This document shows, piece after piece, positions 1 through 64,000 of a stretch of 64,000 nt of DNA. The notes under the pieces are model-generated. The model was not told the origin of the DNA and did not search any database. It was given only the letters and a program-made list of their open reading frames with translations. Both the position numbers and the translations under genes were made by a program. Source of the DNA: Alistipes sp. (GTDB lineage Bacteria; Bacteroidota; Bacteroidia; Bacteroidales; Rikenellaceae); NCBI GenBank assembly GCA_017483225.1, contig JAFULF010000009.1, forward strand, positions 34,812 to 98,811, written 5' to 3'. How positions within the stretch are numbered: position 1 is the stretch's first letter; each line of letters starts with the position of its first letter.

Positions 1-1026
1 ACCACATCGTTGGCCGACGAGAGTTGGTTGTATTTCAAGACCTCAACCACCGGCAATGCCGTAGTATCGCTCTACTTCGGTGGTACGGTACTTTGGAGCT
101 GGCATATCTGGTCGCTGAACGATACACCAAGCGATGTTCAGGTAGCCGCAAATGTTCATATGCTTGACCGAAATCTGGGTGCAACGACAATTGCTCCAAC
201 GGCAACCGGAACAAACAATAATGCCTTCTACAACGAAACAGCTGCAGGTTTATACTACTGCTGGGGCATTAACACCCCATATCCGGGTTATCCTACCGGC
301 AATTTAAGAGTATCAAGTGCAACTTATGGCGTTAATATGCGTAGTGCAACCACTGCTCTTACCAATATCTTCTACTATAATGGCACCTCGTCAGGAGTGG
401 AAACAACGACTCGTCTGGTAATACCTTCCTCAGGGCTATCTACGACAATTATGGTTCCTCAGTCCCCTGCCGACCTAACCTCAAACAGCGAGATAAACAC
501 TGCCACAGATGCATATCTGCGTATGTGGGGATACTCGGAGGATGGTGTCTATAAGAAGACGGCATTTGACCCGTGCCCTTATGGATATATGGTTCCTAAT
601 AGCGACCTGCTTGGATGTAATAGTGATAGATATCAAATAGATGGCATTGAAACAAATACTATCATACACAAATGCGCACCTCTGTACTATAATGATGTAA
701 TCACTACCTATCTCCCGAAAATGGGCATTGTGGGATTATTAAATACCGACAACGAGTGGAAGATACAAAACCCGGCCGCTGGATATTATTGGACAGCCAC
801 ACCGGCCGAGGTTTCGCAGAATGGTTCGGTAATAAGCACATCAACCTGGAACCAAGAGACTGGCAAATTTCAATCGAAGTTTGAGAATGAGTGTAATAAT
901 CGCCGTGCTATGTCGCACTATTTTGAAACAGGTGTTACACATTTCCCATTTGCTATCAGCCGTTTCCAAGGCTTGCCGGTACGTTGTGTACGCTGTCCGG
1001 AGGAGAGTGGCTCGCCGACAAAGTAA
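1..1026 (+). CDS. Secreted protein with Fibrobacter-type major paralogous domain, 5' end missing
   Basis: The reading frame is open from the first base, so the start lies outside the window; a TTG at position 10 is not a convincing start. About 340 residues remain. The sequence has the hallmarks of the Fibrobacter succinogenes major paralogous domain as found in Bacteroidetes surface proteins: an LDRNLGA motif near residue 55, a Tyr-Tyr-x-Trp-Gly stretch, a DPCPYGYMVPNS segment that matches the family's Cys-Pro-x-Gly-Trp-x-x-Pro pattern, a GYYWTATPAE segment and a terminal LPVRCVRCPE. Such domains are usually the C-terminal part of fimbrillin-like or lipoprotein surface proteins. The true ligand or role is unknown. 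A strong hairpin terminator follows 25 bases after the stop. Confidence 0.7.
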   Translation, partial: TTSLADESWLYFKTSTTGNAVVSLYFGGTVLWSWHIWSLNDTPSDVQVAANVHMLDRNLGATTIAPTATGTNNNAFYNETAAGLYYCWGINTPYPGYPTGNLRVSSATYGVNMRSATTALTNIFYYNGTSSGVETTTRLVIPSSGLSTTIMVPQSPADLTSNSEINTATDAYLRMWGYSEDGVYKKTAFDPCPYGYMVPNSDLLGCNSDRYQIDGIETNTIIHKCAPLYYNDVITTYLPKMGIVGLLNTDNEWKIQNPAAGYYWTATPAEVSQNGSVISTSTWNQETGKFQSKFENECNNRRAMSHYFETGVTHFPFAISRFQGLPVRCVRCPEESGSPTK

Positions 1027-1050
1027 CAGTCCTCTCGGAAGAGTATATCA

Positions 1051-1090
1051 AAATATATCCCGCCTAATCTGCATTAGGCGGGATATATTT
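1051..1090. terminator. Perfect 18-bp inverted repeat terminator
   Basis: Arms 1051-1068 and 1073-1090 are perfectly complementary with a 4-nt CTGC loop. The outer part is A/T-rich, so a U-run is formed on both strands and the hairpin can end transcription in either direction. It ends the upstream surface-protein gene. Confidence 0.8.
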
Positions 1091-1123
1091 TAGGGAGGGG
1101 GGGGGTGTGCAGGAGAAGGCTTT

Positions 1124-1612
1124 GCGCAACGTAAGGTCAGGTAAAGTCGAGGAAGGTCACGCAACCTGCGGGTGCTGTAAGGTCGAGTAGGGGCAGGCGC
1201 AGAAGTAACACCCTACCCCGCTATCCAATCTCCCACAACCACCTTAATTAACCTTACCTGACCTTATCGACCTTAATTGACCTTTCGCCCTGCGTGGGTA
1301 TCGAAAACGATACCCCCCCAGGGGGGGGGCAAGCAATGGCATTGAATGGCAGCGCCGACAAGTCAGCTTAATGACATTGGCGCAACGGGCTTGGCGCAAC
1401 AATAAAGGTTGTTAAAGGCAATTAAAGGTTATTAAGGTGAGCGTAAACGAGTTGTGACAAGGTCGTAAGAATCCGCAATCTCTCGGCGCAACATTAACAA
1501 CCCTTAATAGCCCTTAACTCCCTTAATAACCCTTAAACTCGTGCGCTCCTTTTGCGCAACGTAAGGTCAAGTAAGGTCAGGTAAGGTCAATTAAGGTTAA
1601 GCGCAAAGGGAA
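1124..1612. repeat. Mosaic intergenic repeat family 1, copy 1 (modules A-palindrome-B-A')
   Basis: No gene is visible between 1091 and 2034. This stretch starts with GCGCAAC and holds module A (AAGGTCAnGTAAGGTC runs, then a block near 1195-1240 shared with the other copies, then the complementary TGACCTTA-type runs). The palindrome at 1296-1315 follows, then module B (AAAGGTTGTTAAAGG runs answered by CCTTAACAACCCTTAATA-type runs) and a short second A arm from about 1554. Both modules are self-complementary and could fold into long stems. Related copies are at 18446-18607 (inverted), 28554-29065 and 46990-47217. No coding frame is conserved between copies. Confidence 0.75.
1296..1315. repeat. 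Palindrome GGGTATCG-AAAA-CGATACCC
   Basis: Eight-base arms with a four-base AAAA spacer. The same palindrome, with TTTT on the plus strand, is at 18446-18465, 28554-28581 (12-bp arms) and 29032-29065 (15-bp arms). It always sits at a module boundary of repeat family 1 and is followed by a G-rich tract. It could be a protein binding site or the end of a mobile unit; nothing here decides. Confidence 0.8.
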
Positions 1613-1692
1613 TTTAGGGAATTTAAGGGTAGTAATCTTGGCATCCCTTAAACTCCCCAATCTCATTAAATTCACTACCCTACTACACAAAA

Positions 1693-1813
1693 AAAATCAT
1701 TTTAAGTGATGAGTTGCAACGCTCGCCGATAGGCTCGGCGATGGGACATACTTAGCGTATTTCCCATTGCCGAGAATGAGGTAGCGGAAGCAAATTGCTC
1801 TTAAAATGATTTT
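1693..1813. repeat. Palindromic repeat family 2, copy C1
   Basis: Perfect 14-bp outer arms (1693-1706 and 1800-1813) enclose nested inner arms: GCTCGGCGATGGGA pairs imperfectly with TTTCCCATTGCCGAG around a CATACTTAGCGTA tip. The whole unit can form one long hairpin or cruciform. It has the same plan as the copies near 29.1-29.3 kb and 43.3-43.7 kb but has diverged in the tip. Confidence 0.65.
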
Positions 1814-1833
1814 CTACCCACCTGCACAACCCA

Positions 1834-2036
1834 AAAAATCATTTTAAGGAGGGGATTTCAACGCCGTCGAGTATGGTTTGGTGGGAGCATAATCTGCGAT
1901 TATGAGATTTTTATATTTATATTCCCTCCAAACCTCCCTTTGACAAAGGGAGGCTTTGTCGCTTCGCTCCGAAGTTGTATGTGACCATCAAACCACACGC
2001 AGACAAAGGAAGAAATCACCCCTTAAAATGGTTTTT
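1834..2036. repeat. Palindromic repeat family 2, copy C2, with extra sequence in the apical loop
   Basis: Outer arms 1834-1849 and 2021-2036 pair over 16 bases with one G-T mismatch. Inner arms TGGTTTGGTGGGAGCAT and GTATGTGACCATCAAACCA also pair. Between them lies extra sequence, about 1900-1970, that carries its own hairpin (CCTCCCTTTGACAAAGGGAGG, split 8-5-8). The right arm runs into the aspS stop codon (2035-2037), so the repeat would be part of the aspS 3' end and may act as its terminator. Confidence 0.65.
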
Positions 2037-3789
2037 ACTCGGGTTTTACAAGCGACAGATACAACTCCTCCAACTGCTCAGGCGCAATCGGCGACGGGCC
2101 ATCGAGCATAACATCTCGGCCGGCGTTGTTCTTCGGGAAGGCGATATAGTCACGGATAGACTCCGAGCCTCCGAAGAGTGAGCAAAGGCGGTCGAAACCG
2201 AATGCGAGGCCTCCGTGTGGCGGTGCGCCATACTTAAAGGCGTTGATGAGGAATCCGAACTGCGCCTCCGCCTGCTCCGGCGTGAAGCCGAGGCACTTGA
2301 AGATAAGCGACTGCAACTGCGCATCGTGGATACGGATAGAGCCACCGCCCAACTCGGTACCATTACATACGAAGTCGTAGGCGTTGGCACGCACACGTGC
2401 GGGGTCGCTCTCCAAATACTGCACATCCTCAGGCTTTGGCGAGGTGAATGGGTGGTGCATAGCGTAGAAGCGCTGTGTCTCCTCGTCCCACTCGAACATA
2501 GGGAAGTCGATAACCCAGAGCGGTGCGAACTTCTTCGGGTCACGCAGGCCGAGCTGCTCGGCAACCTCCAAGCGGAGCGTGCAGAGTTGCGAGAGCACCT
2601 TGAACTTCTTGCCGCACATAACGAGGCAGAGGTCGCCCTCCTTCGCCCCGAGGCGCTCGGCAATGGCGTGCAAATCCTCCGGCGAGAAGAACTTATCGAC
2701 CGAGGACTTGATGCCTCCACCCTGCTCCAAGCGAATCCATACCAGGCCCTTGGCACCCACCTGTGGGCGCTTAACGAAGTCGGTGAGAGCATCTATCTGC
2801 TTGCGGGTATAGGTAGCGCAGCCCGTTGCGGCGAAGCCCACGACGTACTCCGCATCGTCGAAGACGGAGAAGGAGTGACCGTGAGCGAGGTCGGTGATGT
2901 CGGCGAACTCCATACCGAAGCGCAGGTCCGGCTTATCGGAGCCGTACTTCTCCATAGCCTCAATCCACGGCATACGGCGCAGAGGCTCGTTGAACTCCAC
3001 GTCGAGCACGCTCTTGAACATATGCTTTGCCCAGCGCTCGAAAATCGAGAGTACATCCTCCTGCTCCACAAACGACATCTCGCAGTCAATCTGCGTGAAC
3101 TCCGGCTGACGGTCGGCACGCAGGTCCTCGTCACGGAAGCAACGCACAATCTGGAAGTAGCGGTCGTAGCCCGCAACCATAAGCAGCTGCTTCAAGGTCT
3201 GCGGCGACTGCGGCAGGGCGTAGAACTCGTTAGGGTTCATACGGCTTGGCACCACGAAGTCACGTGCACCCTCCGGCGTCGATTTGATAAGGTATGGGGT
3301 CTCCACTTCGAGGAAGCCCTCGCTGTCGAGGAAGCGGCGAATCTCCTGAGCCATCTTGTGGCGCAGAATCATATTGCGCTGCAATGGCGGACGGCGAAGG
3401 TCGAGGTAGCGGTACTTCATACGCAGGTCGTCGCCACCGTCGGAGTTCTCCTCAATAGTGAACGGAGGCAGAACCGACTCGGTGAGTATGTTAATCTCGG
3501 AGGCAGCAACCTCGATATCTCCGGTAGCCATCTTCGGATTCTTGGACTCACGCTCGATAACCTTTCCTGTCACCTGAATAACGAACTCACGACCAAGACG
3601 TGCGGCATTGGCACGGGTCTGCTCGGCAGAGTGCTCCTCAACAACAATCTGCGTAATGCCGTAGCGGTCTCGCAGGTCGATAAAGGTCATTGCTCCGAGG
3701 TTACGCACCTTCTGCACCCAGCCCGCCAAAGTGACTGTCTGATTTACATTTGCGGCTCTCAATTCACCGCAGGTATGACTTCTATACAT
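2035..3789 (-). CDS. aspS: Aspartyl-tRNA synthetase
   Basis: Charges tRNA-Asp with aspartate in the cytoplasm. The 584-residue length is right for the bacterial type. An N-terminal OB-fold anticodon-binding domain covers about residues 1-105 ([22 protein letters not shown]). Class II motif 1 is near FLEVETP (159-165). The aspartate-specific QSPQ is at 195-198. Motif 2 is [16 protein letters not shown] (218-233), and motif 3 is GLAFGFDRL near the C-terminus. The stretch between motifs 2 and 3 corresponds to the bacterial GAD insertion. It is divergent from tadA, with a promoter box at 3843-3850. Its stop codon is overlapped by palindromic repeat C2. Confidence 0.97.
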
Positions 3790-3821
3790 ACGTTTTGTTA
3801 TATTTTATTGTTTTATTTCGT

Positions 3822-3829
3822 ATCTTTGC
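3822..3829 (+). promoter_or_regulatory. -7 box TATCTTTG for tadA
   Basis: Matches the Bacteroidetes -7 consensus TAnnTTTG. A TTTG at 3795-3798 lies 23 bases upstream, slightly far for a -33 element. It gives a leader of about 25 nt before tadA. Confidence 0.55.
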
Positions 3830-3842
3830 AATAAGTAACCCG

Positions 3843-3850
3843 CAAAATTA
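3843..3850 (-). promoter_or_regulatory. -7 box TAATTTTG for aspS
   Basis: On the minus strand this reads TAATTTTG. A minus-strand TTTG is at 3874-3877 inside the start of tadA. The transcripts of aspS and tadA would diverge from overlapping promoters. Confidence 0.5.
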
Positions 3851-3858
3851 ATAAAATT

Positions 3859-4305
3859 ATGGAAGTATCTGCGCAAACAGACGAAAAATATATGCGTTTG
3901 GCAATAAAAGAGGCTTTGGAGGCGTTAGAAAGTGAGGAGGTACCCATCGGAGCGGTGATTATTGCCGGCGATTCGATTGTCGGCCGAGGCCACAATCTGG
4001 TCGAAACACTTACCGACGTGACCGCCCACGCCGAGATTCAGGCGATAACGGCGGCGGCATCGACCCTCGGCGGGAAATACCTTACCGACTGCACGCTATA
4101 TGTGACGGTGGAGCCGTGTGTGATGTGTGCCGGAGCGTTGGCGTGGAGCCAGATAGGGCGCATAGTATATGGTGCGGCAGACCCAAAACGTGGTTACAGC
4201 CGCTTCGGAGCAGGGCTACTGCACCCTCGCACAAGTGTCACCGCCGGCGTACTCGCCTCGGAGTGCGAGCGACTTATGAGTGATTTTTTCACGAAATTAA
4301 GATAG
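3859..4305 (+). CDS. tadA: tRNA-specific adenosine deaminase
   Basis: Deaminates A34 to inosine in the tRNA-Arg(ACG) wobble position. The protein has 148 residues, the usual size. The cytidine/deoxycytidylate-deaminase zinc motif is complete: His57-Ala-Glu59 (with Glu59 the proton shuttle) and PCVMC with Cys87 and Cys90. The ATG at 3859 starts shortly after a TATCTTTG promoter box. It is divergent from aspS, a pairing of two translation genes. A new promoter follows directly after the stop codon, so the next gene is transcribed on its own. Confidence 0.92.
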   Translation: MEVSAQTDEKYMRLAIKEALEALESEEVPIGAVIIAGDSIVGRGHNLVETLTDVTAHAEIQAITAAASTLGGKYLTDCTLYVTVEPCVMCAGALAWSQIGRIVYGAADPKRGYSRFGAGLLHPRTSVTAGVLASECERLMSDFFTKLR

Positions 4306-4308
4306 ATA

Positions 4309-4339
4309 TTTGATTTGTTTCATAAAAACACTATCTTTG
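4309..4339 (+). promoter_or_regulatory. Promoter TTTG-N19-TATCTTTG for the TPR protein
   Basis: TTTG at 4309-4312 and TATCTTTG at 4332-4339 are separated by 19 bases, an excellent match to the Bacteroidetes sigma-ABfr promoter. The leader to the ATG at 4406 is about 60 nt and A-rich. Confidence 0.75.
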
Positions 4340-4405
4340 CAAATTGTTGAAACATAACGAACCAAACTCGCAAAAAATAAAATTTAACAAAAGGTATTTT
4401 ATATT

Positions 4406-5386
4406 ATGAAAAAATTATTTGTAATCGTAGCCGCAATGTTTGCATTTGCAACCGTATCGGCACAAAGTTCGAATGAGGTCATCACCAAGTACAACGAGGG
4501 TGTAGCCGCAATCGGTACAAAGGAGTGGTCAAAGGCTGCTGCTGCCTTGGAGGCAGTTGTAAAGGGCGGTATGGACTCGGAGGACAATCAGGTACTCAAC
4601 TGCGTGACAACCGCAAAGAAGTACATCCCTACCTGCTACCAGCGTCTTGGCACATCCGCTGCCGCAAAGAAGCAGTATGACGAGGCTATCTCCTACCTGA
4701 CAAAGGCTGCCGAGAAGGCTGAGCTGTGGGGCGACTCGCAGGCAAAGATTAAGTCGAACCAGATTCTTGCGAAGGTTTATCAGGTGCAGGGTGGTGAGGC
4801 TTTCAACGCCGAGGATTACGCTACCGCCGTTGCCGTATTCGAGAAGGGCTACGCTGCCAACCACCGCAATACAGAGATGGCACTCAACCTCGCAGAGAGC
4901 TACTTCAAGCTCAACGAGTATCAGAAGGGTATGGATGTCTGCACCAACATCTGCGGTATGAACCCATCCCGCTACGCTGACGCTATCGCTGCGGCAAAGG
5001 CGAAGATGGCCCTCTACACCAACAACGAGGTGGCTCGTATGCAGCAGGCCGGCGACCAGGATGGCATTATCGCTATGGCTGATGCAATGCTCGCTACCGA
5101 CCCTACTTCGGCATTGGCAGAGAAGATTCGTTTGCAGGCTTACAACAACAAGAAGGAGTACGACAAGGTTCTCGAACTTGGTGACAATGCCGCTTTGGCA
5201 CAGACCGATGCCGAGGAGCAGAGCGACGTTTACTTCATCATCGGTGCCGCTTACAATGCGAAGTACAACGCAGGTGGCAACAAGGATGCCGCTTTGAAGG
5301 CGAAGGCCGTCGAGTACTTGCAGAAGGTTGCTGCCGGCAACAGCGTAGAGGCTGCGAAGGCTGCGCTTACAGAGTTGACAAAATAA
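4406..5386 (+). CDS. Exported tetratricopeptide-repeat protein
   Basis: A 326-residue protein with a Sec signal peptide (MKKLFVIVAAMFAFATVSA, then Gln), so probably periplasmic or outer-membrane associated. The rest is alpha-helical with degenerate TPR units: alternating YNEGVAAIGTKEWSKAAAAL, YDEAISYLTKAAEKAELWG, YATAVAVFEKGYAANHRN, YQKGMDVCTNICGMNP and YLQKVAAG, spaced at roughly 34 residues. TPR proteins of this kind act as scaffolds; the partner is unknown. The gene is monocistronic, with its own strong promoter and a hairpin terminator at 5406-5444. Codon usage is strongly biased, which suggests high expression. Confidence 0.85.
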   Translation: MKKLFVIVAAMFAFATVSAQSSNEVITKYNEGVAAIGTKEWSKAAAALEAVVKGGMDSEDNQVLNCVTTAKKYIPTCYQRLGTSAAAKKQYDEAISYLTKAAEKAELWGDSQAKIKSNQILAKVYQVQGGEAFNAEDYATAVAVFEKGYAANHRNTEMALNLAESYFKLNEYQKGMDVCTNICGMNPSRYADAIAAAKAKMALYTNNEVARMQQAGDQDGIIAMADAMLATDPTSALAEKIRLQAYNNKKEYDKVLELGDNAALAQTDAEEQSDVYFIIGAAYNAKYNAGGNKDAALKAKAVEYLQKVAAGNSVEAAKAALTELTK

Positions 5387-5405
5387 TCCACTCGACATAA
5401 GTAAT

Positions 5406-5444
5406 AAAGATTGCCGGCATCGCTTGTCGGCAATCTTTATTTTA
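5406..5444 (+). terminator. Rho-independent terminator after the TPR gene
   Basis: AAAGATTGCCG (5406-5416) pairs with CGGCAATCTTT (5428-5438) and is followed by ATTTTATT. It lies directly upstream of, and touches, the promoter of the next gene. Confidence 0.85.
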
Positions 5445-5445
5445 T

Positions 5446-5453
5446 TATATTTG
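5446..5453 (+). promoter_or_regulatory. -7 box TATATTTG only 6 bp before a start codon
   Basis: The -7 box ends at 5453 and the ATG of the downstream lipoprotein is at 5460. Transcription starting 4-5 bases after the box would yield an mRNA with a leader of two or three bases, essentially leaderless. Confidence 0.5.
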
Positions 5454-5459
5454 TATCGT

Positions 5460-6374
5460 ATGAAACGTATAGCACTATACATAGTCATCGCTCTCGTTGC
5501 TGCCTCGTGCGGCGGCAGGGCGAAGGAGTCACGTCGGAGCGCACCGAAGGTGTACCGCTTTCAGTACGTCACACCCCCGCCTCACGCCACGCAACAGCAG
5601 CGGCTGCTCTATATGGAGGAGCACTATTGGGACAAGTTCGACTTCTGCGACACGACATTCATCTCGAAGGTCGATACTGCCGAGATGATGAGGGCCTTTG
5701 CGGGCTACTTCCTCAACTTCGTACGTCCCGACGATGCGAGGCCTATGCAGCGGCTGATAAAGAGGAGTGCCGTGAGTGAGCCTATGTTCAAATACTTCGT
5801 GATGCTCGCCGAGAGGCTCTTCCACGACCCCAACTCCCCATACCGCAACGACGAGCAGTACATCCCCGTCTTGGAGGCGCAGATAGCCTCGCCATACTAT
5901 GACGAGTACGAGCGTATGGTGCCGCAGTACGACCTGCACACCGCCCTGCAAAACCGTATAGGCCACCCTGCCAACGACTTCAAGTACACCGTGGCATCGG
6001 GTCGCACGTCGAACCTCTACTCCGTGCGCTCGCCATACACACTTATATATATAAATAACCCCGGCTGCCCGATGTGTCGTGAGATTCAGCAGGCGATAGA
6101 GGCCTCGCCACTGCTCTCTCGTATGATTGCCGGCGGCGAGTTGTGCGTGCTCGGCATATATCCCGACAAGGAGCTCGACGAGTGGCGCAACCACCCTCTC
6201 CCCGCCTCGTGGGTGAACGCCTACGACAAGGGGTGCGTGATTGAGCAGAAGCGACTCTACGACCTGCGGGCAATACCTGCCCTATATCTGCTCGATAGTC
6301 GGAAGCGGGTGCTGGTCAAGGATTCGACATCCGTCGCAGAGATTGAGGCGGTAATCAACGCCCTTTCTGAATAG
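5460..6374 (+). CDS. Thioredoxin-fold lipoprotein, DUF5106-like
   Basis: The start at 5460 is chosen because it gives a lipoprotein signal (MKRIALYIVIALVAAS then Cys); an in-frame upstream extension from 5424 would bury it. The mature protein of about 285 residues has an N-terminal helical part (DUF5106-like, with MEEHYWDKFDF and LNFVRPDDARPMQRLI). Its C-terminal half resembles thioredoxin: YINNPGCPMCREIQQAIE carries a CPMC pair in the active-site position, followed by LYDLRAIPALYLLDSRKRVL with the conserved cis-Pro region. It probably acts as a membrane-anchored thiol-disulfide or redox-linked protein in the periplasm. Transcription may be leaderless. Confidence 0.75.
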   Translation: MKRIALYIVIALVAASCGGRAKESRRSAPKVYRFQYVTPPPHATQQQRLLYMEEHYWDKFDFCDTTFISKVDTAEMMRAFAGYFLNFVRPDDARPMQRLIKRSAVSEPMFKYFVMLAERLFHDPNSPYRNDEQYIPVLEAQIASPYYDEYERMVPQYDLHTALQNRIGHPANDFKYTVASGRTSNLYSVRSPYTLIYINNPGCPMCREIQQAIEASPLLSRMIAGGELCVLGIYPDKELDEWRNHPLPASWVNAYDKGCVIEQKRLYDLRAIPALYLLDSRKRVLVKDSTSVAEIEAVINALSE

Positions 6375-6409
6375 GTTTTGCTTATGCAGGTATAGAAAAA
6401 TATAATTTT

Positions 6410-6437
6410 TATCTTTGGAAATAAATACATACCTTTG
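6410..6437 (+). promoter_or_regulatory. Two stacked -7 boxes before rubrerythrin
   Basis: TATCTTTG at 6410-6417 and TACCTTTG at 6430-6437 both match TAnnTTTG. The downstream box gives a leader of about 45 nt. Two start sites could serve constitutive and stress-induced expression, but the sequence alone does not show this. Confidence 0.5.
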
Positions 6438-6487
6438 CAGTAGCAAAACAAAAATAACGGAAGTTAAACTTTTAAAACTTAAATATT

Positions 6488-7039
6488 ATGGCAAAGAAAT
6501 GGCGTTGTACCGTATGTGGTTATATTCATGAGGGGAATGAGGCTCCGGAGAGATGCCCGTTGTGTAAGGTTCCTGCCAACAAGTTCGTCGAGGTAGAGGA
6601 GCAGTCGGAGAATCTGGAATTTGTGACCGAGCACAAACTCGGCGATGGTCTGGGTGCTGACCCTGAGCTCTTGGAGGGTTTGAAGAACCACTTTATGGGC
6701 GAGTGTACCGAGGTGGGAATGTATCTGGCGATGAGCCGTCAGGCAGACCGTGAGGGCTACCCCGAGATTGCTGAGGCATACAAGCGTTACGCTTGGGAGG
6801 AGGCGGAGCACGCAGCCAAGTTCGCAGAGTTGCTCGGCGAGGTGGTATGGGACACCAAGACCAACCTCTACAAGAGAATGAATGCCGAGAGTGGCGCTTG
6901 CGAGGACAAGTTCCGTCTGGCCCGTCTGGCCAAGGAGCAGAATCTGGATGCCGTACACGACACCGTGCACGAGATGGCAAAGGATGAGGCTCGCCACGGA
7001 AAGGGCTTTGAGGGGCTGTACAAGCGATACTTCAAGTAG
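6488..7039 (+). CDS. rbr: Rubrerythrin (reverse type, rubredoxin domain first)
   Basis: A 183-residue peroxide-reducing diiron protein of anaerobes. An N-terminal rubredoxin-like zinc/iron knuckle has Cys7-x2-Cys10 and Cys23-x2-Cys26 ([12 protein letters not shown] and ERCPLCKVP). The ferritin-like four-helix domain follows, with the Glu/His ligand pattern in [31 protein letters not shown] and [12 protein letters not shown]. The rubredoxin domain at the N-terminus makes it the reversed form common in Bacteroidetes and clostridia. It sits alone behind a double promoter. It likely protects the cell from H2O2 in oxygen-exposed conditions. Confidence 0.93.
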
Positions 7040-7128
7040 CAAACGAGGAGCGACTATAAACTTTTTGGAAGATGAGTGGTACAGGTTTATGCCTGTGCTG
7101 CTCATTCTCCGTAATAAAATACTAACAG

Positions 7129-8781
7129 ATGAAGACTTCAACAAAATGTATGCTTGGGCTGTCGATGCTCACCCCGCTGGCAGCCACGGCAAAGGAGCGA
7201 CCAAACATCGTATTCTTCCTTGTGGACGATATGGGTTGGATGGATAGCAGCGTCGCCTATGGCGAGGAGGTATATCCCAACAATATGCGCTACCACACGC
7301 CGAATATGGCACGTTTGGCGGAGCAGGGTGTGATTATGACCAACGCATACGCCTGCCCGGTATCTACGCCGACACGTACCTCGATGCTCACGGGAGTAAG
7401 TGCGGCGCACTCTCACATCACCAACTGGACCTCGGCGATGCGGGATATGCCGAGCGATGGCGCAGGAGGTGCCATCACCTCGGTCACGGGCGTAAGCAAC
7501 GACCAGGGCAGCGACCTTGTGCGCCCCGAGTGGAACATAAACGGAATGAGTCCTGTGGAGGGTGTGCCACACACGCTGCACGCTACCCCGCTGCCACAGA
7601 TTCTGCGTGATGCGGGCTACTTCACCATCCACGTCGGCAAGGCCCACTGGGCATCGGCCGGCACCCCCGGCGCAAGCCCTTACAATATGGGCTTCGTGGT
7701 GAATGTCACGGGCAACGTGGCGGGTATGCCTCGCAGCTACCTGAGCGAGGACAACTACGGCAACCAGCCCGACAAGTGGACCTTTATGGCAGTGCAGAAT
7801 ATGACCGAGTACTACGGCACGGGGGTACATCTGACGGAGGCACTCACACGTGAGGCGCTCAAAACGCTCGACTACCCTATCAAGCACAACCAGCCGTTCT
7901 ACCTCTACTTTGCGCACTACGCCACGCACACGCCGATACAGCGTGACCCTCGCTTCATCCAGAAGTACCTCGATGCGGGTATGGACGAGGGGCAGGCACG
8001 CTACGCCTCGATGGTCGAGGGTGTGGACAAGAGCCTCGGCGACGTGATGGACTTCTTGGAGGCCAACAATCTGGACAAGAACACCATCATTATCTTTATG
8101 ACCGACAATGGCGGCAATGCCGAGAATAGGGCAAAGGGCGGCGTGCGCTTTATGCACAACCTGCCTCTGCGCAACGGCAAGGGCTCCTGCTACAAGGGCG
8201 GCATCCGTGTACCCCTCGCCTTTAAGTGGAGCGGCAAGATTGCCCCTGCAACACGTGTAAACACCCCTGTCATCTGCGAGGATATGTTCCCTACCATTCT
8301 CGAAATGGCCGGCATCCGCAACTACCGCACCGTGCAGAGTGTCGATGGCGAGAGCCTTGTGCCTCTGATTACCAAGGGGTCGAAGGTGGCGGCCAAGGCT
8401 GCGAGCAAGGGTGAGATAACCAACCAGAAGGAGGCAAACTCGCTCGTTATCGGGCAGGAGGTGTCGGGTATCGACCCCGAGCGCACCCTTGTCTTCCACT
8501 ATCCGCACAAGTGGAAGGGCTACGACTTGGAGGATATCGACTTTTTGAGCGCAGTGCGCAAGGGCGAGTGGAAACTCATCTACCGCCTGCGTAGCGGCAA
8601 GATGGAGCTGTACAACCTGCGCACCGACATCGGCGAGCAACACGACCTCTCGGCCAAGCATCCGGAGAAGGTGCAGGAGTTGGCCAAGGCGTTGAGCAAC
8701 CGCCTGCGTGAGTGGCAGGCCCCTATGCCTATCGTGCGCAGCACGGGCAAGGCAGTACCTATGCCGGACGAGGTGCTGTAA
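7129..8781 (+). CDS. Exported sulfatase, Ser-type
   Basis: A 550-residue arylsulfatase-family enzyme that hydrolyses sulfate esters, probably on host or diet glycans. A signal peptide covers about residues 1-21. RPNIVFFLVDDMGW holds the metal-binding Asp33-Asp34. The active-site motif is Ser79-Thr-Pro-Thr-Arg83 (PVSTPTRTSMLTG). The formylglycine precursor is therefore serine, which needs the radical-SAM maturase (anSME) rather than FGE. HVGKAHW and MTDNGGNAEN are the other conserved metal and sulfate-binding segments. No SusC/SusD pair, glycoside hydrolase or maturase gene is nearby, so this is a stand-alone sulfatase. The substrate cannot be read from sequence. Confidence 0.9.
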   Translation: MKTSTKCMLGLSMLTPLAATAKERPNIVFFLVDDMGWMDSSVAYGEEVYPNNMRYHTPNMARLAEQGVIMTNAYACPVSTPTRTSMLTGVSAAHSHITNWTSAMRDMPSDGAGGAITSVTGVSNDQGSDLVRPEWNINGMSPVEGVPHTLHATPLPQILRDAGYFTIHVGKAHWASAGTPGASPYNMGFVVNVTGNVAGMPRSYLSEDNYGNQPDKWTFMAVQNMTEYYGTGVHLTEALTREALKTLDYPIKHNQPFYLYFAHYATHTPIQRDPRFIQKYLDAGMDEGQARYASMVEGVDKSLGDVMDFLEANNLDKNTIIIFMTDNGGNAENRAKGGVRFMHNLPLRNGKGSCYKGGIRVPLAFKWSGKIAPATRVNTPVICEDMFPTILEMAGIRNYRTVQSVDGESLVPLITKGSKVAAKAASKGEITNQKEANSLVIGQEVSGIDPERTLVFHYPHKWKGYDLEDIDFLSAVRKGEWKLIYRLRSGKMELYNLRTDIGEQHDLSAKHPEKVQELAKALSNRLREWQAPMPIVRSTGKAVPMPDEVL

Positions 8782-8788
8782 GAGAGTG

Positions 8789-8824
8789 GTAATGATGCAA
8801 AAAGTGCGCTTTTTGCATCATTAC
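8789..8824 (+). terminator. Terminator-like perfect hairpin after the sulfatase
   Basis: Arms 8789-8804 and 8809-8824 (16 bp) are perfectly complementary around TGCG. The stem contains A5/T5, and no long U-run follows. Confidence 0.6.
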
Positions 8825-8842
8825 CTTAAATATTGATTTGCA

Positions 8843-8886
8843 AACAGATAGCGGAGCAATCCTTTCGGGTTGCTCCGCTATCTGTT
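8843..8886. terminator. Bidirectional terminator between convergent genes
   Basis: AACAGATAGCGGAGCAA and TTGCTCCGCTATCTGTT form a 17-bp perfect stem around TCCTTTCGGG. It lies between the sulfatase and the convergent giant lipoprotein and probably insulates both. Confidence 0.75.
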
Positions 8887-8923
8887 CATCTATGGAGCGG
8901 TGCAAACCACCGCCCCACTCTGT

Positions 8924-11900
8924 TTAGTATGCACTCTTTATCGAAGTCCAGTCGAGGCCATTCGCATCCGACTTCGAGCGACCCCACTCCGTGAATGTAT
9001 CACAGATGTAGATACAGCCGCCTGTCACATCGGTTCCGTTCGCAATCGCAGCCTGAACATTCGCATCCGTACCATAACAAGGCGGGATAGCACGCACCTT
9101 CACACCCGTACCGGTAATTCCAGACAACTCGTTTGTCAAGTCGCCATACCAGATATGGTGACACGAGCTCTGGTAACCGCTGGTCGAGTATCCACCGCCC
9201 CAATTATTGCCGTTACGGTTAGTGATATAGGTGTTTGGCTCTACGGCATTGCTCCACCACCACCAATCGACGTCGTTACGTATGCGCCATCCATCAGAAG
9301 GCTCTGCTGCACCGCTTGCTTTCGTTTCTCCATCAGGGGTAATCAAGAAATCATCTTTCTCTGACACAGTGAACTTAAACGAACTCCAATCAGGCGCTTG
9401 CTCTATGATACCATTAGTAATACGCTTCATATTAACCCACTTTTTGAGTGCAGGGTCATAGAGTTGTACAACCCAGTCGCCACTCAATTCGCCAGGAACA
9501 CCACCTTGGTTGTGCGACATAAAGACGTTGGCAATAACACGTTTCTTGGTTGCATTAAATCTATACCTTGACATATAGGTACCCGTTGTGCTACCCGGAG
9601 CCCAATATATACGCATATTATTCTTCCAATTGCTCTTCATTGAGCCGGTTGTACCAATAGCCTTGTAGCGCTGCAACTTCGCACGTGGGCCCTCAAATGT
9701 GTAGATGGCATATCCCGCAGGGGAACCATCGGCAGACATACTGAGATTCCAGAACTGACCACAAGCCGCACCGTGGATAATCTCCGTCACATAGTCACCA
9801 CCCGCAGTCGGGTACTTCGTGTGTACATAGGTCTGGTTCTTGTGGGTGTGTCCCGAGAAGATATATGCGTGCTGGAACTTCTGCAACTCGGTCAGCGTAT
9901 CGTCGTAGTGACGAGTCTTGTTGTGGTTCGAGCCGGAGTCGGTAGCACCTCCACGGAACGGAATATGAACGCAGAGAACAACTCCCTTGCTCTTATCCAC
10001 GTGCGAAAGGTCATTGCGCAACCATGTAAACTCCTCGTCGGTAAAGCCTGCCATATAGTCACTTGCCCCGAGTGAGGCTCCTGCATCACTCTTAACAATG
10101 ACGTTATTCATCACGACAATATGCATATCGCCTCGGTCGAACGAGATACGTGTAGGGCCGAATGTCTCCTTAAATGCCGAAATGCTTGGCGATGTGTCGC
10201 TATCACTCTGATACCAGTCGTGGTTACCCGGTGCGGTGTACCAATATACGCCGGTATCGCCAACCTCCATAGCCGCCTTCATCTTCGCCTTATGAGCATC
10301 CGGAGCATTCCAAGTAACATCGCCCAGCACAACACCATACGCCTGACCGGTGCCGGCAGAGGAGTTAACAGCCGAGTTCCACGAAGCTGCTCTTGTCTTC
10401 AAATCAGGAGCAACATAGGTCGAGAATCGTGACAAGCAGAGGTCATTGTGCTCTCCACCCGATGCCTCGTGAGTCTGTGGGTCGGCCATCACAAACAAGA
10501 ACCACTTATTCTGCTTGCCGGTTGTAGCATTATACTCTCTATGGGTCGTAGCCGTCATCTTCGCACCGAGGGTGAAGTCCTTGGCGTAGTCGCCCGCATC
10601 CGGATTCAGGTTCTTGTCGCCCACCTTGTAGTATGTTACCGGCAGACCCGTTCTCGCACGACCAATCTCGTTACCGGCAGGGGTTGTATAATACACATAC
10701 TCAGGCTTGTAAACATCCGGTTCGTAGAGAATCTGGTATCGACCACGAGAGTTGGTCTTAACAACGTGGTAGCCATCCGTAACCATAACGCCTACGGCAG
10801 GAGTTGTTCCGTCAGCCTCCCAGATATATCCGGTGAGGTACTTGTTATCGGTATCCTCCTCCAATATCACCTGAATATCGTCGAGGAAAAAGCGGCTTTG
10901 TCCAGCAGAGCTACGATTACCGCCGATAGAGATACGGCAGTCGCTTGTAACCTGCGTAAGCACCACCTCATACTCTGTCCAAGCACCCGGATTGGTCAGT
11001 GTGAGCGCCTGCGACGATACGGTAGCACCCTCTGTCATACGATATGCCAAGTATGGAGCCTCGGTTGTCGCCTCATAAGTAGTTGCAGAGTTATTATCAA
11101 ACGCCTTAACGATAATATCGTTCTCTGCCACCTTATTTTCACCCGAGGTAACCTCCGTATATGGCGCAGCCTTGAAGCGTACCCTTACGTTCCAAACCTC
11201 ACCGTCCGGAATCATAGTGAGCAGCGGAGTGATAATACCCGCCTTATTGCTTCCGTTACCAAGTTTAATATAGCCCGGCTTCATCAATATACGGCTCGCA
11301 CCATCATCGCTCCAATAGCGCCAGTCCTGCATACCGAGGTCATCAATAATACCGCCAAGGGTCGAGAATAGTGTCACATCCTTGTCGCACAAGCTACGGG
11401 CAAAGTCGTAGTTATCGGTCTTTGTATAAGGGTTATCGCCCTCCGCCTTGTAGTTGACGGTAGGATTAGAATCCGCACGATAATAACCACAGGCATATCC
11501 CGCAGTATCGCCTCCATAGTAGAAGTCGCCGAAGTTCTCGAAAATCATCGTGTTACCCTTCATCACCTGCGTAGGGTCGGTAACAGGAGCCTTGCCCTGA
11601 TATGCGCTCGGAGTGGTCGAAACGGCAATCGAGTTGCTCTTCTTGCCCGTTGTCGTATCGCTAACCACGACGTAGTATGTAGTCGCAGGTTCAAGACCTC
11701 CAAACGTAAATCGGGTAGGCTGTGCGTGCAAAACATTCTTGCTATCCGACACCGCAAAGTGACCTGCCGCCGTAATATTGCCGCTGCTATCCTTTGTCAC
11801 GGCATTCAGCGACGATGCTAAATAGAGGTCAGTGCAAGCCTCGTCACGATAGAGATATACCTTGTAGTTATGGGTAATATCTATCGTTGTAAAGTCGTAA

Positions 11901-14900
11901 TCCGGAGCGTTCAACTTCGGATTGAGTGCCAGATAATCCTTATCCTTGTTGGACTCGGTAACCGTCCAGCCGATATTGAGCGTTGTATCGGTAGCACGAA
12001 CAACACCCACAGCAATCTCGGCATTCGAGAGCAGGTCAATCTTCACATCGTCGATATGCCAACGGTTGTTCGCCGCAAGGTCATCGGTACGACCGTCACC
12101 GAATGCGATACGTGCACCCTGCGGAACATAATCGAACTGCAAGGTAATATCCTGCCATACGGAGTTGTTATCGCCTTCGAGGGTCAATGTCTTGGTATCG
12201 ACAACCGTATAACCCGTAAGTTGGTAATCCGAGCCAACCGAACCTCCCGTGAGGAGACGTACTGCAATAGCCTTCTCTTTCGATTCATCACTACTCAACG
12301 CTTTTGATGCAGTACCATACGGACAAGCCTTGAACGACACTCGCAACGAGGATTTTCCTGCCGGCATATTGGTAAGCGATGGTGTCACAAACCAGTTACG
12401 AGCTGCCTTAGTGCCTATCTGAACATATCCGGGACGAATACTTACCGTTGGTGTAGCCGTCGTTGTATCCGGGTCATTATCAACCCACGACCAATTGCCG
12501 AAGCCCATCTCATCAACCTGTTCGAGGGTAGTATCAAACATAAGGGTACTTGCGGAACATCCATTTGCATAATAAGCACCGGTAGTATGTTCTACCTCTC
12601 CTGCGCTCGATAGACTGTAAATACCGGTTCCTGCATACTTATGCTTATATCCGGCAGAACGAGTAGAGTGGTCACCGCCATACAGACACGTTTCAAAGTT
12701 CTCGAACAGAAGCATCTGTCCCGAGACTGCGGTCTCGGTCAATGGCACAACCTCCTTACGCAATGCAACCGAAGCGGTAGTCGAAGCCTCCAAATAGTCG
12801 CTCTCTACACCATCAGTCGTATTCCATACCTTAAAGTAATATTTAGTGGAAGGAGTAAGACCTGTAAATATCCAACGCATCGGTTTTTGTAAATCAGAAT
12901 ATAGTAAAGCACTACTGCCATCTTTTACAACTTTATTAAGTTTACCGAGTAGTGTCTTATTCTCGTCATAGATAGCCACTGCATAGGTATCTGCAACCTC
13001 ATTATCCGTAGAGTCTGTTCCAAAATGTAGGTTCTGGTCCGGATATGCGCTTGCCATTGTCGGGATATTTGCCGTATTCGACGACCAGGCAAAGGCGAGC
13101 GTGGTATCGGTAGCACGCACAAGCTTCGCAACCAGAGGTGTGCTCTCGACGAGCTTCACACATACATCATCCAAGAGGAAGCGGCTGTTGGCATCCTTCT
13201 CCGGACGGTTGGCCGAGAATGCGATGCGTGAGGTAGGCAAAACACCCGTCAGGCGTACCGTATATTTGTACCAAGTGTATTGGCTACCCTGCAACGTAAT
13301 CTCCCTGCGGTCAGAGACCGTGAAGCCCGAGAGGGTGTTATAGTCGTTGTGAGATTCCCAGCGGGTATTGAGGTCAGTGGTAGCATCGTCATAGAAGAAG
13401 GTACCGCCATCAAGTACCTCGACAGCGATAGGCCGCTCGCCGTCATCCATAACATCCGCACCATAAGGGCACGCCCAGAACTCGACATCAACCGTAGCAG
13501 GGCCAGTGAACGAAATCTTACCCGTCTGGGTAGCCGTACCCGTGGCGTTGAGTTGAGGGGTAATCATCTTCGTATGCTTATAGTGGGCACCCACCTTCAC
13601 ATAGCCGGCACGCATAAGCACGCAGTTCTCCGTAAGGTCAGGGTTATACCAAGCCCAATCTTTCAGCGCAGGCGAGCGGCGATCAGGGTCGGCAACGGTG
13701 CCGTGAACCAGCTGTTGCATAGTGTCGAAGAGGCCCGTCTCCAAGCCGGAATAGCATACAAACCAATCTGAGCCACCACCATAAGCGCCAGAGAGCAGAC
13801 CCTCACGGTTAGGCATAATAAGGTTCTGCACATCGTTAGCATATGGCGTACCATAGACATTCATAGTCGCCTCAGCCGTGTTCTCACAGTACCTACGATT
13901 GTAGTTCGAGTAGCCGGCCGAACGGGTCGAGTAGTCACCTCCCAGAACGCAGTCGCTGAAATCCTCAAAGAGTATCGTATTGGCATCCAGACCCGGGTCA
14001 GCCAGCGTGCGCATATGGCGAGGGTGTTCGAGTACAACCCAATTCTCGCTGTCGAAGTAGGTCGGGTCAGCAGAATCGGTATCGCTCCACTTATCCGGCG
14101 TCATATACTTGATACGCAGGTAGTAGTCGGTATCCGGCTTCAAGCCCGTGAAGCAGAAACGCTGCGGGCGGGTAGTGTTGTTGAAGAGCTCATTCAACGA
14201 CGAGGCATCATTCTGATAGCGGTAGCAGGCATTGTCCTTGATAAGCCAAGCAACAGCGAGGTTCGAAGGCGAAGTAGAGGTGCCTGCCGAGCCATTGCCG
14301 CCATTGATAGTGGTGCTCTCGTAGTCCCACGCCGTCCAGAGTTCGAGCAGATAGACGTTGCCCTTCTCGCTCTTATAGTTGGCCTTGGTATTTGGAGCAA
14401 GCTCACTCAAATATGGAGAGTTATCCACGTTGGTAGTCCACGACACGGCGAGAGTCGATACCGTAGGGCGTACCAGAGCGGTAAAGATGTTCGACTTTTC
14501 GAGTTCGAGGTTCAGCGTAGGCAGAACGACAACCGTGTTCTGCTTCGTGGAGCAATCGACACCATTGGTCATCAGTGGCTGCTCCATATAGTAGTTGTTC
14601 TCGCAGAAGAAGGTGACCGTAAGACCCTTCTCGTAGTTCTGGGCAGGGATGCAGACGTAGAACTCGCCCGTCTCGCCCTGTGCCAGGCTATAACCATTCA
14701 CACCATCGACACGGCAGTCGAGGTTGAGGAACGACTCGGCACCCGGAGCCATCGTGACGCTCTTCTCGTAGATTGGGTTGCCCTCGGCATCGGTCTGCTC
14801 GGTATTCACGAACTTGGCAACAGCAGCACCCCACATCAACTCGCCGTTGTTACCCTTGATGTTGATATGGTTGAGCTTGATGTCGATACCATCGCTATCC

Positions 14901-15514
14901 GTGTTGCACAACTTGATACGTAACACCGTAAATGGGTTGGAGAAACGGAAGGTCGAGAGCGACGTATCCGAGTTCGGCAGCCAGTGGCCGAGCAACAGAG
15001 GGTAGCGGAAAGGACACTCGCCGTCGGCAGCATCAATGAGAGTCTGCTCCGGCAGAGTAACCTTGAACTCACGGTTGCCGATATTGCCGCTCGTGTAGTC
15101 GTTCACGTCGCTGCTTGCCTGCTTCGGATAGAGAGCGTACTGCTCGCCGTCGGTATGAATCTTCGGCTCCACGGCAAAGAGGGCCGAGGCGTTGTTGTCA
15201 CGGAACGAGATAGCACTACCCGCAACAATCTGCGGCGTGGTCTGGCCCGCATTAAACTTCAAAATAGTAAGGTTGTCGCCCTCGTGCCATACGGAGCGGA
15301 AACTTGTCACCGAGGCACTCTCGGCATTCAGAGCATCATCATCGTGGATTCCGGCACGTGTCTCGTCAATCTCGTACAAATCTACCGAGAACTGCGAAAT
15401 CGAGCCGTTGAACTCTACGATTGGCACCAAATTATCCTCAACCCAAGAGGTACAGGATGCGCACAACATCGTCGCTGCGACGAGGATGGCAGAAATTATC
15501 TTATTCGTTCTCAT
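8924..15514 (-). CDS. Giant surface lipoprotein with fimbrillin-like, triplicated FnIII/lectin-like and metallophosphoesterase domains
   Basis: The ATG at 15514 gives a lipoprotein signal (MRTNKIISAILVAATMLCAS then Cys) and is preceded by GGGAGGAG, a strong Shine-Dalgarno rare in this phylum; the 2196-residue product is unusually long. In order: a fimbrillin-like N-terminal domain (about 30-330); three units of about 400 residues, each a fibronectin-III-like segment (near 341, 795, 1165) and a beta-rich domain opening with LFEDF/LFENF/IFENF (near 515, 935, 1321). Then a carboxypeptidase-regulatory-like linker (about 1557), a calcineurin-like phosphoesterase (about 1669-1890) with MADPQTH, LGDVTW, GNHDW and GHTH metal motifs, and a C-terminal beta domain. 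It probably binds a surface glycan or phospho-polymer and removes phosphate. It lies 16 nt behind a 58-aa ORF. Confidence 0.85.
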   Translation of the reverse strand: MRTNKIISAILVAATMLCASCTSWVEDNLVPIVEFNGSISQFSVDLYEIDETRAGIHDDDALNAESASVTSFRSVWHEGDNLTILKFNAGQTTPQIVAGSAISFRDNNASALFAVEPKIHTDGEQYALYPKQASSDVNDYTSGNIGNREFKVTLPEQTLIDAADGECPFRYPLLLGHWLPNSDTSLSTFRFSNPFTVLRIKLCNTDSDGIDIKLNHINIKGNNGELMWGAAVAKFVNTEQTDAEGNPIYEKSVTMAPGAESFLNLDCRVDGVNGYSLAQGETGEFYVCIPAQNYEKGLTVTFFCENNYYMEQPLMTNGVDCSTKQNTVVVLPTLNLELEKSNIFTALVRPTVSTLAVSWTTNVDNSPYLSELAPNTKANYKSEKGNVYLLELWTAWDYESTTINGGNGSAGTSTSPSNLAVAWLIKDNACYRYQNDASSLNELFNNTTRPQRFCFTGLKPDTDYYLRIKYMTPDKWSDTDSADPTYFDSENWVVLEHPRHMRTLADPGLDANTILFEDFSDCVLGGDYSTRSAGYSNYNRRYCENTAEATMNVYGTPYANDVQNLIMPNREGLLSGAYGGGSDWFVCYSGLETGLFDTMQQLVHGTVADPDRRSPALKDWAWYNPDLTENCVLMRAGYVKVGAHYKHTKMITPQLNATGTATQTGKISFTGPATVDVEFWACPYGADVMDDGERPIAVEVLDGGTFFYDDATTDLNTRWESHNDYNTLSGFTVSDRREITLQGSQYTWYKYTVRLTGVLPTSRIAFSANRPEKDANSRFLLDDVCVKLVESTPLVAKLVRATDTTLAFAWSSNTANIPTMASAYPDQNLHFGTDSTDNEVADTYAVAIYDENKTLLGKLNKVVKDGSSALLYSDLQKPMRWIFTGLTPSTKYYFKVWNTTDGVESDYLEASTTASVALRKEVVPLTETAVSGQMLLFENFETCLYGGDHSTRSAGYKHKYAGTGIYSLSSAGEVEHTTGAYYANGCSASTLMFDTTLEQVDEMGFGNWSWVDNDPDTTTATPTVSIRPGYVQIGTKAARNWFVTPSLTNMPAGKSSLRVSFKACPYGTASKALSSDESKEKAIAVRLLTGGSVGSDYQLTGYTVVDTKTLTLEGDNNSVWQDITLQFDYVPQGARIAFGDGRTDDLAANNRWHIDDVKIDLLSNAEIAVGVVRATDTTLNIGWTVTESNKDKDYLALNPKLNAPDYDFTTIDITHNYKVYLYRDEACTDLYLASSLNAVTKDSSGNITAAGHFAVSDSKNVLHAQPTRFTFGGLEPATTYYVVVSDTTTGKKSNSIAVSTTPSAYQGKAPVTDPTQVMKGNTMIFENFGDFYYGGDTAGYACGYYRADSNPTVNYKAEGDNPYTKTDNYDFARSLCDKDVTLFSTLGGIIDDLGMQDWRYWSDDGASRILMKPGYIKLGNGSNKAGIITPLLTMIPDGEVWNVRVRFKAAPYTEVTSGENKVAENDIIVKAFDNNSATTYEATTEAPYLAYRMTEGATVSSQALTLTNPGAWTEYEVVLTQVTSDCRISIGGNRSSAGQSRFFLDDIQVILEEDTDNKYLTGYIWEADGTTPAVGVMVTDGYHVVKTNSRGRYQILYEPDVYKPEYVYYTTPAGNEIGRARTGLPVTYYKVGDKNLNPDAGDYAKDFTLGAKMTATTHREYNATTGKQNKWFLFVMADPQTHEASGGEHNDLCLSRFSTYVAPDLKTRAASWNSAVNSSAGTGQAYGVVLGDVTWNAPDAHKAKMKAAMEVGDTGVYWYTAPGNHDWYQSDSDTSPSISAFKETFGPTRISFDRGDMHIVVMNNVIVKSDAGASLGASDYMAGFTDEEFTWLRNDLSHVDKSKGVVLCVHIPFRGGATDSGSNHNKTRHYDDTLTELQKFQHAYIFSGHTHKNQTYVHTKYPTAGGDYVTEIIHGAACGQFWNLSMSADGSPAGYAIYTFEGPRAKLQRYKAIGTTGSMKSNWKNNMRIYWAPGSTTGTYMSRYRFNATKKRVIANVFMSHNQGGVPGELSGDWVVQLYDPALKKWVNMKRITNGIIEQAPDWSSFKFTVSEKDDFLITPDGETKASGAAEPSDGWRIRNDVDWWWWSNAVEPNTYITNRNGNNWGGGYSTSGYQSSCHHIWYGDLTNELSGITGTGVKVRAIPPCYGTDANVQAAIANGTDVTGGCIYICDTFTEWGRSKSDANGLDWTSIKSAY

Positions 15515-15530
15515 AATCACTCCTCCCTCT

Positions 15531-15707
15531 TTATCCCCAAGGATTAAACTCGGAGCCGGTGCCGCCGCCCCACTCCTCTTTGTCCTGGTCATCAATGTCG
15601 CCGTCAGGTAACGACTCCCCGAAGCCTGCCTCGACGGGCCACTCTTCGACTTCGAGTACAGGAGGTACGTACCCCCCCCCGTTAAATGCTCTTAAATTAC
15701 TCTTCAT
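15531..15707 (-). CDS. Small acidic ORF ahead of the giant lipoprotein (58 aa)
   Basis: A 58-residue frame from the ATG at 15707. It has a Gly-Gly-Gly stretch encoded by a run of nine G, then YVPPVLEVEEWPVEAGFGES, then an Asp/Glu/Gly-rich tail ending in FNPWG. It has no signal peptide. The stop is 16 nt before the lipoprotein ATG, so the two are probably cotranscribed. A second ORF of the same design at 55727-55939 has the same 16-nt gap to another lipoprotein. Both share an x-P-P-x-L-x-V core, a Glu/Cys-Gly-Phe motif and a Trp at or next to the C-terminus. I know no function; a translational leader or a small secreted partner are both possible. Confidence 0.6.
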   Translation of the reverse strand: MKSNLRAFNGGGYVPPVLEVEEWPVEAGFGESLPDGDIDDQDKEEWGGGTGSEFNPWG

Positions 15708-15921
15708 TTGTATTGTTGGTCTTTTGTTGTTATTTTCGTTTCAGCCTCTCATTTTGCAATAAAATCCACACAGCGGGACCAAAATATGCAAAAATCGGAC
15801 ACACACTTTTACGTTAGTAAATTTCACCCCTATCGAAGATTTTAGTAACGCACCCAAATATCAAAAACGCTCCACAGCGCAATTTGGCGCAACATCCAAT
15901 ACCTTCAAGAGGATATTCCAA

Positions 15922-15929
15922 CAAATATA
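15922..15929 (-). promoter_or_regulatory. Possible -7 box TATATTTG for the small ORF-lipoprotein unit
   Basis: On the minus strand this reads TATATTTG; no good -33 element is visible. If used, the leader before the 58-aa ORF is about 210 nt. Nothing else with a recognisable function was seen in 15708-16044, apart from the clpC terminator at 15985-16021. Confidence 0.35.
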
Positions 15930-15984
15930 TAAAAAAATAATCTATCATTGTACTCCTTTTTTAATATTTTTTGTGTTTTTTCAC

Positions 15985-16021
15985 AGAAAAAGAGGATTGC
16001 CCGCTTTTTCGAGCAATCCCC
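15985..16021 (-). terminator. Rho-independent terminator of the ClpC-like gene
   Basis: On the minus strand GGATTGC and GCAATCC close a stem around TCGAAAAAGCGG, followed by TCTTTTTC. It is 24 bases after the stop at 16045. Confidence 0.8.
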
Positions 16022-16044
16022 CTTATGCATAAATATTTATATCG

Positions 16045-18324
16045 CTATGAAGCGACTCTCCACTCCCCGTTTTCGACCGTGACCGTGACCATATCGCCCG
16101 GAGCAACCACCCCGTCAAGAATCATCTCCGACACGGGAAATTCGACCCTCGCAGCAATCTCCCGCTTCAAGGCTCGGGCACCATATTTAGGCTCGAAGGC
16201 CCGCTGCGACAACTCCCGACGGGCAGAGTCGGTCACACGAAGAGCATATCCCAGAGCCTCGATGCGACGGACAACAGCGTCGAGTTCCAAATCGACAATG
16301 TGCTGCACATCCTCGCCCGAGAGGTGACGAAAAAAGAGAATCTCATCAACCCTGTTGAGAAACTCCGGCGAGAAGCACCTCTCCAAAGCCTTGCGATACT
16401 CGGCATCGGCACTCTGCGACGGCGTGGGGTTGCTCTGCGTGGAGTAACCCACCTGCCCCCGCCCCGAGGCAACCTCCCTCTGCCCGACGTTGGAGGTCAT
16501 CACGATAATCGTATTGCGGAAATCGACCTTGCGCCCCGCACCATCGGTCAGCCACCCCTCGTCGAAGATTTGCAGCATCACGTTGAAGATGTCGGGGTGG
16601 GCCTTCTCAATCTCATCCAGAAGCACCACCGAGTAGGGGTGACGGCGCACCGCCTCGCTCAACCCGCCACCCTCGCCATAGCCCACATAGCCGGGCGGCG
16701 AGCCGATGAGGCGGGCGACATTGTGACGCTCGCCATACTCCGACATATCGAGCCGTATGAGAGCATCACGGTCGGGCGTGAGCCATCCGGCCAACTCCTT
16801 GGCAAGCAAGGTCTTACCCACACCCGTAGGGCCCACGAACATAAACACGCCCACGGGGCGGTGCGCATCTTTCAGACCGGCACGGGAGCGGCGCACAGAC
16901 CTCGCCACGGCACGCACCGCCGCCGCCTGACCGACCACCTTCGAGGCGAGGTACTCCTCCAAGTGTTGCAGCCGCTCGCTCTCGCTGCCTGCGACACGCT
17001 CCGCAGGCACCCCCGTAACCGACGTTACAGTGTGTGCCACATCCTCAGCAGTGACCGCACGCTCCGCCCTACTGCCCTCGGCGAGAGCGAGTTGCAGCCT
17101 TGCACCCGTCTCGTCGAGCAGGTCAATAGCCTTGTCGGGCAGGTGGCGGTCGGTAATGTATCGTACCGACAGGTCGATGCACGAGCAGAGCGACTCCTCC
17201 GTATATTTCACGCCGTGGTGCGCCTCGTACACGGGGCGTATGTTGCGCAGAATCTCCAACGTCTGCTCTGAGGTTGCCGGCTCGACCATAACCCGCTGAA
17301 AGCGACGTTCCAGAGCGGCATCGTGCTCGATATTCTCACGGTACTCGTCGAGCGTCGTGGCACCAATGGTGCGCACCTGTCCACGTGCGAGTGCCGGCTT
17401 CAAGATATTGGCCGTATCGAGGCTCCCCTGCGTAGCGCCGGCACCAACGATGGTGTGTATCTCGTCGATAAAGATGATGGTATTTTGCATTCGCCGCAAC
17501 TCGTCGAGCAGCTGCTGCATACGCTCCTCGAACTCGCCCCGGAACTTCGTGCCGGCGACCAGCGACGAGACATCCAATGCCACAATACTCTTACCTGCAA
17601 GGCTTTGCGGCACGTCACCCGACACTATGCGTAGGGCCAGCCCCTCGACGATGGCGCTCTTGCCGACACCCGCCTCACCGACCAGCACGGGGTTGTTCTT
17701 CTTGCGGCGGGAGAGTATCTGCACCACACGCTCAATCTCCCGCTCCCGTCCCACCACGGGGTCCAACGACCTCTCCTCGGCAAGGCGTGTGAGGTCGGTG
17801 CCGAAGCGTGCTACGAGCGACCCCTCCGCAACGCCCGTGCGCTGCAACTCCTCCGTCGGCGACACCACGAGAGGGATGTGCAGCGACGACCTGTCCTGCA
17901 TATCCCGCACCACCGACTCCAAGTCCTGCTCCAACATCTGCGCCGTCAGCCGATACATCGCAAAGATGCGTGACGAGGCGGTGTCGGGGTCGCCGATGAT
18001 ATCCACGGCAACGTGCGAGGTGGAGATGCGGCGGGCATCGCTGAATCGCTGGCGCAACGCCTCGACATAGTCGGCGAAGAATTGCTCGGGACGAAGTGCC
18101 TCGCTACGCCCCTGCCCTATCTCCCGTTCGAGGCGCAGGGCTATCTGGTAGAGCTCCCAATCTTTGAGGTGGTTGGCAAGCAGACGGTGCGCCATCGAGT
18201 CGTCCGAGCGCAGAAGCGCAAGCATCAGGACATCTTTTAGTGAGTGGTCAATGCCCTGTTTTGAGGTATCGAATATAACCTGTGCGATGATGCTCTCCAA
18301 GGCTCTCGATATCTTTATATCCAT
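16045..18324 (-). CDS. clpC: Clp protease ATP-binding subunit, ClpC/ClpA type
   Basis: A 759-residue Hsp100 unfoldase that feeds proteins to ClpP. It has a degenerate Clp_N region (about 1-145). The first AAA+ domain has Walker [14 protein letters not shown] (near 210) and Walker [11 protein letters not shown]. The second has [13 protein letters not shown] (near 500) and [13 protein letters not shown], followed by a C-terminal small domain ([15 protein letters not shown]). The loop after TSNVGQRE contains GQVGYS, which resembles the hydrophobic VGF/IGL ClpP-docking tripeptide, so it is probably ClpC/ClpA-like rather than ClpB; no long ClpB middle coiled coil is present. ClpP and an adaptor are not in the window. 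A GGAG Shine-Dalgarno precedes the ATG. Which paralogue it is remains uncertain. Confidence 0.85.
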
Positions 18325-18445
18325 AATTTCTCCTTTGTTTTGTAGTTAATTCGAGGAGATAACGAGCAATATGAGTAAAATATTATGTTAAGCACAGAAT
18401 GGTTATTGCACAAGGCGGGAGTGGGGTTTGCAGGCCACTCGGGGC

Positions 18446-18607
18446 GGGTATCGTTTTCGATACCCGCAGGGGGGGGGTAAGGTCAGGTAAGGTAGTTGTG
18501 GGAGATTGGATAGCGGGGCAGGGTATCACATCTGCGCCGGCCCTTACTCGACCTTAAAGCAACCGTAGGTTGCGTGACCTTACTTGACTTTACTTGACCT
18601 TTTGTTT
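18446..18607. repeat. Mosaic intergenic repeat family 1, copy 2 (inverted module A with palindrome)
   Basis: The 314-base gap 18325-18638 holds no gene. It contains the palindrome at 18446-18465, a run of nine G, then module A in reverse orientation: GGTTGTGGGAGATTGGATAG and the run ending in CCTTACTTGACTTTACTTGACC match the reverse complement of 28880-29030. The hairpin core GCAACCGTAGGTTGC (GCAACC/GGTTGC in other copies) is retained. It ends about 30 bases before the stop of the PPDK-like gene. Confidence 0.75.
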
Positions 18608-18638
18608 CGCCGAAGCCGAAGCGCAGGCAACAACCCCT

Positions 18639-21590
18639 TTACTTGATTATTCCCTTATTATTTACGCCGTCGATACATATCTCCAAAGGGTGGTCGAAGC
18701 GTACACGGCGCAGGTACTCGGTCTCATAGACGGCAGGCATAGCATCAAGCGTATCGAACGAGAGCACGCCGTCGCCGGCATACGGATTGACCGTGATATA
18801 TCCCACACCGAAGGAGGTCATATTCTGGAAGAAGTGGGTGCCCTGACTCGGCTCGATGCGGAAGTTATCCAATCCGCACTCCACGATAACCTTCGCCTCC
18901 GAGATATCGCTCCACTTGACAGGCACGCCGAGCCAAGGGTTGCTTGACCCCCAGCGGCCAAAGCCCGCAAGGACATACCCCCGACCCTCCTTGCGCATAG
19001 CGGCGTTGAGTTGAGTGACCTGCTCCGCCATAATCTGTGTCTTGGCGGGGTCGAAGGCCTCGGGGCGGAGATAGACAACATCCGTGACACCCTCAACAAC
19101 GCCCGTGCCGAGTGCGCTCTCGGAATAGACTATCGCCTGCGAGGCATCCACCTTCGACCAGTCGTAGGAGGTCTCGGCGGCAGCGTTGGCGATAGGGCGA
19201 ATCTGCAAGACGTTGAATATCGAGAGGCGGCCTCCCCTATCGAGGTTGGCAGCAAACTCTATCTCCACGCAGGTCTTCATCTCCCGCTGCCCGATTTCGA
19301 GCAGGCGGTTGAGAATCTCGGCCAACGGGAAGGTGTCGTATTTAAGTATATGTGCAAAGGTGACAACCTTGATACCCTCCGCAAGCGGCGAGTCCGTCAG
19401 GCGCATACTCTGCATATCGAAGGTCGAGGCGACGTGGCGCAGATTGCGGAAGCCCCCGCAGTCGGCGATGTTTATCTTTTCGAGGTTGACGGCATCGTCT
19501 ATCGAGGTCTTGAAGCGCTCGGGGTGGAGGTTCAGTGCATACATCGTCTGCTGCGTCTCACGCATAGCCAACTCCGTGGTAGATGTTTGGAGCACATTCT
19601 GCGGGTACTTCGGCGAGAAGCGCAGCACCTGCTCGCCATCCACCACCGCCTTACCTAAACCGAAGGCGACCTTGGCGATACCCTCATCGGCTCGCTCGTA
19701 GCCTATCGGGTAGAAGTTGAGCGAGCGGGCAACGCCCGAGAGGGTCGGGAAGAAGTAACCCCTATCCTCCGAGCCGCACACCTCCTCGATGACAATCGCC
19801 ATCTTCTCCTCCGAGATAACATTGGCCGTAGCGGCGATATAGGCACGTGAGGAGGCGAAATATACCGAGGCATAGACACTCTTTATCGCCTTCGAGAGCA
19901 GGCGCAGCTCCTGGTCCTCATTCTCCGTATGGGGAATCATATAGGTAGAGTATATGCCCGCAAACGGCTGAAAATAGGAGTCCTCCAACTTCGACGAGGA
20001 GCGAATGGCCAGCGGCTTACGCACGTGGCGTATGAAGACACGCAGGGCATCCATCAAATCCTGCGGCAGGGAGGAGGCCACGAACTCCGAGAGAATCTCC
20101 GAGTCAGGAATATCGGCATTGACAACATACTGCAAGCCGTTATCTATGATAAAGCGGTCGAAATACTCGGTGGTGATGACCAACGTGCGGGGCACCATAA
20201 CACGCACCTGCTCCCACTCGTTATAGAGGTGGTACTTTTGCAGGATATGGTTCATAAAGGCCAGACCTCTCGCCTTGCCTCCGATAGAGCCGTTGCCCAG
20301 ACGGGAGAACCAGATGGCATCGTTGTAGGAGTCGGTCGAGAACTTGGCAACCACGCCCAAGCCCTGCTTGATGCGGTAGTCACGTATCTGGTCGGTGAGC
20401 CACTGGCGTATCGAGGCATCATCGTCGAAGTCGGCGATGGTCATAGCACGCAACGAGTTGCCCAGCGAGAAGATACCTCGTGAGAAGAGCCACTTCGAGA
20501 GGTAGGTCGTCGAGACCACGGCGTGCAGCACATTATCGGGTAGCGAGTGGAGGAGCTTTTCGAGGCCGTAGAGGTCCTGCGCCCTGGCAATCTCCTCGCC
20601 CGTTTCGGGGTTCACCAGCACGAAATCGCCGAAGCCGAACTCTCGGCCGATATACTCGCCGAGCTCGTGGATGAGCGTCTTGGAGTGCTTGACGATGAAA
20701 CCCACGCCGAGTCGCTCCGCCACCTCACGCATACTCTCCTGCGAGGACTGCATAAGGAATGGCATCGCAGGGTTATCTTTGCGGATGAGATTGCAGAGGT
20801 CGATACCGGCATCGAGCTTCTCCTCGCACGGCTTATCGCTCTTGTGCACCACGAAGCCCACGTCGGAGATTACGCCGAGCAGGTTATTCTTATATCGCTC
20901 GTAGAGCGCAACCGCATCGTCGTAGTTGGTCGCCATAAGAATCTTCGGGCGGGCACGCTTACGCATAATCTGCTGCTGCTCATTGAGCGCATCTCGGATG
21001 GAGGCTCCGTTCTGTTGCAGCACCAGCTTATATATGGCAGGCAGGTAGGTCGAGTAGTAGCGTATCGAGTCCTCGACAAGCAGAATCGCCTGAACACCCA
21101 TATCCAGAATGTCGTGCTCGGCATTCATACTATCCTCCAACAACTTGATTATGGCGATGATAAGGTCGGTGGAGTTGTTCCAGCAGAAGATATAGTCGAT
21201 GCAGGAGGTGTCGCCCTCCTCTATCTGGCGGTAAATCTCCTTCGAGAAGTTGGTCAGCAGCACCACCGGCGTTGTTGCGCTGCGCTGCTTCATCTGCTGC
21301 GAGAAGGTATAGACATCCATATCGCCCACGTTGTACATCGTGATAACGACATCGAACACTTCGCTGCGGTCTATCAGCTCCAACGCCTCGACGGTCGATT
21401 CCACACGGGTAATCGAGGGCGGATTACTCAGGTTGAGCTCCGAGTATTCGTGGGTAATCTGCGACTCCAAACGACCATCCTCTTCGAGCGTATAGCTGTC
21501 ATAGCTGTTACACACCAGAAGGATTCGTCGAATACGGCAACTCATCAATGTATCGTAATCTGCACCTCGGCTGTTTTGTCGAATATCCAT
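18639..21590 (-). CDS. Receiver-domain protein fused to a PPDK/PEP-synthase ATP-grasp domain
   Basis: A 983-residue protein. Two N-terminal response-regulator-like domains cover about residues 20-150 (RRILLVCNSYDSYTL) and 165-310 (AILLVEDSIRYYSTYLPAIY). The second has Asp at the expected acceptor position in GVISDVGFVVHKS. From about residue 430 the sequence is a pyruvate-phosphate-dikinase N-terminal ATP-grasp domain (GSIGGKARGLAFMNHIL, LAIRSSSKLEDSYFQPFAGIYST). The phosphohistidine swivel domain (GG-x-T-S-H) and the PEP/pyruvate barrel of true PEP synthases are absent. It is therefore unlikely to make PEP. It may phosphorylate another molecule under receiver control, with the target unknown. 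The gene is probably monocistronic; a TAATTTTG box lies 22 bases upstream. Confidence 0.8.
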   Translation of the reverse strand: MDIRQNSRGADYDTLMSCRIRRILLVCNSYDSYTLEEDGRLESQITHEYSELNLSNPPSITRVESTVEALELIDRSEVFDVVITMYNVGDMDVYTFSQQMKQRSATTPVVLLTNFSKEIYRQIEEGDTSCIDYIFCWNNSTDLIIAIIKLLEDSMNAEHDILDMGVQAILLVEDSIRYYSTYLPAIYKLVLQQNGASIRDALNEQQQIMRKRARPKILMATNYDDAVALYERYKNNLLGVISDVGFVVHKSDKPCEEKLDAGIDLCNLIRKDNPAMPFLMQSSQESMREVAERLGVGFIVKHSKTLIHELGEYIGREFGFGDFVLVNPETGEEIARAQDLYGLEKLLHSLPDNVLHAVVSTTYLSKWLFSRGIFSLGNSLRAMTIADFDDDASIRQWLTDQIRDYRIKQGLGVVAKFSTDSYNDAIWFSRLGNGSIGGKARGLAFMNHILQKYHLYNEWEQVRVMVPRTLVITTEYFDRFIIDNGLQYVVNADIPDSEILSEFVASSLPQDLMDALRVFIRHVRKPLAIRSSSKLEDSYFQPFAGIYSTYMIPHTENEDQELRLLSKAIKSVYASVYFASSRAYIAATANVISEEKMAIVIEEVCGSEDRGYFFPTLSGVARSLNFYPIGYERADEGIAKVAFGLGKAVVDGEQVLRFSPKYPQNVLQTSTTELAMRETQQTMYALNLHPERFKTSIDDAVNLEKINIADCGGFRNLRHVASTFDMQSMRLTDSPLAEGIKVVTFAHILKYDTFPLAEILNRLLEIGQREMKTCVEIEFAANLDRGGRLSIFNVLQIRPIANAAAETSYDWSKVDASQAIVYSESALGTGVVEGVTDVVYLRPEAFDPAKTQIMAEQVTQLNAAMRKEGRGYVLAGFGRWGSSNPWLGVPVKWSDISEAKVIVECGLDNFRIEPSQGTHFFQNMTSFGVGYITVNPYAGDGVLSFDTLDAMPAVYETEYLRRVRFDHPLEICIDGVNNKGIIK

Positions 21591-21612
21591 AGTTTCACGC
21601 TATTTCTCCCCA

Positions 21613-21620
21613 CAAAATTA
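21613..21620 (-). promoter_or_regulatory. -7 box TAATTTTG for the receiver/PPDK fusion gene
   Basis: Minus-strand TAATTTTG, 22 bases before the ATG at 21590. It is back to back with the plus-strand box at 21664-21671. Confidence 0.5.
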
Positions 21621-21663
21621 ACTTTTTTATCAGTATGCAGGGCACCAAATCGCTAAAAAATAT

Positions 21664-21671
21664 TATTTTTG
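21664..21671 (+). promoter_or_regulatory. -7 box TATTTTTG for the C_GCxxG_C_C-ridA pair
   Basis: Fits TAnnTTTG and lies 16 bases before the ATG at 21688, so the leader would be about 12 nt. No clear -33 element. Confidence 0.4.
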
Positions 21672-21687
21672 TAAAAATTTGGATGCA

Positions 21688-22149
21688 ATGGTCGATACAG
21701 AGGAGCGTGTAGAGCGTGCAAAAGCACTCTTTCGGAGCGGTTACAACTGCTCGCAGTCCGTCGTGCTGGCATACGCCGATGTGATAGGTCTTGACACGGA
21801 GTTGGCGGCTACGATATCTGCCCCGTTTGGAGGCGGTATGGGTCGGCTGCGGGAGGTGTGCGGTGCCGTCAGCGGGATGGCGATGGTAGCAGGTATGCTC
21901 GCCCCCTCGCCATCGAACTCCGACCCCGAAGCCAAGCGACAGAACTACGCTCTGGTACAGCACTTTGCCGAGGCATTTCGTGAGCAGAACGGCTCGATAG
22001 TATGCCGCACGCTGCTCGGCTTGAAGTGCGACAAGGAGGCTCCGGAGCCGTCGCCACGCACCGAGGAGTACTACAAGAAGCGTCCGTGCGCCGAGTTGGT
22101 TGGCGATGCGGCCCGAATCGTAGCAAATTATCTAAACAACATAAAATAA
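21688..22149 (+). CDS. C_GCxxG_C_C family protein
   Basis: A 153-residue member of the family named for its spaced cysteines (ERVERAKALFRSGYNCSQSV, APFGGGMGRLREVCGAVSGM, VCRTLLG, and a late Cys in KKRPCAELV). These proteins are found in strict anaerobes and are thought to bind a redox or iron-sulfur centre; no reaction is established. The ATG at 21688 is preferred over the in-frame TTG at 21679 because it begins the conserved helix. ridA follows after 8 bases, so the two are an operon. Confidence 0.75.
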   Translation: MVDTEERVERAKALFRSGYNCSQSVVLAYADVIGLDTELAATISAPFGGGMGRLREVCGAVSGMAMVAGMLAPSPSNSDPEAKRQNYALVQHFAEAFREQNGSIVCRTLLGLKCDKEAPEPSPRTEEYYKKRPCAELVGDAARIVANYLNNIK

Positions 22150-22157
22150 CAGAAGAG

Positions 22158-22535
22158 ATGGAAAAGAAAGTTATTGCCAGCCCTCTGGCACCAAAGGCCG
22201 TAGGCCCTTACTCACAAGCAATTCAGACCGACAACACCCTCTACGTGTCGGGACAGCTCCCTATCAATCCCGAAACAGGCACTATGGCGGAGAGCATCGA
22301 GGAGCAGACGGCGCAGTCGCTCAAAAATCTGGGCAATATCCTCGCCGAGGCGGGTTTCGGCTTCGAGAATGTGGTCAAGACCACCGTGCTGCTGGCCGAC
22401 ATCAAGGACTTCGTAGCGATGAATGGCGTATATGCCACCCATTTCAGCGGCGCATTCCCTGCACGTGTCTGCTATCAGGTGGCAGCACTGCCTATGGGTG
22501 CAAAGGTTGAGATTGATGCCGTGGCTGTGAAGTAG
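22158..22535 (+). CDS. ridA: RidA family enamine/imine deaminase
   Basis: A 125-residue protein that hydrolyses reactive 2-aminoacrylate and related enamines made by PLP enzymes. It shows the family hallmarks: APKAVGPYSQAI at the N-terminus, LYVSGQLPINPETG, the GNILAEAGFGFENVVKTTVLL helix, and the C-terminal PARVCYQVAALPMGAKVEIDAVA, with Arg and Cys in the binding pocket. The start at 22158 fits the standard length. It is cotranscribed with the C_GCxxG_C_C gene and followed by a hairpin terminator. Confidence 0.93.
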   Translation: MEKKVIASPLAPKAVGPYSQAIQTDNTLYVSGQLPINPETGTMAESIEEQTAQSLKNLGNILAEAGFGFENVVKTTVLLADIKDFVAMNGVYATHFSGAFPARVCYQVAALPMGAKVEIDAVAVK

Positions 22536-22557
22536 GCCGGGCGATAATCGTAAGGTG

Positions 22558-22596
22558 CAGATGGGATGGGCGGACTGCCTACCCCATCTGTTCTTT
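22558..22596 (+). terminator. Terminator after ridA, overlapping the uvrC stop
   Basis: CAGATGGG (22558-22565) pairs with CCCATCTG (22583-22590), followed by TTCTTTT. The right arm encodes the last codons and stop of the convergent uvrC gene. Confidence 0.65.
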
Positions 22597-24387
22597 TATG
22601 CGCAGAGCCTTCGCCCTCCCTACGACTTGTGCTATCTCCTCCACCGAGGCCTTGCGGATATTGGCTGTGGTGCGGAAGGTGCGAAGCAGCGCAGCGATGC
22701 TCTTCTCGCCAACGCCCTCGATACCCTCCAACTCGCTATGTATCATCGCCTTGGTACGCTTTTGTCTATGGAACGTGATACCGAAGCGGTGCGCCTCATC
22801 TCGCAGGTGACATATCACTTTAAGCGGCTCGCCCGTGCGGCTCAGGTAGTATGGCAGAGGGTCATTCGGATAGAAGACCTCCTCCAAGCGCTTGGCAAGC
22901 CCCACGATAGGAATCTTATCTTGCAGGCCGAGCTCGCAGAGGATTGCGTAGGCACTCGACAGCTGCCCCTTACCTCCATCCACGACTATCAGGTCGGGCA
23001 TATCGCTCCCCTCGACCATAAGGCGTGTATAGCGGCGCATTATAATCTCACGCATCGAGGCGAAGTCGTCGGCACCGACCACCGTCTTGATGTTGAAGTG
23101 GCGGTACTCCTTACGTGAGGGCTTGCCGTCACGGAATACCACGCACGATGCCACGGGATTGGTTCCCTGCAAGTTAGAGTTATCGAAGCACTCTATATGG
23201 CGAGGCTGCCTCTCCAATCGCAGTTCACGCCGCATAGCCTCCATAAGTCGCTCGGTGTGTCGCTCCGGATTCTTAATCTCCATATTTTTCAGTCGCTCGG
23301 CACGATAGAGCCTTGCCGAGCGCTCGGAGAAGTCGAGCAGGGAGCGTTTCTCGCCTCGCTGCGGAGTGGTAAAGTGAATATTCGGAAACAGCTCCTCGTG
23401 CGGCAGCATAGGCACGATGACCTCCGAGGCCAATTCGCCTGCGATATTATCCACAATATGCTGAATACCAAGCGTAAGCATCTGTCGCTCATCCGCCTCG
23501 ATACCTGCCGAAATCATTATCGTCTGTATCGCCACGACGGAGCCTCCTCTGACACGCACAAAGTTGCAATACGCCTCATCGCCATCGACCACGAGCGAGA
23601 AGGTGTCGGCGTCGATAATATTTGCACTGACGATGACCGAGCGGGAGCGGTACTTCTCCAACGCTTCGAGGCGGGCCTTGAAGCGCATAGCACTCTCGAA
23701 GCGCAGGGCATCGGATGCACGCTGCATCTCCTCCTCCAAGTAGCGTTTCACGGGTCGTAAGTCACCTTTCAGCACCGACGTTGCCATAGCGACAAGCTCG
23801 GCGTACTCCTCGGCACTCTGCCGCCCGACGCAAGGGCCTTTGCAGTTACCGATATGGTATTGCAGGCAGGTCTTATATCGCCCCTTATCTATCTGCTCCT
23901 GCGACAAGTTGAGTCGGCAGGTGCGCAGCGGAATCACATCCTTGATAAATTCGAGCACCGCCTTCTGCGCCGACACCGAGCCATAGGGGCCGTAGTATTG
24001 CGAGCCGTTGCGCACAAGTTGTCGGGTGGATTGGATGCGCGGGAAGGGCTCATTACCGACACAAATCCACGGGTAGGATTTATCATCTTTGAGCAGGATG
24101 TTATACCGAGGTTGATGGCTCTTTATCAGCGAGTTCTCCAAGAGCAGAGCATCCGTCTCGTTATCCACCACAATATAGCGCAGCGAGGCTATCTGCCGCA
24201 CCATAACCCGCACCTTCGGGGTGTGGTCACGACTATCCAGAAAGTAGGAGGATACACGTCGGCGCAAATCCTTCGCCTTGCCTACGTATATAATGCACCC
24301 CTTCGCATCCGAGAAGAGGTAACATCCGGGCGAATGGGGCAACGCAGCAACCTGCTCCTTCAAGGTATTTTTGCTCGTCTGGCTCAT
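22579..24387 (-). CDS. uvrC: Excinuclease ABC subunit C
   Basis: The nuclease that makes both incisions in nucleotide excision repair. The ATG at 24387 gives 602 residues; a TTG four codons earlier is less likely. An N-terminal GIY-YIG domain (GCYLFSDAKGCIIYVGKAKD, about 20-50) makes the 3' cut. A UVR motif for UvrB contact (YLEEEMQRASDALRFESAMR) comes next. The UvrC RNase-H-like domain (ECFDNSNLQGTNPVASCVVF, then VVDGGKGQ) makes the 5' cut. Tandem helix-hairpin-helix motifs are at the C-terminus (LEGIEGVGEKSIAALLRTF). A TATCTTTG box lies only 9 bases before the ATG. Confidence 0.96.
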   Translation of the reverse strand: MSQTSKNTLKEQVAALPHSPGCYLFSDAKGCIIYVGKAKDLRRRVSSYFLDSRDHTPKVRVMVRQIASLRYIVVDNETDALLLENSLIKSHQPRYNILLKDDKSYPWICVGNEPFPRIQSTRQLVRNGSQYYGPYGSVSAQKAVLEFIKDVIPLRTCRLNLSQEQIDKGRYKTCLQYHIGNCKGPCVGRQSAEEYAELVAMATSVLKGDLRPVKRYLEEEMQRASDALRFESAMRFKARLEALEKYRSRSVIVSANIIDADTFSLVVDGDEAYCNFVRVRGGSVVAIQTIMISAGIEADERQMLTLGIQHIVDNIAGELASEVIVPMLPHEELFPNIHFTTPQRGEKRSLLDFSERSARLYRAERLKNMEIKNPERHTERLMEAMRRELRLERQPRHIECFDNSNLQGTNPVASCVVFRDGKPSRKEYRHFNIKTVVGADDFASMREIIMRRYTRLMVEGSDMPDLIVVDGGKGQLSSAYAILCELGLQDKIPIVGLAKRLEEVFYPNDPLPYYLSRTGEPLKVICHLRDEAHRFGITFHRQKRTKAMIHSELEGIEGVGEKSIAALLRTFRTTANIRKASVEEIAQVVGRAKALRIKEQMG

Positions 24388-24396
24388 ATCTGTCAG

Positions 24397-24404
24397 CAAA
24401 GATA
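24397..24404 (-). promoter_or_regulatory. -7 box TATCTTTG very close to the uvrC start
   Basis: Minus-strand TATCTTTG with 9 bases between its end and the uvrC ATG. The transcript leader would be about 5 nt. Confidence 0.5.
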
Positions 24405-24445
24405 TAATTTTCTGTTGATTATACCTATTTTTATATAAATTTAAC

Positions 24446-24453
24446 TACCTTTG
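24446..24453 (+). promoter_or_regulatory. -7 box TACCTTTG for the lipoprotein-DUF5723 operon
   Basis: Matches TAnnTTTG; leader of about 48 nt to the ATG at 24506. It is divergent from the uvrC box, 41 bases apart. Confidence 0.5.
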
Positions 24454-24505
24454 CCTTTTGGGAGAATACTCATTATAGAATCAAAATTATAAAATTATAA
24501 CCCAA

Positions 24506-26935
24506 ATGCGTATGAAAACCTTTTTCAACCTGATTAAGGGTTCTGTCGTCACTCTATGCATCCTGCTAAACGGGGCGTGCGTGGACAACTCATTTGTCCT
24601 GAATGATGTGAATACGAATGTAACCATTATCAGCGAGAAGACAACCCTGACCGCAGGGTATCTCGAGAACAAAACCGTAGAGACACTGCTCTCAACCGAG
24701 GAGGTCGAGGGGCTGAGCATCGACCAGGAGGGCAACTACCTCTTCTCGTTTGTCGGCGACGGCGACTCCTTCTCATTCGGTGTTTTTGACAGCAAATACA
24801 CCATTCCGGAGAGCGTCACAACGGTCTCGATGGAGTACCCGTCATTCTCCTTGACGGAGCACGAGCACTCGGTGGATGAGGAGTACAACATCGGCGCAAC
24901 GCTCAACCTCGAAGGCTATACCGGAGGTCTTGGCGGCATTACCACACCGATACCCGTACCTGCCGGATACCACTTTGTGGGTGAGCAGGATGCCTCGCTC
25001 ACATACAACGTCGAGTTCGAGGTGCCACAACAGCTCTCCAATGTGACGAAGGTATATCTCAAACCTACCGTTGAGGGCAATCCGGGTGCGGAGATTACCG
25101 CCACGTTCAAACTCAACGACCTGAACCCATACAACGGAGGTGGTCACGTCAATATCGAGTTGGATGTTCCGGAGGGTTACGAGCTCTACGACGAGGATAA
25201 GGCGCTTGTGCCGGGCTCACACTACAAGGTACGTGAGCACGACTTTGCCGCAGGCGAGGGCGAGGTGGAGTTCACCTGCTACCTGCGCTGCGTGACAAAC
25301 ACGAGCAAGATAGAGAACGGGCTGCTGACAATGCCTTGCGAGTTGAAGTACCACATCTCTTACGAGATGGATACCGTAGCCGGCACTATTACCAACCCAT
25401 CGGAGTTAAAGTTGCCGACACTCCACATCGTCAGCAACTTGGAGTACGACGATGCCGAGATTGTGCTCAATGCCACCAACTTCGGAGCGGAGAACAGCGC
25501 CAGCCACGTCGTATCAATCGACGGTCTGACCTCGGAGGTGAAGAGAATCGACAACGTGGACTTCGGCTCCGACTCCGTGCTGCAAATCTTCGTAGAGGGG
25601 CTGGATTGGTTTAGCGAGGAGCTGGCAAACAACGTTCAGATAGAGGCATCGCTGCCTACCTTCCTCAAAATCTCGGGAAGCAGTGCAGGCACATTCGACA
25701 CGGCCTCAAACACGCTGACGACCTCGCTCGGCTCACTCAAAAAGGGCATCGCTCTGAATCTGGATGCGATAGCGTTTGGCAGCAATGGTTTTGAGCCTAA
25801 AAATGGCACAATCTCGTTCAACCTTACGATGAACATCAACGCCGGCATCGCCGAGGGCACCACGGTACTCCTGTCGCAGTTGCAGCACGAGGGCGACGTG
25901 AGAATCTCGGCCGGCATCCGTGAGAGCAATATCAGCATCGAGAGCATCAGCGGATTGATAGACTACTCATTCAGGGAGGAGACCTCTTTCGAGTTTGGCG
26001 ACGGCATAAGCGAGCTGCCGATAAATATCGAGAAGTTGGACGTATCGCCAATCGTCGAGTTGTGGATTAACAACTCTATCTCCGTGCCGGTCAGCGCATC
26101 GGCTACCATCACACCTGTACGCAACGGCGTAAATGACAGTGATGGTCGAATCACTATCAAGGGCCTTGTAATAAAGCCTGCGACATTTGAAAACGGAGCC
26201 GTACAGAGCACCAAGACACGTATCATCATAGCCGACGAGGATCGTCGTCAGGAGTATGAGGGCGAGGATGTGCAGTTTGTCGCACACAACATCGCCACAC
26301 TCTTTGAGGGCGAATTGCCGGAGAGTGCGAATATCATCATCGAGGCAAACACCAATCCGACACAAGTCTCCACGCTCTACGCCGCCGATATGTATGTCGA
26401 GGAGTATGGCTACTCGCTCACACTGCCTCTGGCTTTTGGTAGCGACCTGCTCATAAGTTACGAGGATGACATCGAGATTGGTAACCTATTTAGCGACATC
26501 TCCCTGCTCGAAGAGGTTACGGCCGACAACATCTCCATCATCGTCAGCACCACGAGCACCCTCCCATTGGAGCTGAGCCTCTCTTCAACCCTTCTGAATA
26601 TCGAAGACAAGGAGTGCGCCGTGCAGCTGAACACCGTTGAGGGTAAGTCGAAGATTGCCGGCTCGCCTGACGGCAAGACACCGGTCAGTGGCGAGGTGGT
26701 ACTGAAACTCGACCTCGACAAGAACCAGCCACTGACACAGCTCTCCGAGGTTAACAAGATTCGCTTGAAGGTATCGGCAACGGGCTCTGCCGCCTCGTCG
26801 CTTGTTCCGCTCAAAAAGGAGCAGTATATCGGGGCGAAGGTCAAGGTATGCATCGAGGGCGGTGTCTCGGCAGACATCCGCAAACTCATAGAGAAGAATC
26901 AGGAGGGCAATGACGAAAACCCTGAGGAGTATTAA
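24506..26935 (+). CDS. Large lipoprotein paired with a DUF5723 outer-membrane protein
   Basis: An 809-residue protein. A lipoprotein signal (KGSVVTLCILLNGA then Cys) near residue 25 anchors it; ATG codons at 24506 and 24512 are both possible starts. The rest is beta-rich with repeated segments such as SNVTKVYLKPTVEGNPGAEI, IEASLPTFLKISGSSAGTF and IAEGTTVLLSQLQHEG, suggesting stacked beta-sandwich domains. I do not recognise a named family. The 23-base gap to the DUF5723 gene and a shared promoter and terminator indicate an operon. A surface lipoprotein working with an outer-membrane partner is the likely picture. Confidence 0.7.
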   Translation: MRMKTFFNLIKGSVVTLCILLNGACVDNSFVLNDVNTNVTIISEKTTLTAGYLENKTVETLLSTEEVEGLSIDQEGNYLFSFVGDGDSFSFGVFDSKYTIPESVTTVSMEYPSFSLTEHEHSVDEEYNIGATLNLEGYTGGLGGITTPIPVPAGYHFVGEQDASLTYNVEFEVPQQLSNVTKVYLKPTVEGNPGAEITATFKLNDLNPYNGGGHVNIELDVPEGYELYDEDKALVPGSHYKVREHDFAAGEGEVEFTCYLRCVTNTSKIENGLLTMPCELKYHISYEMDTVAGTITNPSELKLPTLHIVSNLEYDDAEIVLNATNFGAENSASHVVSIDGLTSEVKRIDNVDFGSDSVLQIFVEGLDWFSEELANNVQIEASLPTFLKISGSSAGTFDTASNTLTTSLGSLKKGIALNLDAIAFGSNGFEPKNGTISFNLTMNINAGIAEGTTVLLSQLQHEGDVRISAGIRESNISIESISGLIDYSFREETSFEFGDGISELPINIEKLDVSPIVELWINNSISVPVSASATITPVRNGVNDSDGRITIKGLVIKPATFENGAVQSTKTRIIIADEDRRQEYEGEDVQFVAHNIATLFEGELPESANIIIEANTNPTQVSTLYAADMYVEEYGYSLTLPLAFGSDLLISYEDDIEIGNLFSDISLLEEVTADNISIIVSTTSTLPLELSLSSTLLNIEDKECAVQLNTVEGKSKIAGSPDGKTPVSGEVVLKLDLDKNQPLTQLSEVNKIRLKVSATGSAASSLVPLKKEQYIGAKVKVCIEGGVSADIRKLIEKNQEGNDENPEEY

Positions 26936-26958
26936 CCCACCAAAGAGCGAGAAATAAG

Positions 26959-28443
26959 ATGAAGAAGATAGTAACACTCATAATCGCTGTCGCAGCACTC
27001 TGCGGCACTGCATTTGCGCAGTCACGCAACTCGTATTTTATGGAGGGCTCGTACTTCCGTACCGATATGAACCCCGCTCTGGCACCTACACGAGGCTTCT
27101 TTGCAATGCCGGCAATGGGTGGCGTGGGCTTCAACCTCAATAACAACTTCCTCTCAATCGACAACTTTATCTATCAGCGAGATGGCGAGTTGGTTACAGG
27201 CCTCCACGAGAAGGTGTCGTCGGAGGAGTTTCTGCGCAAACTCCCTAATAGATGCAATGCGGGCGTAAACTTACAGACAAACCTCTTTGGTTTGGGATTC
27301 TATACGGGTCGTCTGTATTGGAACATCGGTGCAAACCTCAAAGTCCAAGCCAACGTATCGTTGCCGTCCGACCTCTTTGTCTTGTGCAAGAGACTCGGCA
27401 ATGGCACCTTTGACCTCGGCGCCACGGGCGTAAACGCCAACACCTACTTCGAGACCTACCTCGGCACCTCGATTCCTATTGGCAAGCACGTCAGAATCGG
27501 TGCACGTGTCAAGTACCTGACAGGCCTGCTCTATGCCGATGTAAACCTCAACAACTCATCCTTGACCCTCGGCGAGGATAAGATAACGGCAGAGATGCAC
27601 GCCTCGGGTGTAGTAGCCTCCCCTATACTTCATACAGAGGGTGTTTCATTGCGTGGCAAAGAGGCAATTGAGAATCTCGATTTAGAGCAACTTTTTAACC
27701 CCGACCTGCTTAATATGCAAATTGAGGGTAGCGATTTCAAGTCGCTGATGAAACCCGTACAGACCGTTTTCCGACAGTTTAAGAGTTGGGGTCTGGCGGC
27801 AGACCTCGGCGTGGAGGTGAGCCTGCTTGACGACCACCTGCGTATCTCGGCAGCAGTCACCGACCTCGGCTTTATCCGCTACCGAAACACCCAAACAATC
27901 TCGCTCACAGGCTTGAACGGTTCGGCATACTTCAATGGTGTGAACATAGAGAAGATTGACCAAGGAAATGGAACCGACTATGGCTTCGAGATTGCTGATG
28001 GAATAATCGCCAGCAGCGGCAGCCACCATATGACGATGCTCAACTGCACCCTGAATGCAGGTATCGAGTACAACATACTCAATAACCACATCGCCTTCGG
28101 TGTGCTCTCGCATACGGAGTTCATCAACAAACACGCATTCCCGGAACTTACCGCATCGGTTAACTTCCGTGCGACAAACTGGCTGACAGCAACATTCAGC
28201 CACACGTTCCTCAACAAGCACGCTCCGGGTGTGCTGGGCTTTGCCCTCAACATCCACCCTCGTGTGCTCAACATCTTCGTAGGATTGGACTATATCGACA
28301 CCCGATTCGGCGTGTATAATATGACAAGCAAGGAGAGCGGAAAGGTTATCCGCATCCCTATCCCTCGTTATATGAACTCTATAAACGCATATTTCGGCTT
28401 CGGCTTCAACTTCGCCCGTCCGAAGTGGATGCGAGAAAAGTAG
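26959..28443 (+). CDS. DUF5723-family outer-membrane protein
   Basis: A 494-residue protein with a signal peptide (MKKIVTLIIAVAALCGTAFA, then Gln). The start of the mature part (YFMEGSYFRTDMNPALAPTRGFFAMP) and the alternating aromatic/glycine beta-strand pattern fit the DUF5723 family, predicted to be an outer-membrane barrel related to PorV/FadL-like proteins. The C-terminus (YFGFGFNFARPKW) resembles a final barrel strand. It is second in an operon with the 809-residue lipoprotein, and a strong terminator follows. The role, perhaps display or export of the lipoprotein, is inference. Confidence 0.75.
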   Translation: MKKIVTLIIAVAALCGTAFAQSRNSYFMEGSYFRTDMNPALAPTRGFFAMPAMGGVGFNLNNNFLSIDNFIYQRDGELVTGLHEKVSSEEFLRKLPNRCNAGVNLQTNLFGLGFYTGRLYWNIGANLKVQANVSLPSDLFVLCKRLGNGTFDLGATGVNANTYFETYLGTSIPIGKHVRIGARVKYLTGLLYADVNLNNSSLTLGEDKITAEMHASGVVASPILHTEGVSLRGKEAIENLDLEQLFNPDLLNMQIEGSDFKSLMKPVQTVFRQFKSWGLAADLGVEVSLLDDHLRISAAVTDLGFIRYRNTQTISLTGLNGSAYFNGVNIEKIDQGNGTDYGFEIADGIIASSGSHHMTMLNCTLNAGIEYNILNNHIAFGVLSHTEFINKHAFPELTASVNFRATNWLTATFSHTFLNKHAPGVLGFALNIHPRVLNIFVGLDYIDTRFGVYNMTSKESGKVIRIPIPRYMNSINAYFGFGFNFARPKWMREK

Positions 28444-28463
28444 CATAGCGACCCTGACAAGGC

Positions 28464-28500
28464 AACAGCCCGACCCAAGAGATTTGGGTCGGGCTGTTTT
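28464..28500 (+). terminator. Rho-independent terminator after the DUF5723 gene
   Basis: AACAGCCCGACCCAA (28464-28478) pairs with TTGGGTCGGGCTGTT (28484-28498) around GAGAT, followed by TTG. Confidence 0.85.
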
Positions 28501-28553
28501 GTTGGCAGGGGGCTTAAACTCACTAAACTCCTTAACCGCCCTACCCCAGCCCC

Positions 28554-29065
28554 ACGTGGGTATCGTTTTCGATACCCACGTAGGAGGGAACGGTAGGCAA
28601 AGAGGGGGGGCAAGCAATGGCAGTGAATGGCAGTGAATGGCAGTGAATGGCAGTGAATGGCAGTGAATGACAACGCCGACTCTCGTCGGCTTAATGGCAT
28701 TGGCGCAACGGGATTGGCGCAACGGCAAAGGTTGTTAAAGGTGATTAAAGGGAATTAAAGGTAATTAAGGGAAGCGCAGGCAGTCTCTTGGCAAGGTCGT
28801 AAGAGTCTGCAATCTATTGCGCATCCTTAACAACCCTTAATAACCCTTAACTCCCTTAATAGCCATTATACTCTTGCGCAACGAAAGGTCAAGTAAAGTC
28901 AAGTAAGGTCACGCAACCTGCGGTTGCTTTAAGGTCGAGCGCAGAAGTGATGCCCTACCCCACTATCCAATCTCCCACAACCACCTTATCTGACCTTATT
29001 TGACCTTATCCGACCTTAATTGACATTACACCCTACGTGGGTATCGTTTTCGATACCCACGTAGG
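28554..29065. repeat. Mosaic intergenic repeat family 1, copy 3, complete (palindrome-B-A-palindrome)
   Basis: This is the fullest copy. A palindrome with 12-bp arms (28554-28581) starts it and one with 15-bp arms (29032-29065) ends it. Module B (about 28611-28875) has AAAGGTTGTTAAAGG runs answered by CCTTAACAACCCTTAATAA runs. Module A (28876-29031) has AAGGTCAAGTAAAGTCAAG runs answered by TGACCTTATTTGACCTTA runs, with an internal hairpin GCAACC-TGC-GGTTGC at 28913-28927. GCGCAAC marks the module edges. No gene is supported in 28504-29286. Confidence 0.8.
28616..28669. repeat. Tandem repeat of AATGGCAGTG, about 5.4 copies
   Basis: Five perfect 10-bp units and a partial sixth, inside module B. 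The equivalent place in copy 1 (about 1335-1355) has only two imperfect units, so unit number varies between loci. Confidence 0.85.
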
Positions 29066-29081
29066 AGGGAACGATGTGCAA

Positions 29082-29280
29082 AGAGGGGATACGCTCCCCC
29101 GTATGTGACCATCTGCACAGATAAGGCAAGATGCCAAAAGCCCAACTACCACACACAATAACATCGCAGAGTTGAGGATATTTTGAAGATTGACGAAGAT
29201 TGGCGAGGCAGGAGCATACTCTACGTATGTGACCTGTCTCGGCAAGCGAGCAAGATGCCAAAATAGCCCAACTATGCGAC
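29082..29280. repeat. Palindromic repeat family 2, copies C3 and C4
   Basis: Two related units: one with CGCTCCCCCGTATGTGACC (near 29090-29110), one with GGAGCATACTCTACGTATG then TGACC (near 29210-29235). Both are followed by CAAGATGCCAAAA and an AGCCCAACTA block. They end a few bases before the stop codon of the barrel gene at 29287. Confidence 0.6.
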
Positions 29281-29286
29281 GTTATT

Positions 29287-32163
29287 TTAGAAGCGGAGAG
29301 CAGACAACTTCTGTTTCACCTCATCAAACCGGTCGTAAGAGGAGCCTTTACGCTGCTGAATACGGACACGGCGCACAGGGGATGTGAAGTTGCGCAGGTT
29401 GTAGGTGAAGCGCACAAGGAAGTAGCGGCCCAAGGTGCTATTGTAGCGCACCTGCGAGTAGCCCGCCCAGACCTGTCGGCTGAAAGAGGTATTCTCGCCG
29501 AGGATATCATTCACGCAGAGTTCGACCTCGCCAAGACGGCGCAACACCTTCTTGCCTATGGAGGCATTCCAGAGGGTGAAGTGGTCGTTATAGTTGTTTG
29601 TAAAGCCTATATAGTGCGTAAAGACGGCGTTGGTGGTTATGGTAAATCCGAAGGGAAGTACCACCTTGACCTTCGCCGAGGCTCGGTGGGTGAAGTACTT
29701 GTTATCCATCACATCGAGGGCTCCCTTATTGTCGTAGTAGGAGCCTCGCCAGTCGATAGTGAAATCGACATTTTCGGAGATATTGCTGCCGAGGGTCCAC
29801 TGCGAGTAGCCCACGATATTATCCATCACGGCATCTTGTCGGTTGATACGCACCGGCACCTTGGAGTAGGTGGCGCCCACCTCGATATTGAGGTTGGAGC
29901 CGAGCCACTTAATCGGGAAGCCGACATTGGCCCGCCCCTCACAGGACCAATAGCCTTGCAGGTTCACTCGCTCGGTAATCTGTATAGGGTTATACTCCTT
30001 GCCGTCAATCTCTATCTTCCCCGGCGAGTACTCGACCGAGGTGCCTATATAGTTCTGCACGTGCTGCGCCTTTGCCAGAAGCATCAACGTAGTGCCTCTG
30101 GTGGTGGAGATGTTGGTATAGCGCACGAAGTAGTTATGCTCGGTATATGGCGCCAAGTCGGGGTTGCCTCGTGAGAGGTACTGCGAGTTGCTGACATCGT
30201 AGATATCGAGCATCTGCCATATAGAGGGAGCCTTGACCTCCGAGCCGGCACTCACACGCAACGAGTTACGCTGGTCGAAGGCCCATTGCAGGGTGGCGTT
30301 ATATACCGGCGTATGGTATGTTCGCAGGGTACGCTCCCCCGTCCACAGGTTGGTGTTCGAGAGGCGTGAATTCTGGTACATAGCACTGATGGAGAACCAA
30401 TTACGATTCTTCGAGTAGCGGAATCCTGCGCCCGCCTGATGGTAGAGGAACATACCCTCAAACGAGGATGAGGTGCGAGGATTTATCTGCTCGGGGTCGA
30501 TAACGTAGTCCTCCGCTGTCGAGTAGTTGAGCAGGTTGCGGGTGCGCAGTTGCGCCTGCACTCGGTATGTGATATTGAGTGTCGAGTATCGGCCCAAGCG
30601 TTCACGGAAGGTTGGCTGCAAGCGCAGGGTTGTGGTGCGAGAGTCGGTCAGGCGGTGTGTGTATGAGTACTTTATGGTCGCCTTATCGGGCGAGACCTTG
30701 CTTGTCTTGCCGCTATTGGAGTATGCCGTGCGGTCGGCATCGTTATCGCTATCCGAGAGGCTCGCCGTCATCATCAGCAGTCGCCCCTGCTTCAAGAACT
30801 TATACGAGTACTGCGCATAGAGGCCTCCGCTGAATGTTCGTGAGTGGTTATGGTTGCCGCTCGGCATCCAGCGATAGCCCGACTCGCCCCAGCGCAACGA
30901 GGTGGTATCAACACGATTGAGCGAGGTGTTATCGTAGAGGTTGAAGGTCGGGATGAGAACTAACTTCTGACGCTTGGCGACCTTCCACTCCAAGCGACCT
31001 CGGAGTTTCAGCGTATGGTTATCGGGGTGGGCAAACTGGTCGTAGTGGATGGTATCCTTCTTTGCCACGGCGGCATCATACCAGCGGTCGATATAGAAGT
31101 CGTTCTTGGCGTTCAGGTGGTTATAGAAGATGCTTCCCTCGAACTTGGCACGGTGACGACGACCCCAACGGTCGGTATAGTTGAGGGCAAAAATCTCGGC
31201 CGAGGCGACACCCTGCTGCGAATTGACAGAGAATTGGCGGGAGCCATTGGTGCTATTCGAGGAGCTCTTGATGGTCATACCCTCGTCCGTGAGGTTCTGC
31301 TTATTGAGATTATTGGCGAGTGCCATAACCGTTACACGTGCATCGTCACGGAAGATGTTCACCGAGCCTCCGAGCGTATATTTATACTTCGGAGCCACGC
31401 TCGGCACTGCACCCGGCTCATAGCCACCGCCCAGATGCACCTTGCCGAAGAGGCTGTGCTTCATACTCTGGCGTGTGACGATATTGATGACCTTGCCGCC
31501 CTCGCCATCATCTACGCCCGTGATTTGCGCCGCCTCACTCAACTTATTATAGACCTCGACGTGCTCGACAACCTGCGCAGGGATACTCTGCAACACCTGC
31601 TGTATGTTCGAGCCGAACATCTCGACGCCATCGACATATATCTGCTTGACCTCCTCGCCGTGGGCCTCAACCTTGCCATCGGAGATGGTTATGCCGGGCA
31701 TCTTGCGCAGCAGAGCCTCGACCTCGGCATCAATGGCAACCTTGAAAGCATCGGCGTTATAGCGGAGCGTATCGCCGAGTATCGTTGTTCGGGTAGATAC
31801 CGCCGTGGCGACGACGGCATCAATGCCTATCGCCCGAGTGCGCATAGAGAGGTTTCCGAGGCTCACAGGCAGCCCCTTCACCTTGACACTGAACTCCCTA
31901 TCCTCGTAGCCAATAAAGGTGGCAACGCAACGATAATCCCCATTCGGGAGCGGCGGAATACGGAAGTAACCCCCATACTCGGAGGTGTAGTAGCGTTTGG
32001 AGTCGGGAGTGGAGATGTGCGACACCTCAATAACAGCGCCCGCAATGCCCTCCTCCGTATCATAGTCGAGCAGACGGCCCGACACGGAGGCACTATGCTG
32101 CGCCGAGAGGTTCAGCACAGAGAGTAGCAGAGCGACGAGTAATATGGCACGTTTGAACCACAC
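29287..32163 (-). CDS. TonB-dependent-receptor-like outer-membrane barrel protein
   Basis: A 958-residue outer-membrane protein. A signal peptide covers about 1-21. A carboxypeptidase-regulatory-like beta-sandwich follows (VSGRLLDYDTEEGIAGAVIE to about residue 105). Then comes a plug-like domain (LLRKMPGITISDGKVEAHGE, VYVDGVEMFGSN-type segment, VINIVTRQS), then a long beta barrel ending in Arg-Phe. This matches the outer-membrane beta-barrel family proteins of Bacteroidetes that look like TonB receptors but carry no SusD partner; none is adjacent here. The start is GTG at 32163. The cargo is unknown; metal or peptide uptake would be guesses. Repeat-family-2 units abut its stop. Confidence 0.8.
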   Translation of the reverse strand: MWFKRAILLVALLLSVLNLSAQHSASVSGRLLDYDTEEGIAGAVIEVSHISTPDSKRYYTSEYGGYFRIPPLPNGDYRCVATFIGYEDREFSVKVKGLPVSLGNLSMRTRAIGIDAVVATAVSTRTTILGDTLRYNADAFKVAIDAEVEALLRKMPGITISDGKVEAHGEEVKQIYVDGVEMFGSNIQQVLQSIPAQVVEHVEVYNKLSEAAQITGVDDGEGGKVINIVTRQSMKHSLFGKVHLGGGYEPGAVPSVAPKYKYTLGGSVNIFRDDARVTVMALANNLNKQNLTDEGMTIKSSSNSTNGSRQFSVNSQQGVASAEIFALNYTDRWGRRHRAKFEGSIFYNHLNAKNDFYIDRWYDAAVAKKDTIHYDQFAHPDNHTLKLRGRLEWKVAKRQKLVLIPTFNLYDNTSLNRVDTTSLRWGESGYRWMPSGNHNHSRTFSGGLYAQYSYKFLKQGRLLMMTASLSDSDNDADRTAYSNSGKTSKVSPDKATIKYSYTHRLTDSRTTTLRLQPTFRERLGRYSTLNITYRVQAQLRTRNLLNYSTAEDYVIDPEQINPRTSSSFEGMFLYHQAGAGFRYSKNRNWFSISAMYQNSRLSNTNLWTGERTLRTYHTPVYNATLQWAFDQRNSLRVSAGSEVKAPSIWQMLDIYDVSNSQYLSRGNPDLAPYTEHNYFVRYTNISTTRGTTLMLLAKAQHVQNYIGTSVEYSPGKIEIDGKEYNPIQITERVNLQGYWSCEGRANVGFPIKWLGSNLNIEVGATYSKVPVRINRQDAVMDNIVGYSQWTLGSNISENVDFTIDWRGSYYDNKGALDVMDNKYFTHRASAKVKVVLPFGFTITTNAVFTHYIGFTNNYNDHFTLWNASIGKKVLRRLGEVELCVNDILGENTSFSRQVWAGYSQVRYNSTLGRYFLVRFTYNLRNFTSPVRRVRIQQRKGSSYDRFDEVKQKLSALRF

Positions 32164-32249
32164 TTTGCAGACGCAGGTATTGGGTATGGGTTATCAATCA
32201 ATTAAAGAGATACCCGTTTACCTGAAATGTTAAAAGCGGCATCTCTATT

Positions 32250-32288
32250 TTTTCAAAAATAGGGGCTGTCGAATGGCGACAGCCCCTA
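32250..32288 (-). terminator. Terminator of the fumarate reductase operon
   Basis: TAGGGGCTGTCG (32260-32271) pairs with CGACAGCCCCTA (32277-32288). On the minus strand it is followed by TTTTTGAAAAAA. A TATTTTTG box (minus, 32254-32261) overlaps its tail and could start the barrel gene transcript. Confidence 0.85.
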
Positions 32289-32310
32289 ACAATATCGCTA
32301 TAAGGATAGA

Positions 32311-33054
32311 TTAGTCCTCCAACTTTGCGCAAAGGAACTCACGGTTGAGGCGAGCGATGTGCGCAATAGAGATAGACTTTGGACACTCTGCCTGGCAAGC
32401 ACCCGTGTTGGTACAGTTACCGAAGCCGAGCTCGTCCATCTTGGCAACCATCGCCTTTGCACGACGAGCACCCTCAACACGTCCCTGTGGGAGCTTTGCG
32501 AGCGACGATACACGTGCAGCAACGAAGAGCATTGCCGAGCCGTTCTTACAAGTTGCGGCACAAGCACCACAACCTACACAAGCAGCAGCGTCCATCGACT
32601 CATCGGCATCAGCCTTTGCGATAGGAATAGCGTTGCCGTCAGGTACAGAGTTGGTACGTACCGAGATAAAGCCTCCGGCTTGGAGAATCTGGTCATAAGC
32701 ACCACGATTTACTACCAAGTCCTTGATTACAGGGAAGGCAGCCGAGCGCCAAGGCTCAACAACGATGGTCTGACCATCCTTGAACTGACGCATATAAATC
32801 TGGCAGGTGGTAACCGCCTGCGATGGGCCGTGTGCGTGGCCGTTGATGTGCAACGAACACATACCGCAGATACCCTCACGGCAGTCGTGGTCAAATGCCA
32901 CAGGCTCCTCGCCCTTGTGTACGAGGTCGTTGTTCAAAATATCGAGCATTTCGAGGAAAGAAGTATCGGACGAAATATCCTTTACCTGATACTCCTTGAA
33001 CTCGCCCTTTGAGTGAGCGTCTTTCTGACGCCATATTTTTAATGTGAAATTCAT
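32311..33054 (-). CDS. frdB: Succinate dehydrogenase/fumarate reductase iron-sulfur subunit
   Basis: A 247-residue electron-transfer subunit linking the flavoprotein to the membrane cytochrome. The 2Fe-2S site is [19 protein letters not shown] with a later Cys in AVTTC. The 4Fe-4S site is [11 protein letters not shown] and the 3Fe-4S/4Fe-4S region is [14 protein letters not shown]. It is third in the operon after the cytochrome b and flavoprotein genes (35-base gap). In Bacteroidales this complex works as quinol:fumarate reductase, the end step of succinate-forming anaerobic respiration. Confidence 0.95.
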
Positions 33055-33089
33055 AATTTCGTTTTTATTAAAAGTTCAACGTCAAGAAA

Positions 33090-35036
33090 TTAGTCTTTGT
33101 AGTTACGCTGTGCACGGTGGGTAAACTCGTAGTCGAGAGGCTCCTTCGTGAGTTCTGGCTCTACGTCCATACCCTTGTACTCCCAAACCGAAGCGTAAGC
33201 AAACTTGTCGTCGTGACGAAGTGCCTCGCCCTCCTCGGTCTGGTGCTCCGAGCGGAAGTGACCACCACACGACTCCTCACGGTTGAGTGCGTCACGTGCC
33301 ATCAACTCTCCGAGTTCGAGGAAGTCGGCCAGACGGAGTGCCTTCTCCAACTCTACGTTGAACGAGTCGGCGGTACCTACAACCTTAACATCCTTCCAGA
33401 ACTCCTTGCGAAGTGCTGCAATCTCAACGATAGCCTTCTCCAAAGACTCCTTGGTACGAGCCATACCTACGTTGTCCCACATAATCAGACCCAACTGACG
33501 GTGGATATCATCCACAGAGCGAGAGCCATTAATCGAGAGCAACTTCTCAATCTTCTCCTTAACACCCTTCTCGGCCTCGTCGAATGCAGGCGTAGCGGTC
33601 GAAACCTTCGGAGCCTGAATCTTCTTTGCGAGGTAGTCGCCGATAGTGTAAGGCAATACGAAGTAACCGTCGGCAAGACCCTGCATCAGAGCCGAAGCAC
33701 CCAGACGGTTAGCACCGTGGTCGGAGAAGTTAGCCTCACCGATAGCGTAGAGGCCCGGGATAGTGGTCATCAGGTTGTAGTCAACCCAGATACCACCCAT
33801 AGTGTAGTGAACAGCAGGGAAAATCTGCATTGGCTGCTCGTATGGGTTCACGTCGGTAATCTCCTTGTACATATCGAACAAGTTACCATAACGCTGCTCG
33901 ATAACCTTCTTGCCCAGACGCTCGATAGCGGTCTTGAAGTCGAGGAATACGGCCAAACCTGTCTCGTTAACACCATAGCCGGCATCGCAACGCTCCTTCG
34001 CTGCACGTGAAGCCACGTCACGAGGTACGAGGTTACCGAATGCAGGGTAACGGCGCTCCAAGTAGTAGTCACGCTCCTCCTCTGCGATATCCGAAGGCTT
34101 CTTGGTGCCCTTACGCAGAGCCTCAACATCCTCCAACTTCTTCGGTACCCAGATACGGCCATCGTTACGCAACGACTCCGACATCAGAGTCAGCTTCGAC
34201 TGCTGTGTGCCGTGTACAGGGATACAGGTAGGGTGAATCTGCGTGAAGCAAGGGTTTGCAAAACCTGCACCCTTACGATAGCACTGGAACGCAGCCGAAC
34301 CATTCGATGCCATAGCGTTGGTCGAGAGGAAGAATACGTTACCATAACCACCGGTAGCGATAACCACAGCGTGTGCACCGTGACGCTCAATCTCACCGGT
34401 TACAAGGTTACGTGCGATGATACCACGTGCCTCGCCATCCTCGATAACGATATCGAGCATCTCGTGGCGAGTGTAAGACTTAACCGAGCCGTTGTGAATC
34501 TCCTTGTTCAACGCTGCATAAGCGCCGAGCAGAAGCTGCTGACCCGTCTGGCCACGAGCGTAGAATGTACGAGATACCTGTGCACCACCGAAAGAACGGT
34601 TAGCCAACAGACCGCCGTACTCACGTGCGAAAGGAACACCCTGCGCTACGCACTGGTCGATGATGAGGTTGGAAACCTCTGCCAGACGATATACGTTGGC
34701 CTCACGAGCACGATAGTCGCCACCCTTGATGGTATCATAGAAAAGACGATATACGGAGTCGTTATCGTTCTGATAGTTCTTCGCCGCATTGATACCGCCC
34801 TGTGCAGCGATAGAGTGTGCACGACGTGGCGAGTCCTGAATGCAGAAAATCTTTACGTTGTAACCGAGTTCACCGAGCGAAGCAGCAGCAGAAGCACCAC
34901 CGAGACCGGTACCTACAACGATGATGTCAAGTTTGCGCTTATTGGCAGGGCTGACAACCTTAATAGCCGCCTTGTGGTTGCTCCATTTTTGAGCCAACTC
35001 ACCAGCAGGAATTTTGGAATCTAATTTAAGAGCCAT
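33090..35036 (-). CDS. frdA: Succinate dehydrogenase/fumarate reductase flavoprotein subunit
   Basis: The 648-residue catalytic subunit. The FAD-binding [18 protein letters not shown] lies near residue 42. [15 protein letters not shown] holds the His that binds FAD covalently. [16 protein letters not shown] and [10 protein letters not shown] surround the active site. The size and the long N-terminal extension fit the B-type (Wolinella/Bacteroides) complex with one cytochrome b subunit. It is the middle gene of the operon. Confidence 0.95.
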
Positions 35037-35070
35037 ATCTGTTATTTGTAATTATTGTTTCGTACTTAGA

Positions 35071-35787
35071 TTATGCACAGCAAGGGCAACCACCGCAGAG
35101 GCTCTGAACGTAGAACCATACAACAACGATAGCAAAGCCTCCGAAGATAAGAGTTGCCACGATACCCGAAAGGCACTTCAAACGTGGATACCACTTATCG
35201 TTAGCCCAACCTACGGTTTGCAACATAGACCACACACCGTGAGTGAGGTGCAACCACAAAGCAGCAAACCATACCAGATAGAGTACAACGTTGTACCACT
35301 GCGAGAAGGTGTACTGGATAATCGCTGCGCCATCGGTAGGAGCAACTACGCTACCATCCGTCAACACAACCTCATGTCCACCCATCAACTCCACGAGCTG
35401 CATCTTTGCCCAGAAGTGCGAGAGATGCATAGCAAGACCAAGGAAGACAATAACGCCGAGCAGAAGCATATTCTTCGATGCCCAACTAACGCCCTTCTCC
35501 GTAACAGTAACTGCATAACGCACATTACCACGAGCCTTACGATTCTGCCAAGTAAGCCAGAATGCATAAGCAAAATGCACCAATACACCACCTGCAAGCA
35601 CCGCAGTACCTACCAAAGCATACCAGTTAGCACCCAACATTTCGCAAATCCAGTTGTAAGCATCCGCAGAGAAGATTGCTACAAGATTCATTGCCATGTG
35701 GAAAGTTATAAAAAGCAAAAGGAAACAACCCGAAATGCTCATTACCAACTTTCTTCCAAGAGATGAATTAGTTAAAAAACAGCCCAT
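35071..35787 (-). CDS. frdC: Succinate dehydrogenase/fumarate reductase cytochrome b subunit
   Basis: A 238-residue diheme membrane anchor with five predicted membrane helices and His residues in LLFITFHMAMN, LVHFAYAFWL, AMHLSHFWAK and ALWLHLTHGVWS, consistent with bis-His heme ligation. The C-terminus ends in a small Cys-rich tail (SLCGGCPCCA), odd but seen in relatives. First gene of the operon; a TATATTTG box lies about 87 bases upstream. Confidence 0.93.
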   Translation of the reverse strand: MGCFLTNSSLGRKLVMSISGCFLLLFITFHMAMNLVAIFSADAYNWICEMLGANWYALVGTAVLAGGVLVHFAYAFWLTWQNRKARGNVRYAVTVTEKGVSWASKNMLLLGVIVFLGLAMHLSHFWAKMQLVELMGGHEVVLTDGSVVAPTDGAAIIQYTFSQWYNVVLYLVWFAALWLHLTHGVWSMLQTVGWANDKWYPRLKCLSGIVATLIFGGFAIVVVWFYVQSLCGGCPCCA

Positions 35788-35873
35788 AATTTTTAATGAA
35801 TTTAAGTTTTGTTTATTTTTGTGAAAATTTGTTTCAGCACACGGCGTCCTCTATAAAACACCATAATATAGGA

Positions 35874-35881
35874 CAAATATA
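35874..35881 (-). promoter_or_regulatory. -7 box TATATTTG for the fumarate reductase operon
   Basis: Minus-strand match to TAnnTTTG; predicted leader of about 80 nt to the cytochrome b ATG. Confidence 0.55.
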
Positions 35882-35931
35882 GTAATTGTTTGCGAAATAA
35901 CAATGAAAAAAGCAAAGTTTTTACGCAATTT

Positions 35932-36471
35932 ATGAACAGAGAAAGTAAACAAAAGATACGCCACGAGGTCAAATCGAAGGTCAAGGCGATAAGTGCCGAG
36001 CAGAAGCAGCCAAGGTCGGCTTTGATTTTCAGCCGTATAGCCTCATTGTCGGCGGTGCAGGAGGCAAAGACCATAGCCCTCTATGCAGCACTGCCCGACG
36101 AGCCGCAGACGGCTGCCTTCATCGAGCAGCTGTCGCTCACACGTCGCATAGTACTGCCACGTGTCGAGGGCGACGATATGGAGTTCTACCCCTACGATGC
36201 GGAGCATATCGAGCGTGGAGCATTTGGGATTGCCGAGCCGCAGGGTGGCGAGGCGACGGAGCCCGCCGAGATAGAGGTGATGGTGGTACCCGGCGTGGCA
36301 TTCACACGTGAGGGCAAGCGACTGGGGCGTGGCAAGGGCTACTACGACCGCTACCTCTCACGAGAGGGCTTTCGTGCCACGACAATTGGAGTATGCTACA
36401 CAGAGCAGCTCGTCGAGGAGATTCCCGACGAGCCGCACGATATAGATATGGACGTTGTGATTTTCGGTTAA
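35932..36471 (+). CDS. 5-formyltetrahydrofolate cyclo-ligase
   Basis: A 179-residue enzyme converting 5-formyl-THF to 5,10-methenyl-THF with ATP. The start is ATG at 35932 (MNRESKQKIRHEVKSKV), not the in-frame TTG at 35890. The family motifs are LYAALPDEPQT, IVLPRVEGDDMEFYPY, MVVPGVAFTREGKRLGRGKGYYDRYL and the C-terminal DEPHDIDMDVVIF. The stop TAA overlaps the convergent rmuC stop in a shared TTAA. Confidence 0.92.
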   Translation: MNRESKQKIRHEVKSKVKAISAEQKQPRSALIFSRIASLSAVQEAKTIALYAALPDEPQTAAFIEQLSLTRRIVLPRVEGDDMEFYPYDAEHIERGAFGIAEPQGGEATEPAEIEVMVVPGVAFTREGKRLGRGKGYYDRYLSREGFRATTIGVCYTEQLVEEIPDEPHDIDMDVVIFG

Positions 36472-37832
36472 GCCTCTGCCGAGTCGGCGGCACTCAACTC
36501 AGGAGTCTCCGCCTCGGCATCCATCACCCCCGTCTCCACGAGGTGGCGTTGCAACTTCTTACGGCGGTCGGCACGCCCTCCGCTCGGCTTCACACCGAGT
36601 TTCAGCAGGTCACGCACCGCAACCGATATGGTCTGACCCGGACCGAGGCCCTTCTTCTTGGTCGTCTCGAATGCCGCCACCGCCTTGCCCAGACTGTTGC
36701 CTATCTCGTCGAAGCCCGACACGAAGTCGGTCACTCTGTCGAGCAACACCTCGGCACGGCGCACAATCTCGTCGTGGTTGTCTATGGTGGTCTGCTGCTG
36801 CCACATATAACGAATCATATCAATCAGCATCAGCAGGTTACGCTCGCTGGCAATAAACACACCGGCATTGAATGCCTCCTGCCACAACAGTTTATTGTAG
36901 GAGGTTACAGCCATCAGCGCCGTCTCGCTCGGCACGAACATTATCACGTAAGGCAGCGGCGTATAGCCCTCGTCATTGGAGCGGTCATACGAGCGGCTTG
37001 AAAGCATCTTGACCTGCTCCCTTATCTTGGCGGCAAAGGCCTTCATCACAGGCTCTTGGTCGGCACTATCGAGGTTCTCGAAGTCGAGGTCCGACGGCAA
37101 CTGGAACTTCGAGTCGATATAGAGCACGCTGTTTGTCGCCGGATAGTACAGCGCAGCATCGGGGCGCATACGCTGTCCCTCGCAGTTCACCGCCGCACTG
37201 CCATCCGCATTGCGTATGGTGCGTTGCAGGCGATACTGAACGCCCTCCTTCAAGCCTGAGCCGGCAAGCAGGTCTTCGAGCAGCTTCTCGCCGAGGTTGC
37301 CCTGCATTCGCACGTCGCGGCTCAATGCACGAGCCAGACGGTCTGCCTCGTGACTCAACCGCCCACCCGTCTCGACGAGGGTCTTGATGTGGGTCTCCAA
37401 CGTCGCACGACTCTCGCCACTCTGGCGTTTCAGCTCCTCCAACTGCTCACGATATGGTCGCAGAATCTCGGTGATGGACTCACGATTGGTCTGCTGTGTC
37501 TCATTTTTCAGTTGCGACTTGACGAGCTCCAACTGCTGGCGGAACTCCTCCCTGCGTCGCTCCTCATCCCTATCGGCACGCTCACGCTGCTGCTCGGCAT
37601 CTCGTTGCAGTGCATCGCACTTCTCCTGTAACCTCGCCCGCTCGACCTTCTCCTCGGTCAGCGACCTTTGAAGACCCTCCCGCTCGGCAGTAAGGCCCTC
37701 AACCCGCTCCTGCTCCTGCGCAAGTTGCGACAGGGTCACGGCACTGCGCATACGTGCATAGTGGTAACCACACACCGCACCAACCGCCACAGCCACCAGC
37801 GCCACAACTATTATAATAAGTATGCCATCCAT
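36468..37832 (-). CDS. rmuC: DNA recombination protein RmuC
   Basis: 454 residues. An N-terminal membrane anchor (GILIIIVVALVAVAVGAVCGY), then a long coiled coil (about 30-140, rich in Glu/Arg/Gln). The RmuC domain (about 150-430) has GNLGEKLLEDLLAGSGL, LYIDSKFQLPSDLDFE and MFVPSETALMAV, which places it in the PD-(D/E)XK-like nuclease group. It suppresses inversions at short repeats in E. coli. The C-terminal tail is acidic and Ala/Glu-rich. The stop codon shares bases with the convergent cyclo-ligase gene. A TACCTTTG box at 37851-37858 gives a very short leader. Confidence 0.93.
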   Translation of the reverse strand: MDGILIIIVVALVAVAVGAVCGYHYARMRSAVTLSQLAQEQERVEGLTAEREGLQRSLTEEKVERARLQEKCDALQRDAEQQRERADRDEERRREEFRQQLELVKSQLKNETQQTNRESITEILRPYREQLEELKRQSGESRATLETHIKTLVETGGRLSHEADRLARALSRDVRMQGNLGEKLLEDLLAGSGLKEGVQYRLQRTIRNADGSAAVNCEGQRMRPDAALYYPATNSVLYIDSKFQLPSDLDFENLDSADQEPVMKAFAAKIREQVKMLSSRSYDRSNDEGYTPLPYVIMFVPSETALMAVTSYNKLLWQEAFNAGVFIASERNLLMLIDMIRYMWQQQTTIDNHDEIVRRAEVLLDRVTDFVSGFDEIGNSLGKAVAAFETTKKKGLGPGQTISVAVRDLLKLGVKPSGGRADRRKKLQRHLVETGVMDAEAETPELSAADSAEA

Positions 37833-37850
37833 ATCACAGTATTATTTTTA

Positions 37851-37858
37851 CAAAGGTA
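37851..37858 (-). promoter_or_regulatory. -7 box TACCTTTG for rmuC
   Basis: Minus-strand match to TAnnTTTG, 18 bases before the rmuC ATG. Confidence 0.5.
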
Positions 37859-37962
37859 ACAAAAAAATTACTACGAAATTCAACACAGAAAATAAATCTA
37901 CTGTCTGATTAAGATTTTACAACTCCTTTATTACAATTATTGATATTATTCAAAAAAAATTA

Positions 37963-37970
37963 TAATTTTG
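37963..37970 (+). promoter_or_regulatory. -7 box TAATTTTG for the structured leader
   Basis: TAATTTTG, with a TTG at about 37939-37941, 21 bases upstream. The transcript would begin near 37975, just before the first hairpin of the leader RNA. Confidence 0.55.
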
Positions 37971-37974
37971 TGGT

Positions 37975-38230
37975 GCTGAATGCCCTCTTGGGCATAAAGC
38001 GAACATATAGAAAGTGTTTTCGCAGTCCTTAATCGAAAATGTGGAAGTTTTCAGTACAAGAGGACAGACAGACAACACTCATTCTGGTATATATGCAGTT
38101 TGGTGTACCCACACCACTCCTCGCATATTGCTGGTGTGGGGTATTGCGTCGTTTATTCTTGTACAGGTCTTTCCACAACCTTCGATTAGATAGACGAAAT
38201 CAACTCCACACTTTCTTATTTTAGTAACGC
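37975..38230 (+). ncRNA. Structured leader RNA, copy 1 (upstream of CD225-DUF2752)
   Basis: The 435-base gap 37833-38267 holds this element. A small hairpin TGCCC-TCTT-GGGCA (37981-37994) comes first. A closed domain follows: outer stem GAAAGTGT (38010-38017) with ACACTTTC (38208-38215), then TGTGGAA (38040-38046) with TTCCACA (38171-38177), then GTACAAG (38054-38060) with CTTGTAC (38158-38164). In the apical part ACACCA (38111-38116) can pair with TGGTGT at 38101-38106, or CCCACACCA with TGGTGTGGG at 38132-38140, two exclusive hairpins. Copy 2 is at 55988-56230 with the same blocks and compensatory stem changes. It may belong with the DUF805-type Bacteroidetes leader motifs, but I cannot verify that. 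Confidence 0.7.
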
Positions 38231-38267
38231 TCGTTTGGAGTTGGCGAACAAAACAAACAGATTTATC

Positions 38268-38531
38268 ATGGAAAATCCAACCCTTAACAGCGAGTACCTT
38301 ACAGACGAATTTCCCCCTGACAATTACTTGGGTCGGGCAATTGTCTCTACATTATTATGTTGCTGGCCGTTAGGCATCCCTGCTATCGTTTACGCAGCAA
38401 AAGTAGATACGTTGTGGTTTAATGGATACAAAGCAAGCTCTATCAGAGCATCAAACAGCGCAAAGGCTTGGTCAACAGCGGCTATAATCTCAGGAATATT
38501 TGGATATATCGTTATTATTCTCATGTCATGA
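38268..38531 (+). CDS. CD225/dispanin family membrane protein
   Basis: An 87-residue protein with two membrane helices. NYLGRAIVSTLLCCWPLGIPAIVYAAKV followed by RASNSAKAWSTAAIISGIFGYIVIILM matches the CD225 (dispanin) pattern: a Cys-Cys before the Pro-Leu-Gly turn, an Ala-x-Lys-Val loop and a second helix. Bacterial members have no proven role. The ATG at 38268 follows the structured leader by about 40 nt. Its stop overlaps the start of the DUF2752 gene in ATGA, so translation is coupled. Confidence 0.8.
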   Translation: MENPTLNSEYLTDEFPPDNYLGRAIVSTLLCCWPLGIPAIVYAAKVDTLWFNGYKASSIRASNSAKAWSTAAIISGIFGYIVIILMS

Positions 38532-38929
38532 TAAAACGCAACATTAAGCCCGCAACGATTATGATAGTCGTTGCGGGCATATTCTTGGGCTTCATATACT
38601 TCTTCATCGACCCATCCACATCTCCGTTTGTCCCCAAATGCATATTCAAGGTTATAACGGGCTATGATTGTCCCTCTTGTGGAGTACAAAGAGCCGTTCA
38701 CGCAATACTACACGGAGAATTCGTTTCTGCCTTAAAACTAAATCCTTTTATCTTTGTATTATCACCGTACCTGCTCGCCCTGCTATACACCTCCCTATCC
38801 AAGAGCGCACTCTCTCAACGGCTAAGATTCTATACGCATCATCACGTCACCATATACATATACTTGTTTTTATACATAGCGTGGGGAGTCATTCGCAATA
38901 CTTCTTTTTGGCTCAACTTATACAAATAA
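38528..38929 (+). CDS. DUF2752 membrane protein
   Basis: A 133-residue membrane protein with the DUF2752 signature: TGYDCPSCGVQRAVHAILHGEFVSALKLNP, with the CxxC-Gly-x-x-Arg core, flanked by hydrophobic helices. The start ATG overlaps the preceding stop by 4 bases. DUF2752 genes often follow CD225 or TM2-type genes in Bacteroidetes. Function unknown. Base composition is more A/T-rich than the neighbours, so the pair may have been acquired. Confidence 0.8.
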   Translation: MIKRNIKPATIMIVVAGIFLGFIYFFIDPSTSPFVPKCIFKVITGYDCPSCGVQRAVHAILHGEFVSALKLNPFIFVLSPYLLALLYTSLSKSALSQRLRFYTHHHVTIYIYLFLYIAWGVIRNTSFWLNLYK

Positions 38930-38954
38930 AAGCACGAAAATCTTCCCAAAATAA

Positions 38955-38991
38955 AAACGGCAAATGAGCGTACATTACCCACTTGCCGTTT
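38955..38991. terminator. Hairpin between convergent DUF2752 and zinc-ribbon genes
   Basis: AAACGGCAA (38955-38963) pairs with TTGCCGTTT (38983-38991) around a 19-base loop; A-run on the left, T-run on the right. It can serve both genes. Confidence 0.6.
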
Positions 38992-39010
38992 GATATTTAT
39001 GGTTATCAGC

Positions 39011-39757
39011 CTACTCCTCCGGAACGAGGATTCGACCGCAGTACTCACACACGATGAGTTTCTTACCGGAACGAACCTCTACCTGACGCTGTGGCGGGAT
39101 GCGGTTGAAGCAGCCGCTACAAGCATCACGCTGCACGGTAACAACAGCCAGACCATTGTGTACCTTGCTGCGGATACGGTTGTAGGCAACCAACAGACGC
39201 TCGTCGATTTTGAGCTTCGCCGTCTCGGCCTGTGCGGTCAACTCCTTAACCTGCTCCTCGGTCTCGCTCTCGATGCTCTCCAACTCACCCTTCTTTGCGT
39301 TCAGGTCGATACTGCGCTCTGCAAGCAGTGCCTCGGCGCTCTCCATAGCCGCCTTCTTCACCTTCGTTGCAGCAGCATACTCCTTCAAACGCTTCTCTGC
39401 CAGAGTAATCTCCAACTCCTGATACTCAATCTCCTTGGAGATAGACTCCCACTCACGGTTGTTGCGAACAGCGCCCTGCTGCTCCTTATATTTAGCGATG
39501 TTAATCTGCGCCTGGTCAATCTCACGGCGACGCTGCTTTACCAGAGCATTTATCTCCTCCATCTCGGCCTTGATGTTACCGACACGGGTATTGAGGCCCG
39601 CAATCTCGTCCTCCAAATCCTCGACCTCCAACGGAAGTTCGCCCTTTACCTTGTTGATTTCGTCAATCTGTGAGTCAATCTTCTGCAACTCATAAAGAGC
39701 CATAATCTTCTCGTACATCGAGTAATCAACCTCTGCTGTTTTCTTCTGTGTAGCCAT
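39011..39757 (-). CDS. Coiled-coil protein with C4-type zinc ribbon
   Basis: A 248-residue protein. An N-terminal coiled coil (about residues 15-190; heptads such as INKVKGELPLEVEDLEDEIA) is followed by a zinc ribbon with Cys pairs CSGC and CEYC (near 213 and 236; ACSGCFNRIPPQRQVE, VCEYCGRILV). It belongs to the zf-RING_7 family, which very often lies next to nif3-type genes, as here (88 bases downstream of the Nif3-like gene). It is thought to bind nucleic acid or chaperone a partner, without experimental proof. Confidence 0.85.
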   Translation of the reverse strand: MATQKKTAEVDYSMYEKIMALYELQKIDSQIDEINKVKGELPLEVEDLEDEIAGLNTRVGNIKAEMEEINALVKQRRREIDQAQINIAKYKEQQGAVRNNREWESISKEIEYQELEITLAEKRLKEYAAATKVKKAAMESAEALLAERSIDLNAKKGELESIESETEEQVKELTAQAETAKLKIDERLLVAYNRIRSKVHNGLAVVTVQRDACSGCFNRIPPQRQVEVRSGKKLIVCEYCGRILVPEE

Positions 39758-39845
39758 ATATCAATGTTTTATATTTTCCTGTTATGCAGCCGTGGCGACT
39801 GTAAAATCGCACAGAACACGTCGCACCATCCACTGTTTCAGCATA

Positions 39846-40628
39846 TTACAATGAATAATGCACCGGATTCTTCGAACAAGCGCTCTTATGGAGCGCAAAG
39901 TTAGTAATTTTTTTTGATAAAATATCAAATAAAATGTCGATTGCGCAAAATTCGCTCTCAAAATGGCCTATATCCGCCACAATAAACTCCCCGTCCGGAG
40001 CAAAAAAGTCATTATAGCGCAGGTCTGCCGTGATGTATATATCGCACCCTGCACCACGTGCCGCCTCCATACACGAGCCCCCAGCTCCCGTACAGATTGC
40101 CACACGGCGGATGCTCTCCCGCACCAATGCACTATGGCGTATAACCTTGACCGACAACCGCTCACGCAGCAGGTCAAAGAGGGCCTCCACGCTCAGCGGC
40201 TCCGCCAGCGTGCCGACCACGCCGAAGCCCGTCATCTCTGACGAAGGCTCCAACACCTGCATATCCTGCACGCCGAGCACTCTGCCCAGCCGCCAACTCA
40301 TCCCCTCGTATGCCGAGTCGAGGTTGGTATGGCAGGCGTAGAGGGCTATATCCCTTTTAATCGCCATCTCGACACACCGCTCGACCATCGAGGCGGAGTT
40401 GAGGCGTTTGAGCGGATGAAAAATCAACGGGTGGTGCGTAACAATCAGCCCACAGCCGAGTCGCTCCGCCTCGTCAAGCACCTGCGGCGTAACATCTACG
40501 GCGATGAGCACACCGCCACGCAACTCGTCATCGGCCCTGCCGACAACAAGGCCGGCATTGTCGTACGACTCCTGCAACGTGAGCGGAGCAAACTGCTCGA
40601 TGCACGCCGTTATATCCTTAATCTTCAT
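39846..40628 (-). CDS. Nif3-like dinuclear metal-centre protein (DUF34)
   Basis: A 260-residue member of the Nif3/YbgI family. ESYDNAGLVVGR at the N-terminus, LIVTHHPLIFHP (metal-binding His pair), ALYACHTNLDSAYEGM and, near the C-terminus, ITADLRYNDFFAPDGEFIVADIGHFESE with further metal ligands. It is the short E. coli-like form, without the PII-like insertion that makes many Firmicutes and Bacteroidetes members about 360 residues. It acts perhaps as a GTP cyclohydrolase I-type or metal-insertion protein; no fixed reaction. It lies 2 bases after the MerR gene in the same operon. Confidence 0.9.
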   Translation of the reverse strand: MKIKDITACIEQFAPLTLQESYDNAGLVVGRADDELRGGVLIAVDVTPQVLDEAERLGCGLIVTHHPLIFHPLKRLNSASMVERCVEMAIKRDIALYACHTNLDSAYEGMSWRLGRVLGVQDMQVLEPSSEMTGFGVVGTLAEPLSVEALFDLLRERLSVKVIRHSALVRESIRRVAICTGAGGSCMEAARGAGCDIYITADLRYNDFFAPDGEFIVADIGHFESEFCAIDILFDILSKKITNFALHKSACSKNPVHYSL

Positions 40629-40630
40629 AG

Positions 40631-41185
40631 TTAAAAGAGTGTTTGCTCATAAAATGGCAGAGGTCGCTCCTCCACCGCGGGTTGCGGCTGAGGCTGAGGC
40701 TCGGCCGTCGGCTTCTCCCTCTTCGCACGCTTTGGCGCACTCTTTTTCGCCGGCTTCTCCGGTGCGGCCTCAACCGGTGCCTGCTCCTCGGCAGCCTCCT
40801 CGACCGGCATTACGGTTTCAGGCATCTGCTCAACCACAAGCTCCTCCGCCTCGGCACCCAAGGTCTCACGCACCTGCACCAGCATAGCACGAACACCTTG
40901 CAGACGCTCCAACAGCTCCACCTCCGGAGCCACCTCCGACTTGGCGGCTGCACGCTCCGCCTTCAATGCCTTGCGAGCACCTTCGAGAGTCATCTTGCGC
41001 TCCTTGACCAGATGGTAAATCATCTTCAACGTCTCCACATCCGAAGGAGTGAACATTCGGTTTCCCTTCTTGTTACGTTTTGGGCGTAACGCATCAAACT
41101 GTGAGCCCCAATAGCGAATAAGTGACGGATTGACATCGAACATCTCGGCCACCTCTCCCATCGAATAGTACAATTTTTCAGCCAT
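40631..41185 (-). CDS. MerR-family transcription regulator
   Basis: 184 residues. An N-terminal MerR winged helix-turn-helix (about 5-75: YYSMGEVAEMFDVNPSLIRYWGSQF, then RMFTPSDVETLKMIYHLVKER). A short helix comes next (KMTLEGARKALKAE). The low-complexity C-terminal tail is rich in Glu, Ala, Pro and Lys (130-175). There is no Cys-rich or ligand domain, so it is not a metal-sensing MerR. The position inside a translation and metabolism operon, not at its edge, suggests a housekeeping role. Six bases separate it from the upstream methyltransferase gene. Confidence 0.88.
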   Translation of the reverse strand: MAEKLYYSMGEVAEMFDVNPSLIRYWGSQFDALRPKRNKKGNRMFTPSDVETLKMIYHLVKERKMTLEGARKALKAERAAAKSEVAPEVELLERLQGVRAMLVQVRETLGAEAEELVVEQMPETVMPVEEAAEEQAPVEAAPEKPAKKSAPKRAKREKPTAEPQPQPQPAVEERPLPFYEQTLF

Positions 41186-41191
41186 AGTATA

Positions 41192-42559
41192 TTATAAGTT
41201 TATTATTTTCAACGAATTAGGGTACATATTGTTACACCTCGCCCCGATACGCTTGACGAAGCCCAACGCACGGTCACGATGCAACACCAGATTCAGCCCC
41301 TCGGCAAACTGCCCGACCGCAACCTCGTGCTTGCGCAGGTAGTCCAGCGCATCCTGCTCCGAGACCTCACAGCAGGCAACCGCCTCCCTGTTCAGCCCCA
41401 CATATTGCGACAGCGCCCAATCGGGCTTCAACTTACCCTTAAATATCTGACCCATAGCCACTCCCGAGTAGAGCACCGTAAGCGACTCGGCCAGCATCCT
41501 GACCTGACGATAGCGCACGGCATCGTAGCCGTAGAGGGTATCTCCGACCTCGGCGAAGTGCATCTGCTCAGGGTGCATAACATAGCGTGACAGCTCCCGC
41601 ACCACCTCCTTCGGAACCTCGTTCATAATCTTCTTGCGGGCCTTTGGCTCGGCTCGGCGACCCCCGACGTGCGCACCCCGACGTGCCACGGCGACAAAGA
41701 ACCCCTCCGCCTCGGCTCTGTGAGGCATAAAGCGGAAGGTCTGAAACGCCCCCACCTGACCCTTTACGATGCCCCAGAGGTCATCCACCAGCACAGGCTC
41801 GGCAGCCTCCAACTCGTCGGCGTGCTCCTCCATAAAGGCAGCGAGCACACCCTCATCCTCGGTGTCGTTGAAGGTGCAGGTGCTGTATATGAGCAACCCG
41901 TTAGGTTTCAGCGTCCGCCACGCCTCCTGCAAGATGGAGGTCTGGCGCACGGCACACATACGGACACCCTCCTCGCTCCACTCGGCACGGGCCTCGTCAT
42001 CCTTACGGAACATCCCCTCGCCGGAGCAGGGGGCATCCACAGCCACCATATCGAACCACTGCTCAAAGGCAGCGATATGCGCCGGCTCGTTATTCGTCAC
42101 AACGACATTGCCTATACCCCACTTGCGGACATTATCCGCCAAGACGTGGGCACGGTTGCGCACATACTCGTTGGCAAGGACAAGTCCCGACTTGCCGACC
42201 AGCGTGGAGTAGAGTGTCGTCTTTCCACCCGGTGCTGCACACATATCCAACACGACAGCCCCCTCGCCAACGCCGTTTTGGCGGGCGATGTAATCCACAA
42301 ACTGCGACCCCGCCTCCTGCACGTAGTATGCCCCTGCGGCAAATGCCGTATCGAGGGTAAACTGCGGTCTCACGTCGAGGTAACGCCCCTCGGCGCACCA
42401 CGGCACGGCACGAGCCTCGGCAGCCACCTCCCCTTTATAGGGGTTGTAGCGCACAGAGGTCGGCGACACCCCGTCAAGCGCAGCAAACAGACGCTCCGCC
42501 TCGGCATCCCCGAGCAGTGTGCGCATATTGGCACAAAAAGGTTCCGGCAGTGGGCGCAT
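41192..42559 (-). CDS. NOL1/NOP2/Sun family rRNA cytosine-C5 methyltransferase
   Basis: A 455-residue SAM-dependent m5C methyltransferase (RsmF-type). The SAM-binding motif is VVLDMCAAPGGKTTLYSTLVG (near 100-120). DAPCSGEGMFRK carries one catalytic Cys and IYSTCTFNDTEDEGV the other. An N-terminal substrate-binding region precedes the motifs. After GFFVAVARRG a C-terminal part of about 130 residues is PUA-like or RsmF C-terminal. Third position: it lies 5 bases after the deoxynucleoside kinase gene and 6 before the MerR gene. Confidence 0.92.
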   Translation of the reverse strand: MRPLPEPFCANMRTLLGDAEAERLFAALDGVSPTSVRYNPYKGEVAAEARAVPWCAEGRYLDVRPQFTLDTAFAAGAYYVQEAGSQFVDYIARQNGVGEGAVVLDMCAAPGGKTTLYSTLVGKSGLVLANEYVRNRAHVLADNVRKWGIGNVVVTNNEPAHIAAFEQWFDMVAVDAPCSGEGMFRKDDEARAEWSEEGVRMCAVRQTSILQEAWRTLKPNGLLIYSTCTFNDTEDEGVLAAFMEEHADELEAAEPVLVDDLWGIVKGQVGAFQTFRFMPHRAEAEGFFVAVARRGAHVGGRRAEPKARKKIMNEVPKEVVRELSRYVMHPEQMHFAEVGDTLYGYDAVRYRQVRMLAESLTVLYSGVAMGQIFKGKLKPDWALSQYVGLNREAVACCEVSEQDALDYLRKHEVAVGQFAEGLNLVLHRDRALGFVKRIGARCNNMYPNSLKIINL

Positions 42560-42564
42560 AGCGT

Positions 42565-43182
42565 TTAGAAGAGAGTTTTTCCGTAGATGGCATCCAACTT
42601 CTCGTAGAGCGGGTCCAGAATCGAAGCATCGGCAACAAAGTCGTGCACATCCTTATCTATGACATATACCTCGCCCTCGTAGCTGTTGTCAATCCAGTTG
42701 TTGTAGCGGTCGTTGAGTCGTTGCAGATACTCCACGTCGATATTCTGCTCATACTCACGACCTCGCTTGCGAATCTGGCGCACCAGCGTAGGCACGCTCG
42801 CCTTCAAGTATATAAGCAGGTCGGGCTTTGGAATCATATCCGTAGAGATATCAAAGAGCTTCATATAGGTACCGAAGTCACGACTTGTCATCAGCCCCAT
42901 CTGGTGCAGGTTGCCGGCAAATATATGGGCATCCTCGTAGATTGTCCTATCCTGAAATACGCAGTCGTTACCCGCCGAGAGCATATCCATCGTCTGACGG
43001 ATACGGCTGGCAAGGAAATGCACCTGAAACTGAAACGCCCAACGATTCATATCCTCGTAGAAGTCGTTGATGTACGGGTTGTCAAGGTCCTCGTAGTAGG
43101 CCTTTGCCCCGTAGTGATTTGTCAAAATCTCGGTCAGCGTGGTCTTGCCGCTACCGATATTTCCTGCAATTGCAATGTACAT
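42565..43182 (-). CDS. Deoxynucleoside kinase
   Basis: A 205-residue kinase that phosphorylates deoxynucleosides (dAK/dGK type). P-loop GNIGSGKTTL (7-16). FQVHFLASRIRQ and the Glu/Asp-Arg pair QDRTIYEDAHIF form the base- and sugar-binding part. The LID is at RQIRKRGREYE. It is the first gene of an operon of five on the minus strand (kinase, methyltransferase, MerR, Nif3, zinc ribbon). I do not see a clear -7 box upstream; 43183-43268 holds only A/T-rich sequence before the tandem repeat. Confidence 0.9.
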   Translation of the reverse strand: MYIAIAGNIGSGKTTLTEILTNHYGAKAYYEDLDNPYINDFYEDMNRWAFQFQVHFLASRIRQTMDMLSAGNDCVFQDRTIYEDAHIFAGNLHQMGLMTSRDFGTYMKLFDISTDMIPKPDLLIYLKASVPTLVRQIRKRGREYEQNIDVEYLQRLNDRYNNWIDNSYEGEVYVIDKDVHDFVADASILDPLYEKLDAIYGKTLF

Positions 43183-43268
43183 TGTATATCTCTTTTTCTA
43201 TTTTATTTCTTCATCTATTCCCACTTTGAGGCTTCATTCCGACCTCTCTACGGGTCACTCATTCGCCC

Positions 43269-43701
43269 CCTGCACGTAATTTGAATTTTGAGTGAGGATT
43301 TTCAACGCTCGCTTATTCAAGATGGCGGGAGCATACTCTTGGTATGTGACCGTCACGGCAGATAAGCACAAGGCCGAAAATACCGCTTCTCTAAACCCTA
43401 TCTCAAAAAACCTGCTCACCTGCACGTAATTTTGAATTTTGAGTGAGGATTTTCAACGCTCGCTTAGTCGGTGTGGCGGGAGCATACTTTAAGTATGTGA
43501 CCGTCACAGCGGATAAGCACAAGGCAGAAAATACCGCTTCTCTAAACCCTATCTCAAAAAACCTGCTCGCCTGCACGTAATTTTGAATTTTGAGTGAGGA
43601 TTTTCAACGCTCGCTTAGTCGGTGTGGCGGGAGCATACTCTTGGTATGTGACCGTCACAGCGGATAAGCACAAGGCAGAAAATACCTCTCAAAATTCAAA
43701 A
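43269..43701. repeat. Tandem array of palindromic repeat family 2, copies C5-C7
   Basis: Units start at 43269, 43419 and 43570 (period about 150 bases; the last is cut short near 43686). Each contains TTTTGAATTTTGAGTGAGGA, TTTTCAACGCTCGC and a core GGGAGCATAC-CTTTAA-GTATGTGACC or the variant CTCTTGG. CATACTTTAAGTATG and CATACTCTTGGTATG keep the arms. The array ends in CAAAATTCAAAATTA, the reverse complement of the unit start, so the ends can pair. It abuts the trkA stop codon (43702). It is not a CRISPR array; the repeat is longer than any spacer. Confidence 0.85.
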
Positions 43702-45036
43702 TTAGTTGAAGTAGTCGCCTATCTTACTTATAGCCGACGGCAACGCAAACACCACCACCCTGTCATAGGCGTTGATGCTCATAGTGCCGTTGGCGATAAA
43801 GACCTTATCTCCTCGCACAACGCCTCCGATGATAACATCCTCAGGGAGGCCCAACTCCGATATTGCGCCCTTGGTCGCCGGCGAGTTAGGCTTGACGATA
43901 AACTCCAACACCTCGGCATCGCTGCCCGTAAGGCACTTGATGGCCAAGACGTCGGTGGACATCGTGAAGCGGAAGATGTTGGATGCGGTGACCATCTTCT
44001 TGTTGATGATGGTATCGACACCCACGCTGTCGGCGAGGTTTATGTAGTTGAGGTTCTCGACCTCGGCGATAACCTTCTTCACGCCCATACGCTTGGCGAG
44101 CATCGCCGTCAGGATGTTGGTCTCGCTACGCCCCGTGACCGCCACGAAGGCATCCATATTGGCGAGTCCCTCCTCCATCATCGCCTCCGTATTTCGGCCA
44201 TCCTCGTTGATTATGAGGGTGCGCTCCAAGTTCTCTGCCAGACGATACGCCTTGTCGGCGTTGTAGTCTATGAGTTTGATATTGACACTGCTCTGCAACT
44301 CCTGCGCAATCTGCACGCCGATACGTGAGCCGCCGAGAATCATCATATTGTTGACCCTCACGTTGCTCTTGCCCGAGAGTGCCATAACCTCCTCGACGGA
44401 GTCGTGGCGAGAGATTACGTAGAGCATATCGCCGACCATAAAGGTATCGGAGGCCTTCGGAATCAGCGTCTGCCCATCACGGGAGATGGCTACGGTGCGG
44501 TAGTTAAGCTCCTCCTGACCGAATCCCGAGCTATTCTTGCCCACGAGTTCCGAGTTGGGCTCCAAGCGGAATACCACGAGTGAGAGGCGACCGCCCGAGA
44601 AATCGACATACTCGGTCGAGGCGGAGTGTCCGAGCAGGTTGATAACCTCGGAGGCTGCCACCTTCTCCGGATAGAAGAGGTAGTCGATACCCATATTTAT
44701 AAACATCTCCTTATTGTTGGGTTCCAGATACTCGTTGTTGTCGATGCGGGCGATAGCCTTCTTGGCACCCAGCTGCTTCGCCATAATGGCGGAGAGGATA
44801 TTATCGTTCTCGATATGGTTTACGGCGATGAAGAGGTCGCACTTGCGCACGGCCGCCTTACGCAGCACGGCAAAAGTGGTCAGGTCGCCCTCTACGGTGA
44901 TGACATCGGCCAGACTGCTCACCTCGGCGAGCAACTTCGGGTCAAAGTCTATGACCGTGATATCGTGCCCGTTACCGCTGAGCATCTTTGCCAGATGGTT
45001 GCCCATCTCTCCCACGCCTGCTATTACGATTCTCAT
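43702..45036 (-). CDS. trkA: Trk potassium transport regulator TrkA
   Basis: 444 residues with two RCK units. The first NAD-binding Rossmann fold is MRIVIAGVGEMGNHLAKML (GxGxxG), then VEGDLTTFAVLRKAAV, and a RCK-C ending near EVMALSGKSN. The second Rossmann fold is MMILGGSRIGVQIAQEL with a further RCK-C (EVLEFIVKPNSPATKGAISELGLP). It gates a TrkH-type K+ channel in response to nucleotide. No trkH gene is in the window, although the two are commonly adjacent in Bacteroidetes. Its 3' end carries repeat-family-2 palindromes. Confidence 0.93.
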   Translation of the reverse strand: MRIVIAGVGEMGNHLAKMLSGNGHDITVIDFDPKLLAEVSSLADVITVEGDLTTFAVLRKAAVRKCDLFIAVNHIENDNILSAIMAKQLGAKKAIARIDNNEYLEPNNKEMFINMGIDYLFYPEKVAASEVINLLGHSASTEYVDFSGGRLSLVVFRLEPNSELVGKNSSGFGQEELNYRTVAISRDGQTLIPKASDTFMVGDMLYVISRHDSVEEVMALSGKSNVRVNNMMILGGSRIGVQIAQELQSSVNIKLIDYNADKAYRLAENLERTLIINEDGRNTEAMMEEGLANMDAFVAVTGRSETNILTAMLAKRMGVKKVIAEVENLNYINLADSVGVDTIINKKMVTASNIFRFTMSTDVLAIKCLTGSDAEVLEFIVKPNSPATKGAISELGLPEDVIIGGVVRGDKVFIANGTMSINAYDRVVVFALPSAISKIGDYFN

Positions 45037-45122
45037 AACCTTATCTTCTCTCTTTAACGGTTAATTTACCCCTATTTCGGAGGGTTATTTGCACAAAAAT
45101 TGCAAATTATTCCACAAATATA

Positions 45123-45130
45123 TATATTTG
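45123..45130 (+). promoter_or_regulatory. -7 box TATATTTG for the 45.2-47.0 kb operon
   Basis: TATATTTG with a leader of about 52 nt to the ATG at 45187. It lies 86 bases from the trkA start, divergent. Confidence 0.5.
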
Positions 45131-45186
45131 TATCGGTTTTACAAAAATTTATTTGCACAACTTTATATAACTTTAATAACTCACTT

Positions 45187-45438
45187 ATGCCTAACTGGTT
45201 AATAGTCATACTCTGTGCCATTGCCGCCGTTGCTTTTTTTGCGGTGGGGCTTTCGCTTACCCTTATGATAAAGGGTCACCACATCGAATCCGAAATCTCG
45301 ACGAATAAGAATATGCAGAAGCTCGGCATCAAGTGTGCCGTGCAGGAGACCCGAGAGGATATGGCCTCCGAGAGCTGCGAGGAGGACTCGCTCTGCACGG
45401 GCAACTGCGCCGGATGCGATATCGACCACTCTAAATAG
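45187..45438 (+). CDS. Small membrane protein with C-terminal Cys cluster (83 aa)
   Basis: An 83-residue frame from the ATG at 45187 (an upstream in-frame extension would place the helix too far inside). One N-terminal membrane helix (WLIVILCAIAAVAFFAVGLSLTLMI) is followed by a cytoplasmic or periplasmic tail with cysteines: GIKCAVQ, SESCEEDSLC and TGNCAGCDID. The C-x2-C-x-x-x-C pattern could bind a metal or an iron-sulfur centre. I know no family. First of three genes; the gap to the next is 12 bases. Confidence 0.65.
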   Translation: MPNWLIVILCAIAAVAFFAVGLSLTLMIKGHHIESEISTNKNMQKLGIKCAVQETREDMASESCEEDSLCTGNCAGCDIDHSK

Positions 45439-45450
45439 CAATATAGTAAG

Positions 45451-46590
45451 ATGATAAGACGACTGCTACCCCTAATCTGCCTGCTCCTGCTATGCTCGGC
45501 AGCACGTGCCACAGAGCTCCCGACGACCATAGAGACCGGCGTATGGAGGGCCGGCCATATTCAAGGCATCGCCGTAGATAATGAGCAGAGGTATATCTAC
45601 TACTCCTTTACCACCGTGTTGGTCAAGGCCGATATGGAGGGAAATGTCATCGGCACGGTGACGGGTCTGCTCGGACACCTCGGCTGTCTGGAATTTAACC
45701 GCAGGGATGGCCGTCTGTACGGCTCGTTGGAGTACAAGAACGACTCCATAGGCAAGGGCATCCTGAATCGTGAGGGGGTAAGCGGAAGCGTCGAGGATGG
45801 CTTCTATGTCGCCATATTCGACGTGGAGAAGATTGACCGTATAGGTATGAGTGCCGAGAGGGATGGCGTGATGAAGTGCGTCTTCCTGCCGACCGTGCTG
45901 GCGGACTACAAGGCTGTGGTGCCGACCGAGAAGGGCGACAAGACCGAGCACCGCTTCGGTTGCAGCGGCTTCGACGGCATCAGTTTTGGCCCCGACTTCG
46001 GCAAGAGCGACGGCAGAGAGTATCTGACCATCACCTACGGCATATATTGTGACAACGAGCGTTCCGACAACGACTATCAGGTGCTGCTGCAATACGACAC
46101 CCGCAACTGGCATAAGTACGAGGCTCCGCTCTCGCAGGAGAATATGCACAGAAGAGGTCCCGCAAAGCCACGTGCCCGCTACTTCGTATATACGGGCAAC
46201 ACCTCGTGGGGCGTTCAGAACTTGGAGTACGACCGCCATACGGGGCTTTGGCTGATGGCGGCATACAAGGGTAAGAAGCCTCATTTCGAGAACTTTACAC
46301 TCTTCGCCATAGATGGCACAGCGGATCCGCAAAAGGGGTTGCTCGAAGGAGTTAGATACACCAAGAGGGAGCGCATCCTGCCACTCGCCGAGCGTGGAAC
46401 GTGCGATGCCCGCCACCCGCAGATTCGTGGCTGGCATTTTCTCCTCCCCGCTACCGGAATAGAGTCGCTCGGCGATGGATTGTTCTACATCTCGCACCGC
46501 AAGAAGAGCAAGGCGGGCGAGGCCGGCACCATAGGTTTGTATCGTTTTGTCGGCACGGCTGACAAGCCATTTGAACGCATAGAGAGATAG
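45451..46590 (+). CDS. Exported beta-propeller-like protein of unknown function
   Basis: A 379-residue protein with a signal peptide (MIRRLLPLICLLLLCSAARAT). The mature part has repeated beta segments typical of a propeller: HIQGIAVDNEQRYIYYSFTT, GHLGCLEFNRRDGRLYGSLEY, GFDGISFGPDFG, and SWGVQNLEYDRHTGLWLMAAY. No catalytic motif is obvious. It could be a glycan- or metal-binding scaffold. Second gene of an operon of three; the next starts 2 bases after the stop. Confidence 0.6.
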   Translation: MIRRLLPLICLLLLCSAARATELPTTIETGVWRAGHIQGIAVDNEQRYIYYSFTTVLVKADMEGNVIGTVTGLLGHLGCLEFNRRDGRLYGSLEYKNDSIGKGILNREGVSGSVEDGFYVAIFDVEKIDRIGMSAERDGVMKCVFLPTVLADYKAVVPTEKGDKTEHRFGCSGFDGISFGPDFGKSDGREYLTITYGIYCDNERSDNDYQVLLQYDTRNWHKYEAPLSQENMHRRGPAKPRARYFVYTGNTSWGVQNLEYDRHTGLWLMAAYKGKKPHFENFTLFAIDGTADPQKGLLEGVRYTKRERILPLAERGTCDARHPQIRGWHFLLPATGIESLGDGLFYISHRKKSKAGEAGTIGLYRFVGTADKPFERIER

Positions 46591-46592
46591 AT

Positions 46593-46973
46593 ATGGACGG
46601 ATTGGTAAAAGAGCGTTTGCGCACCTTCATTGCATCACGAGGCATATCGGTAAGGCGGTTTGAGTTGCTGTGCGGCTTTCCGAACTCCTTCGTGGCAAAT
46701 ATGAAGCGTACCACCTCGCCATCACGCTTGGAGGTCATTGCGGAGAGGTTTCCCGAGCTAAACATCTCGTGGCTGATGACCGGCAAGGGCGAGATGCTGA
46801 ACCCTAATGTTACGCCGAGCGCCGAGCAGCACGCCGACTCGCTCGCCGAGGAGGTTGCAAGGCTCGCCGTGCAGTGTGACCGACTACTGACGGCATTGGA
46901 GGCAGAGCACAAGCAGGTAGAAAGCCTGATAGAGCAGAACTCCCGCCTGATAGCGCTATTGGAGAAGAGATAA
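46593..46973 (+). CDS. Helix-turn-helix protein with C-terminal coiled coil
   Basis: A 126-residue protein. Residues 5-70 form an XRE-like helix-turn-helix (RLRTFIASRGISVRRFELLC, then NISWLMTGKGEML, typical of a phage-repressor-like HTH family). Residues 75-125 are a Glu/Leu-rich coiled coil probably for dimerization. This family is common as single copies in Bacteroidetes genomes and has no known target. It is the last gene of the 45.2-47.0 kb operon and may regulate it. Confidence 0.7.
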   Translation: MDGLVKERLRTFIASRGISVRRFELLCGFPNSFVANMKRTTSPSRLEVIAERFPELNISWLMTGKGEMLNPNVTPSAEQHADSLAEEVARLAVQCDRLLTALEAEHKQVESLIEQNSRLIALLEKR

Positions 46974-46989
46974 GCGGTAAAAAGACAAG

Positions 46990-47217
46990 GCGCAACGGTA
47001 AAGGCCAAGTAAGGTCAAATAAGGTCACGCACCCTGCGGCTGCTTTAAGGTCGAGTAAGGTTGGGTGTAGGAAGTGGCGCACAGGTTTAAGGGAGTTAAG
47101 GGCTATTAAGGGCTGTTAATGTGCGCAATACGGGCGAGTTCTTACAGCCTCATATAAACCATCTGCGCCTCCCTTAATCACCTTTAATCACCCTTAATTA
47201 CCCTCGCCGTTGCGCAA
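46990..47217. repeat. Mosaic intergenic repeat family 1, copy 4 (A forward, B inverted)
   Basis: The 320-base gap 46974-47293 holds this. It starts GCGCAAC and ends GTTGCGC, an inverted pair. The first part is module A's left arm; from about 47075 the sequence is module B in the opposite orientation (GTTAAGGGCTATTAAGGGC runs answered by CCCTTAATCACCTTTAATC runs). No palindrome and no gene. The different order and orientation from 28554-29065 shows that the modules move or recombine. Confidence 0.7.
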
Positions 47218-47293
47218 ATTCAATTAGTTTCGTGAGAATAATCTTACGCTCTCTAAATTCCCTAATCTCCCGAACCTCCTTAATCGTTGCACC

Positions 47294-48991
47294 CTACTCC
47301 AACTGCTTACGCACCACCTCTGTTCGGTCCGTATAGTAGTTCATCGTCGCAATGGTCTGCTCCGGAAGGAGATATATGCTCTTCAACGAGTAGGCCTCCG
47401 CCTCCAAAACCTTCAAGAGCGTATTGTGGCGCAGGTCGATAGAGGTGAGTTTGGAGCCACGTATGATAAGCTCTTCGAGTTGCGTATTATGCTCCAAATT
47501 CAGCGACGTGAGGTCCAAACAGCCACCGCAATCCAACTTCCTCAGCTTCTCGCATTTGGAGAGCTCCAATGCCTGCACCGACGGAGAGTACTGCTCGGAA
47601 GGGTATCCGGTGACGTAGCTCGGGAGGTTAAGCTCTTCCAGCAGAGGGCTATCACTCAAATCGAACTCTTTAACGTGCTGATAATCTACGGTCAGAAGTT
47701 TTAGTGCCGAGCATCCGTCGAGATTCAGCGTCCAGAGCGAGCCGTGCGAGAGGTAACTCAAATCGCACTCTTCAAGGGCCGTACAACCCGACAAATTGAG
47801 TTCCAACACCTTCGCCTCGGTTGCCCCGTAGCGAATCTCCTTCAAGGAGGTGCAACCCGAGAGGTTAAGCACCACCATATCGCAATTGATAAAGCGCAGA
47901 TTGGTGAGTTTGGTGTGATTGCTCAAATCCAATTTATTTATCTGCGTTTTGCTCACATCCACGCTCAACAGCGGAGCCTTATCCGAGAGGAGCAGTTCAT
48001 AAAGTGCGCTATTTTCACAGCAATCAACCGACGTAAGGGCATCCGCACCCGTCAAATCAAGTCTAGTGAGCTGGTTCGCCATACAGTTGAGGCTTTTCAG
48101 CGAGGCGGCACCCTTCACTCCGACAATCTCTTTCAAATTGTTCTTCGAACAGTCGAGAGACTCCAACGCACTGCATCCGCTTACGTCGAGTGTCGATAGT
48201 TGATTATTCGAGCAGATTACCGATTTCACGCTGTCGCTCTCCGGCAAGCGGAGTTGCGACAAGGCTCCATCCGCCATATAGAGGGTTTCAAGCTTGGTGT
48301 TGGCACTCAAATCCAGCGACGTAATCGTGCCGACACCATCAGGGGTCACCGTATAGCCATACAGCGACACAAGGTTAGGCATAGCCTCGATACCCTCCAA
48401 CGTGAGAATCTTATCCACGGGAACTCCGAGCTCCGTAATACGCTCCGCCTCGGTCGTCGATATAAGCATATCTCCATCAAGGTCAAACTCATCGACCAAG
48501 CGTTGCAGGAAGGCCTCATCCGGGATGTTCACAATCTCCGCAGTGTCCTCATAAGCGATGGAGAACATCGACATCGCCGCACGGTCCTTGGTCCACACCT
48601 CCACCATCACTCGCTTAAATGGTACCCCCGTGGAGGAGAGGGCTATGGAGAGTTCCGTATTGCCGACACCCGAGTCTGGGGTAATGGTCACCACGGAGGC
48701 AGCATCGTCAACCTCCGGTATCTCGATATACCACTCCAACTCCTCGGTGCGCTGCTCCCCCTGCTCGACAATCACTGCCTGCGCCGTAAGTTGTGCCGTA
48801 GCCAGGGTCTGCTCGCCCGTAAAAACAATGTTCGCAGGCTCTACCTGCAATACATCCGTGCGAGAGTCGGTGTAACCATCCTGACCTCCATCATCCTCAT
48901 CAGCACCATCACCAAACAATGCCTCGCAAGCAGGCAGCAGCATAACGGCAACAAGGGCCCAAACAAGATTCACGAACCAATACTTTCTCAT
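47294..48991 (-). CDS. Leucine-rich-repeat lipoprotein
   Basis: 565 residues from the ATG at 48991. Lipoprotein signal ([21 protein letters not shown] then Cys). A beta-sandwich region follows (about 30-150). From about residue 175 an LRR solenoid has units of about 20-22 residues with pattern LxxLxxxxNxLxxLD: [47 protein letters not shown] and so on to the C-terminus. Surface-exposed adhesin or receptor role is inferred. It has no small ORF of the kind seen at 15531 and 55727. The 3' end is near a family-1 repeat. Confidence 0.85.
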
Positions 48992-49139
48992 AATCAACTC
49001 TTCTGTTTTATTTACGTTTATTTGCGTTTATCACTCTATGCCTTCCCACGGCACCGGATTACACATTCGCAAATTTACAATAATTTCGGAAACAACAAAC
49101 CATTTTCACCCTATCTTCCCTCTATTTTTATATAGGTTA

Positions 49140-49169
49140 TTGTTTTTTTACGAAAAAGCACTATCTTTG
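49140..49169 (+). promoter_or_regulatory. Promoter TTG-N19-TATCTTTG for rho
   Basis: TTG at 49140-49142 and TATCTTTG at 49162-49169 are 19 bases apart. Leader about 65 nt. Confidence 0.7.
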
Positions 49170-49238
49170 CATTGTTATTCCGTAAGATGGTTGTCCAACC
49201 ATCTTTTTAATCAGAAAACACTACTTAAAGAGTCTAAT

Positions 49239-50882
49239 ATGCAGGATTTAGTTACCCTGGGAAGCAAAACCATCGAGGAGTTGCGTGAGATTGCAAAGGT
49301 ATTCGGCATCTCGGATGACCGCCTTTCAAAGAAGAGTATTATCAATCGTATCATAGCCGCTTCGGGTCAGGCCGTCGAGTCGGAGCCGGAGCAGAAGCCG
49401 ACAGAGGCACCCTCCGAGGCTCCAAAGCGTCGAGGCCGCCGTCCCCGTATGGTAGCCGTTGCCGCCGAAGGGGTTGTCACAGAGGGGGTTGTCACAGAGT
49501 CAGAGCCTGCGACAGAGAGTGTCGAGGCAGCAAGCACCCCGAAGCAGAGCACCGAGGCTCCACAGCCTGCGGAGCCACAGCAGCCTACACAGAAGCGCCG
49601 AGGTCGCCGACCAAAGAGCGAAGTGCAGGCGGCAGCCGCACCAAAGACGGAGGCTGCGGAAGAGCCAAAGGCGGCCGAGCCTGCCGTGAGTGCAGAGGTT
49701 GCCGAGGAGGTCATCGAGGCCATCGCAGAGCCGGAGGCGGAGAGAGTCATCACCAAGGATGACTTCAAGGCGGAGATTATCGGCGAGGGCGTATTGGAGT
49801 TGATACCCGACGGCTACGGATTCCTACGCTCGGCGGACTACAACTACCTCAACTCGCCCGACGACATCTACGTATCGCCATCGCAGATTAAGCTCTTCGG
49901 CCTGAAAGCGGGCGACACCGTGCGAGGCATCATACGTCCTCCGAAGGAGGGCGAGAAGTACTTCCCGCTGGTACGTGTGATGGAAATTAACGGTTTGGAG
50001 CCCGACTTTGTGCGTGACCGTGTGCAGTTCGAGTTTATGACCCCTCTGTTCCCGAGCGAGAAGTTCAACCTCACGGGCAATGGTCACAACACGATGTCGA
50101 ACCGCATCGTGGACCTCTTCTCCCCTATCGGCAAGGGTCAGCGTGCGCTGATTGTTGCACAGCCAAAGACCGGTAAGACGATGCTCTTGCAGAGCATTGC
50201 CAACGCCATAGCGGACAACCACCCCGAGGTGTATATGATTGTATTGCTCATCGACGAGCGTCCCGAGGAGGTTACCGAGATGGCCCGCAACGTCAAGGCG
50301 GAGGTTGTTGCCTCGACCTTCGACGAGCAGGCTTCACGCCACGTCAAGGTTGCCGAGATGGTGCTCGAAAAGGCGAAGCGAATGGTTGAGTGCGGCCACG
50401 ACGTGGTGATTCTGCTCGACTCAATAACCCGTCTGGCACGTGCCTACAACTCGGTGCAGCCGGCATCGGGCAAGGTGCTGTCGGGAGGTGTGGATGCCAA
50501 CGCCCTGCACAAGCCGAAGCGTTTCTTCGGTGCGGCACGTAATACCGAGGAGAAGGGCTCGCTGACAATCATCGCAACGGCCCTCATCGACACCGGCTCG
50601 AAGATGGACGAGGTGATTTTCGAGGAGTTCAAGGGTACGGGTAACATGGAGTTGCAGCTCGACCGTCGTCTCTCCAACAAGCGTGTATATCCTGCCGTGG
50701 ATGTTATTGCATCGGGTACCCGTCGTGAGGACCTGCTCCTCCCGAAGGAGGTTATGCAGCGCACGTGGATTCTGCGCAAGTACCTCTCCGATATGACCAC
50801 CGTGGAGGCTATGGAGTTCTTGCAGAAGCAGATGGGGCTCACCATCTCCAACGAGGAGTTCCTCGCAACGATGAACCAATAA
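49239..50882 (+). CDS. rho: Transcription termination factor Rho
   Basis: An RNA-dependent ATPase hexamer that ends transcription. 547 residues from the ATG at 49239; the frame is open further up but that part is not conserved. Rho N-terminal SAP-like helix ([20 protein letters not shown]), then a low-complexity insertion (about 45-185) rich in Ala, Glu, Pro and Arg, as typical for Bacteroidetes Rho. The RNA-binding cold-shock domain has [15 protein letters not shown]. The ATPase domain has [27 protein letters not shown] and [11 protein letters not shown], and the Q/R-loop part is [16 protein letters not shown] nuclease gene starts 12 bases later. Confidence 0.96.
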
Positions 50883-50894
50883 AACACAGAAATA

Positions 50895-51671
50895 GTGAAG
50901 CGATTTCTAACCCTGCTGTGCACGCTCTGCTTCTCCCTCACTGCCTTCGGCTGGGGGCAGAAGGGGCACGATGTCGTGGCGTATATCGCCGAGTGCAACC
51001 TCTCGCCAAAGGCGTATGCACGTGTGGTGGCCCTGCTTGACGACCACTCACCGGTATATTACGCCAACTGGATGGATAACGCAAGCCACACTCGGGAGTA
51101 CCGATACACCAAGACGTGGCACTATGCCAACGTGGATGAGGGGCACACCTTCGAGAGTATGCCTCGCAACGAGAAGGGCGACGTGGTCAAGGCGATTGAG
51201 GATATCGTCGCTGCGCTGAAAAGTGGGTCACTGACCGAGCAGCAGGAGAAGTTACAGCTGCGCTTCCTGATTCATCTGGTGGGAGATATTCACTCGCCGA
51301 TGCACGCAGGCCGATTGAGCGACTTGGGCGGCAACAAAGTCCCCCTCTCCTTCTTCGGGAAGAAGACCAACCTGCACTCACTATGGGATACAGCCCTCGT
51401 GGAGGCTGCGCACAAGTGGAGCTACACGGAGTGGCAGCAGCAGTTGGACCGACACTGCCCGCCACAACGCAAGGCGCAGATAGCGCAAGGCACGCCGACG
51501 GAGTGGTTCAAGCAGAGCCACGAGATTGCCAAGGGGGTCTATCTCGCATCGCAGCCGAAGGCAAAGCTCTCGTATTGGTACCTGAACTACTACACACCGA
51601 TTGTGGAGGAGCAGTTGCTCTGCGGAGGGTTGCGGCTCGCCCGCCTGCTGAACGAAATATACGGAGATTAG
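50895..51671 (+). CDS. Exported S1/P1 nuclease family protein
   Basis: A 258-residue zinc-dependent nuclease or phospholipase-C-like enzyme. The GTG start at 50895 gives a signal peptide (KRFLTLLCTLCFSLTAFG) followed by Trp-Gly-Gln-Lys-Gly-His, the mature N-terminal Trp being a zinc ligand in this family. Other ligands fit: DNASHTREYRYTKTWHYANVD, FLIHLVGDIHSPMHAG and KTNLHSLWDTALVE. The C-terminal helix matches. It follows rho by 12 bases, probably by transcriptional read-through. Likely degrades extracellular single-stranded nucleic acids. Confidence 0.88.
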   Translation: MKRFLTLLCTLCFSLTAFGWGQKGHDVVAYIAECNLSPKAYARVVALLDDHSPVYYANWMDNASHTREYRYTKTWHYANVDEGHTFESMPRNEKGDVVKAIEDIVAALKSGSLTEQQEKLQLRFLIHLVGDIHSPMHAGRLSDLGGNKVPLSFFGKKTNLHSLWDTALVEAAHKWSYTEWQQQLDRHCPPQRKAQIAQGTPTEWFKQSHEIAKGVYLASQPKAKLSYWYLNYYTPIVEEQLLCGGLRLARLLNEIYGD

Positions 51672-51680
51672 GGGTTTTAT

Positions 51681-51712
51681 TTTGGAATTTTCGATATAAA
51701 GTCCTACCTTTG
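51681..51712 (+). promoter_or_regulatory. Promoter TTTG-N20-TACCTTTG for tnaA
   Basis: TTTG at 51681-51684 and TACCTTTG at 51705-51712 are 20 bases apart. The leader is about 55 nt and has no Trp-containing leader peptide. Confidence 0.7.
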
Positions 51713-51771
51713 TATGATTATCAATTGCAGACAGATAAAGATATTAACAACATAAAAACTTAAACAACATT

Positions 51772-53151
51772 ATGGAACTTCCTTTTGCAGAATCGTGGCG
51801 CATCAAGATGGTGGAGCCTATTCGTAAGAGCACACGTGAGGAGCGTGAGCAGTGGCTCAAAGCCGCTAACTACAACGTATTTCAACTTCGTGCCGACCAG
51901 GTATATATCGACTGCCTTACCGACTCGGGTACAGGTGCGATGAGCGACCGTCAGTGGGCTGCGATGATGATGGGAGACGAGAGTTATGCAGGCTCGTTGT
52001 CGTTCTTCCACCTCAAAGAGACTATCACCCGCATCACCGGCTTCGAGTATGTGATTCCTACTCACCAGGGCCGTGCTGCCGAGAACGTGCTGTTCAGCCA
52101 CCTCGTAAAGGGCGGCGACGTAGTTCCGGGCAACTCGCACTTCGACACCACCAAGGGCCATATCGAGAGCCGCAAGGCTACCGCTTTGGACTGCACCATC
52201 GACGAGGCAAAGAACACCCAGTTGGATCATCCGTTCAAGGGTAATGTGGACCCTGCAAAGTTGGAGAAGGCTCTGGCAGAGCACGCCGACAAGGTACCTT
52301 TCATCATCGTAACCGTAACCAACAACACCGCAGGTGGTCAGCCTGTATCTATGGAGAACCTGCGTCAGGTACGTGCTATCGCAGACAAGTACGGCAAGCG
52401 TGTGATTTTCGACTCGGCCCGCTTTGCCGAGAACGCATACTTCATCAAGACCCGTGAGGAGGGCTACGCCGACAAGACCATCAAGGAGATTGTCAAGGAG
52501 ATGTACTCACTCGCTGACGGTATGACAATGTCGGCGAAGAAGGACGGCATCGTGAATATGGGTGGCTTCATCGCTACTCGCCACGAGGATTGGTACGAGG
52601 GCGCAAAGCGTTTCTGTATCCCATTCGAGGGCTACCTCACCTATGGTGGTATGAATGGCCGTGATATGGAGGCTCTGGCTATCGGCCTTGATGAGAACAC
52701 CGAGTTCGACAACCTCGAAACACGTATCCGTCAGGTGCAGTATCTCGCTGCCCGCCTCGACGAGTACGGCATCCCTTACCAGCGTCCTGCCGGTGGTCAC
52801 GCAATCTTCGTGGATGCATCCAAGATTCTGACCAACGTGCCAAAGGAGGAGTTCCCTGCACAGACCCTCACCGTAGAGTTGTACCTCGAAGCCGGTGTGC
52901 GTGGTTGCGAGATTGGCTACATCCTTGCCGACCGTGACCCTGTGACCCGCGAGAACCGCTTTGGAGGCCTCGACCTGCTGCGCCTCTGCGTTGCCCGCCG
53001 AGTTTACACCAACAACCATATGGACGTTATCGCCGTAGCGTTGAAGAACGTATTCGACCGTCGTGAGTCTATCAAGCACGGTATGAAGATTGTTTGGGAG
53101 ACCGAGCTTATGCGCCACTTCACCGTTAAGTTGGCCCGTGTCGAGGAGTAA
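51772..53151 (+). CDS. tnaA: Tryptophanase
   Basis: 459 residues. A PLP enzyme that breaks tryptophan into indole, pyruvate and ammonia. The N-terminus RIKMVEPIRKSTREEREQWL and the PLP region MSAKKDGIVNMGGF (the Lys pair around residue 256) are diagnostic, as are FDSARFAENAYFI and GGMNGRDMEALAIGL. ARRVYTNNHMDVI near the C-terminus distinguishes tryptophanase from tyrosine phenol-lyase only weakly, so a tyrosine phenol-lyase cannot be fully excluded; tryptophanase is the usual member in this group. No Mtr/TnaB permease is adjacent. Own promoter and terminator. Codon usage suggests high expression. Confidence 0.9.
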   Translation: MELPFAESWRIKMVEPIRKSTREEREQWLKAANYNVFQLRADQVYIDCLTDSGTGAMSDRQWAAMMMGDESYAGSLSFFHLKETITRITGFEYVIPTHQGRAAENVLFSHLVKGGDVVPGNSHFDTTKGHIESRKATALDCTIDEAKNTQLDHPFKGNVDPAKLEKALAEHADKVPFIIVTVTNNTAGGQPVSMENLRQVRAIADKYGKRVIFDSARFAENAYFIKTREEGYADKTIKEIVKEMYSLADGMTMSAKKDGIVNMGGFIATRHEDWYEGAKRFCIPFEGYLTYGGMNGRDMEALAIGLDENTEFDNLETRIRQVQYLAARLDEYGIPYQRPAGGHAIFVDASKILTNVPKEEFPAQTLTVELYLEAGVRGCEIGYILADRDPVTRENRFGGLDLLRLCVARRVYTNNHMDVIAVALKNVFDRRESIKHGMKIVWETELMRHFTVKLARVEE

Positions 53152-53179
53152 TCCCCACGACGCAACGATAGTACAATAG

Positions 53180-53223
53180 GCGAGCCCGCCCGACAAATTT
53201 CGTCAGGCAGGCTCGCTTATTTT
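53180..53223 (+). terminator. Rho-independent terminator of tnaA
   Basis: GCGAGCC (53180-53186) pairs with GGCTCGC (53210-53216), with inner pairs CGAC/GTCA-type, then TTATTTTA. Confidence 0.8.
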
Positions 53224-53247
53224 AATAATACCTCGTAAGTGTATATA

Positions 53248-53278
53248 ATACGGGGCGAGGATTCTCCCCTCCCCGTAT
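53248..53278 (-). terminator. Hairpin after the BspA-like lipoprotein
   Basis: ATACGGGG (53248-53255) pairs with CCCCGTAT (53271-53278); on the minus strand TATATAC follows. Weak U-run. Confidence 0.5.
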
Positions 53279-53301
53279 CTATGTTTATAAAGACAATCCT
53301 T

Positions 53302-55710
53302 TTATCTGGTATTTCCTTCAACAGTAAATTCTGCCGTCTTGATTTTGGTAAATATAGTACCCGTTGGGTCACATCCAAATACACATATAACAATATCATT
53401 TCCTGGCAAGAATGGACCGAGTCTTATCGTTTTATACCCTCTATTCAGACTCAAATCTCCGCTCTCTTTAAGCGCAGCTATCTGACTATTGACAAACTCT
53501 TCCGCTGAGGAGTATTTACTATATTCACTCTTTTCGATGGCGAGTGGCAGGTATGTTGTATTACTGCTTTCTGGACTAAAATCGAAATATACGAGTCCGG
53601 ACGTATCATCATAATACGATTGAGCAATGCTACACTCGAAATCTACTGTCAAATCCTCACCGAAGTCGTATCCTTGAATATAATCTGCGTATTCAGGCCA
53701 ATACCAATCATCTGCATTTTTATAACTATAAACAGCTACATCAGGCACATATATAATGCGTGAATAGAAATTATCGGAGAATATACCAGAGTCAATATTA
53801 GGCACCACAACGCTTCTAATAAATACCGAAGAGAGGTTGGAACAATTCTCGAATACACATCCACCAATCTCTCTAATATTCTTGCTTATTGTCACTGACA
53901 GCATAGATTTACACCAACCGAATGCATAATAACCTATCTCAACAACACTATCCGGAATGACTACACTCTCCAAATTAACACAATTACTAAATGCATAGGC
54001 GCTAATCTCAACAACGCTATCCGGAATGGTGATACTCTCCAATGTTCTATTATTAGAAAAAGCACTGTATCCAATCACAGATATTGTATTAGGAATATCA
54101 TAGTGTGTGAGTCCTGCTCCGGCAAAAGCATATAGGGTATCACCCAAAACTATGCAATGGTGGTCTTCTGATGCCATATGTCCGTAGAATGCCGCCAATT
54201 TAGGACAATCAGAAACAAATGGCGTCTCACAAGACAGTTCTTCAATTCCGCTACCAATAGTAATACTTTCAAGACTCTCACATTCAGTAAAGACCTGGCT
54301 TCCTAATGTCGTAACAGAATCCGGAATAACAAACGAAGTAAATCCAGTGCCCGCAAAAGCACTATTTTCAATTGTTGTGACGCTGTTAGGTATTACAATC
54401 TCTGTCAAAGAACGACACCAACCAAACAAGCCCGATGTAATCGTTTCAACTCCCTCCGGAATAGCTATCTTTCTCAGACTAACGCAACATTCAAATACAT
54501 CCGAGTCGATTCTTTTAAGGGTCAAAGGGAGTGTAACGTGTGTCAGATTGTTGCAATAAGAGAAAGCTCCCGTTGCAATAAAGACAATTCCTTCCGGGAG
54601 TTTTATGCTATACAGATTATGACTACTCTCCTCGTCATAATTGGCATACGCCCAACTTGGCACAACAGATATATCTCCATCGAAAGTCAGACGACCAACA
54701 CCATTTTCGTAGGTATTGGATATGAGTTTTGCGCCAAAACCGTATGGCTCTGTGGGAGCAAGGATATTTCCATCGACCGTCTGATATAGAATCTCATTGG
54801 AAGCACAAGGAATGTTTGCCAGAGGGCTATCTCCCTCCTCTGCAAACTCAAACTCGACAGAGAGTGCTGCCATTGGCTGTATAGAGTTGCGCTCAATCAC
54901 GATTTTACTACTTGTTGTTTGCTCAAAAGTCTCTCCATTGGTTGCAGTAACCACGATAGTAATACCCTTGGAGAAGGTAACTTGTGGTAAAACAAACCAA
55001 AATTCGGTGGCATCGGCAACAGATGTTCCCAACTTCACACCGCCACCACAATTGAGCGTTACGACAGAGGTTGCGTCCTGCTGCATAACGAGGGATGGAG
55101 TGTCTCCGTAGTTCATTGATACAAGTGCCGCACCGGCAATCTTCTCGTTTGCATTACCTCGCAACTCTATCTTCTGCACGCTGTCGCCATCTGCTTCCCA
55201 AAGTTTTAGCGTCAAATATCCGCACACATTCTTGAATGAGAGGAATGTGTCATTCGTGCTCTCCGTAACCGCAACCATAGTGTTGGAGTTACGACCGAAT
55301 GATTTTGAGGCGTAGCTCTGCTCGGCAGGCAGGTTGAGCATCAACTCGCCTGAGTTTGATATAGAGGCCTCGCTGTCGTATGGATAGACGGCATAGATTC
55401 TATCCAAAGCGTTGCCCGTACCGAGTTGTCCGTCGGCAACGAGCGAGAATGTACCGCTGTTATCGCCGGTCTTACCATTAAATAGGTACTTGCGATTCAA
55501 CGTATTGCCAAAGAATGCCGAAATCATATCGGCTTCGTGCCAATAGAGCTCTTTTGAGTTCGCAACATAAGTTCTGGTATCGACATCTCCATCTAATGAG
55601 GCTGTCAAATCAGGAAGGTTGTCAATAGGAGCAGCATAATCATTCTCCTCTAATGATGTACAACCGCACAGCATTGCTGCCGCTAAAAATACGTAAAAAT
55701 ATCTCTTCAT
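53302..55710 (-). CDS. BspA-like (LRR_5) surface lipoprotein with fimbrillin-like N-terminus
   Basis: 802 residues from the ATG at 55710, which gives a lipoprotein signal (MKRYFYVFLAAAMLCG then Cys); an in-frame upstream extension is not credible. An N-terminal beta domain (about 30-300: LYWHEADMISAFFGNTLN, DRIYAVYPYDSEASIS) resembles fimbrillin/Mfa2-like proteins. From about residue 400 to 640 are BspA-type leucine-rich repeats (SVTTIENSAFAGTGFTSFVI, SVVEISAYAFSNCVNLESVV) of 22-23 residues. The C-terminal part is unassigned. Surface adhesin role inferred. It lies 16 bases behind the small ORF at 55727-55939 and behind structured leader copy 2. Confidence 0.85.
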   Translation of the reverse strand: MKRYFYVFLAAAMLCGCTSLEENDYAAPIDNLPDLTASLDGDVDTRTYVANSKELYWHEADMISAFFGNTLNRKYLFNGKTGDNSGTFSLVADGQLGTGNALDRIYAVYPYDSEASISNSGELMLNLPAEQSYASKSFGRNSNTMVAVTESTNDTFLSFKNVCGYLTLKLWEADGDSVQKIELRGNANEKIAGAALVSMNYGDTPSLVMQQDATSVVTLNCGGGVKLGTSVADATEFWFVLPQVTFSKGITIVVTATNGETFEQTTSSKIVIERNSIQPMAALSVEFEFAEEGDSPLANIPCASNEILYQTVDGNILAPTEPYGFGAKLISNTYENGVGRLTFDGDISVVPSWAYANYDEESSHNLYSIKLPEGIVFIATGAFSYCNNLTHVTLPLTLKRIDSDVFECCVSLRKIAIPEGVETITSGLFGWCRSLTEIVIPNSVTTIENSAFAGTGFTSFVIPDSVTTLGSQVFTECESLESITIGSGIEELSCETPFVSDCPKLAAFYGHMASEDHHCIVLGDTLYAFAGAGLTHYDIPNTISVIGYSAFSNNRTLESITIPDSVVEISAYAFSNCVNLESVVIPDSVVEIGYYAFGWCKSMLSVTISKNIREIGGCVFENCSNLSSVFIRSVVVPNIDSGIFSDNFYSRIIYVPDVAVYSYKNADDWYWPEYADYIQGYDFGEDLTVDFECSIAQSYYDDTSGLVYFDFSPESSNTTYLPLAIEKSEYSKYSSAEEFVNSQIAALKESGDLSLNRGYKTIRLGPFLPGNDIVICVFGCDPTGTIFTKIKTAEFTVEGNTR

Positions 55711-55726
55711 CTTTTTCTGTTTTTGT

Positions 55727-55939
55727 TTACCAATTAATTTCTCCACTGCTTCCACCGATAGACTCCAAATTATCGAAGTCGGAAGCATCCGCACCCCAGC
55801 CAATTTCTCCTTTGAGTCCTCCCAAAGATTCCAGATTACCGGCGTCTGAAAGTGCAAATCCACATTCAATTTTTGATGTAATAACCCTCAACTCCGGAGG
55901 GGCATACCAATCTCTTGTTTGACCAATTCCCATAGGCAT
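55727..55939 (-). CDS. Small acidic ORF ahead of the BspA-like lipoprotein (about 70 aa)
   Basis: 70 residues if the ATG at 55939 is used; another ATG is at 55933 and a TTG at 55963. YAPPELRVITSKIECGFALSD is the shared core (Pro-Pro-x-Leu-x-Val, Glu-Cys-Gly-Phe). The rest is two tandem units of about 19 residues, each Asn-Leu-Glu-Ser-(Leu/Ile)-Gly-Gly ending Gly-Glu-Ile-x-Trp. The protein ends in Trp. No signal peptide. It shares design and the 16-nt gap to a lipoprotein with the 58-aa ORF at 15531-15707. Function unknown. Confidence 0.55.
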   Translation of the reverse strand: MPMGIGQTRDWYAPPELRVITSKIECGFALSDAGNLESLGGLKGEIGWGADASDFDNLESIGGSSGEINW

Positions 55940-55987
55940 AATAATGACACCCACCGGCTTCAAATAGGATAATTGTTGTTATTAAAA

Positions 55988-56230
55988 ACAGAAAGTGTGA
56001 AGCCGACTTTCGTATATTCGTTAAAGAGGTTGTGGTAAGACCCTGGCAGAAATAAACGATGCAAAACTTCACACCTGAATAGTATGAAGCACAGCAAAAC
56101 CATTGCCGTTGCTACATCTAAACAAGCAGTGAGCGTTGTTCGTTGCCTTCTGCTGCTGAAACTACCACATTTCTTTAACAAGACAGTGCGAAAACACTTT
56201 CAATAAATATGTATGTCGATATCACTCGAC
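55988..56230 (-). ncRNA. Structured leader RNA, copy 2 (upstream of the small ORF and BspA-like gene)
   Basis: Minus strand. A 5' hairpin ATGTCGA/TCGACAT (56213-56232) is followed by the outer stem: GAAAGTGT reads from 56201 down to 56194 and ACACTTTC from 55998 down to 55991. The second stem is TGTGGTA with TACCACA, compared with TGTGGAA/TTCCACA in copy 1. The third is GCAGAA with TTCTGC, compared with GTACAA/TTGTAC. Shared blocks include GTGTTTTCGCA, CATCGTTTATT versus CGTCGTTTATT, and GGTCTTxCCACAACCT. The remainder of 55940-56333 holds the two divergent promoters. The RNA would lead into the small ORF about 50 nt later. Confidence 0.7.
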
Positions 56231-56234
56231 ATTA

Positions 56235-56265
56235 CAAAGATAGCATCTTTTGTAGTAATCACAAA
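56235..56265 (-). promoter_or_regulatory. Promoter TTTG-N19-TATCTTTG for leader copy 2
   Basis: On the minus strand TATCTTTG lies at 56242-56235 and TTTG at 56265-56262, 19 bases apart. Transcription would start near 56231, at the first leader hairpin. Confidence 0.7.
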
Positions 56266-56280
56266 ATCAGGAGCGTGTTT

Positions 56281-56311
56281 TTTGTTTCTTCGGCAGAATT
56301 TTGTACCTTTG
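56281..56311 (+). promoter_or_regulatory. Promoter TTTG-N19-TACCTTTG for recF
   Basis: TTTG at 56281-56284 and TACCTTTG at 56304-56311 with 19 bases between; leader of about 18 nt before the ATG at 56334. Confidence 0.7.
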
Positions 56312-56333
56312 GCAATAGAAAAGCGAAGGCAAG

Positions 56334-57476
56334 ATGTATTTACGCAAACTATCACTCATAAACTTCAAGAATTTGGAGCAGGAGTCGTTGGAGTTCGACA
56401 CGGGCATAAACTGCTTTGTCGGGGAGAACGGTACCTGCAAGACCAACATCGTCGATGCCATATATTACCTCTCGATGTGTAAGTCGGCACTTGGAATGAG
56501 TGACGGGCAGTGCATACGTCACGGTGAGAGTTTCTTTGTCGTGGAGGGCAGTTACACCACCGCCGAGCAGCGCCGAGAGCAGATAAGCTGCACCTTCCAG
56601 CGAGGCTCGCAGAAGGTGATGAAGCGCAACGGCAAGGCGTACGAGAGGCTGTCGGAGCACGTGGGACTCATACCCGTAGTGATTGTGTCGCCGGCAGATT
56701 CGGTACTCATCACCGATGCCGCCGAGGAGCGTCGCCGCTACCTCAACGCCTTCATATCGCAGCTCGACAGCGACTACCTTGCGGCGATGATTCGATACAA
56801 CGAGGTGCTTGCCACACGCAACCGATACTTGAAGATGAACTCCGAGGAGTATATGTTGCAGATTTACGACCAGCAGCTATCCGCTGTGGCGGGCAAGATT
56901 CACGAGGCTCGCCGCCGGATGGTGGAGCGTCTGCTGCCCGTAGTCTGCGACTACTACAAGGCCTTGTCCGGCGACCGAGAGCAGGTATCGCTGGCATATC
57001 GCTCGGAGCTTAACGAGAGGTCTATGTTGGAGGTGCTCGCCGAGGCACGAGGCCGTGACCTCGCCAACGGATTCACCACCTGCGGACTACATCGTGACGA
57101 CATAGTGCTGACCATTGGCGGTATGCCGCTACGCAAGTATGGCTCGCAGGGGCAGCAGAAGTCCTTTATCATAGCGTTGAAGCTCGCTCAATACCACATC
57201 ATTCACGAGCAGTGCGGCGAGGCCCCAATCCTACTGCTTGACGACCTCTTCGACAAGCTGGACGAGGGGCGTGTCGGCGAGTTGCTGCGTCTGGTGTCGG
57301 GCGAGGAGTTCGGGCAGATATTTATCACGGACTGCAATCGTGAGCGAATGGAGCGCCTGCTACAACGCAGCGGATGCGCCCACCGCATATTCGAGGTGAC
57401 ATACGGCAAGGTTCTGGGCGGGGAGGCGACCCCTACCGCCGAGCAACACACGCAGGAGAAGGAGGAGGAGCAATGA
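56334..57476 (+). CDS. recF: DNA replication and repair protein RecF
   Basis: 380 residues, an SMC-like ATPase that loads RecA at gaps with RecO and RecR. N-terminal LRKLSLINFKNLEQESLEF is typical. The Walker A site reads GENGTCKTNIVDAI: the Gly before the Lys of GxxGxGKT is Cys (codon TGC, one base from GGC). The ABC signature YGSQGQQKSFIIALKLAQ and Walker B ILLLDDLFDKLD are intact. The rest aligns normally, so the change is limited to one base; its effect is unknown. The stop overlaps the DUF721 start by 4 bases. Confidence 0.93.
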   Translation: MYLRKLSLINFKNLEQESLEFDTGINCFVGENGTCKTNIVDAIYYLSMCKSALGMSDGQCIRHGESFFVVEGSYTTAEQRREQISCTFQRGSQKVMKRNGKAYERLSEHVGLIPVVIVSPADSVLITDAAEERRRYLNAFISQLDSDYLAAMIRYNEVLATRNRYLKMNSEEYMLQIYDQQLSAVAGKIHEARRRMVERLLPVVCDYYKALSGDREQVSLAYRSELNERSMLEVLAEARGRDLANGFTTCGLHRDDIVLTIGGMPLRKYGSQGQQKSFIIALKLAQYHIIHEQCGEAPILLLDDLFDKLDEGRVGELLRLVSGEEFGQIFITDCNRERMERLLQRSGCAHRIFEVTYGKVLGGEATPTAEQHTQEKEEEQ

Positions 57477-57763
57477 GACCGAAGAAGGCGCAACCCGTAG
57501 GTGCTCTGCTGAAAGAGCTGTTCCGCAGTCCCGACATCGCCATAAAGATTGCCGAGGGGTCGATGCCCGAGACGTGGCGCAAGGTTGTCGGGCCGGTAGT
57601 TGCGGCACAGACACGTCAGGTGCGCCTGCTACGAGGCGTGTTGTACGTTCACGTATCGTCGAGCGTCATACGTCAGGAGTTGATGATGCAACGAGAGGCT
57701 CTGACCGCCGCACTAAATCAGGAGGCGGGATTCTACATAGTCAAGAGCGTCGCCGTACAATAA
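57473..57763 (+). CDS. DUF721/DciA-like protein
   Basis: 96 residues from the ATG at 57473, translationally coupled to recF by an ATGA overlap. The family pattern is present: AQPVGALLKELFRSPDIAIKIAEGSMPETWRKVVGPVVAAQTRQVRLLRGVLYVHVSSSVIRQELMMQREALTAALN. DUF721 proteins include DciA, the ancestral helicase loader, and sit next to recF in many bacteria, as here. This form lacks long extensions. Probably acts in replication initiation or repair. Confidence 0.85.
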   Translation: MRPKKAQPVGALLKELFRSPDIAIKIAEGSMPETWRKVVGPVVAAQTRQVRLLRGVLYVHVSSSVIRQELMMQREALTAALNQEAGFYIVKSVAVQ

Positions 57764-57765
57764 TT

Positions 57766-57800
57766 AGGGCTGTCCAACGAGATTTGCGGACAGCCCTTAC
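57766..57800 (+). terminator. Terminator after the recF operon
   Basis: AGGGCTGTCC (57766-57775) pairs with GGACAGCCCT (57788-57797) around AACGAGATTTGC. The stem and loop are very similar to the nrdJ terminator at 63860-63890. Confidence 0.75.
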
Positions 57801-57826
57801 TTATATCTTATATAATAGGTATAACC

Positions 57827-59137
57827 CTAAAAGAATACCCACTGCAAAGCCATATACACGGGCAGCAGTACCGGCAGCGAGAACCTGAACATATAGCCGA
57901 AGAATGACGGCATCTTCACACCCTCGCTCTCGGCTATCGCCTTGACCATAAAGTTGGGGCCGTTGCCGATATAGGTCATCGCACCAAAGAATACCGCACC
58001 GAGCGATATCGCTTTAAGCAGAGCCTCGGAGATACCCGCAACGATAGGCACTCCGGCAGCTGCCGGCAGACCCGATGCCACGGTATGGAATGCCACCGCC
58101 GTAGGTGCGTTATCGAGGAACGAGGAGAGCGCACCCGCCGAGTAGAAGAACTGCGCAGGGGTGGTTATGCCGAGCATAGAGGCGTTATCGTTGAGGTATA
58201 TCATCGCAGGGGTCATCGTGACGAAAATGCCCACGAAGATAATCGCCACCTCGACGATAGGACCCCACGAGAAGTGGTTCTCACGGCGCACGCTACGTCC
58301 CGTAAGCAGCAGCGAGAGTGCCATAACCACACAGAGAGCTACCTCTCGCAGATTGCGCAACCAGAAAGGAGCATCCTCCTCCCCCATCGCCGGCACCACC
58401 GACGGATTGAGCAGAGCGACAGCCGCCACGGTAGCAATCAGGAAGAGGGCGTTGATACCTCCCTTGATTGAGAATGTTATCGGTTCATCCTCCTCATCCT
58501 CCGCCGCAGGACGAACACCCATCAGCTCCTTCTTTTTATATACATAGGTATCCCACAGGAAGTATATCAGCAGCAGTGCCCCTCCGACAAATGCCCACTG
58601 CGCATACAAGGATTGGAACCAATCGAAGGTGGCACCACGCAGGTAGAGCAGGAACAATGGCGGGTCGCCAAGTGGCGAGAGGACGCCTCCGCAGTTGGCC
58701 ACCATTGCGATAAAGAAGACTACCGTATGCCACTTATGGGTTCGCTGGCGATTGATGTCGAGCAGAGGGCGTATGAGCAACATCGCTGCACCCGTAGTAC
58801 CCACGAGCGAGGCGATGCAGTAGCCGAGCAGGAGCATTATCGAGTTGGCCAAGGGGGTTGGCGTGGTCGAATAGTGCACCTTGATACCACCCGTGACCAC
58901 AAAGAGCGTAGCCAAAAGGATGATAAATGGGATGTAGTCACCGACTATCTGATGCAGGAGCGGCTCACCGAGGCCATAATGAACAAGCATTATCGCCGTA
59001 GGAATAGCGATAAGCAAGGTAAAAATCAACTTGTTACGGTTTTTATCCCACCACTCGGAGGCGACGAGCGGGGCCACCGCAATAGAGAGGAGCATTACGC
59101 AAAACGGCGCAAGCATCCACAATTCAACATGTTGCAT
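57827..59137 (-). CDS. Sodium:proton antiporter-like membrane protein (NhaD/CitMHS-related)
   Basis: A 436-residue membrane protein with about eleven predicted helices. The ion-transporter superfamily shows in LVGTTGAAMLLIRPLLDINR and ANCGGVLSPLGDPPLFLLYLRG (the Gly-Asp-Pro-Pro motif), and in ALSSFLDNAPTAVAFHTVASG and MTYIGNGPNFMVKAIAE. Proteins of this type in Bacteroidetes are annotated as Na+/H+ antiporters; the substrate is not proven and a carboxylate is possible. A short hydrophilic, acidic loop lies mid-protein (AAEDEEDEP). A TACTTTTG box at 59163-59170 (minus) gives a leader of about 20 nt. Confidence 0.8.
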   Translation of the reverse strand: MQHVELWMLAPFCVMLLSIAVAPLVASEWWDKNRNKLIFTLLIAIPTAIMLVHYGLGEPLLHQIVGDYIPFIILLATLFVVTGGIKVHYSTTPTPLANSIMLLLGYCIASLVGTTGAAMLLIRPLLDINRQRTHKWHTVVFFIAMVANCGGVLSPLGDPPLFLLYLRGATFDWFQSLYAQWAFVGGALLLIYFLWDTYVYKKKELMGVRPAAEDEEDEPITFSIKGGINALFLIATVAAVALLNPSVVPAMGEEDAPFWLRNLREVALCVVMALSLLLTGRSVRRENHFSWGPIVEVAIIFVGIFVTMTPAMIYLNDNASMLGITTPAQFFYSAGALSSFLDNAPTAVAFHTVASGLPAAAGVPIVAGISEALLKAISLGAVFFGAMTYIGNGPNFMVKAIAESEGVKMPSFFGYMFRFSLPVLLPVYMALQWVFF

Positions 59138-59162
59138 AGTGATTACTTTTACTAATTGACAG

Positions 59163-59170
59163 CAAAAGTA
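59163..59170 (-). promoter_or_regulatory. -7 box TACTTTTG for the antiporter
   Basis: Minus-strand match to TAnnTTTG, 25 bases before the ATG at 59137. A minus TTTG is at 59196-59199, slightly far. Confidence 0.45.
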
Positions 59171-59230
59171 ATACTAAACAACCTCTAATTGTTCTCAAAA
59201 ACAGCAGAAAAATGTACAAAAAGGTGCATT

Positions 59231-60001
59231 TTATGCCACAGAACAGACAATTCCGAGTTGTGACACCCGCTCGGCGATACGCTCCAACTCCTCGTGCGAC
59301 ACCTTTTCGAGGGTCTGACACGGGGTATCCCGGGCGATAGAGTAGAGCATAACCTGACGTGGAGCAATCTCCTGCACAAGTCTCAACCACGCCTCCACCT
59401 CCGCCTCGGTGGTATTGTCGATGCGCACACCGTCGCACTCGCCACGCAGCAACATCGTCTGCACGATAATATTTCCGTCGAAGGATTTAAGTCGCTCGAC
59501 CGTATCTGCCACCGTGTAGCTCCCACACGGCTTATTCATCGCCTGCACCGTCTCATCAAACGCCGAGTCGAGTTTCAGGATATTGTTATCCACACGGCGC
59601 AACGCTCGGCAGACACTCTCCCTATGGAGTTGGGTGGCATTACTCAACACCGAGACCTTCGCCGCCGGAGCATAGCGGTCACGCAGCGCCAGCGTATCAT
59701 CTATAACCCCCTCGAAATCAGGGTGCATCGTCGGCTCGCCATTGCCGGCAAAAGTAATCACATCGGGCAGAGCCCCCTCGCCCGCCATACGCACAAGGGT
59801 CGCCTCCAACGCCTCACGCACAGACTCTCGTGAGTTGAATCGGCGTTGGCCTCGATGCTCATCGTTCCAGCCGCACTCGCAATATATGCAGTCGAAGCTA
59901 CACAACTTCGAGGTGAGCGGAAGAAGATTTACGCCGAGCGAGAGGCCCAAACGGCGAGAGCGTACCGGGCCATAGATGATATCGGGATAGAGCGCAGTCA
60001 T
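59231..60001 (-). CDS. Radical SAM protein
   Basis: 256 residues. The 4Fe-4S motif is CSFDCIYCECGWN (Cys-x3-Cys-x2-Cys) near residue 33. GPVRSRRLGLSLGVNLLP precedes it, and FAGNGEPTMHPDFEGVIDD and LKLDSAFDETVQAMNKP follow. This pattern resembles the wyosine-base/TYW1-like and pyruvate-formate-lyase-activase-like radical SAM group found as stand-alone proteins in Bacteroidetes; the substrate is unknown. It lacks the extra cluster domain expected for a sulfatase maturase, so it is not a partner for the sulfatase at 7129. Confidence 0.85.
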   Translation of the reverse strand: MTALYPDIIYGPVRSRRLGLSLGVNLLPLTSKLCSFDCIYCECGWNDEHRGQRRFNSRESVREALEATLVRMAGEGALPDVITFAGNGEPTMHPDFEGVIDDTLALRDRYAPAAKVSVLSNATQLHRESVCRALRRVDNNILKLDSAFDETVQAMNKPCGSYTVADTVERLKSFDGNIIVQTMLLRGECDGVRIDNTTEAEVEAWLRLVQEIAPRQVMLYSIARDTPCQTLEKVSHEELERIAERVSQLGIVCSVA

Positions 60002-60030
60002 AGTTTGAATGTTTGCTAATAAAATCTGTA

Positions 60031-60038
60031 CAAAAATA
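60031..60038 (-). promoter_or_regulatory. -7 box TATTTTTG for the radical SAM gene
   Basis: Minus-strand match to TAnnTTTG, 29 bases before the ATG at 60001. Confidence 0.45.
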
Positions 60039-60059
60039 GTAACATTTCGAGAAAATACC

Positions 60060-60067
60060 TATATTTG
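60060..60067 (+). promoter_or_regulatory. -7 box TATATTTG for the nucleoside hydrolase
   Basis: TATATTTG, 28 bases before the ATG at 60096; divergent from the radical SAM box. Confidence 0.5.
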
Positions 60068-60095
60068 TATCATCTAATTTTAACTACCGAAGAAT

Positions 60096-61127
60096 ATGAA
60101 GTCTGTTTTCAAACTCCTCCTGCTTCCGATCTGGTGCGCAACACTTGGCAGCGCCGTGGCTCGTGAGCCGATGAAGGTCATCTTCGATACCGATATGGGC
60201 AACGATGTCGATGATGTCATCGCTCTCGATATGCTCTACAAGTATCAGGATGCCGGCGAGATAGATATGCTCGGCATAATTTCGAGCAAGCGCAAGCAGA
60301 GCAGCGTGGAGTTTATCGACGTGATGAATACGCTGTATGGCTACCCCAACATCCCGACGGCTCTGCCATACGACTACCCGGAGGAGAACTTCGTGGACAC
60401 AAGCAAGCCCTTCAACTACGCCGACCACACCCTCTCGCAGCACAACTACCCTCGCACCATCACCGATTACGGCACCGTGCCCGATGGCTACAAGCTCTAT
60501 CGTCGTCTGCTCTCGGAGGCAAAGGATGGCGAGGTAACTATTATTGCCGTAGGCTTCTCGACCAACCTCAAACGACTCATATACTCGAAGGGTGATGAGC
60601 ACTCGGAGTTGGACGGCAAGGAGCTTATGCGCCGCAAGGTGAAGCAGGTGGTGATTATGGCGGGCAACTTCTCGGAGCGCAAGAAGGAGTACAATGTATA
60701 TAAAGACCACGAGGCCGCCGTGCGCTTCTTTGCCGAGTGCCCCGTGCCGATGCTCTTTACCGACTTTACCATAGGTCGCTCTATACTCTACCCTTATCAG
60801 GCACTCTACGACAGCTTCTCCTACATGGAGAACCACCCTGCACTTGTGGCTCACGAGTTCTATGCCAAGATGCCGTACAACCGCCCTACCTGGGACCCTA
60901 CCGCAGTGCTCTTCGCCGTAGAGGCAGGAAAGGGGTACGCATCGCTCTCGCCTCGCGGGTATGTCACCGTGGACCAAGGCTCCGTTACGGACTTTATCAA
61001 GGATTGTAAATCCAACAGAAGATACTACAAGGTGACCGACGCTCAACGGATGAAGATTATGCGCCGCATCGTGGAACTCACCACTCGACGACCAAAAAAT
61101 TTTCAAGAGCCAACAAGCCTCAAATAA
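60096..61127 (+). CDS. Exported nucleoside hydrolase
   Basis: 343 residues. Signal peptide (MKSVFKLLLLPIWCATLGSAVA). The inosine-uridine hydrolase motif is DTDMGNDVDDVIALDML (Ca2+-binding Asp cluster near residue 31). A conserved Asn/His part follows (IIAVGFSTNLKRLI; VIMAGNFSERKKEYN). The family splits ribonucleosides or related N-glycosides into base and sugar; here the signal peptide points to the periplasm or outside. The C-terminal Asp of the usual active site lies in PTWDPTAVLFAV. Substrate unknown. The leader is short; downstream is the nrdJ promoter. Confidence 0.9.
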   Translation: MKSVFKLLLLPIWCATLGSAVAREPMKVIFDTDMGNDVDDVIALDMLYKYQDAGEIDMLGIISSKRKQSSVEFIDVMNTLYGYPNIPTALPYDYPEENFVDTSKPFNYADHTLSQHNYPRTITDYGTVPDGYKLYRRLLSEAKDGEVTIIAVGFSTNLKRLIYSKGDEHSELDGKELMRRKVKQVVIMAGNFSERKKEYNVYKDHEAAVRFFAECPVPMLFTDFTIGRSILYPYQALYDSFSYMENHPALVAHEFYAKMPYNRPTWDPTAVLFAVEAGKGYASLSPRGYVTVDQGSVTDFIKDCKSNRRYYKVTDAQRMKIMRRIVELTTRRPKNFQEPTSLK

Positions 61128-61212
61128 CTGTACAAGGCGGTTTTATCGCAAATGTTAATAACTTGTCGAAAAAGGCCGCCAAAAATATTGCAGAAGTTTG
61201 TCTGCAAGCCTC

Positions 61213-61220
61213 TATCTTTG
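61213..61220 (+). promoter_or_regulatory. -7 box TATCTTTG for nrdJ
   Basis: Matches TAnnTTTG; leader about 72 nt (61225-61296), too short for a cobalamin riboswitch. Confidence 0.55.
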
Positions 61221-61296
61221 TAGTAGAACAAGGTCCCTTTATGGGGCTATTTTGTCCTACAACCATTTGATAAACAACGAAATAACAAGATATATT

Positions 61297-63837
61297 ATGA
61301 CAAAGGCTCCAAAAAAAGTTAATTACGCCGACGCTGTCGCCTGCTCGAAAGAGTATTTCGGTGGCGACGAGTTGGCCGCAACCGTCTGGGTCAGCAAATA
61401 TGCGCTGAAAGACTCATTCGGCAACATCTACGAGTCCTCGCCGGAGCAGATGCACAAGCGTCTGGCCGCCGAGCTCAACCGCATTGAGAACAAGTACGAA
61501 AACCCTCTCTCCGAGCAGGAGATTTTCGAGTTGCTCGACCACTTCCGCTACGTGATTCCGCAGGGTGGCCCGATGACCGGTATCGGCAACAACTTCCAGG
61601 TTGCCTCACTCTCGAACTGCTTCGTAATCGGACACAAGAACCCCGCAGACTCCTACGGCGGTATCTTCCGTATCGACGAGGAGCAGGTGCAGCTGATGAA
61701 GCGCCGTGGCGGCGTAGGTCACGACCTCTCGCACATCCGTCCTGTCGGCAGTCCGGTACTCAACTCCGCCCTCACCTCGACCGGTATCGTTCCGTTTATG
61801 GAGCGTTACTCGAACTCTACTCGTGAGGTTGCGCAGGATGGTCGCCGTGGAGCGTTGATGCTCTCGCTCTCCATCAAGCATCCGGACGCAGAGCGTTTCA
61901 TTGATGCAAAACTCGACACAAACAAAGTCACCGGAGCCAATGTATCAATCAAGGTTGATGACGAGTTTATGCGTGCTGCCATCGAGGGTCGCACATATAC
62001 ACAGCAGTTCCCTATCAAGTCGGACAAGCCGAAGTATGTGCAGAATATTGATGCCACAAAACTCTGGAACAAGATTATCCACAATGCGTGGAAGTCTGCC
62101 GAGCCGGGAGTGCTCTTCTGGGATACAATCATCCGTGAGAGTGTGCCAGACTGCTACGCCGACCAAGGCTTTACCACCGTATCGACAAACCCTTGCGGCG
62201 AGATTCCGCTCTGTCCGTATGACAGCTGCCGTCTGCTGGCCATCAACTTGTTCAGCTACGTAGATAATCCGTTCACCAAGGAGGCCAAGTTCAACTTCGA
62301 CAAGTTCAAGAGCCACGTACACAAGGCTATGCATCTGATGGATGACATCATCGACTTGGAGTTGGAGAAGGTGGAGCTCATCTCGCAGAAGATTGCCTCC
62401 GACCCGGAGGATGCCGATGTGCGCCGTGTGGAGATGGAGCTTTGGGGCAAAATCAAGGATATGGCATTGAAGGGCCGTCGTACCGGTCTGGGAATCACCG
62501 CCGAGGGCGATATGCTCGCAGCATTGGGCCTGCGCTACGGCTCGAACGATGCGTTGAAGTTCGCCGTAGAGGTTCACAAGACCCTCGCCGTAGAGGCTTA
62601 TCGTGCATCCGTTATGATGGCGAAGGAGCGTGGTGCCTTCAAGGTCTTCGATGCTGAGAAGGAGAAGAACAACCCGATGATTAACCGCTTGAAGGAGGCC
62701 GACCCAACCCTCTACGAGGATATGCTCAAATATGGTCGCCGCAATATCGCAATGCTTACCATTGCCCCTACGGGTACCACCTCGCTGATGTCGCAGACAA
62801 CGTCGGGCATCGAGCCTGTGTTCCGTCCTGTATATAAGCGTCGCCGTAAGATTAACCCTTCGGACAAGGATGTCGTTGCTACATTTACCGACGAGCAGGG
62901 ACAGACATTCGAGGAGTACAACGTATATCACCACAAGTTCGTGGATTGGCTCACAATCAACGGCTACGACACCACAAACCTCAAAACCCTGAGCGACGAG
63001 GAGTTGGAGAAGTTAGTGGCAGCATCGCCTTACCACAGAGCTACGGCCAACGATATCGACTGGGTTGCCAAGGTTAAGATGCAGGGTGCTATTCAGAAGT
63101 GGGTTGACCACTCGATTTCGGTTACCGTAAACCTCCCGAACAACGTGTCGGAGGAGTTGGTGGCAGATGTATATCGCACCGCCTGGGAGTGTGGCTGTAA
63201 GGGTGTTACCGTATATCGTGACGGCTGCCGTGCCGGCGTGCTCGTGGACAAGAAGAGCAAGAAGAAGGAGGCAGGCAAGTGCGAGTCGGCAACGGGCGAG
63301 AACCGCCGTCCTAAGTCAATCCCTGCCGACGTGGTACGCTTCAAGAACGGCCGTGAGGATTGGATTGCATTCGTAGGATTGCAGGAGGGTCGCCCTTACG
63401 AGGTATTTACCGGTAAGATTGAGGACGATGCTATGTTTATCCCTCCGAAGATTATGAAGGGTAATATTTTGAAGGTGCGTGAGGAGGACGGAACCAAGCG
63501 TTACGACTTCCAGTACACCGACCGCTACGGCTATACAAATACTATCGGCGGCATCTCTCGTCTCTTCGACGAGAGCTTCTGGAACTATGCCAAGTTGATT
63601 TCGGGTGTATTGCGTTACAATATGCCTATCGAGAAGGTGGTATCGCTCATCGATGGTCTGCACCTCGACGACGAAAACATCAACACTTGGAAGAATGGCG
63701 TTAAGCGTGCCTTGAAGCAGTATATCGAGGACGGAACACGCTCCAAGGGCAAGTGTCCGCAGTGCGGTCAGGAGAATATGGCATACCAGAACGGTTGCTT
63801 GACCTGTATGTCGTGCGGCTACTCCAAGTGCGGATAG
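61297..63837 (+). CDS. nrdJ: Adenosylcobalamin-dependent (class II) ribonucleotide reductase
   Basis: Reduces ribonucleotides to deoxyribonucleotides using coenzyme B12. 846 residues from the ATG at 61297. The barrel has NFQVASLSNCFVIGH (first redox Cys), VSTNPCGEIPLCPYDSCRL (the active-site Asn-x-Cys-x-Glu, with Cys and Glu for catalysis) and TIAPTGTTSLMSQTTSGIEPVF. The C-terminus carries a zinc-ribbon-like CPQCGQENMAYQNGCLTCMSCGYSKCG with the mobile Cys pair. No partner beta subunit is needed for class II. The gene sits alone, with its own promoter and a strong terminator. Confidence 0.95.
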   Translation: MTKAPKKVNYADAVACSKEYFGGDELAATVWVSKYALKDSFGNIYESSPEQMHKRLAAELNRIENKYENPLSEQEIFELLDHFRYVIPQGGPMTGIGNNFQVASLSNCFVIGHKNPADSYGGIFRIDEEQVQLMKRRGGVGHDLSHIRPVGSPVLNSALTSTGIVPFMERYSNSTREVAQDGRRGALMLSLSIKHPDAERFIDAKLDTNKVTGANVSIKVDDEFMRAAIEGRTYTQQFPIKSDKPKYVQNIDATKLWNKIIHNAWKSAEPGVLFWDTIIRESVPDCYADQGFTTVSTNPCGEIPLCPYDSCRLLAINLFSYVDNPFTKEAKFNFDKFKSHVHKAMHLMDDIIDLELEKVELISQKIASDPEDADVRRVEMELWGKIKDMALKGRRTGLGITAEGDMLAALGLRYGSNDALKFAVEVHKTLAVEAYRASVMMAKERGAFKVFDAEKEKNNPMINRLKEADPTLYEDMLKYGRRNIAMLTIAPTGTTSLMSQTTSGIEPVFRPVYKRRRKINPSDKDVVATFTDEQGQTFEEYNVYHHKFVDWLTINGYDTTNLKTLSDEELEKLVAASPYHRATANDIDWVAKVKMQGAIQKWVDHSISVTVNLPNNVSEELVADVYRTAWECGCKGVTVYRDGCRAGVLVDKKSKKKEAGKCESATGENRRPKSIPADVVRFKNGREDWIAFVGLQEGRPYEVFTGKIEDDAMFIPPKIMKGNILKVREEDGTKRYDFQYTDRYGYTNTIGGISRLFDESFWNYAKLISGVLRYNMPIEKVVSLIDGLHLDDENINTWKNGVKRALKQYIEDGTRSKGKCPQCGQENMAYQNGCLTCMSCGYSKCG

Positions 63838-63859
63838 AGATTAGAACAAGAGATGTGTG

Positions 63860-63898
63860 GAGCGTGTCCAACAAGTTTTCGGACACGCTCTTTCTTTT
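63860..63898 (+). terminator. Terminator of nrdJ
   Basis: GAGCGTGTCC (63860-63869) pairs with GGACACGCTC (63881-63890), followed by TTTCTTTT. Confidence 0.85.
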
Positions 63899-64000
63899 CA
63901 GAAGTTGTATAACAAGTGCTAATTTTAGGCTTAATCCATCTACGATGGCTTTTGGTTGCTTCGGCTCAGAAAAAAAATACACATTTGTTTTCATTCGCCT
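63899..64000. other. Window end, no gene seen
   Basis: The last 100 bases hold no convincing reading frame; the only long frame runs antisense back into nrdJ and has no recognisable family. It may be the promoter region of a gene beyond the window. Confidence 0.5.

Follow-up and report, generated by a model that had tools for sequence, protein, structure and literature searches.

A multicopy leader RNA of Alistipes and other Bacteroidales, probably an undescribed gene switch with two folds

We describe a structured RNA element that precedes unrelated genes in Alistipes and its relatives. The element has two competing shapes and contains parts that match its own promoter; it is therefore probably a hitherto undescribed gene switch. 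We regard it as a new class of leader RNA that acts in cis. It is most likely an attenuator that has two folds: we assign a probability of roughly 60% to the reading in which a 5' leader toggles between these folds, called fold A and fold T below, in the manner of an attenuator. The class is apparently undescribed, large and multicopy, occurs in common gut bacteria, and is placed before surface-protein and other genes of poorly understood control: one signal or RNA-binding factor could set an entire surface regulon. The two folds yield clear mutational predictions.

Two copies in an Alistipes contig

The window, the whole 64,000-nucleotide stretch of Alistipes sp. DNA that was analysed, contains copy A at 37940-38242 on the forward strand and copy B at 56264-55956 on the reverse strand (Table 1). 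The order of parts is the same in each: TTG, 19-20 nt, a TAnnTTTG box, a 5' hairpin, a core of about 210 nt, a T-rich tract, a 3' segment and the start codon. A -33 TTG followed by TAnnTTTG is the promoter consensus of Bacteroidetes. The first-pass annotation, made from the letters of the window, had described a structured leader at 37975..38230 that is present twice. The location stands, as do both window copies; the end has to be extended, since k' at 38237-38242 still belongs to the element, and the number is too low, as a model of the element finds nine places in the organism's own genome (1.86 Mb, 42 contigs) at E <= 2.5e-6, a count which leaves out a tenth candidate at E = 0.67.

The details given for the two copies were borne out. 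All the shared sequence blocks are present; copies A and B have the same outer stem, GAAAGTGT/ACACTTTC, the second stem reads TGTGGAA/TTCCACA in copy A and TGTGGTA/TACCACA in copy B, and the third reads GTACAAG/CTTGTAC and GCAGAA/TTCTGC, respectively. Both copies follow a TAnnTTTG box and have the 5' hairpin. The genes 3' of the two copies are unrelated, as claimed: a CD225-family gene at copy A, and at copy B a short ORF and then a BspA-type leucine-rich repeat (LRR) protein. Copy B displays a triple compensation, CTTC/GAAG/GAAG, in which k, f' and k' are altered together. The folding energy of 38010-38260 is -77.5 kcal/mol (z = -5.0), and none of 200 shuffles was as good.

Table 1 Features of the two leader copies in the window and of the genes that follow them.
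Feature	Position	Strand	Remarks
Copy A, -33 box TTG	37940..37942	+	Predicted; 20-nt spacer to TAATTTTG
Copy A, -7 box TAATTTTG	37963..37970	+	Predicted promoter
Copy A, 5' hairpin h0	37974..38000	+	Covaries in 150 copies, columns 63-64 x 80-81
Copy A, P1 5' strand GAAAGTGT	38010..38017	+	8/8 paired to P1' in 141/150 copies
Copy A, strands a (GTCCT) and b (TAATCGA)	38025..38036	+	b/b' is the top covarying helix
Copy A, TGTGGAA, loop of hairpin h1	38040..38046	+	Partner TTCCACA 38171-38177; covaries
Copy A, c strand GTACAAG	38054..38060	+	Partner 38158-38164; covaries
Copy A, R1 segment ACAACACTC	38072..38080	+	Counterpart of upstream DNA block U1 where relatives keep U1
Copy A, f' GTGTGGGG and TATTGC (R2 segment)	38134..38147	+	f' 8/8 complementary to counterpart of 38204-38211 in 147/150 copies
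Copy A, d strand	38149..38156	+	Partner d' 38190-38197
Copy A, c', hairpin h2 (loop TTCCACA), b'	38158..38188	+	Covariation
Copy A, k AACTCC	38202..38207	+	Partner k' 38237-38242, or f' via CTCC
Copy A, P1' ACACTTTC	38208..38215	+	
Copy A, T-rich tract	38212..38222	+	3' of f'/kP1' helix
Copy A, k' GGAGTT	38237..38242	+	k/k' covaries, columns 294-295 x 336-337
CD225-family gene 3' of copy A, 87 aa	38268..38531	+	PF04505, E 2.9e-21
Copy B, -33 TTG	56262-56264	-	19-nt spacer, read by eye
Copy B, -7 box TATCTTTG	56235..56242	-	Predicted promoter, read by eye
Copy B, 5' hairpin h0	56214..56231	-	
Copy B, core, P1 to P1'	55991..56201	-	f' GTGTGAAG 56067-56074; kP1' CTTCACAC 55995-56002
Copy B, T-rich tract	55984..55994	-	
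Copy B, k' GAAGCC	55956..55961	-	Pairs with GGCTTC 55999-56004, read by eye
First ORF 3' of copy B, 70 aa	55727..55939	-	Between leader and BspA gene; no Pfam family
BspA-type LRR protein, second gene 3' of copy B	53302..55710	-	PF13306, E 7.2e-66

Covarying helices and competing folds

The compensatory stem changes had been taken as the mark of a selected RNA fold, with further covarying copies in related genomes set beforehand as the test; such copies were found in many of them. Covariation was assessed in an alignment of 150 copies and 353 columns by a home-made test other than R-scape: the G statistic with average-product correction, against a null of 20 tree simulations. It returned 18 column pairs at E <= 0.10, and 17 of these lie in b/b', TGTGGAA/TTCCACA, c/c', h0 and k/k'. 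The remaining one, columns 179 x 216 (51% paired), falls in the middle domain, which is variable, and does not belong to a helix. The TGTGGAA/TTCCACA pairing co-varies elsewhere too, reading CTGACA/TGTCAG in locus L257 and TGTAGCAG/CTGCTACA in L221.

Fold A is a long rod made of P1, b/b', TGTGGAA/TTCCACA and c/c'. Among 30 diverse sequences it is 88.5% paired, with changes on both sides in 21 of 28 pairs (17.9 on average after shuffling, with 3 of 500 shuffles as high) and a covariation score of 0.56 against 0.17 for the shuffled controls (0 of 500 as high). In fold T, the 3' half pairs with itself: f' (GTGTGGGG) with k and P1' (CTCCACAC), d with d', and hairpin h2, with the U-tract directly after. 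This fold is 94.5% paired in 30 diverse sequences; f'/kP1' is paired in 240 of 240 cells and three pairs have changed on both sides, and two of five measures show no clear excess over shuffles (37/500 and 170/500). RNAalifold returned the rod from 32 close copies and fold T from the 30 diverse sequences.

A third helix, k/k', joins k to a segment located between the T-tract and the ATG, and covaries at columns 295x336 (E 0.05) and 294x337 (p 0.0008). P1, f'/kP1' and k/k' share bases, so they compete mutually. Full complementarity is kept at P1 in 141/150 copies, at f'/kP1' in 147/150 and at k/k' in 114/150, leaving 36/150 of the alignment without a full k/k'; all three are complete in 111/150. 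P1 is near-invariant within the family; in the diverse set one P1 pair has changed on both sides, in eight sequences. Of 146 copies, 143 have at least seven T among the 10 nt that follow the f' partner. When energies are calculated free of pseudoknots, the rod lies 11.9 (copy A) and 15.2 kcal/mol (copy B) below the best fold with f'/kP1'.

The element has the conserved structure and compensatory changes expected of a cis-regulatory leader RNA, and, as expected of an attenuator, alternative pairings of which one forms a stem with a U-tract behind it. The compensatory changes strongly support a selected leader fold, and they argue for two mutually exclusive predicted folds. In L415 and L416, shortened versions from another order of the same class, R1 pairs directly with f' in a hairpin (GCTCATGCC-TAT-GGCGTGGGC in L415), which suggests that fold A truly contains an R1/f' helix.

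Position before genes

A loosened pattern detects a TAnnTTTG-like box upstream of 157 of 165 copies. ORFs of at least 50 aa starting with ATG lie within 320 nt of 153 of the 160 near-complete copies, at a median distance from P1' of 56 nt (43-89 nt in 123/153). At the sequence level, the copies have both own promoter-like boxes and a near-fixed distance to start codons, as befits a cis-regulatory leader. As with the 70-aa ORF after copy B, L255 has a short Met-start frame beginning at the usual distance from the element; there are other copies in which 128-249 nt separate the element from the first ORF of at least 50 aa.

The downstream genes are mutually unrelated and often encode surface proteins (BspA-type LRR, DUF4988, BACON and others). 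Pfam analysis of 136 of the 138 proteins whose start is at most 110 nt from the element returned 91 families in all, including LRR_5 (22), DUF4988 (14), collagen repeats (10), BACON (10) and fimbrillin-like (4), and more rarely Band_7_1 (3), GYF_2 (3) and CD225 (2). A crude score assigns a hydrophobic N-terminus to 107 of 144 downstream proteins. No hint of a single ligand is apparent among the Pfam families.

We considered whether the region could encode a leader peptide or other coding sequence. The ATG of ATGTGG is present in 115/150 copies, and the frame of h2 relative to ATGTGG is 0, 2 and 1 in 42, 41 and 29 copies: the frame is unkept, and this candidate was rejected.

Distribution and copy number

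Scanning for GGTCTTNCCACAACCT returned at least 119 stretches, many of them chance occurrences and 27 of them complete copies. The taxa of the complete copies (up to L087) are Alistipes, Rikenellaceae, Bacteroidales, Bacteroidaceae and Cryptobacteroides. A model of sequence only detects the element in 101/150 genomes of the family and 12/295 of the order. A structure model built on 30 diverse sequences, whose E-values are rough, detects it in 119/150 genomes of the family and in 102/393 genomes of the order, covering 64/207 genera. In a phylum sample, the structure model matched 9 of 395 genomes: the organism's own, two more from the order, and six from the same class that belong to other orders. 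Five of these six were inspected (L415-L419): strand b and the loop-loop pairing are legible by eye, and P1 is poorer in L418.

Copy numbers from the structure model are lower bounds, since the number of candidates scored in each genome was capped. Up to about 20 matches occur in a single genome, some of them weak or antisense. Tandem pairs of structure-model matches on one strand are seen at G437:C8:72502-73057 and G219:C706:9001-9372. Two copies of the own genome, L002 (C17) and L178 (C1:108302), lie near contig ends and are followed by the same sequence of about 50 nt, GGCTTAATGGTCAAAAAGAGACC..., perhaps a repeat that broke the assembly; the examined stretch downstream of them contains no ATG ORF of at least 50 aa.

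A proposed attenuator and its alternatives

The letters themselves show the helices and that these exclude one another, and they show the promoter-like boxes, the T-tract and an ATG at near-constant distance; the competition between P1, f'/kP1' and k/k', together with the T-tract, is the anatomy of an attenuator. We propose that the leader is transcribed from the TAnnTTTG promoter, where the RNA would start. In fold A the 5' half would pair with the 3' half, leaving k free for k' near the start codon, and expression would be permitted. In fold T the stem of f' with k and P1', followed by the U-tract, would act as an intrinsic terminator. The choice of fold would decide whether RNA polymerase reads through into the gene about 56 nt on, and some ligand, protein or condition would set the balance. 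Because the rod is more stable when pseudoknots are left out, fold T would have to win kinetically, during transcription, or need a factor. Several points count against an attenuator. The terminator-like stem encloses a large structured loop, which is unusual for intrinsic terminators; to this are added the energy advantage of the rod, the two weak measures of fold T, the copies without a full k/k' and the lack of a gene theme pointing to a single ligand.

The same helices could serve translational control: a ligand or protein would bind the fold, k/k' and a hairpin around k' would hide or free the start region, and the T-tract would be structural and non-terminating, for example as a U-rich strand running along P1 in a pseudoknot. 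We regard this as possible, though we rather doubt it. The covariation of k/k' and the place of k' shortly 5' of the ATG speak for it, as does the geometry, since P1 and k/k' would make an H-type pseudoknot with a U-rich connecting strand; however, it leaves unexplained why f'/kP1', the best kept of the competing helices, sits exactly before the T-tract. A free-standing gene family is a different matter: the unit from promoter to T-tract would be a trans-acting sRNA, with the downstream gene expressed by leakage only. Multicopy sRNA families do exist in Bacteroides, FopS being one (PMC11697453), and a multicopy family with a terminator-like U-tract end resembles them. We nevertheless consider an sRNA family unlikely, as the distance to the ATG is near-constant and k/k' crosses the T-tract to reach k' beyond it, a segment that would be missing from an sRNA with its end in the T-tract. 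Many copies ahead of unrelated genes are also what a dispersed mobile repeat devoid of regulatory role would leave, but compensatory changes keep the helices across divergent sequences, placement before start codons is near-fixed, and blastn at 1e-5 matched copy A to no phage or plasmid, a result by which a phage or plasmid origin was likewise rejected; a mobile repeat is hardly credible. The attenuator with folds A and T remains our preferred reading.

Promoter-complementary blocks

Two blocks lie in the DNA at about -60 to -28 relative to a presumed start: U2, like ACAATGYCCC, and U1, like GAGTGTTGTTCG and containing the -33 TTG. Each has a complementary segment within the RNA, R2 (f' and the bases after it) for U2 and R1 for U1, and the segments stand in the order required for pairing. 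A pattern search returned a U1-like block in 95 of 157 copies. On average, 17.8 of 22 positions are pairable over 150 copies, compared to 8.0 (maximum 11.8) in slid registers, a control of 1121 random draws in which every fifth copy was scored. When segments of a copy were matched with those of other copies, none of 5000 permutations fitted as well as a copy's own segments for either block (114 copies), relatedness being still included in this comparison. A tree-based test found two significant U2/R2 pairs (p = 0.001 and 0.004) and no significant single U1/R1 pair (lowest p 0.07). We know of no precedent for a leader that is complementary to its own promoter.

Pairing is kept despite changed letters in L286 (U2 ACAGCTACTCC with GGAGTAGCTGT, U1 GAACGTTTGT with ACAAACGTTC) and in L257 (U2 ACAAGACCCC with GGGGTCTTGT). 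Both blocks are correctly placed in 11 of 22 relatives from other families, a count made without a shuffled control: L282 and L293 share the letters of the home family, and L286, L287, L290, L294, L297, L298, L300, L302 and L303 have changed ones. The other 11 have a single block, none, or misplaced runs. In the window copies the blocks are degenerate, with 13 and 12 of 22 positions pairable, and are therefore dispensable for whatever these copies do; among eight inspected copies of the own genome, one reaches 18/22 and the others 5-14.

The complementarity is without an explanation that has been found; if mediated by DNA, it would be a new route of self-regulation for an mRNA leader. The most natural reading is that RNA pairs with promoter DNA. 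We tentatively suggest, with more doubt than confidence, a two-arm guide (R1, stem-loop, R2) that would pair with its own promoter, on the non-template strand over the -33 box and further upstream, and thereby control its own initiation or keep f' off the terminator stem. The pairing may also take place inside a rare longer transcript. A rival account, which concerns the blocks and not the whole leader, is a guard against read-through in the style of IS10 fold-back: only transcripts that enter from upstream would carry the block, and these would misfold. The tolerance of wobble pairs fits such a guard, and so do the window copies, which both have divergent upstream ORFs and degenerate blocks. 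It predicts complementarity mainly where upstream transcription enters, and there is a slight, non-significant trend in that direction: with upstream direction assigned by ORF length, without annotation, at least 18 of 22 positions pair at 35/48 co-directional vs 42/63 divergent loci (p = 0.17), at 29/41 vs 33/53 in a stricter subset (p = 0.14), and a cruder version gave p = 0.98. Retention of the blocks behind upstream ORFs of either orientation speaks against a guard of this kind, which we think rather improbable.

Other accounts of the blocks were rejected. A protein that recognises identical sequence in DNA and RNA does not fit the mismatches, of which 285 are wobble pairs, 56 non-wobble transitions and 78 transversions. 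An invertible promoter switch, with U1 and R1 as inverted repeats, found no place among five inspected partial matches: three of these are antisense matches of the element to itself, one is truncated and one has diverged. A second promoter 5' of the blocks was discarded as the conserved sequence beyond U1 shows T-tracts and no TAnnTTTG, although single loci (e.g. L286) may differ. The 11 genomes examined for trans targets of the guide segments have 23 U-pattern sites; an intact copy follows 21 of them and an internally deleted copy one more, and the last coincides with a start codon by chance.

Some 19-32 nt 5' of U1, the 95 aligned copies have two T-tracts that are spaced by about 10 bp, resemble an UP element and form the outer edge of conservation; base conservation ends about 32 nt 5' of U1. 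An internally deleted copy at L313 (~1500-1900) has lost most of the core, keeps the promoter boxes, the U blocks, P1 and k/k', and still precedes a lipoprotein-like ORF.

Relation to known RNAs

At the gathering score, Rfam 15 has no family over the element in the window or in three batches of at most 20 sources, some repeated; the matches in the scanned loci are tRNAs and one DUF805b RNA, all outside the element. For the window copies, E-values of up to 10 yielded chance-level matches only, with none to DUF805 or DUF805b. The tie to DUF805-type motifs that the first-pass annotation had offered with reserve is not supported, as no covariance-model match lies over the element in the window or in the relatives' loci that were scanned. 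The element and DUF805/DUF805b (RF02914, clan CL00115) are alike in being cis-regulatory RNAs of Bacteroidetes, the host group of the DUF805 RNAs, but DUF805b is a single hairpin of 35 nt. With the 224 motifs reportedly presented by Weinberg in 2017, the element was compared through Rfam alone.

The element shares with attenuators and riboswitch-type leaders its place as a 5' leader before a presumed regulated gene, the exclusive pairings and the stem with a U-tract. It differs from them in its large fold with crossing helices, its promoter complementarity, and its occurrence before unrelated genes in each genome instead of one pathway. IS10 fold-back inhibition involves a segment upstream of the promoter that is complementary to the leader, and the element has such a segment as well; unlike in the IS10 type, the blocks are not retained significantly more often behind upstream ORFs of one orientation. 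With the FopS and GibS sRNAs of Bacteroides thetaiotaomicron it shares a multicopy RNA family, canonical promoters and the Bacteroidales. PMC11697453 describes FopS as having a single-stranded 5' stretch and one terminator hairpin and as acting in trans on SusC-type mRNAs; in contrast to such free-standing RNAs with an unstructured seed and one hairpin, the element has a folded core of about 210 nt and an ATG about 56 nt on.

The HMP2 candidate structured RNAs (PMC8040213) comprise computationally found leader RNAs, including some of Bacteroidetes; the parts consulted give an Alistipes example, a 49-bp element before L20, and nothing with the size or context of our element. No description of the element was found in the main text, as far as consulted, of open-access papers including PMC8040213, PMC11697453, PMC9723704 and PMC7366714. 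The DUF805b RNA among the scanned loci is at L388:2642-2676, 0.9 kb 3' of a copy of the element; the first ORF precedes it, and another ORF on the same strand follows closely. Both cis-RNAs seem to belong to one operon.
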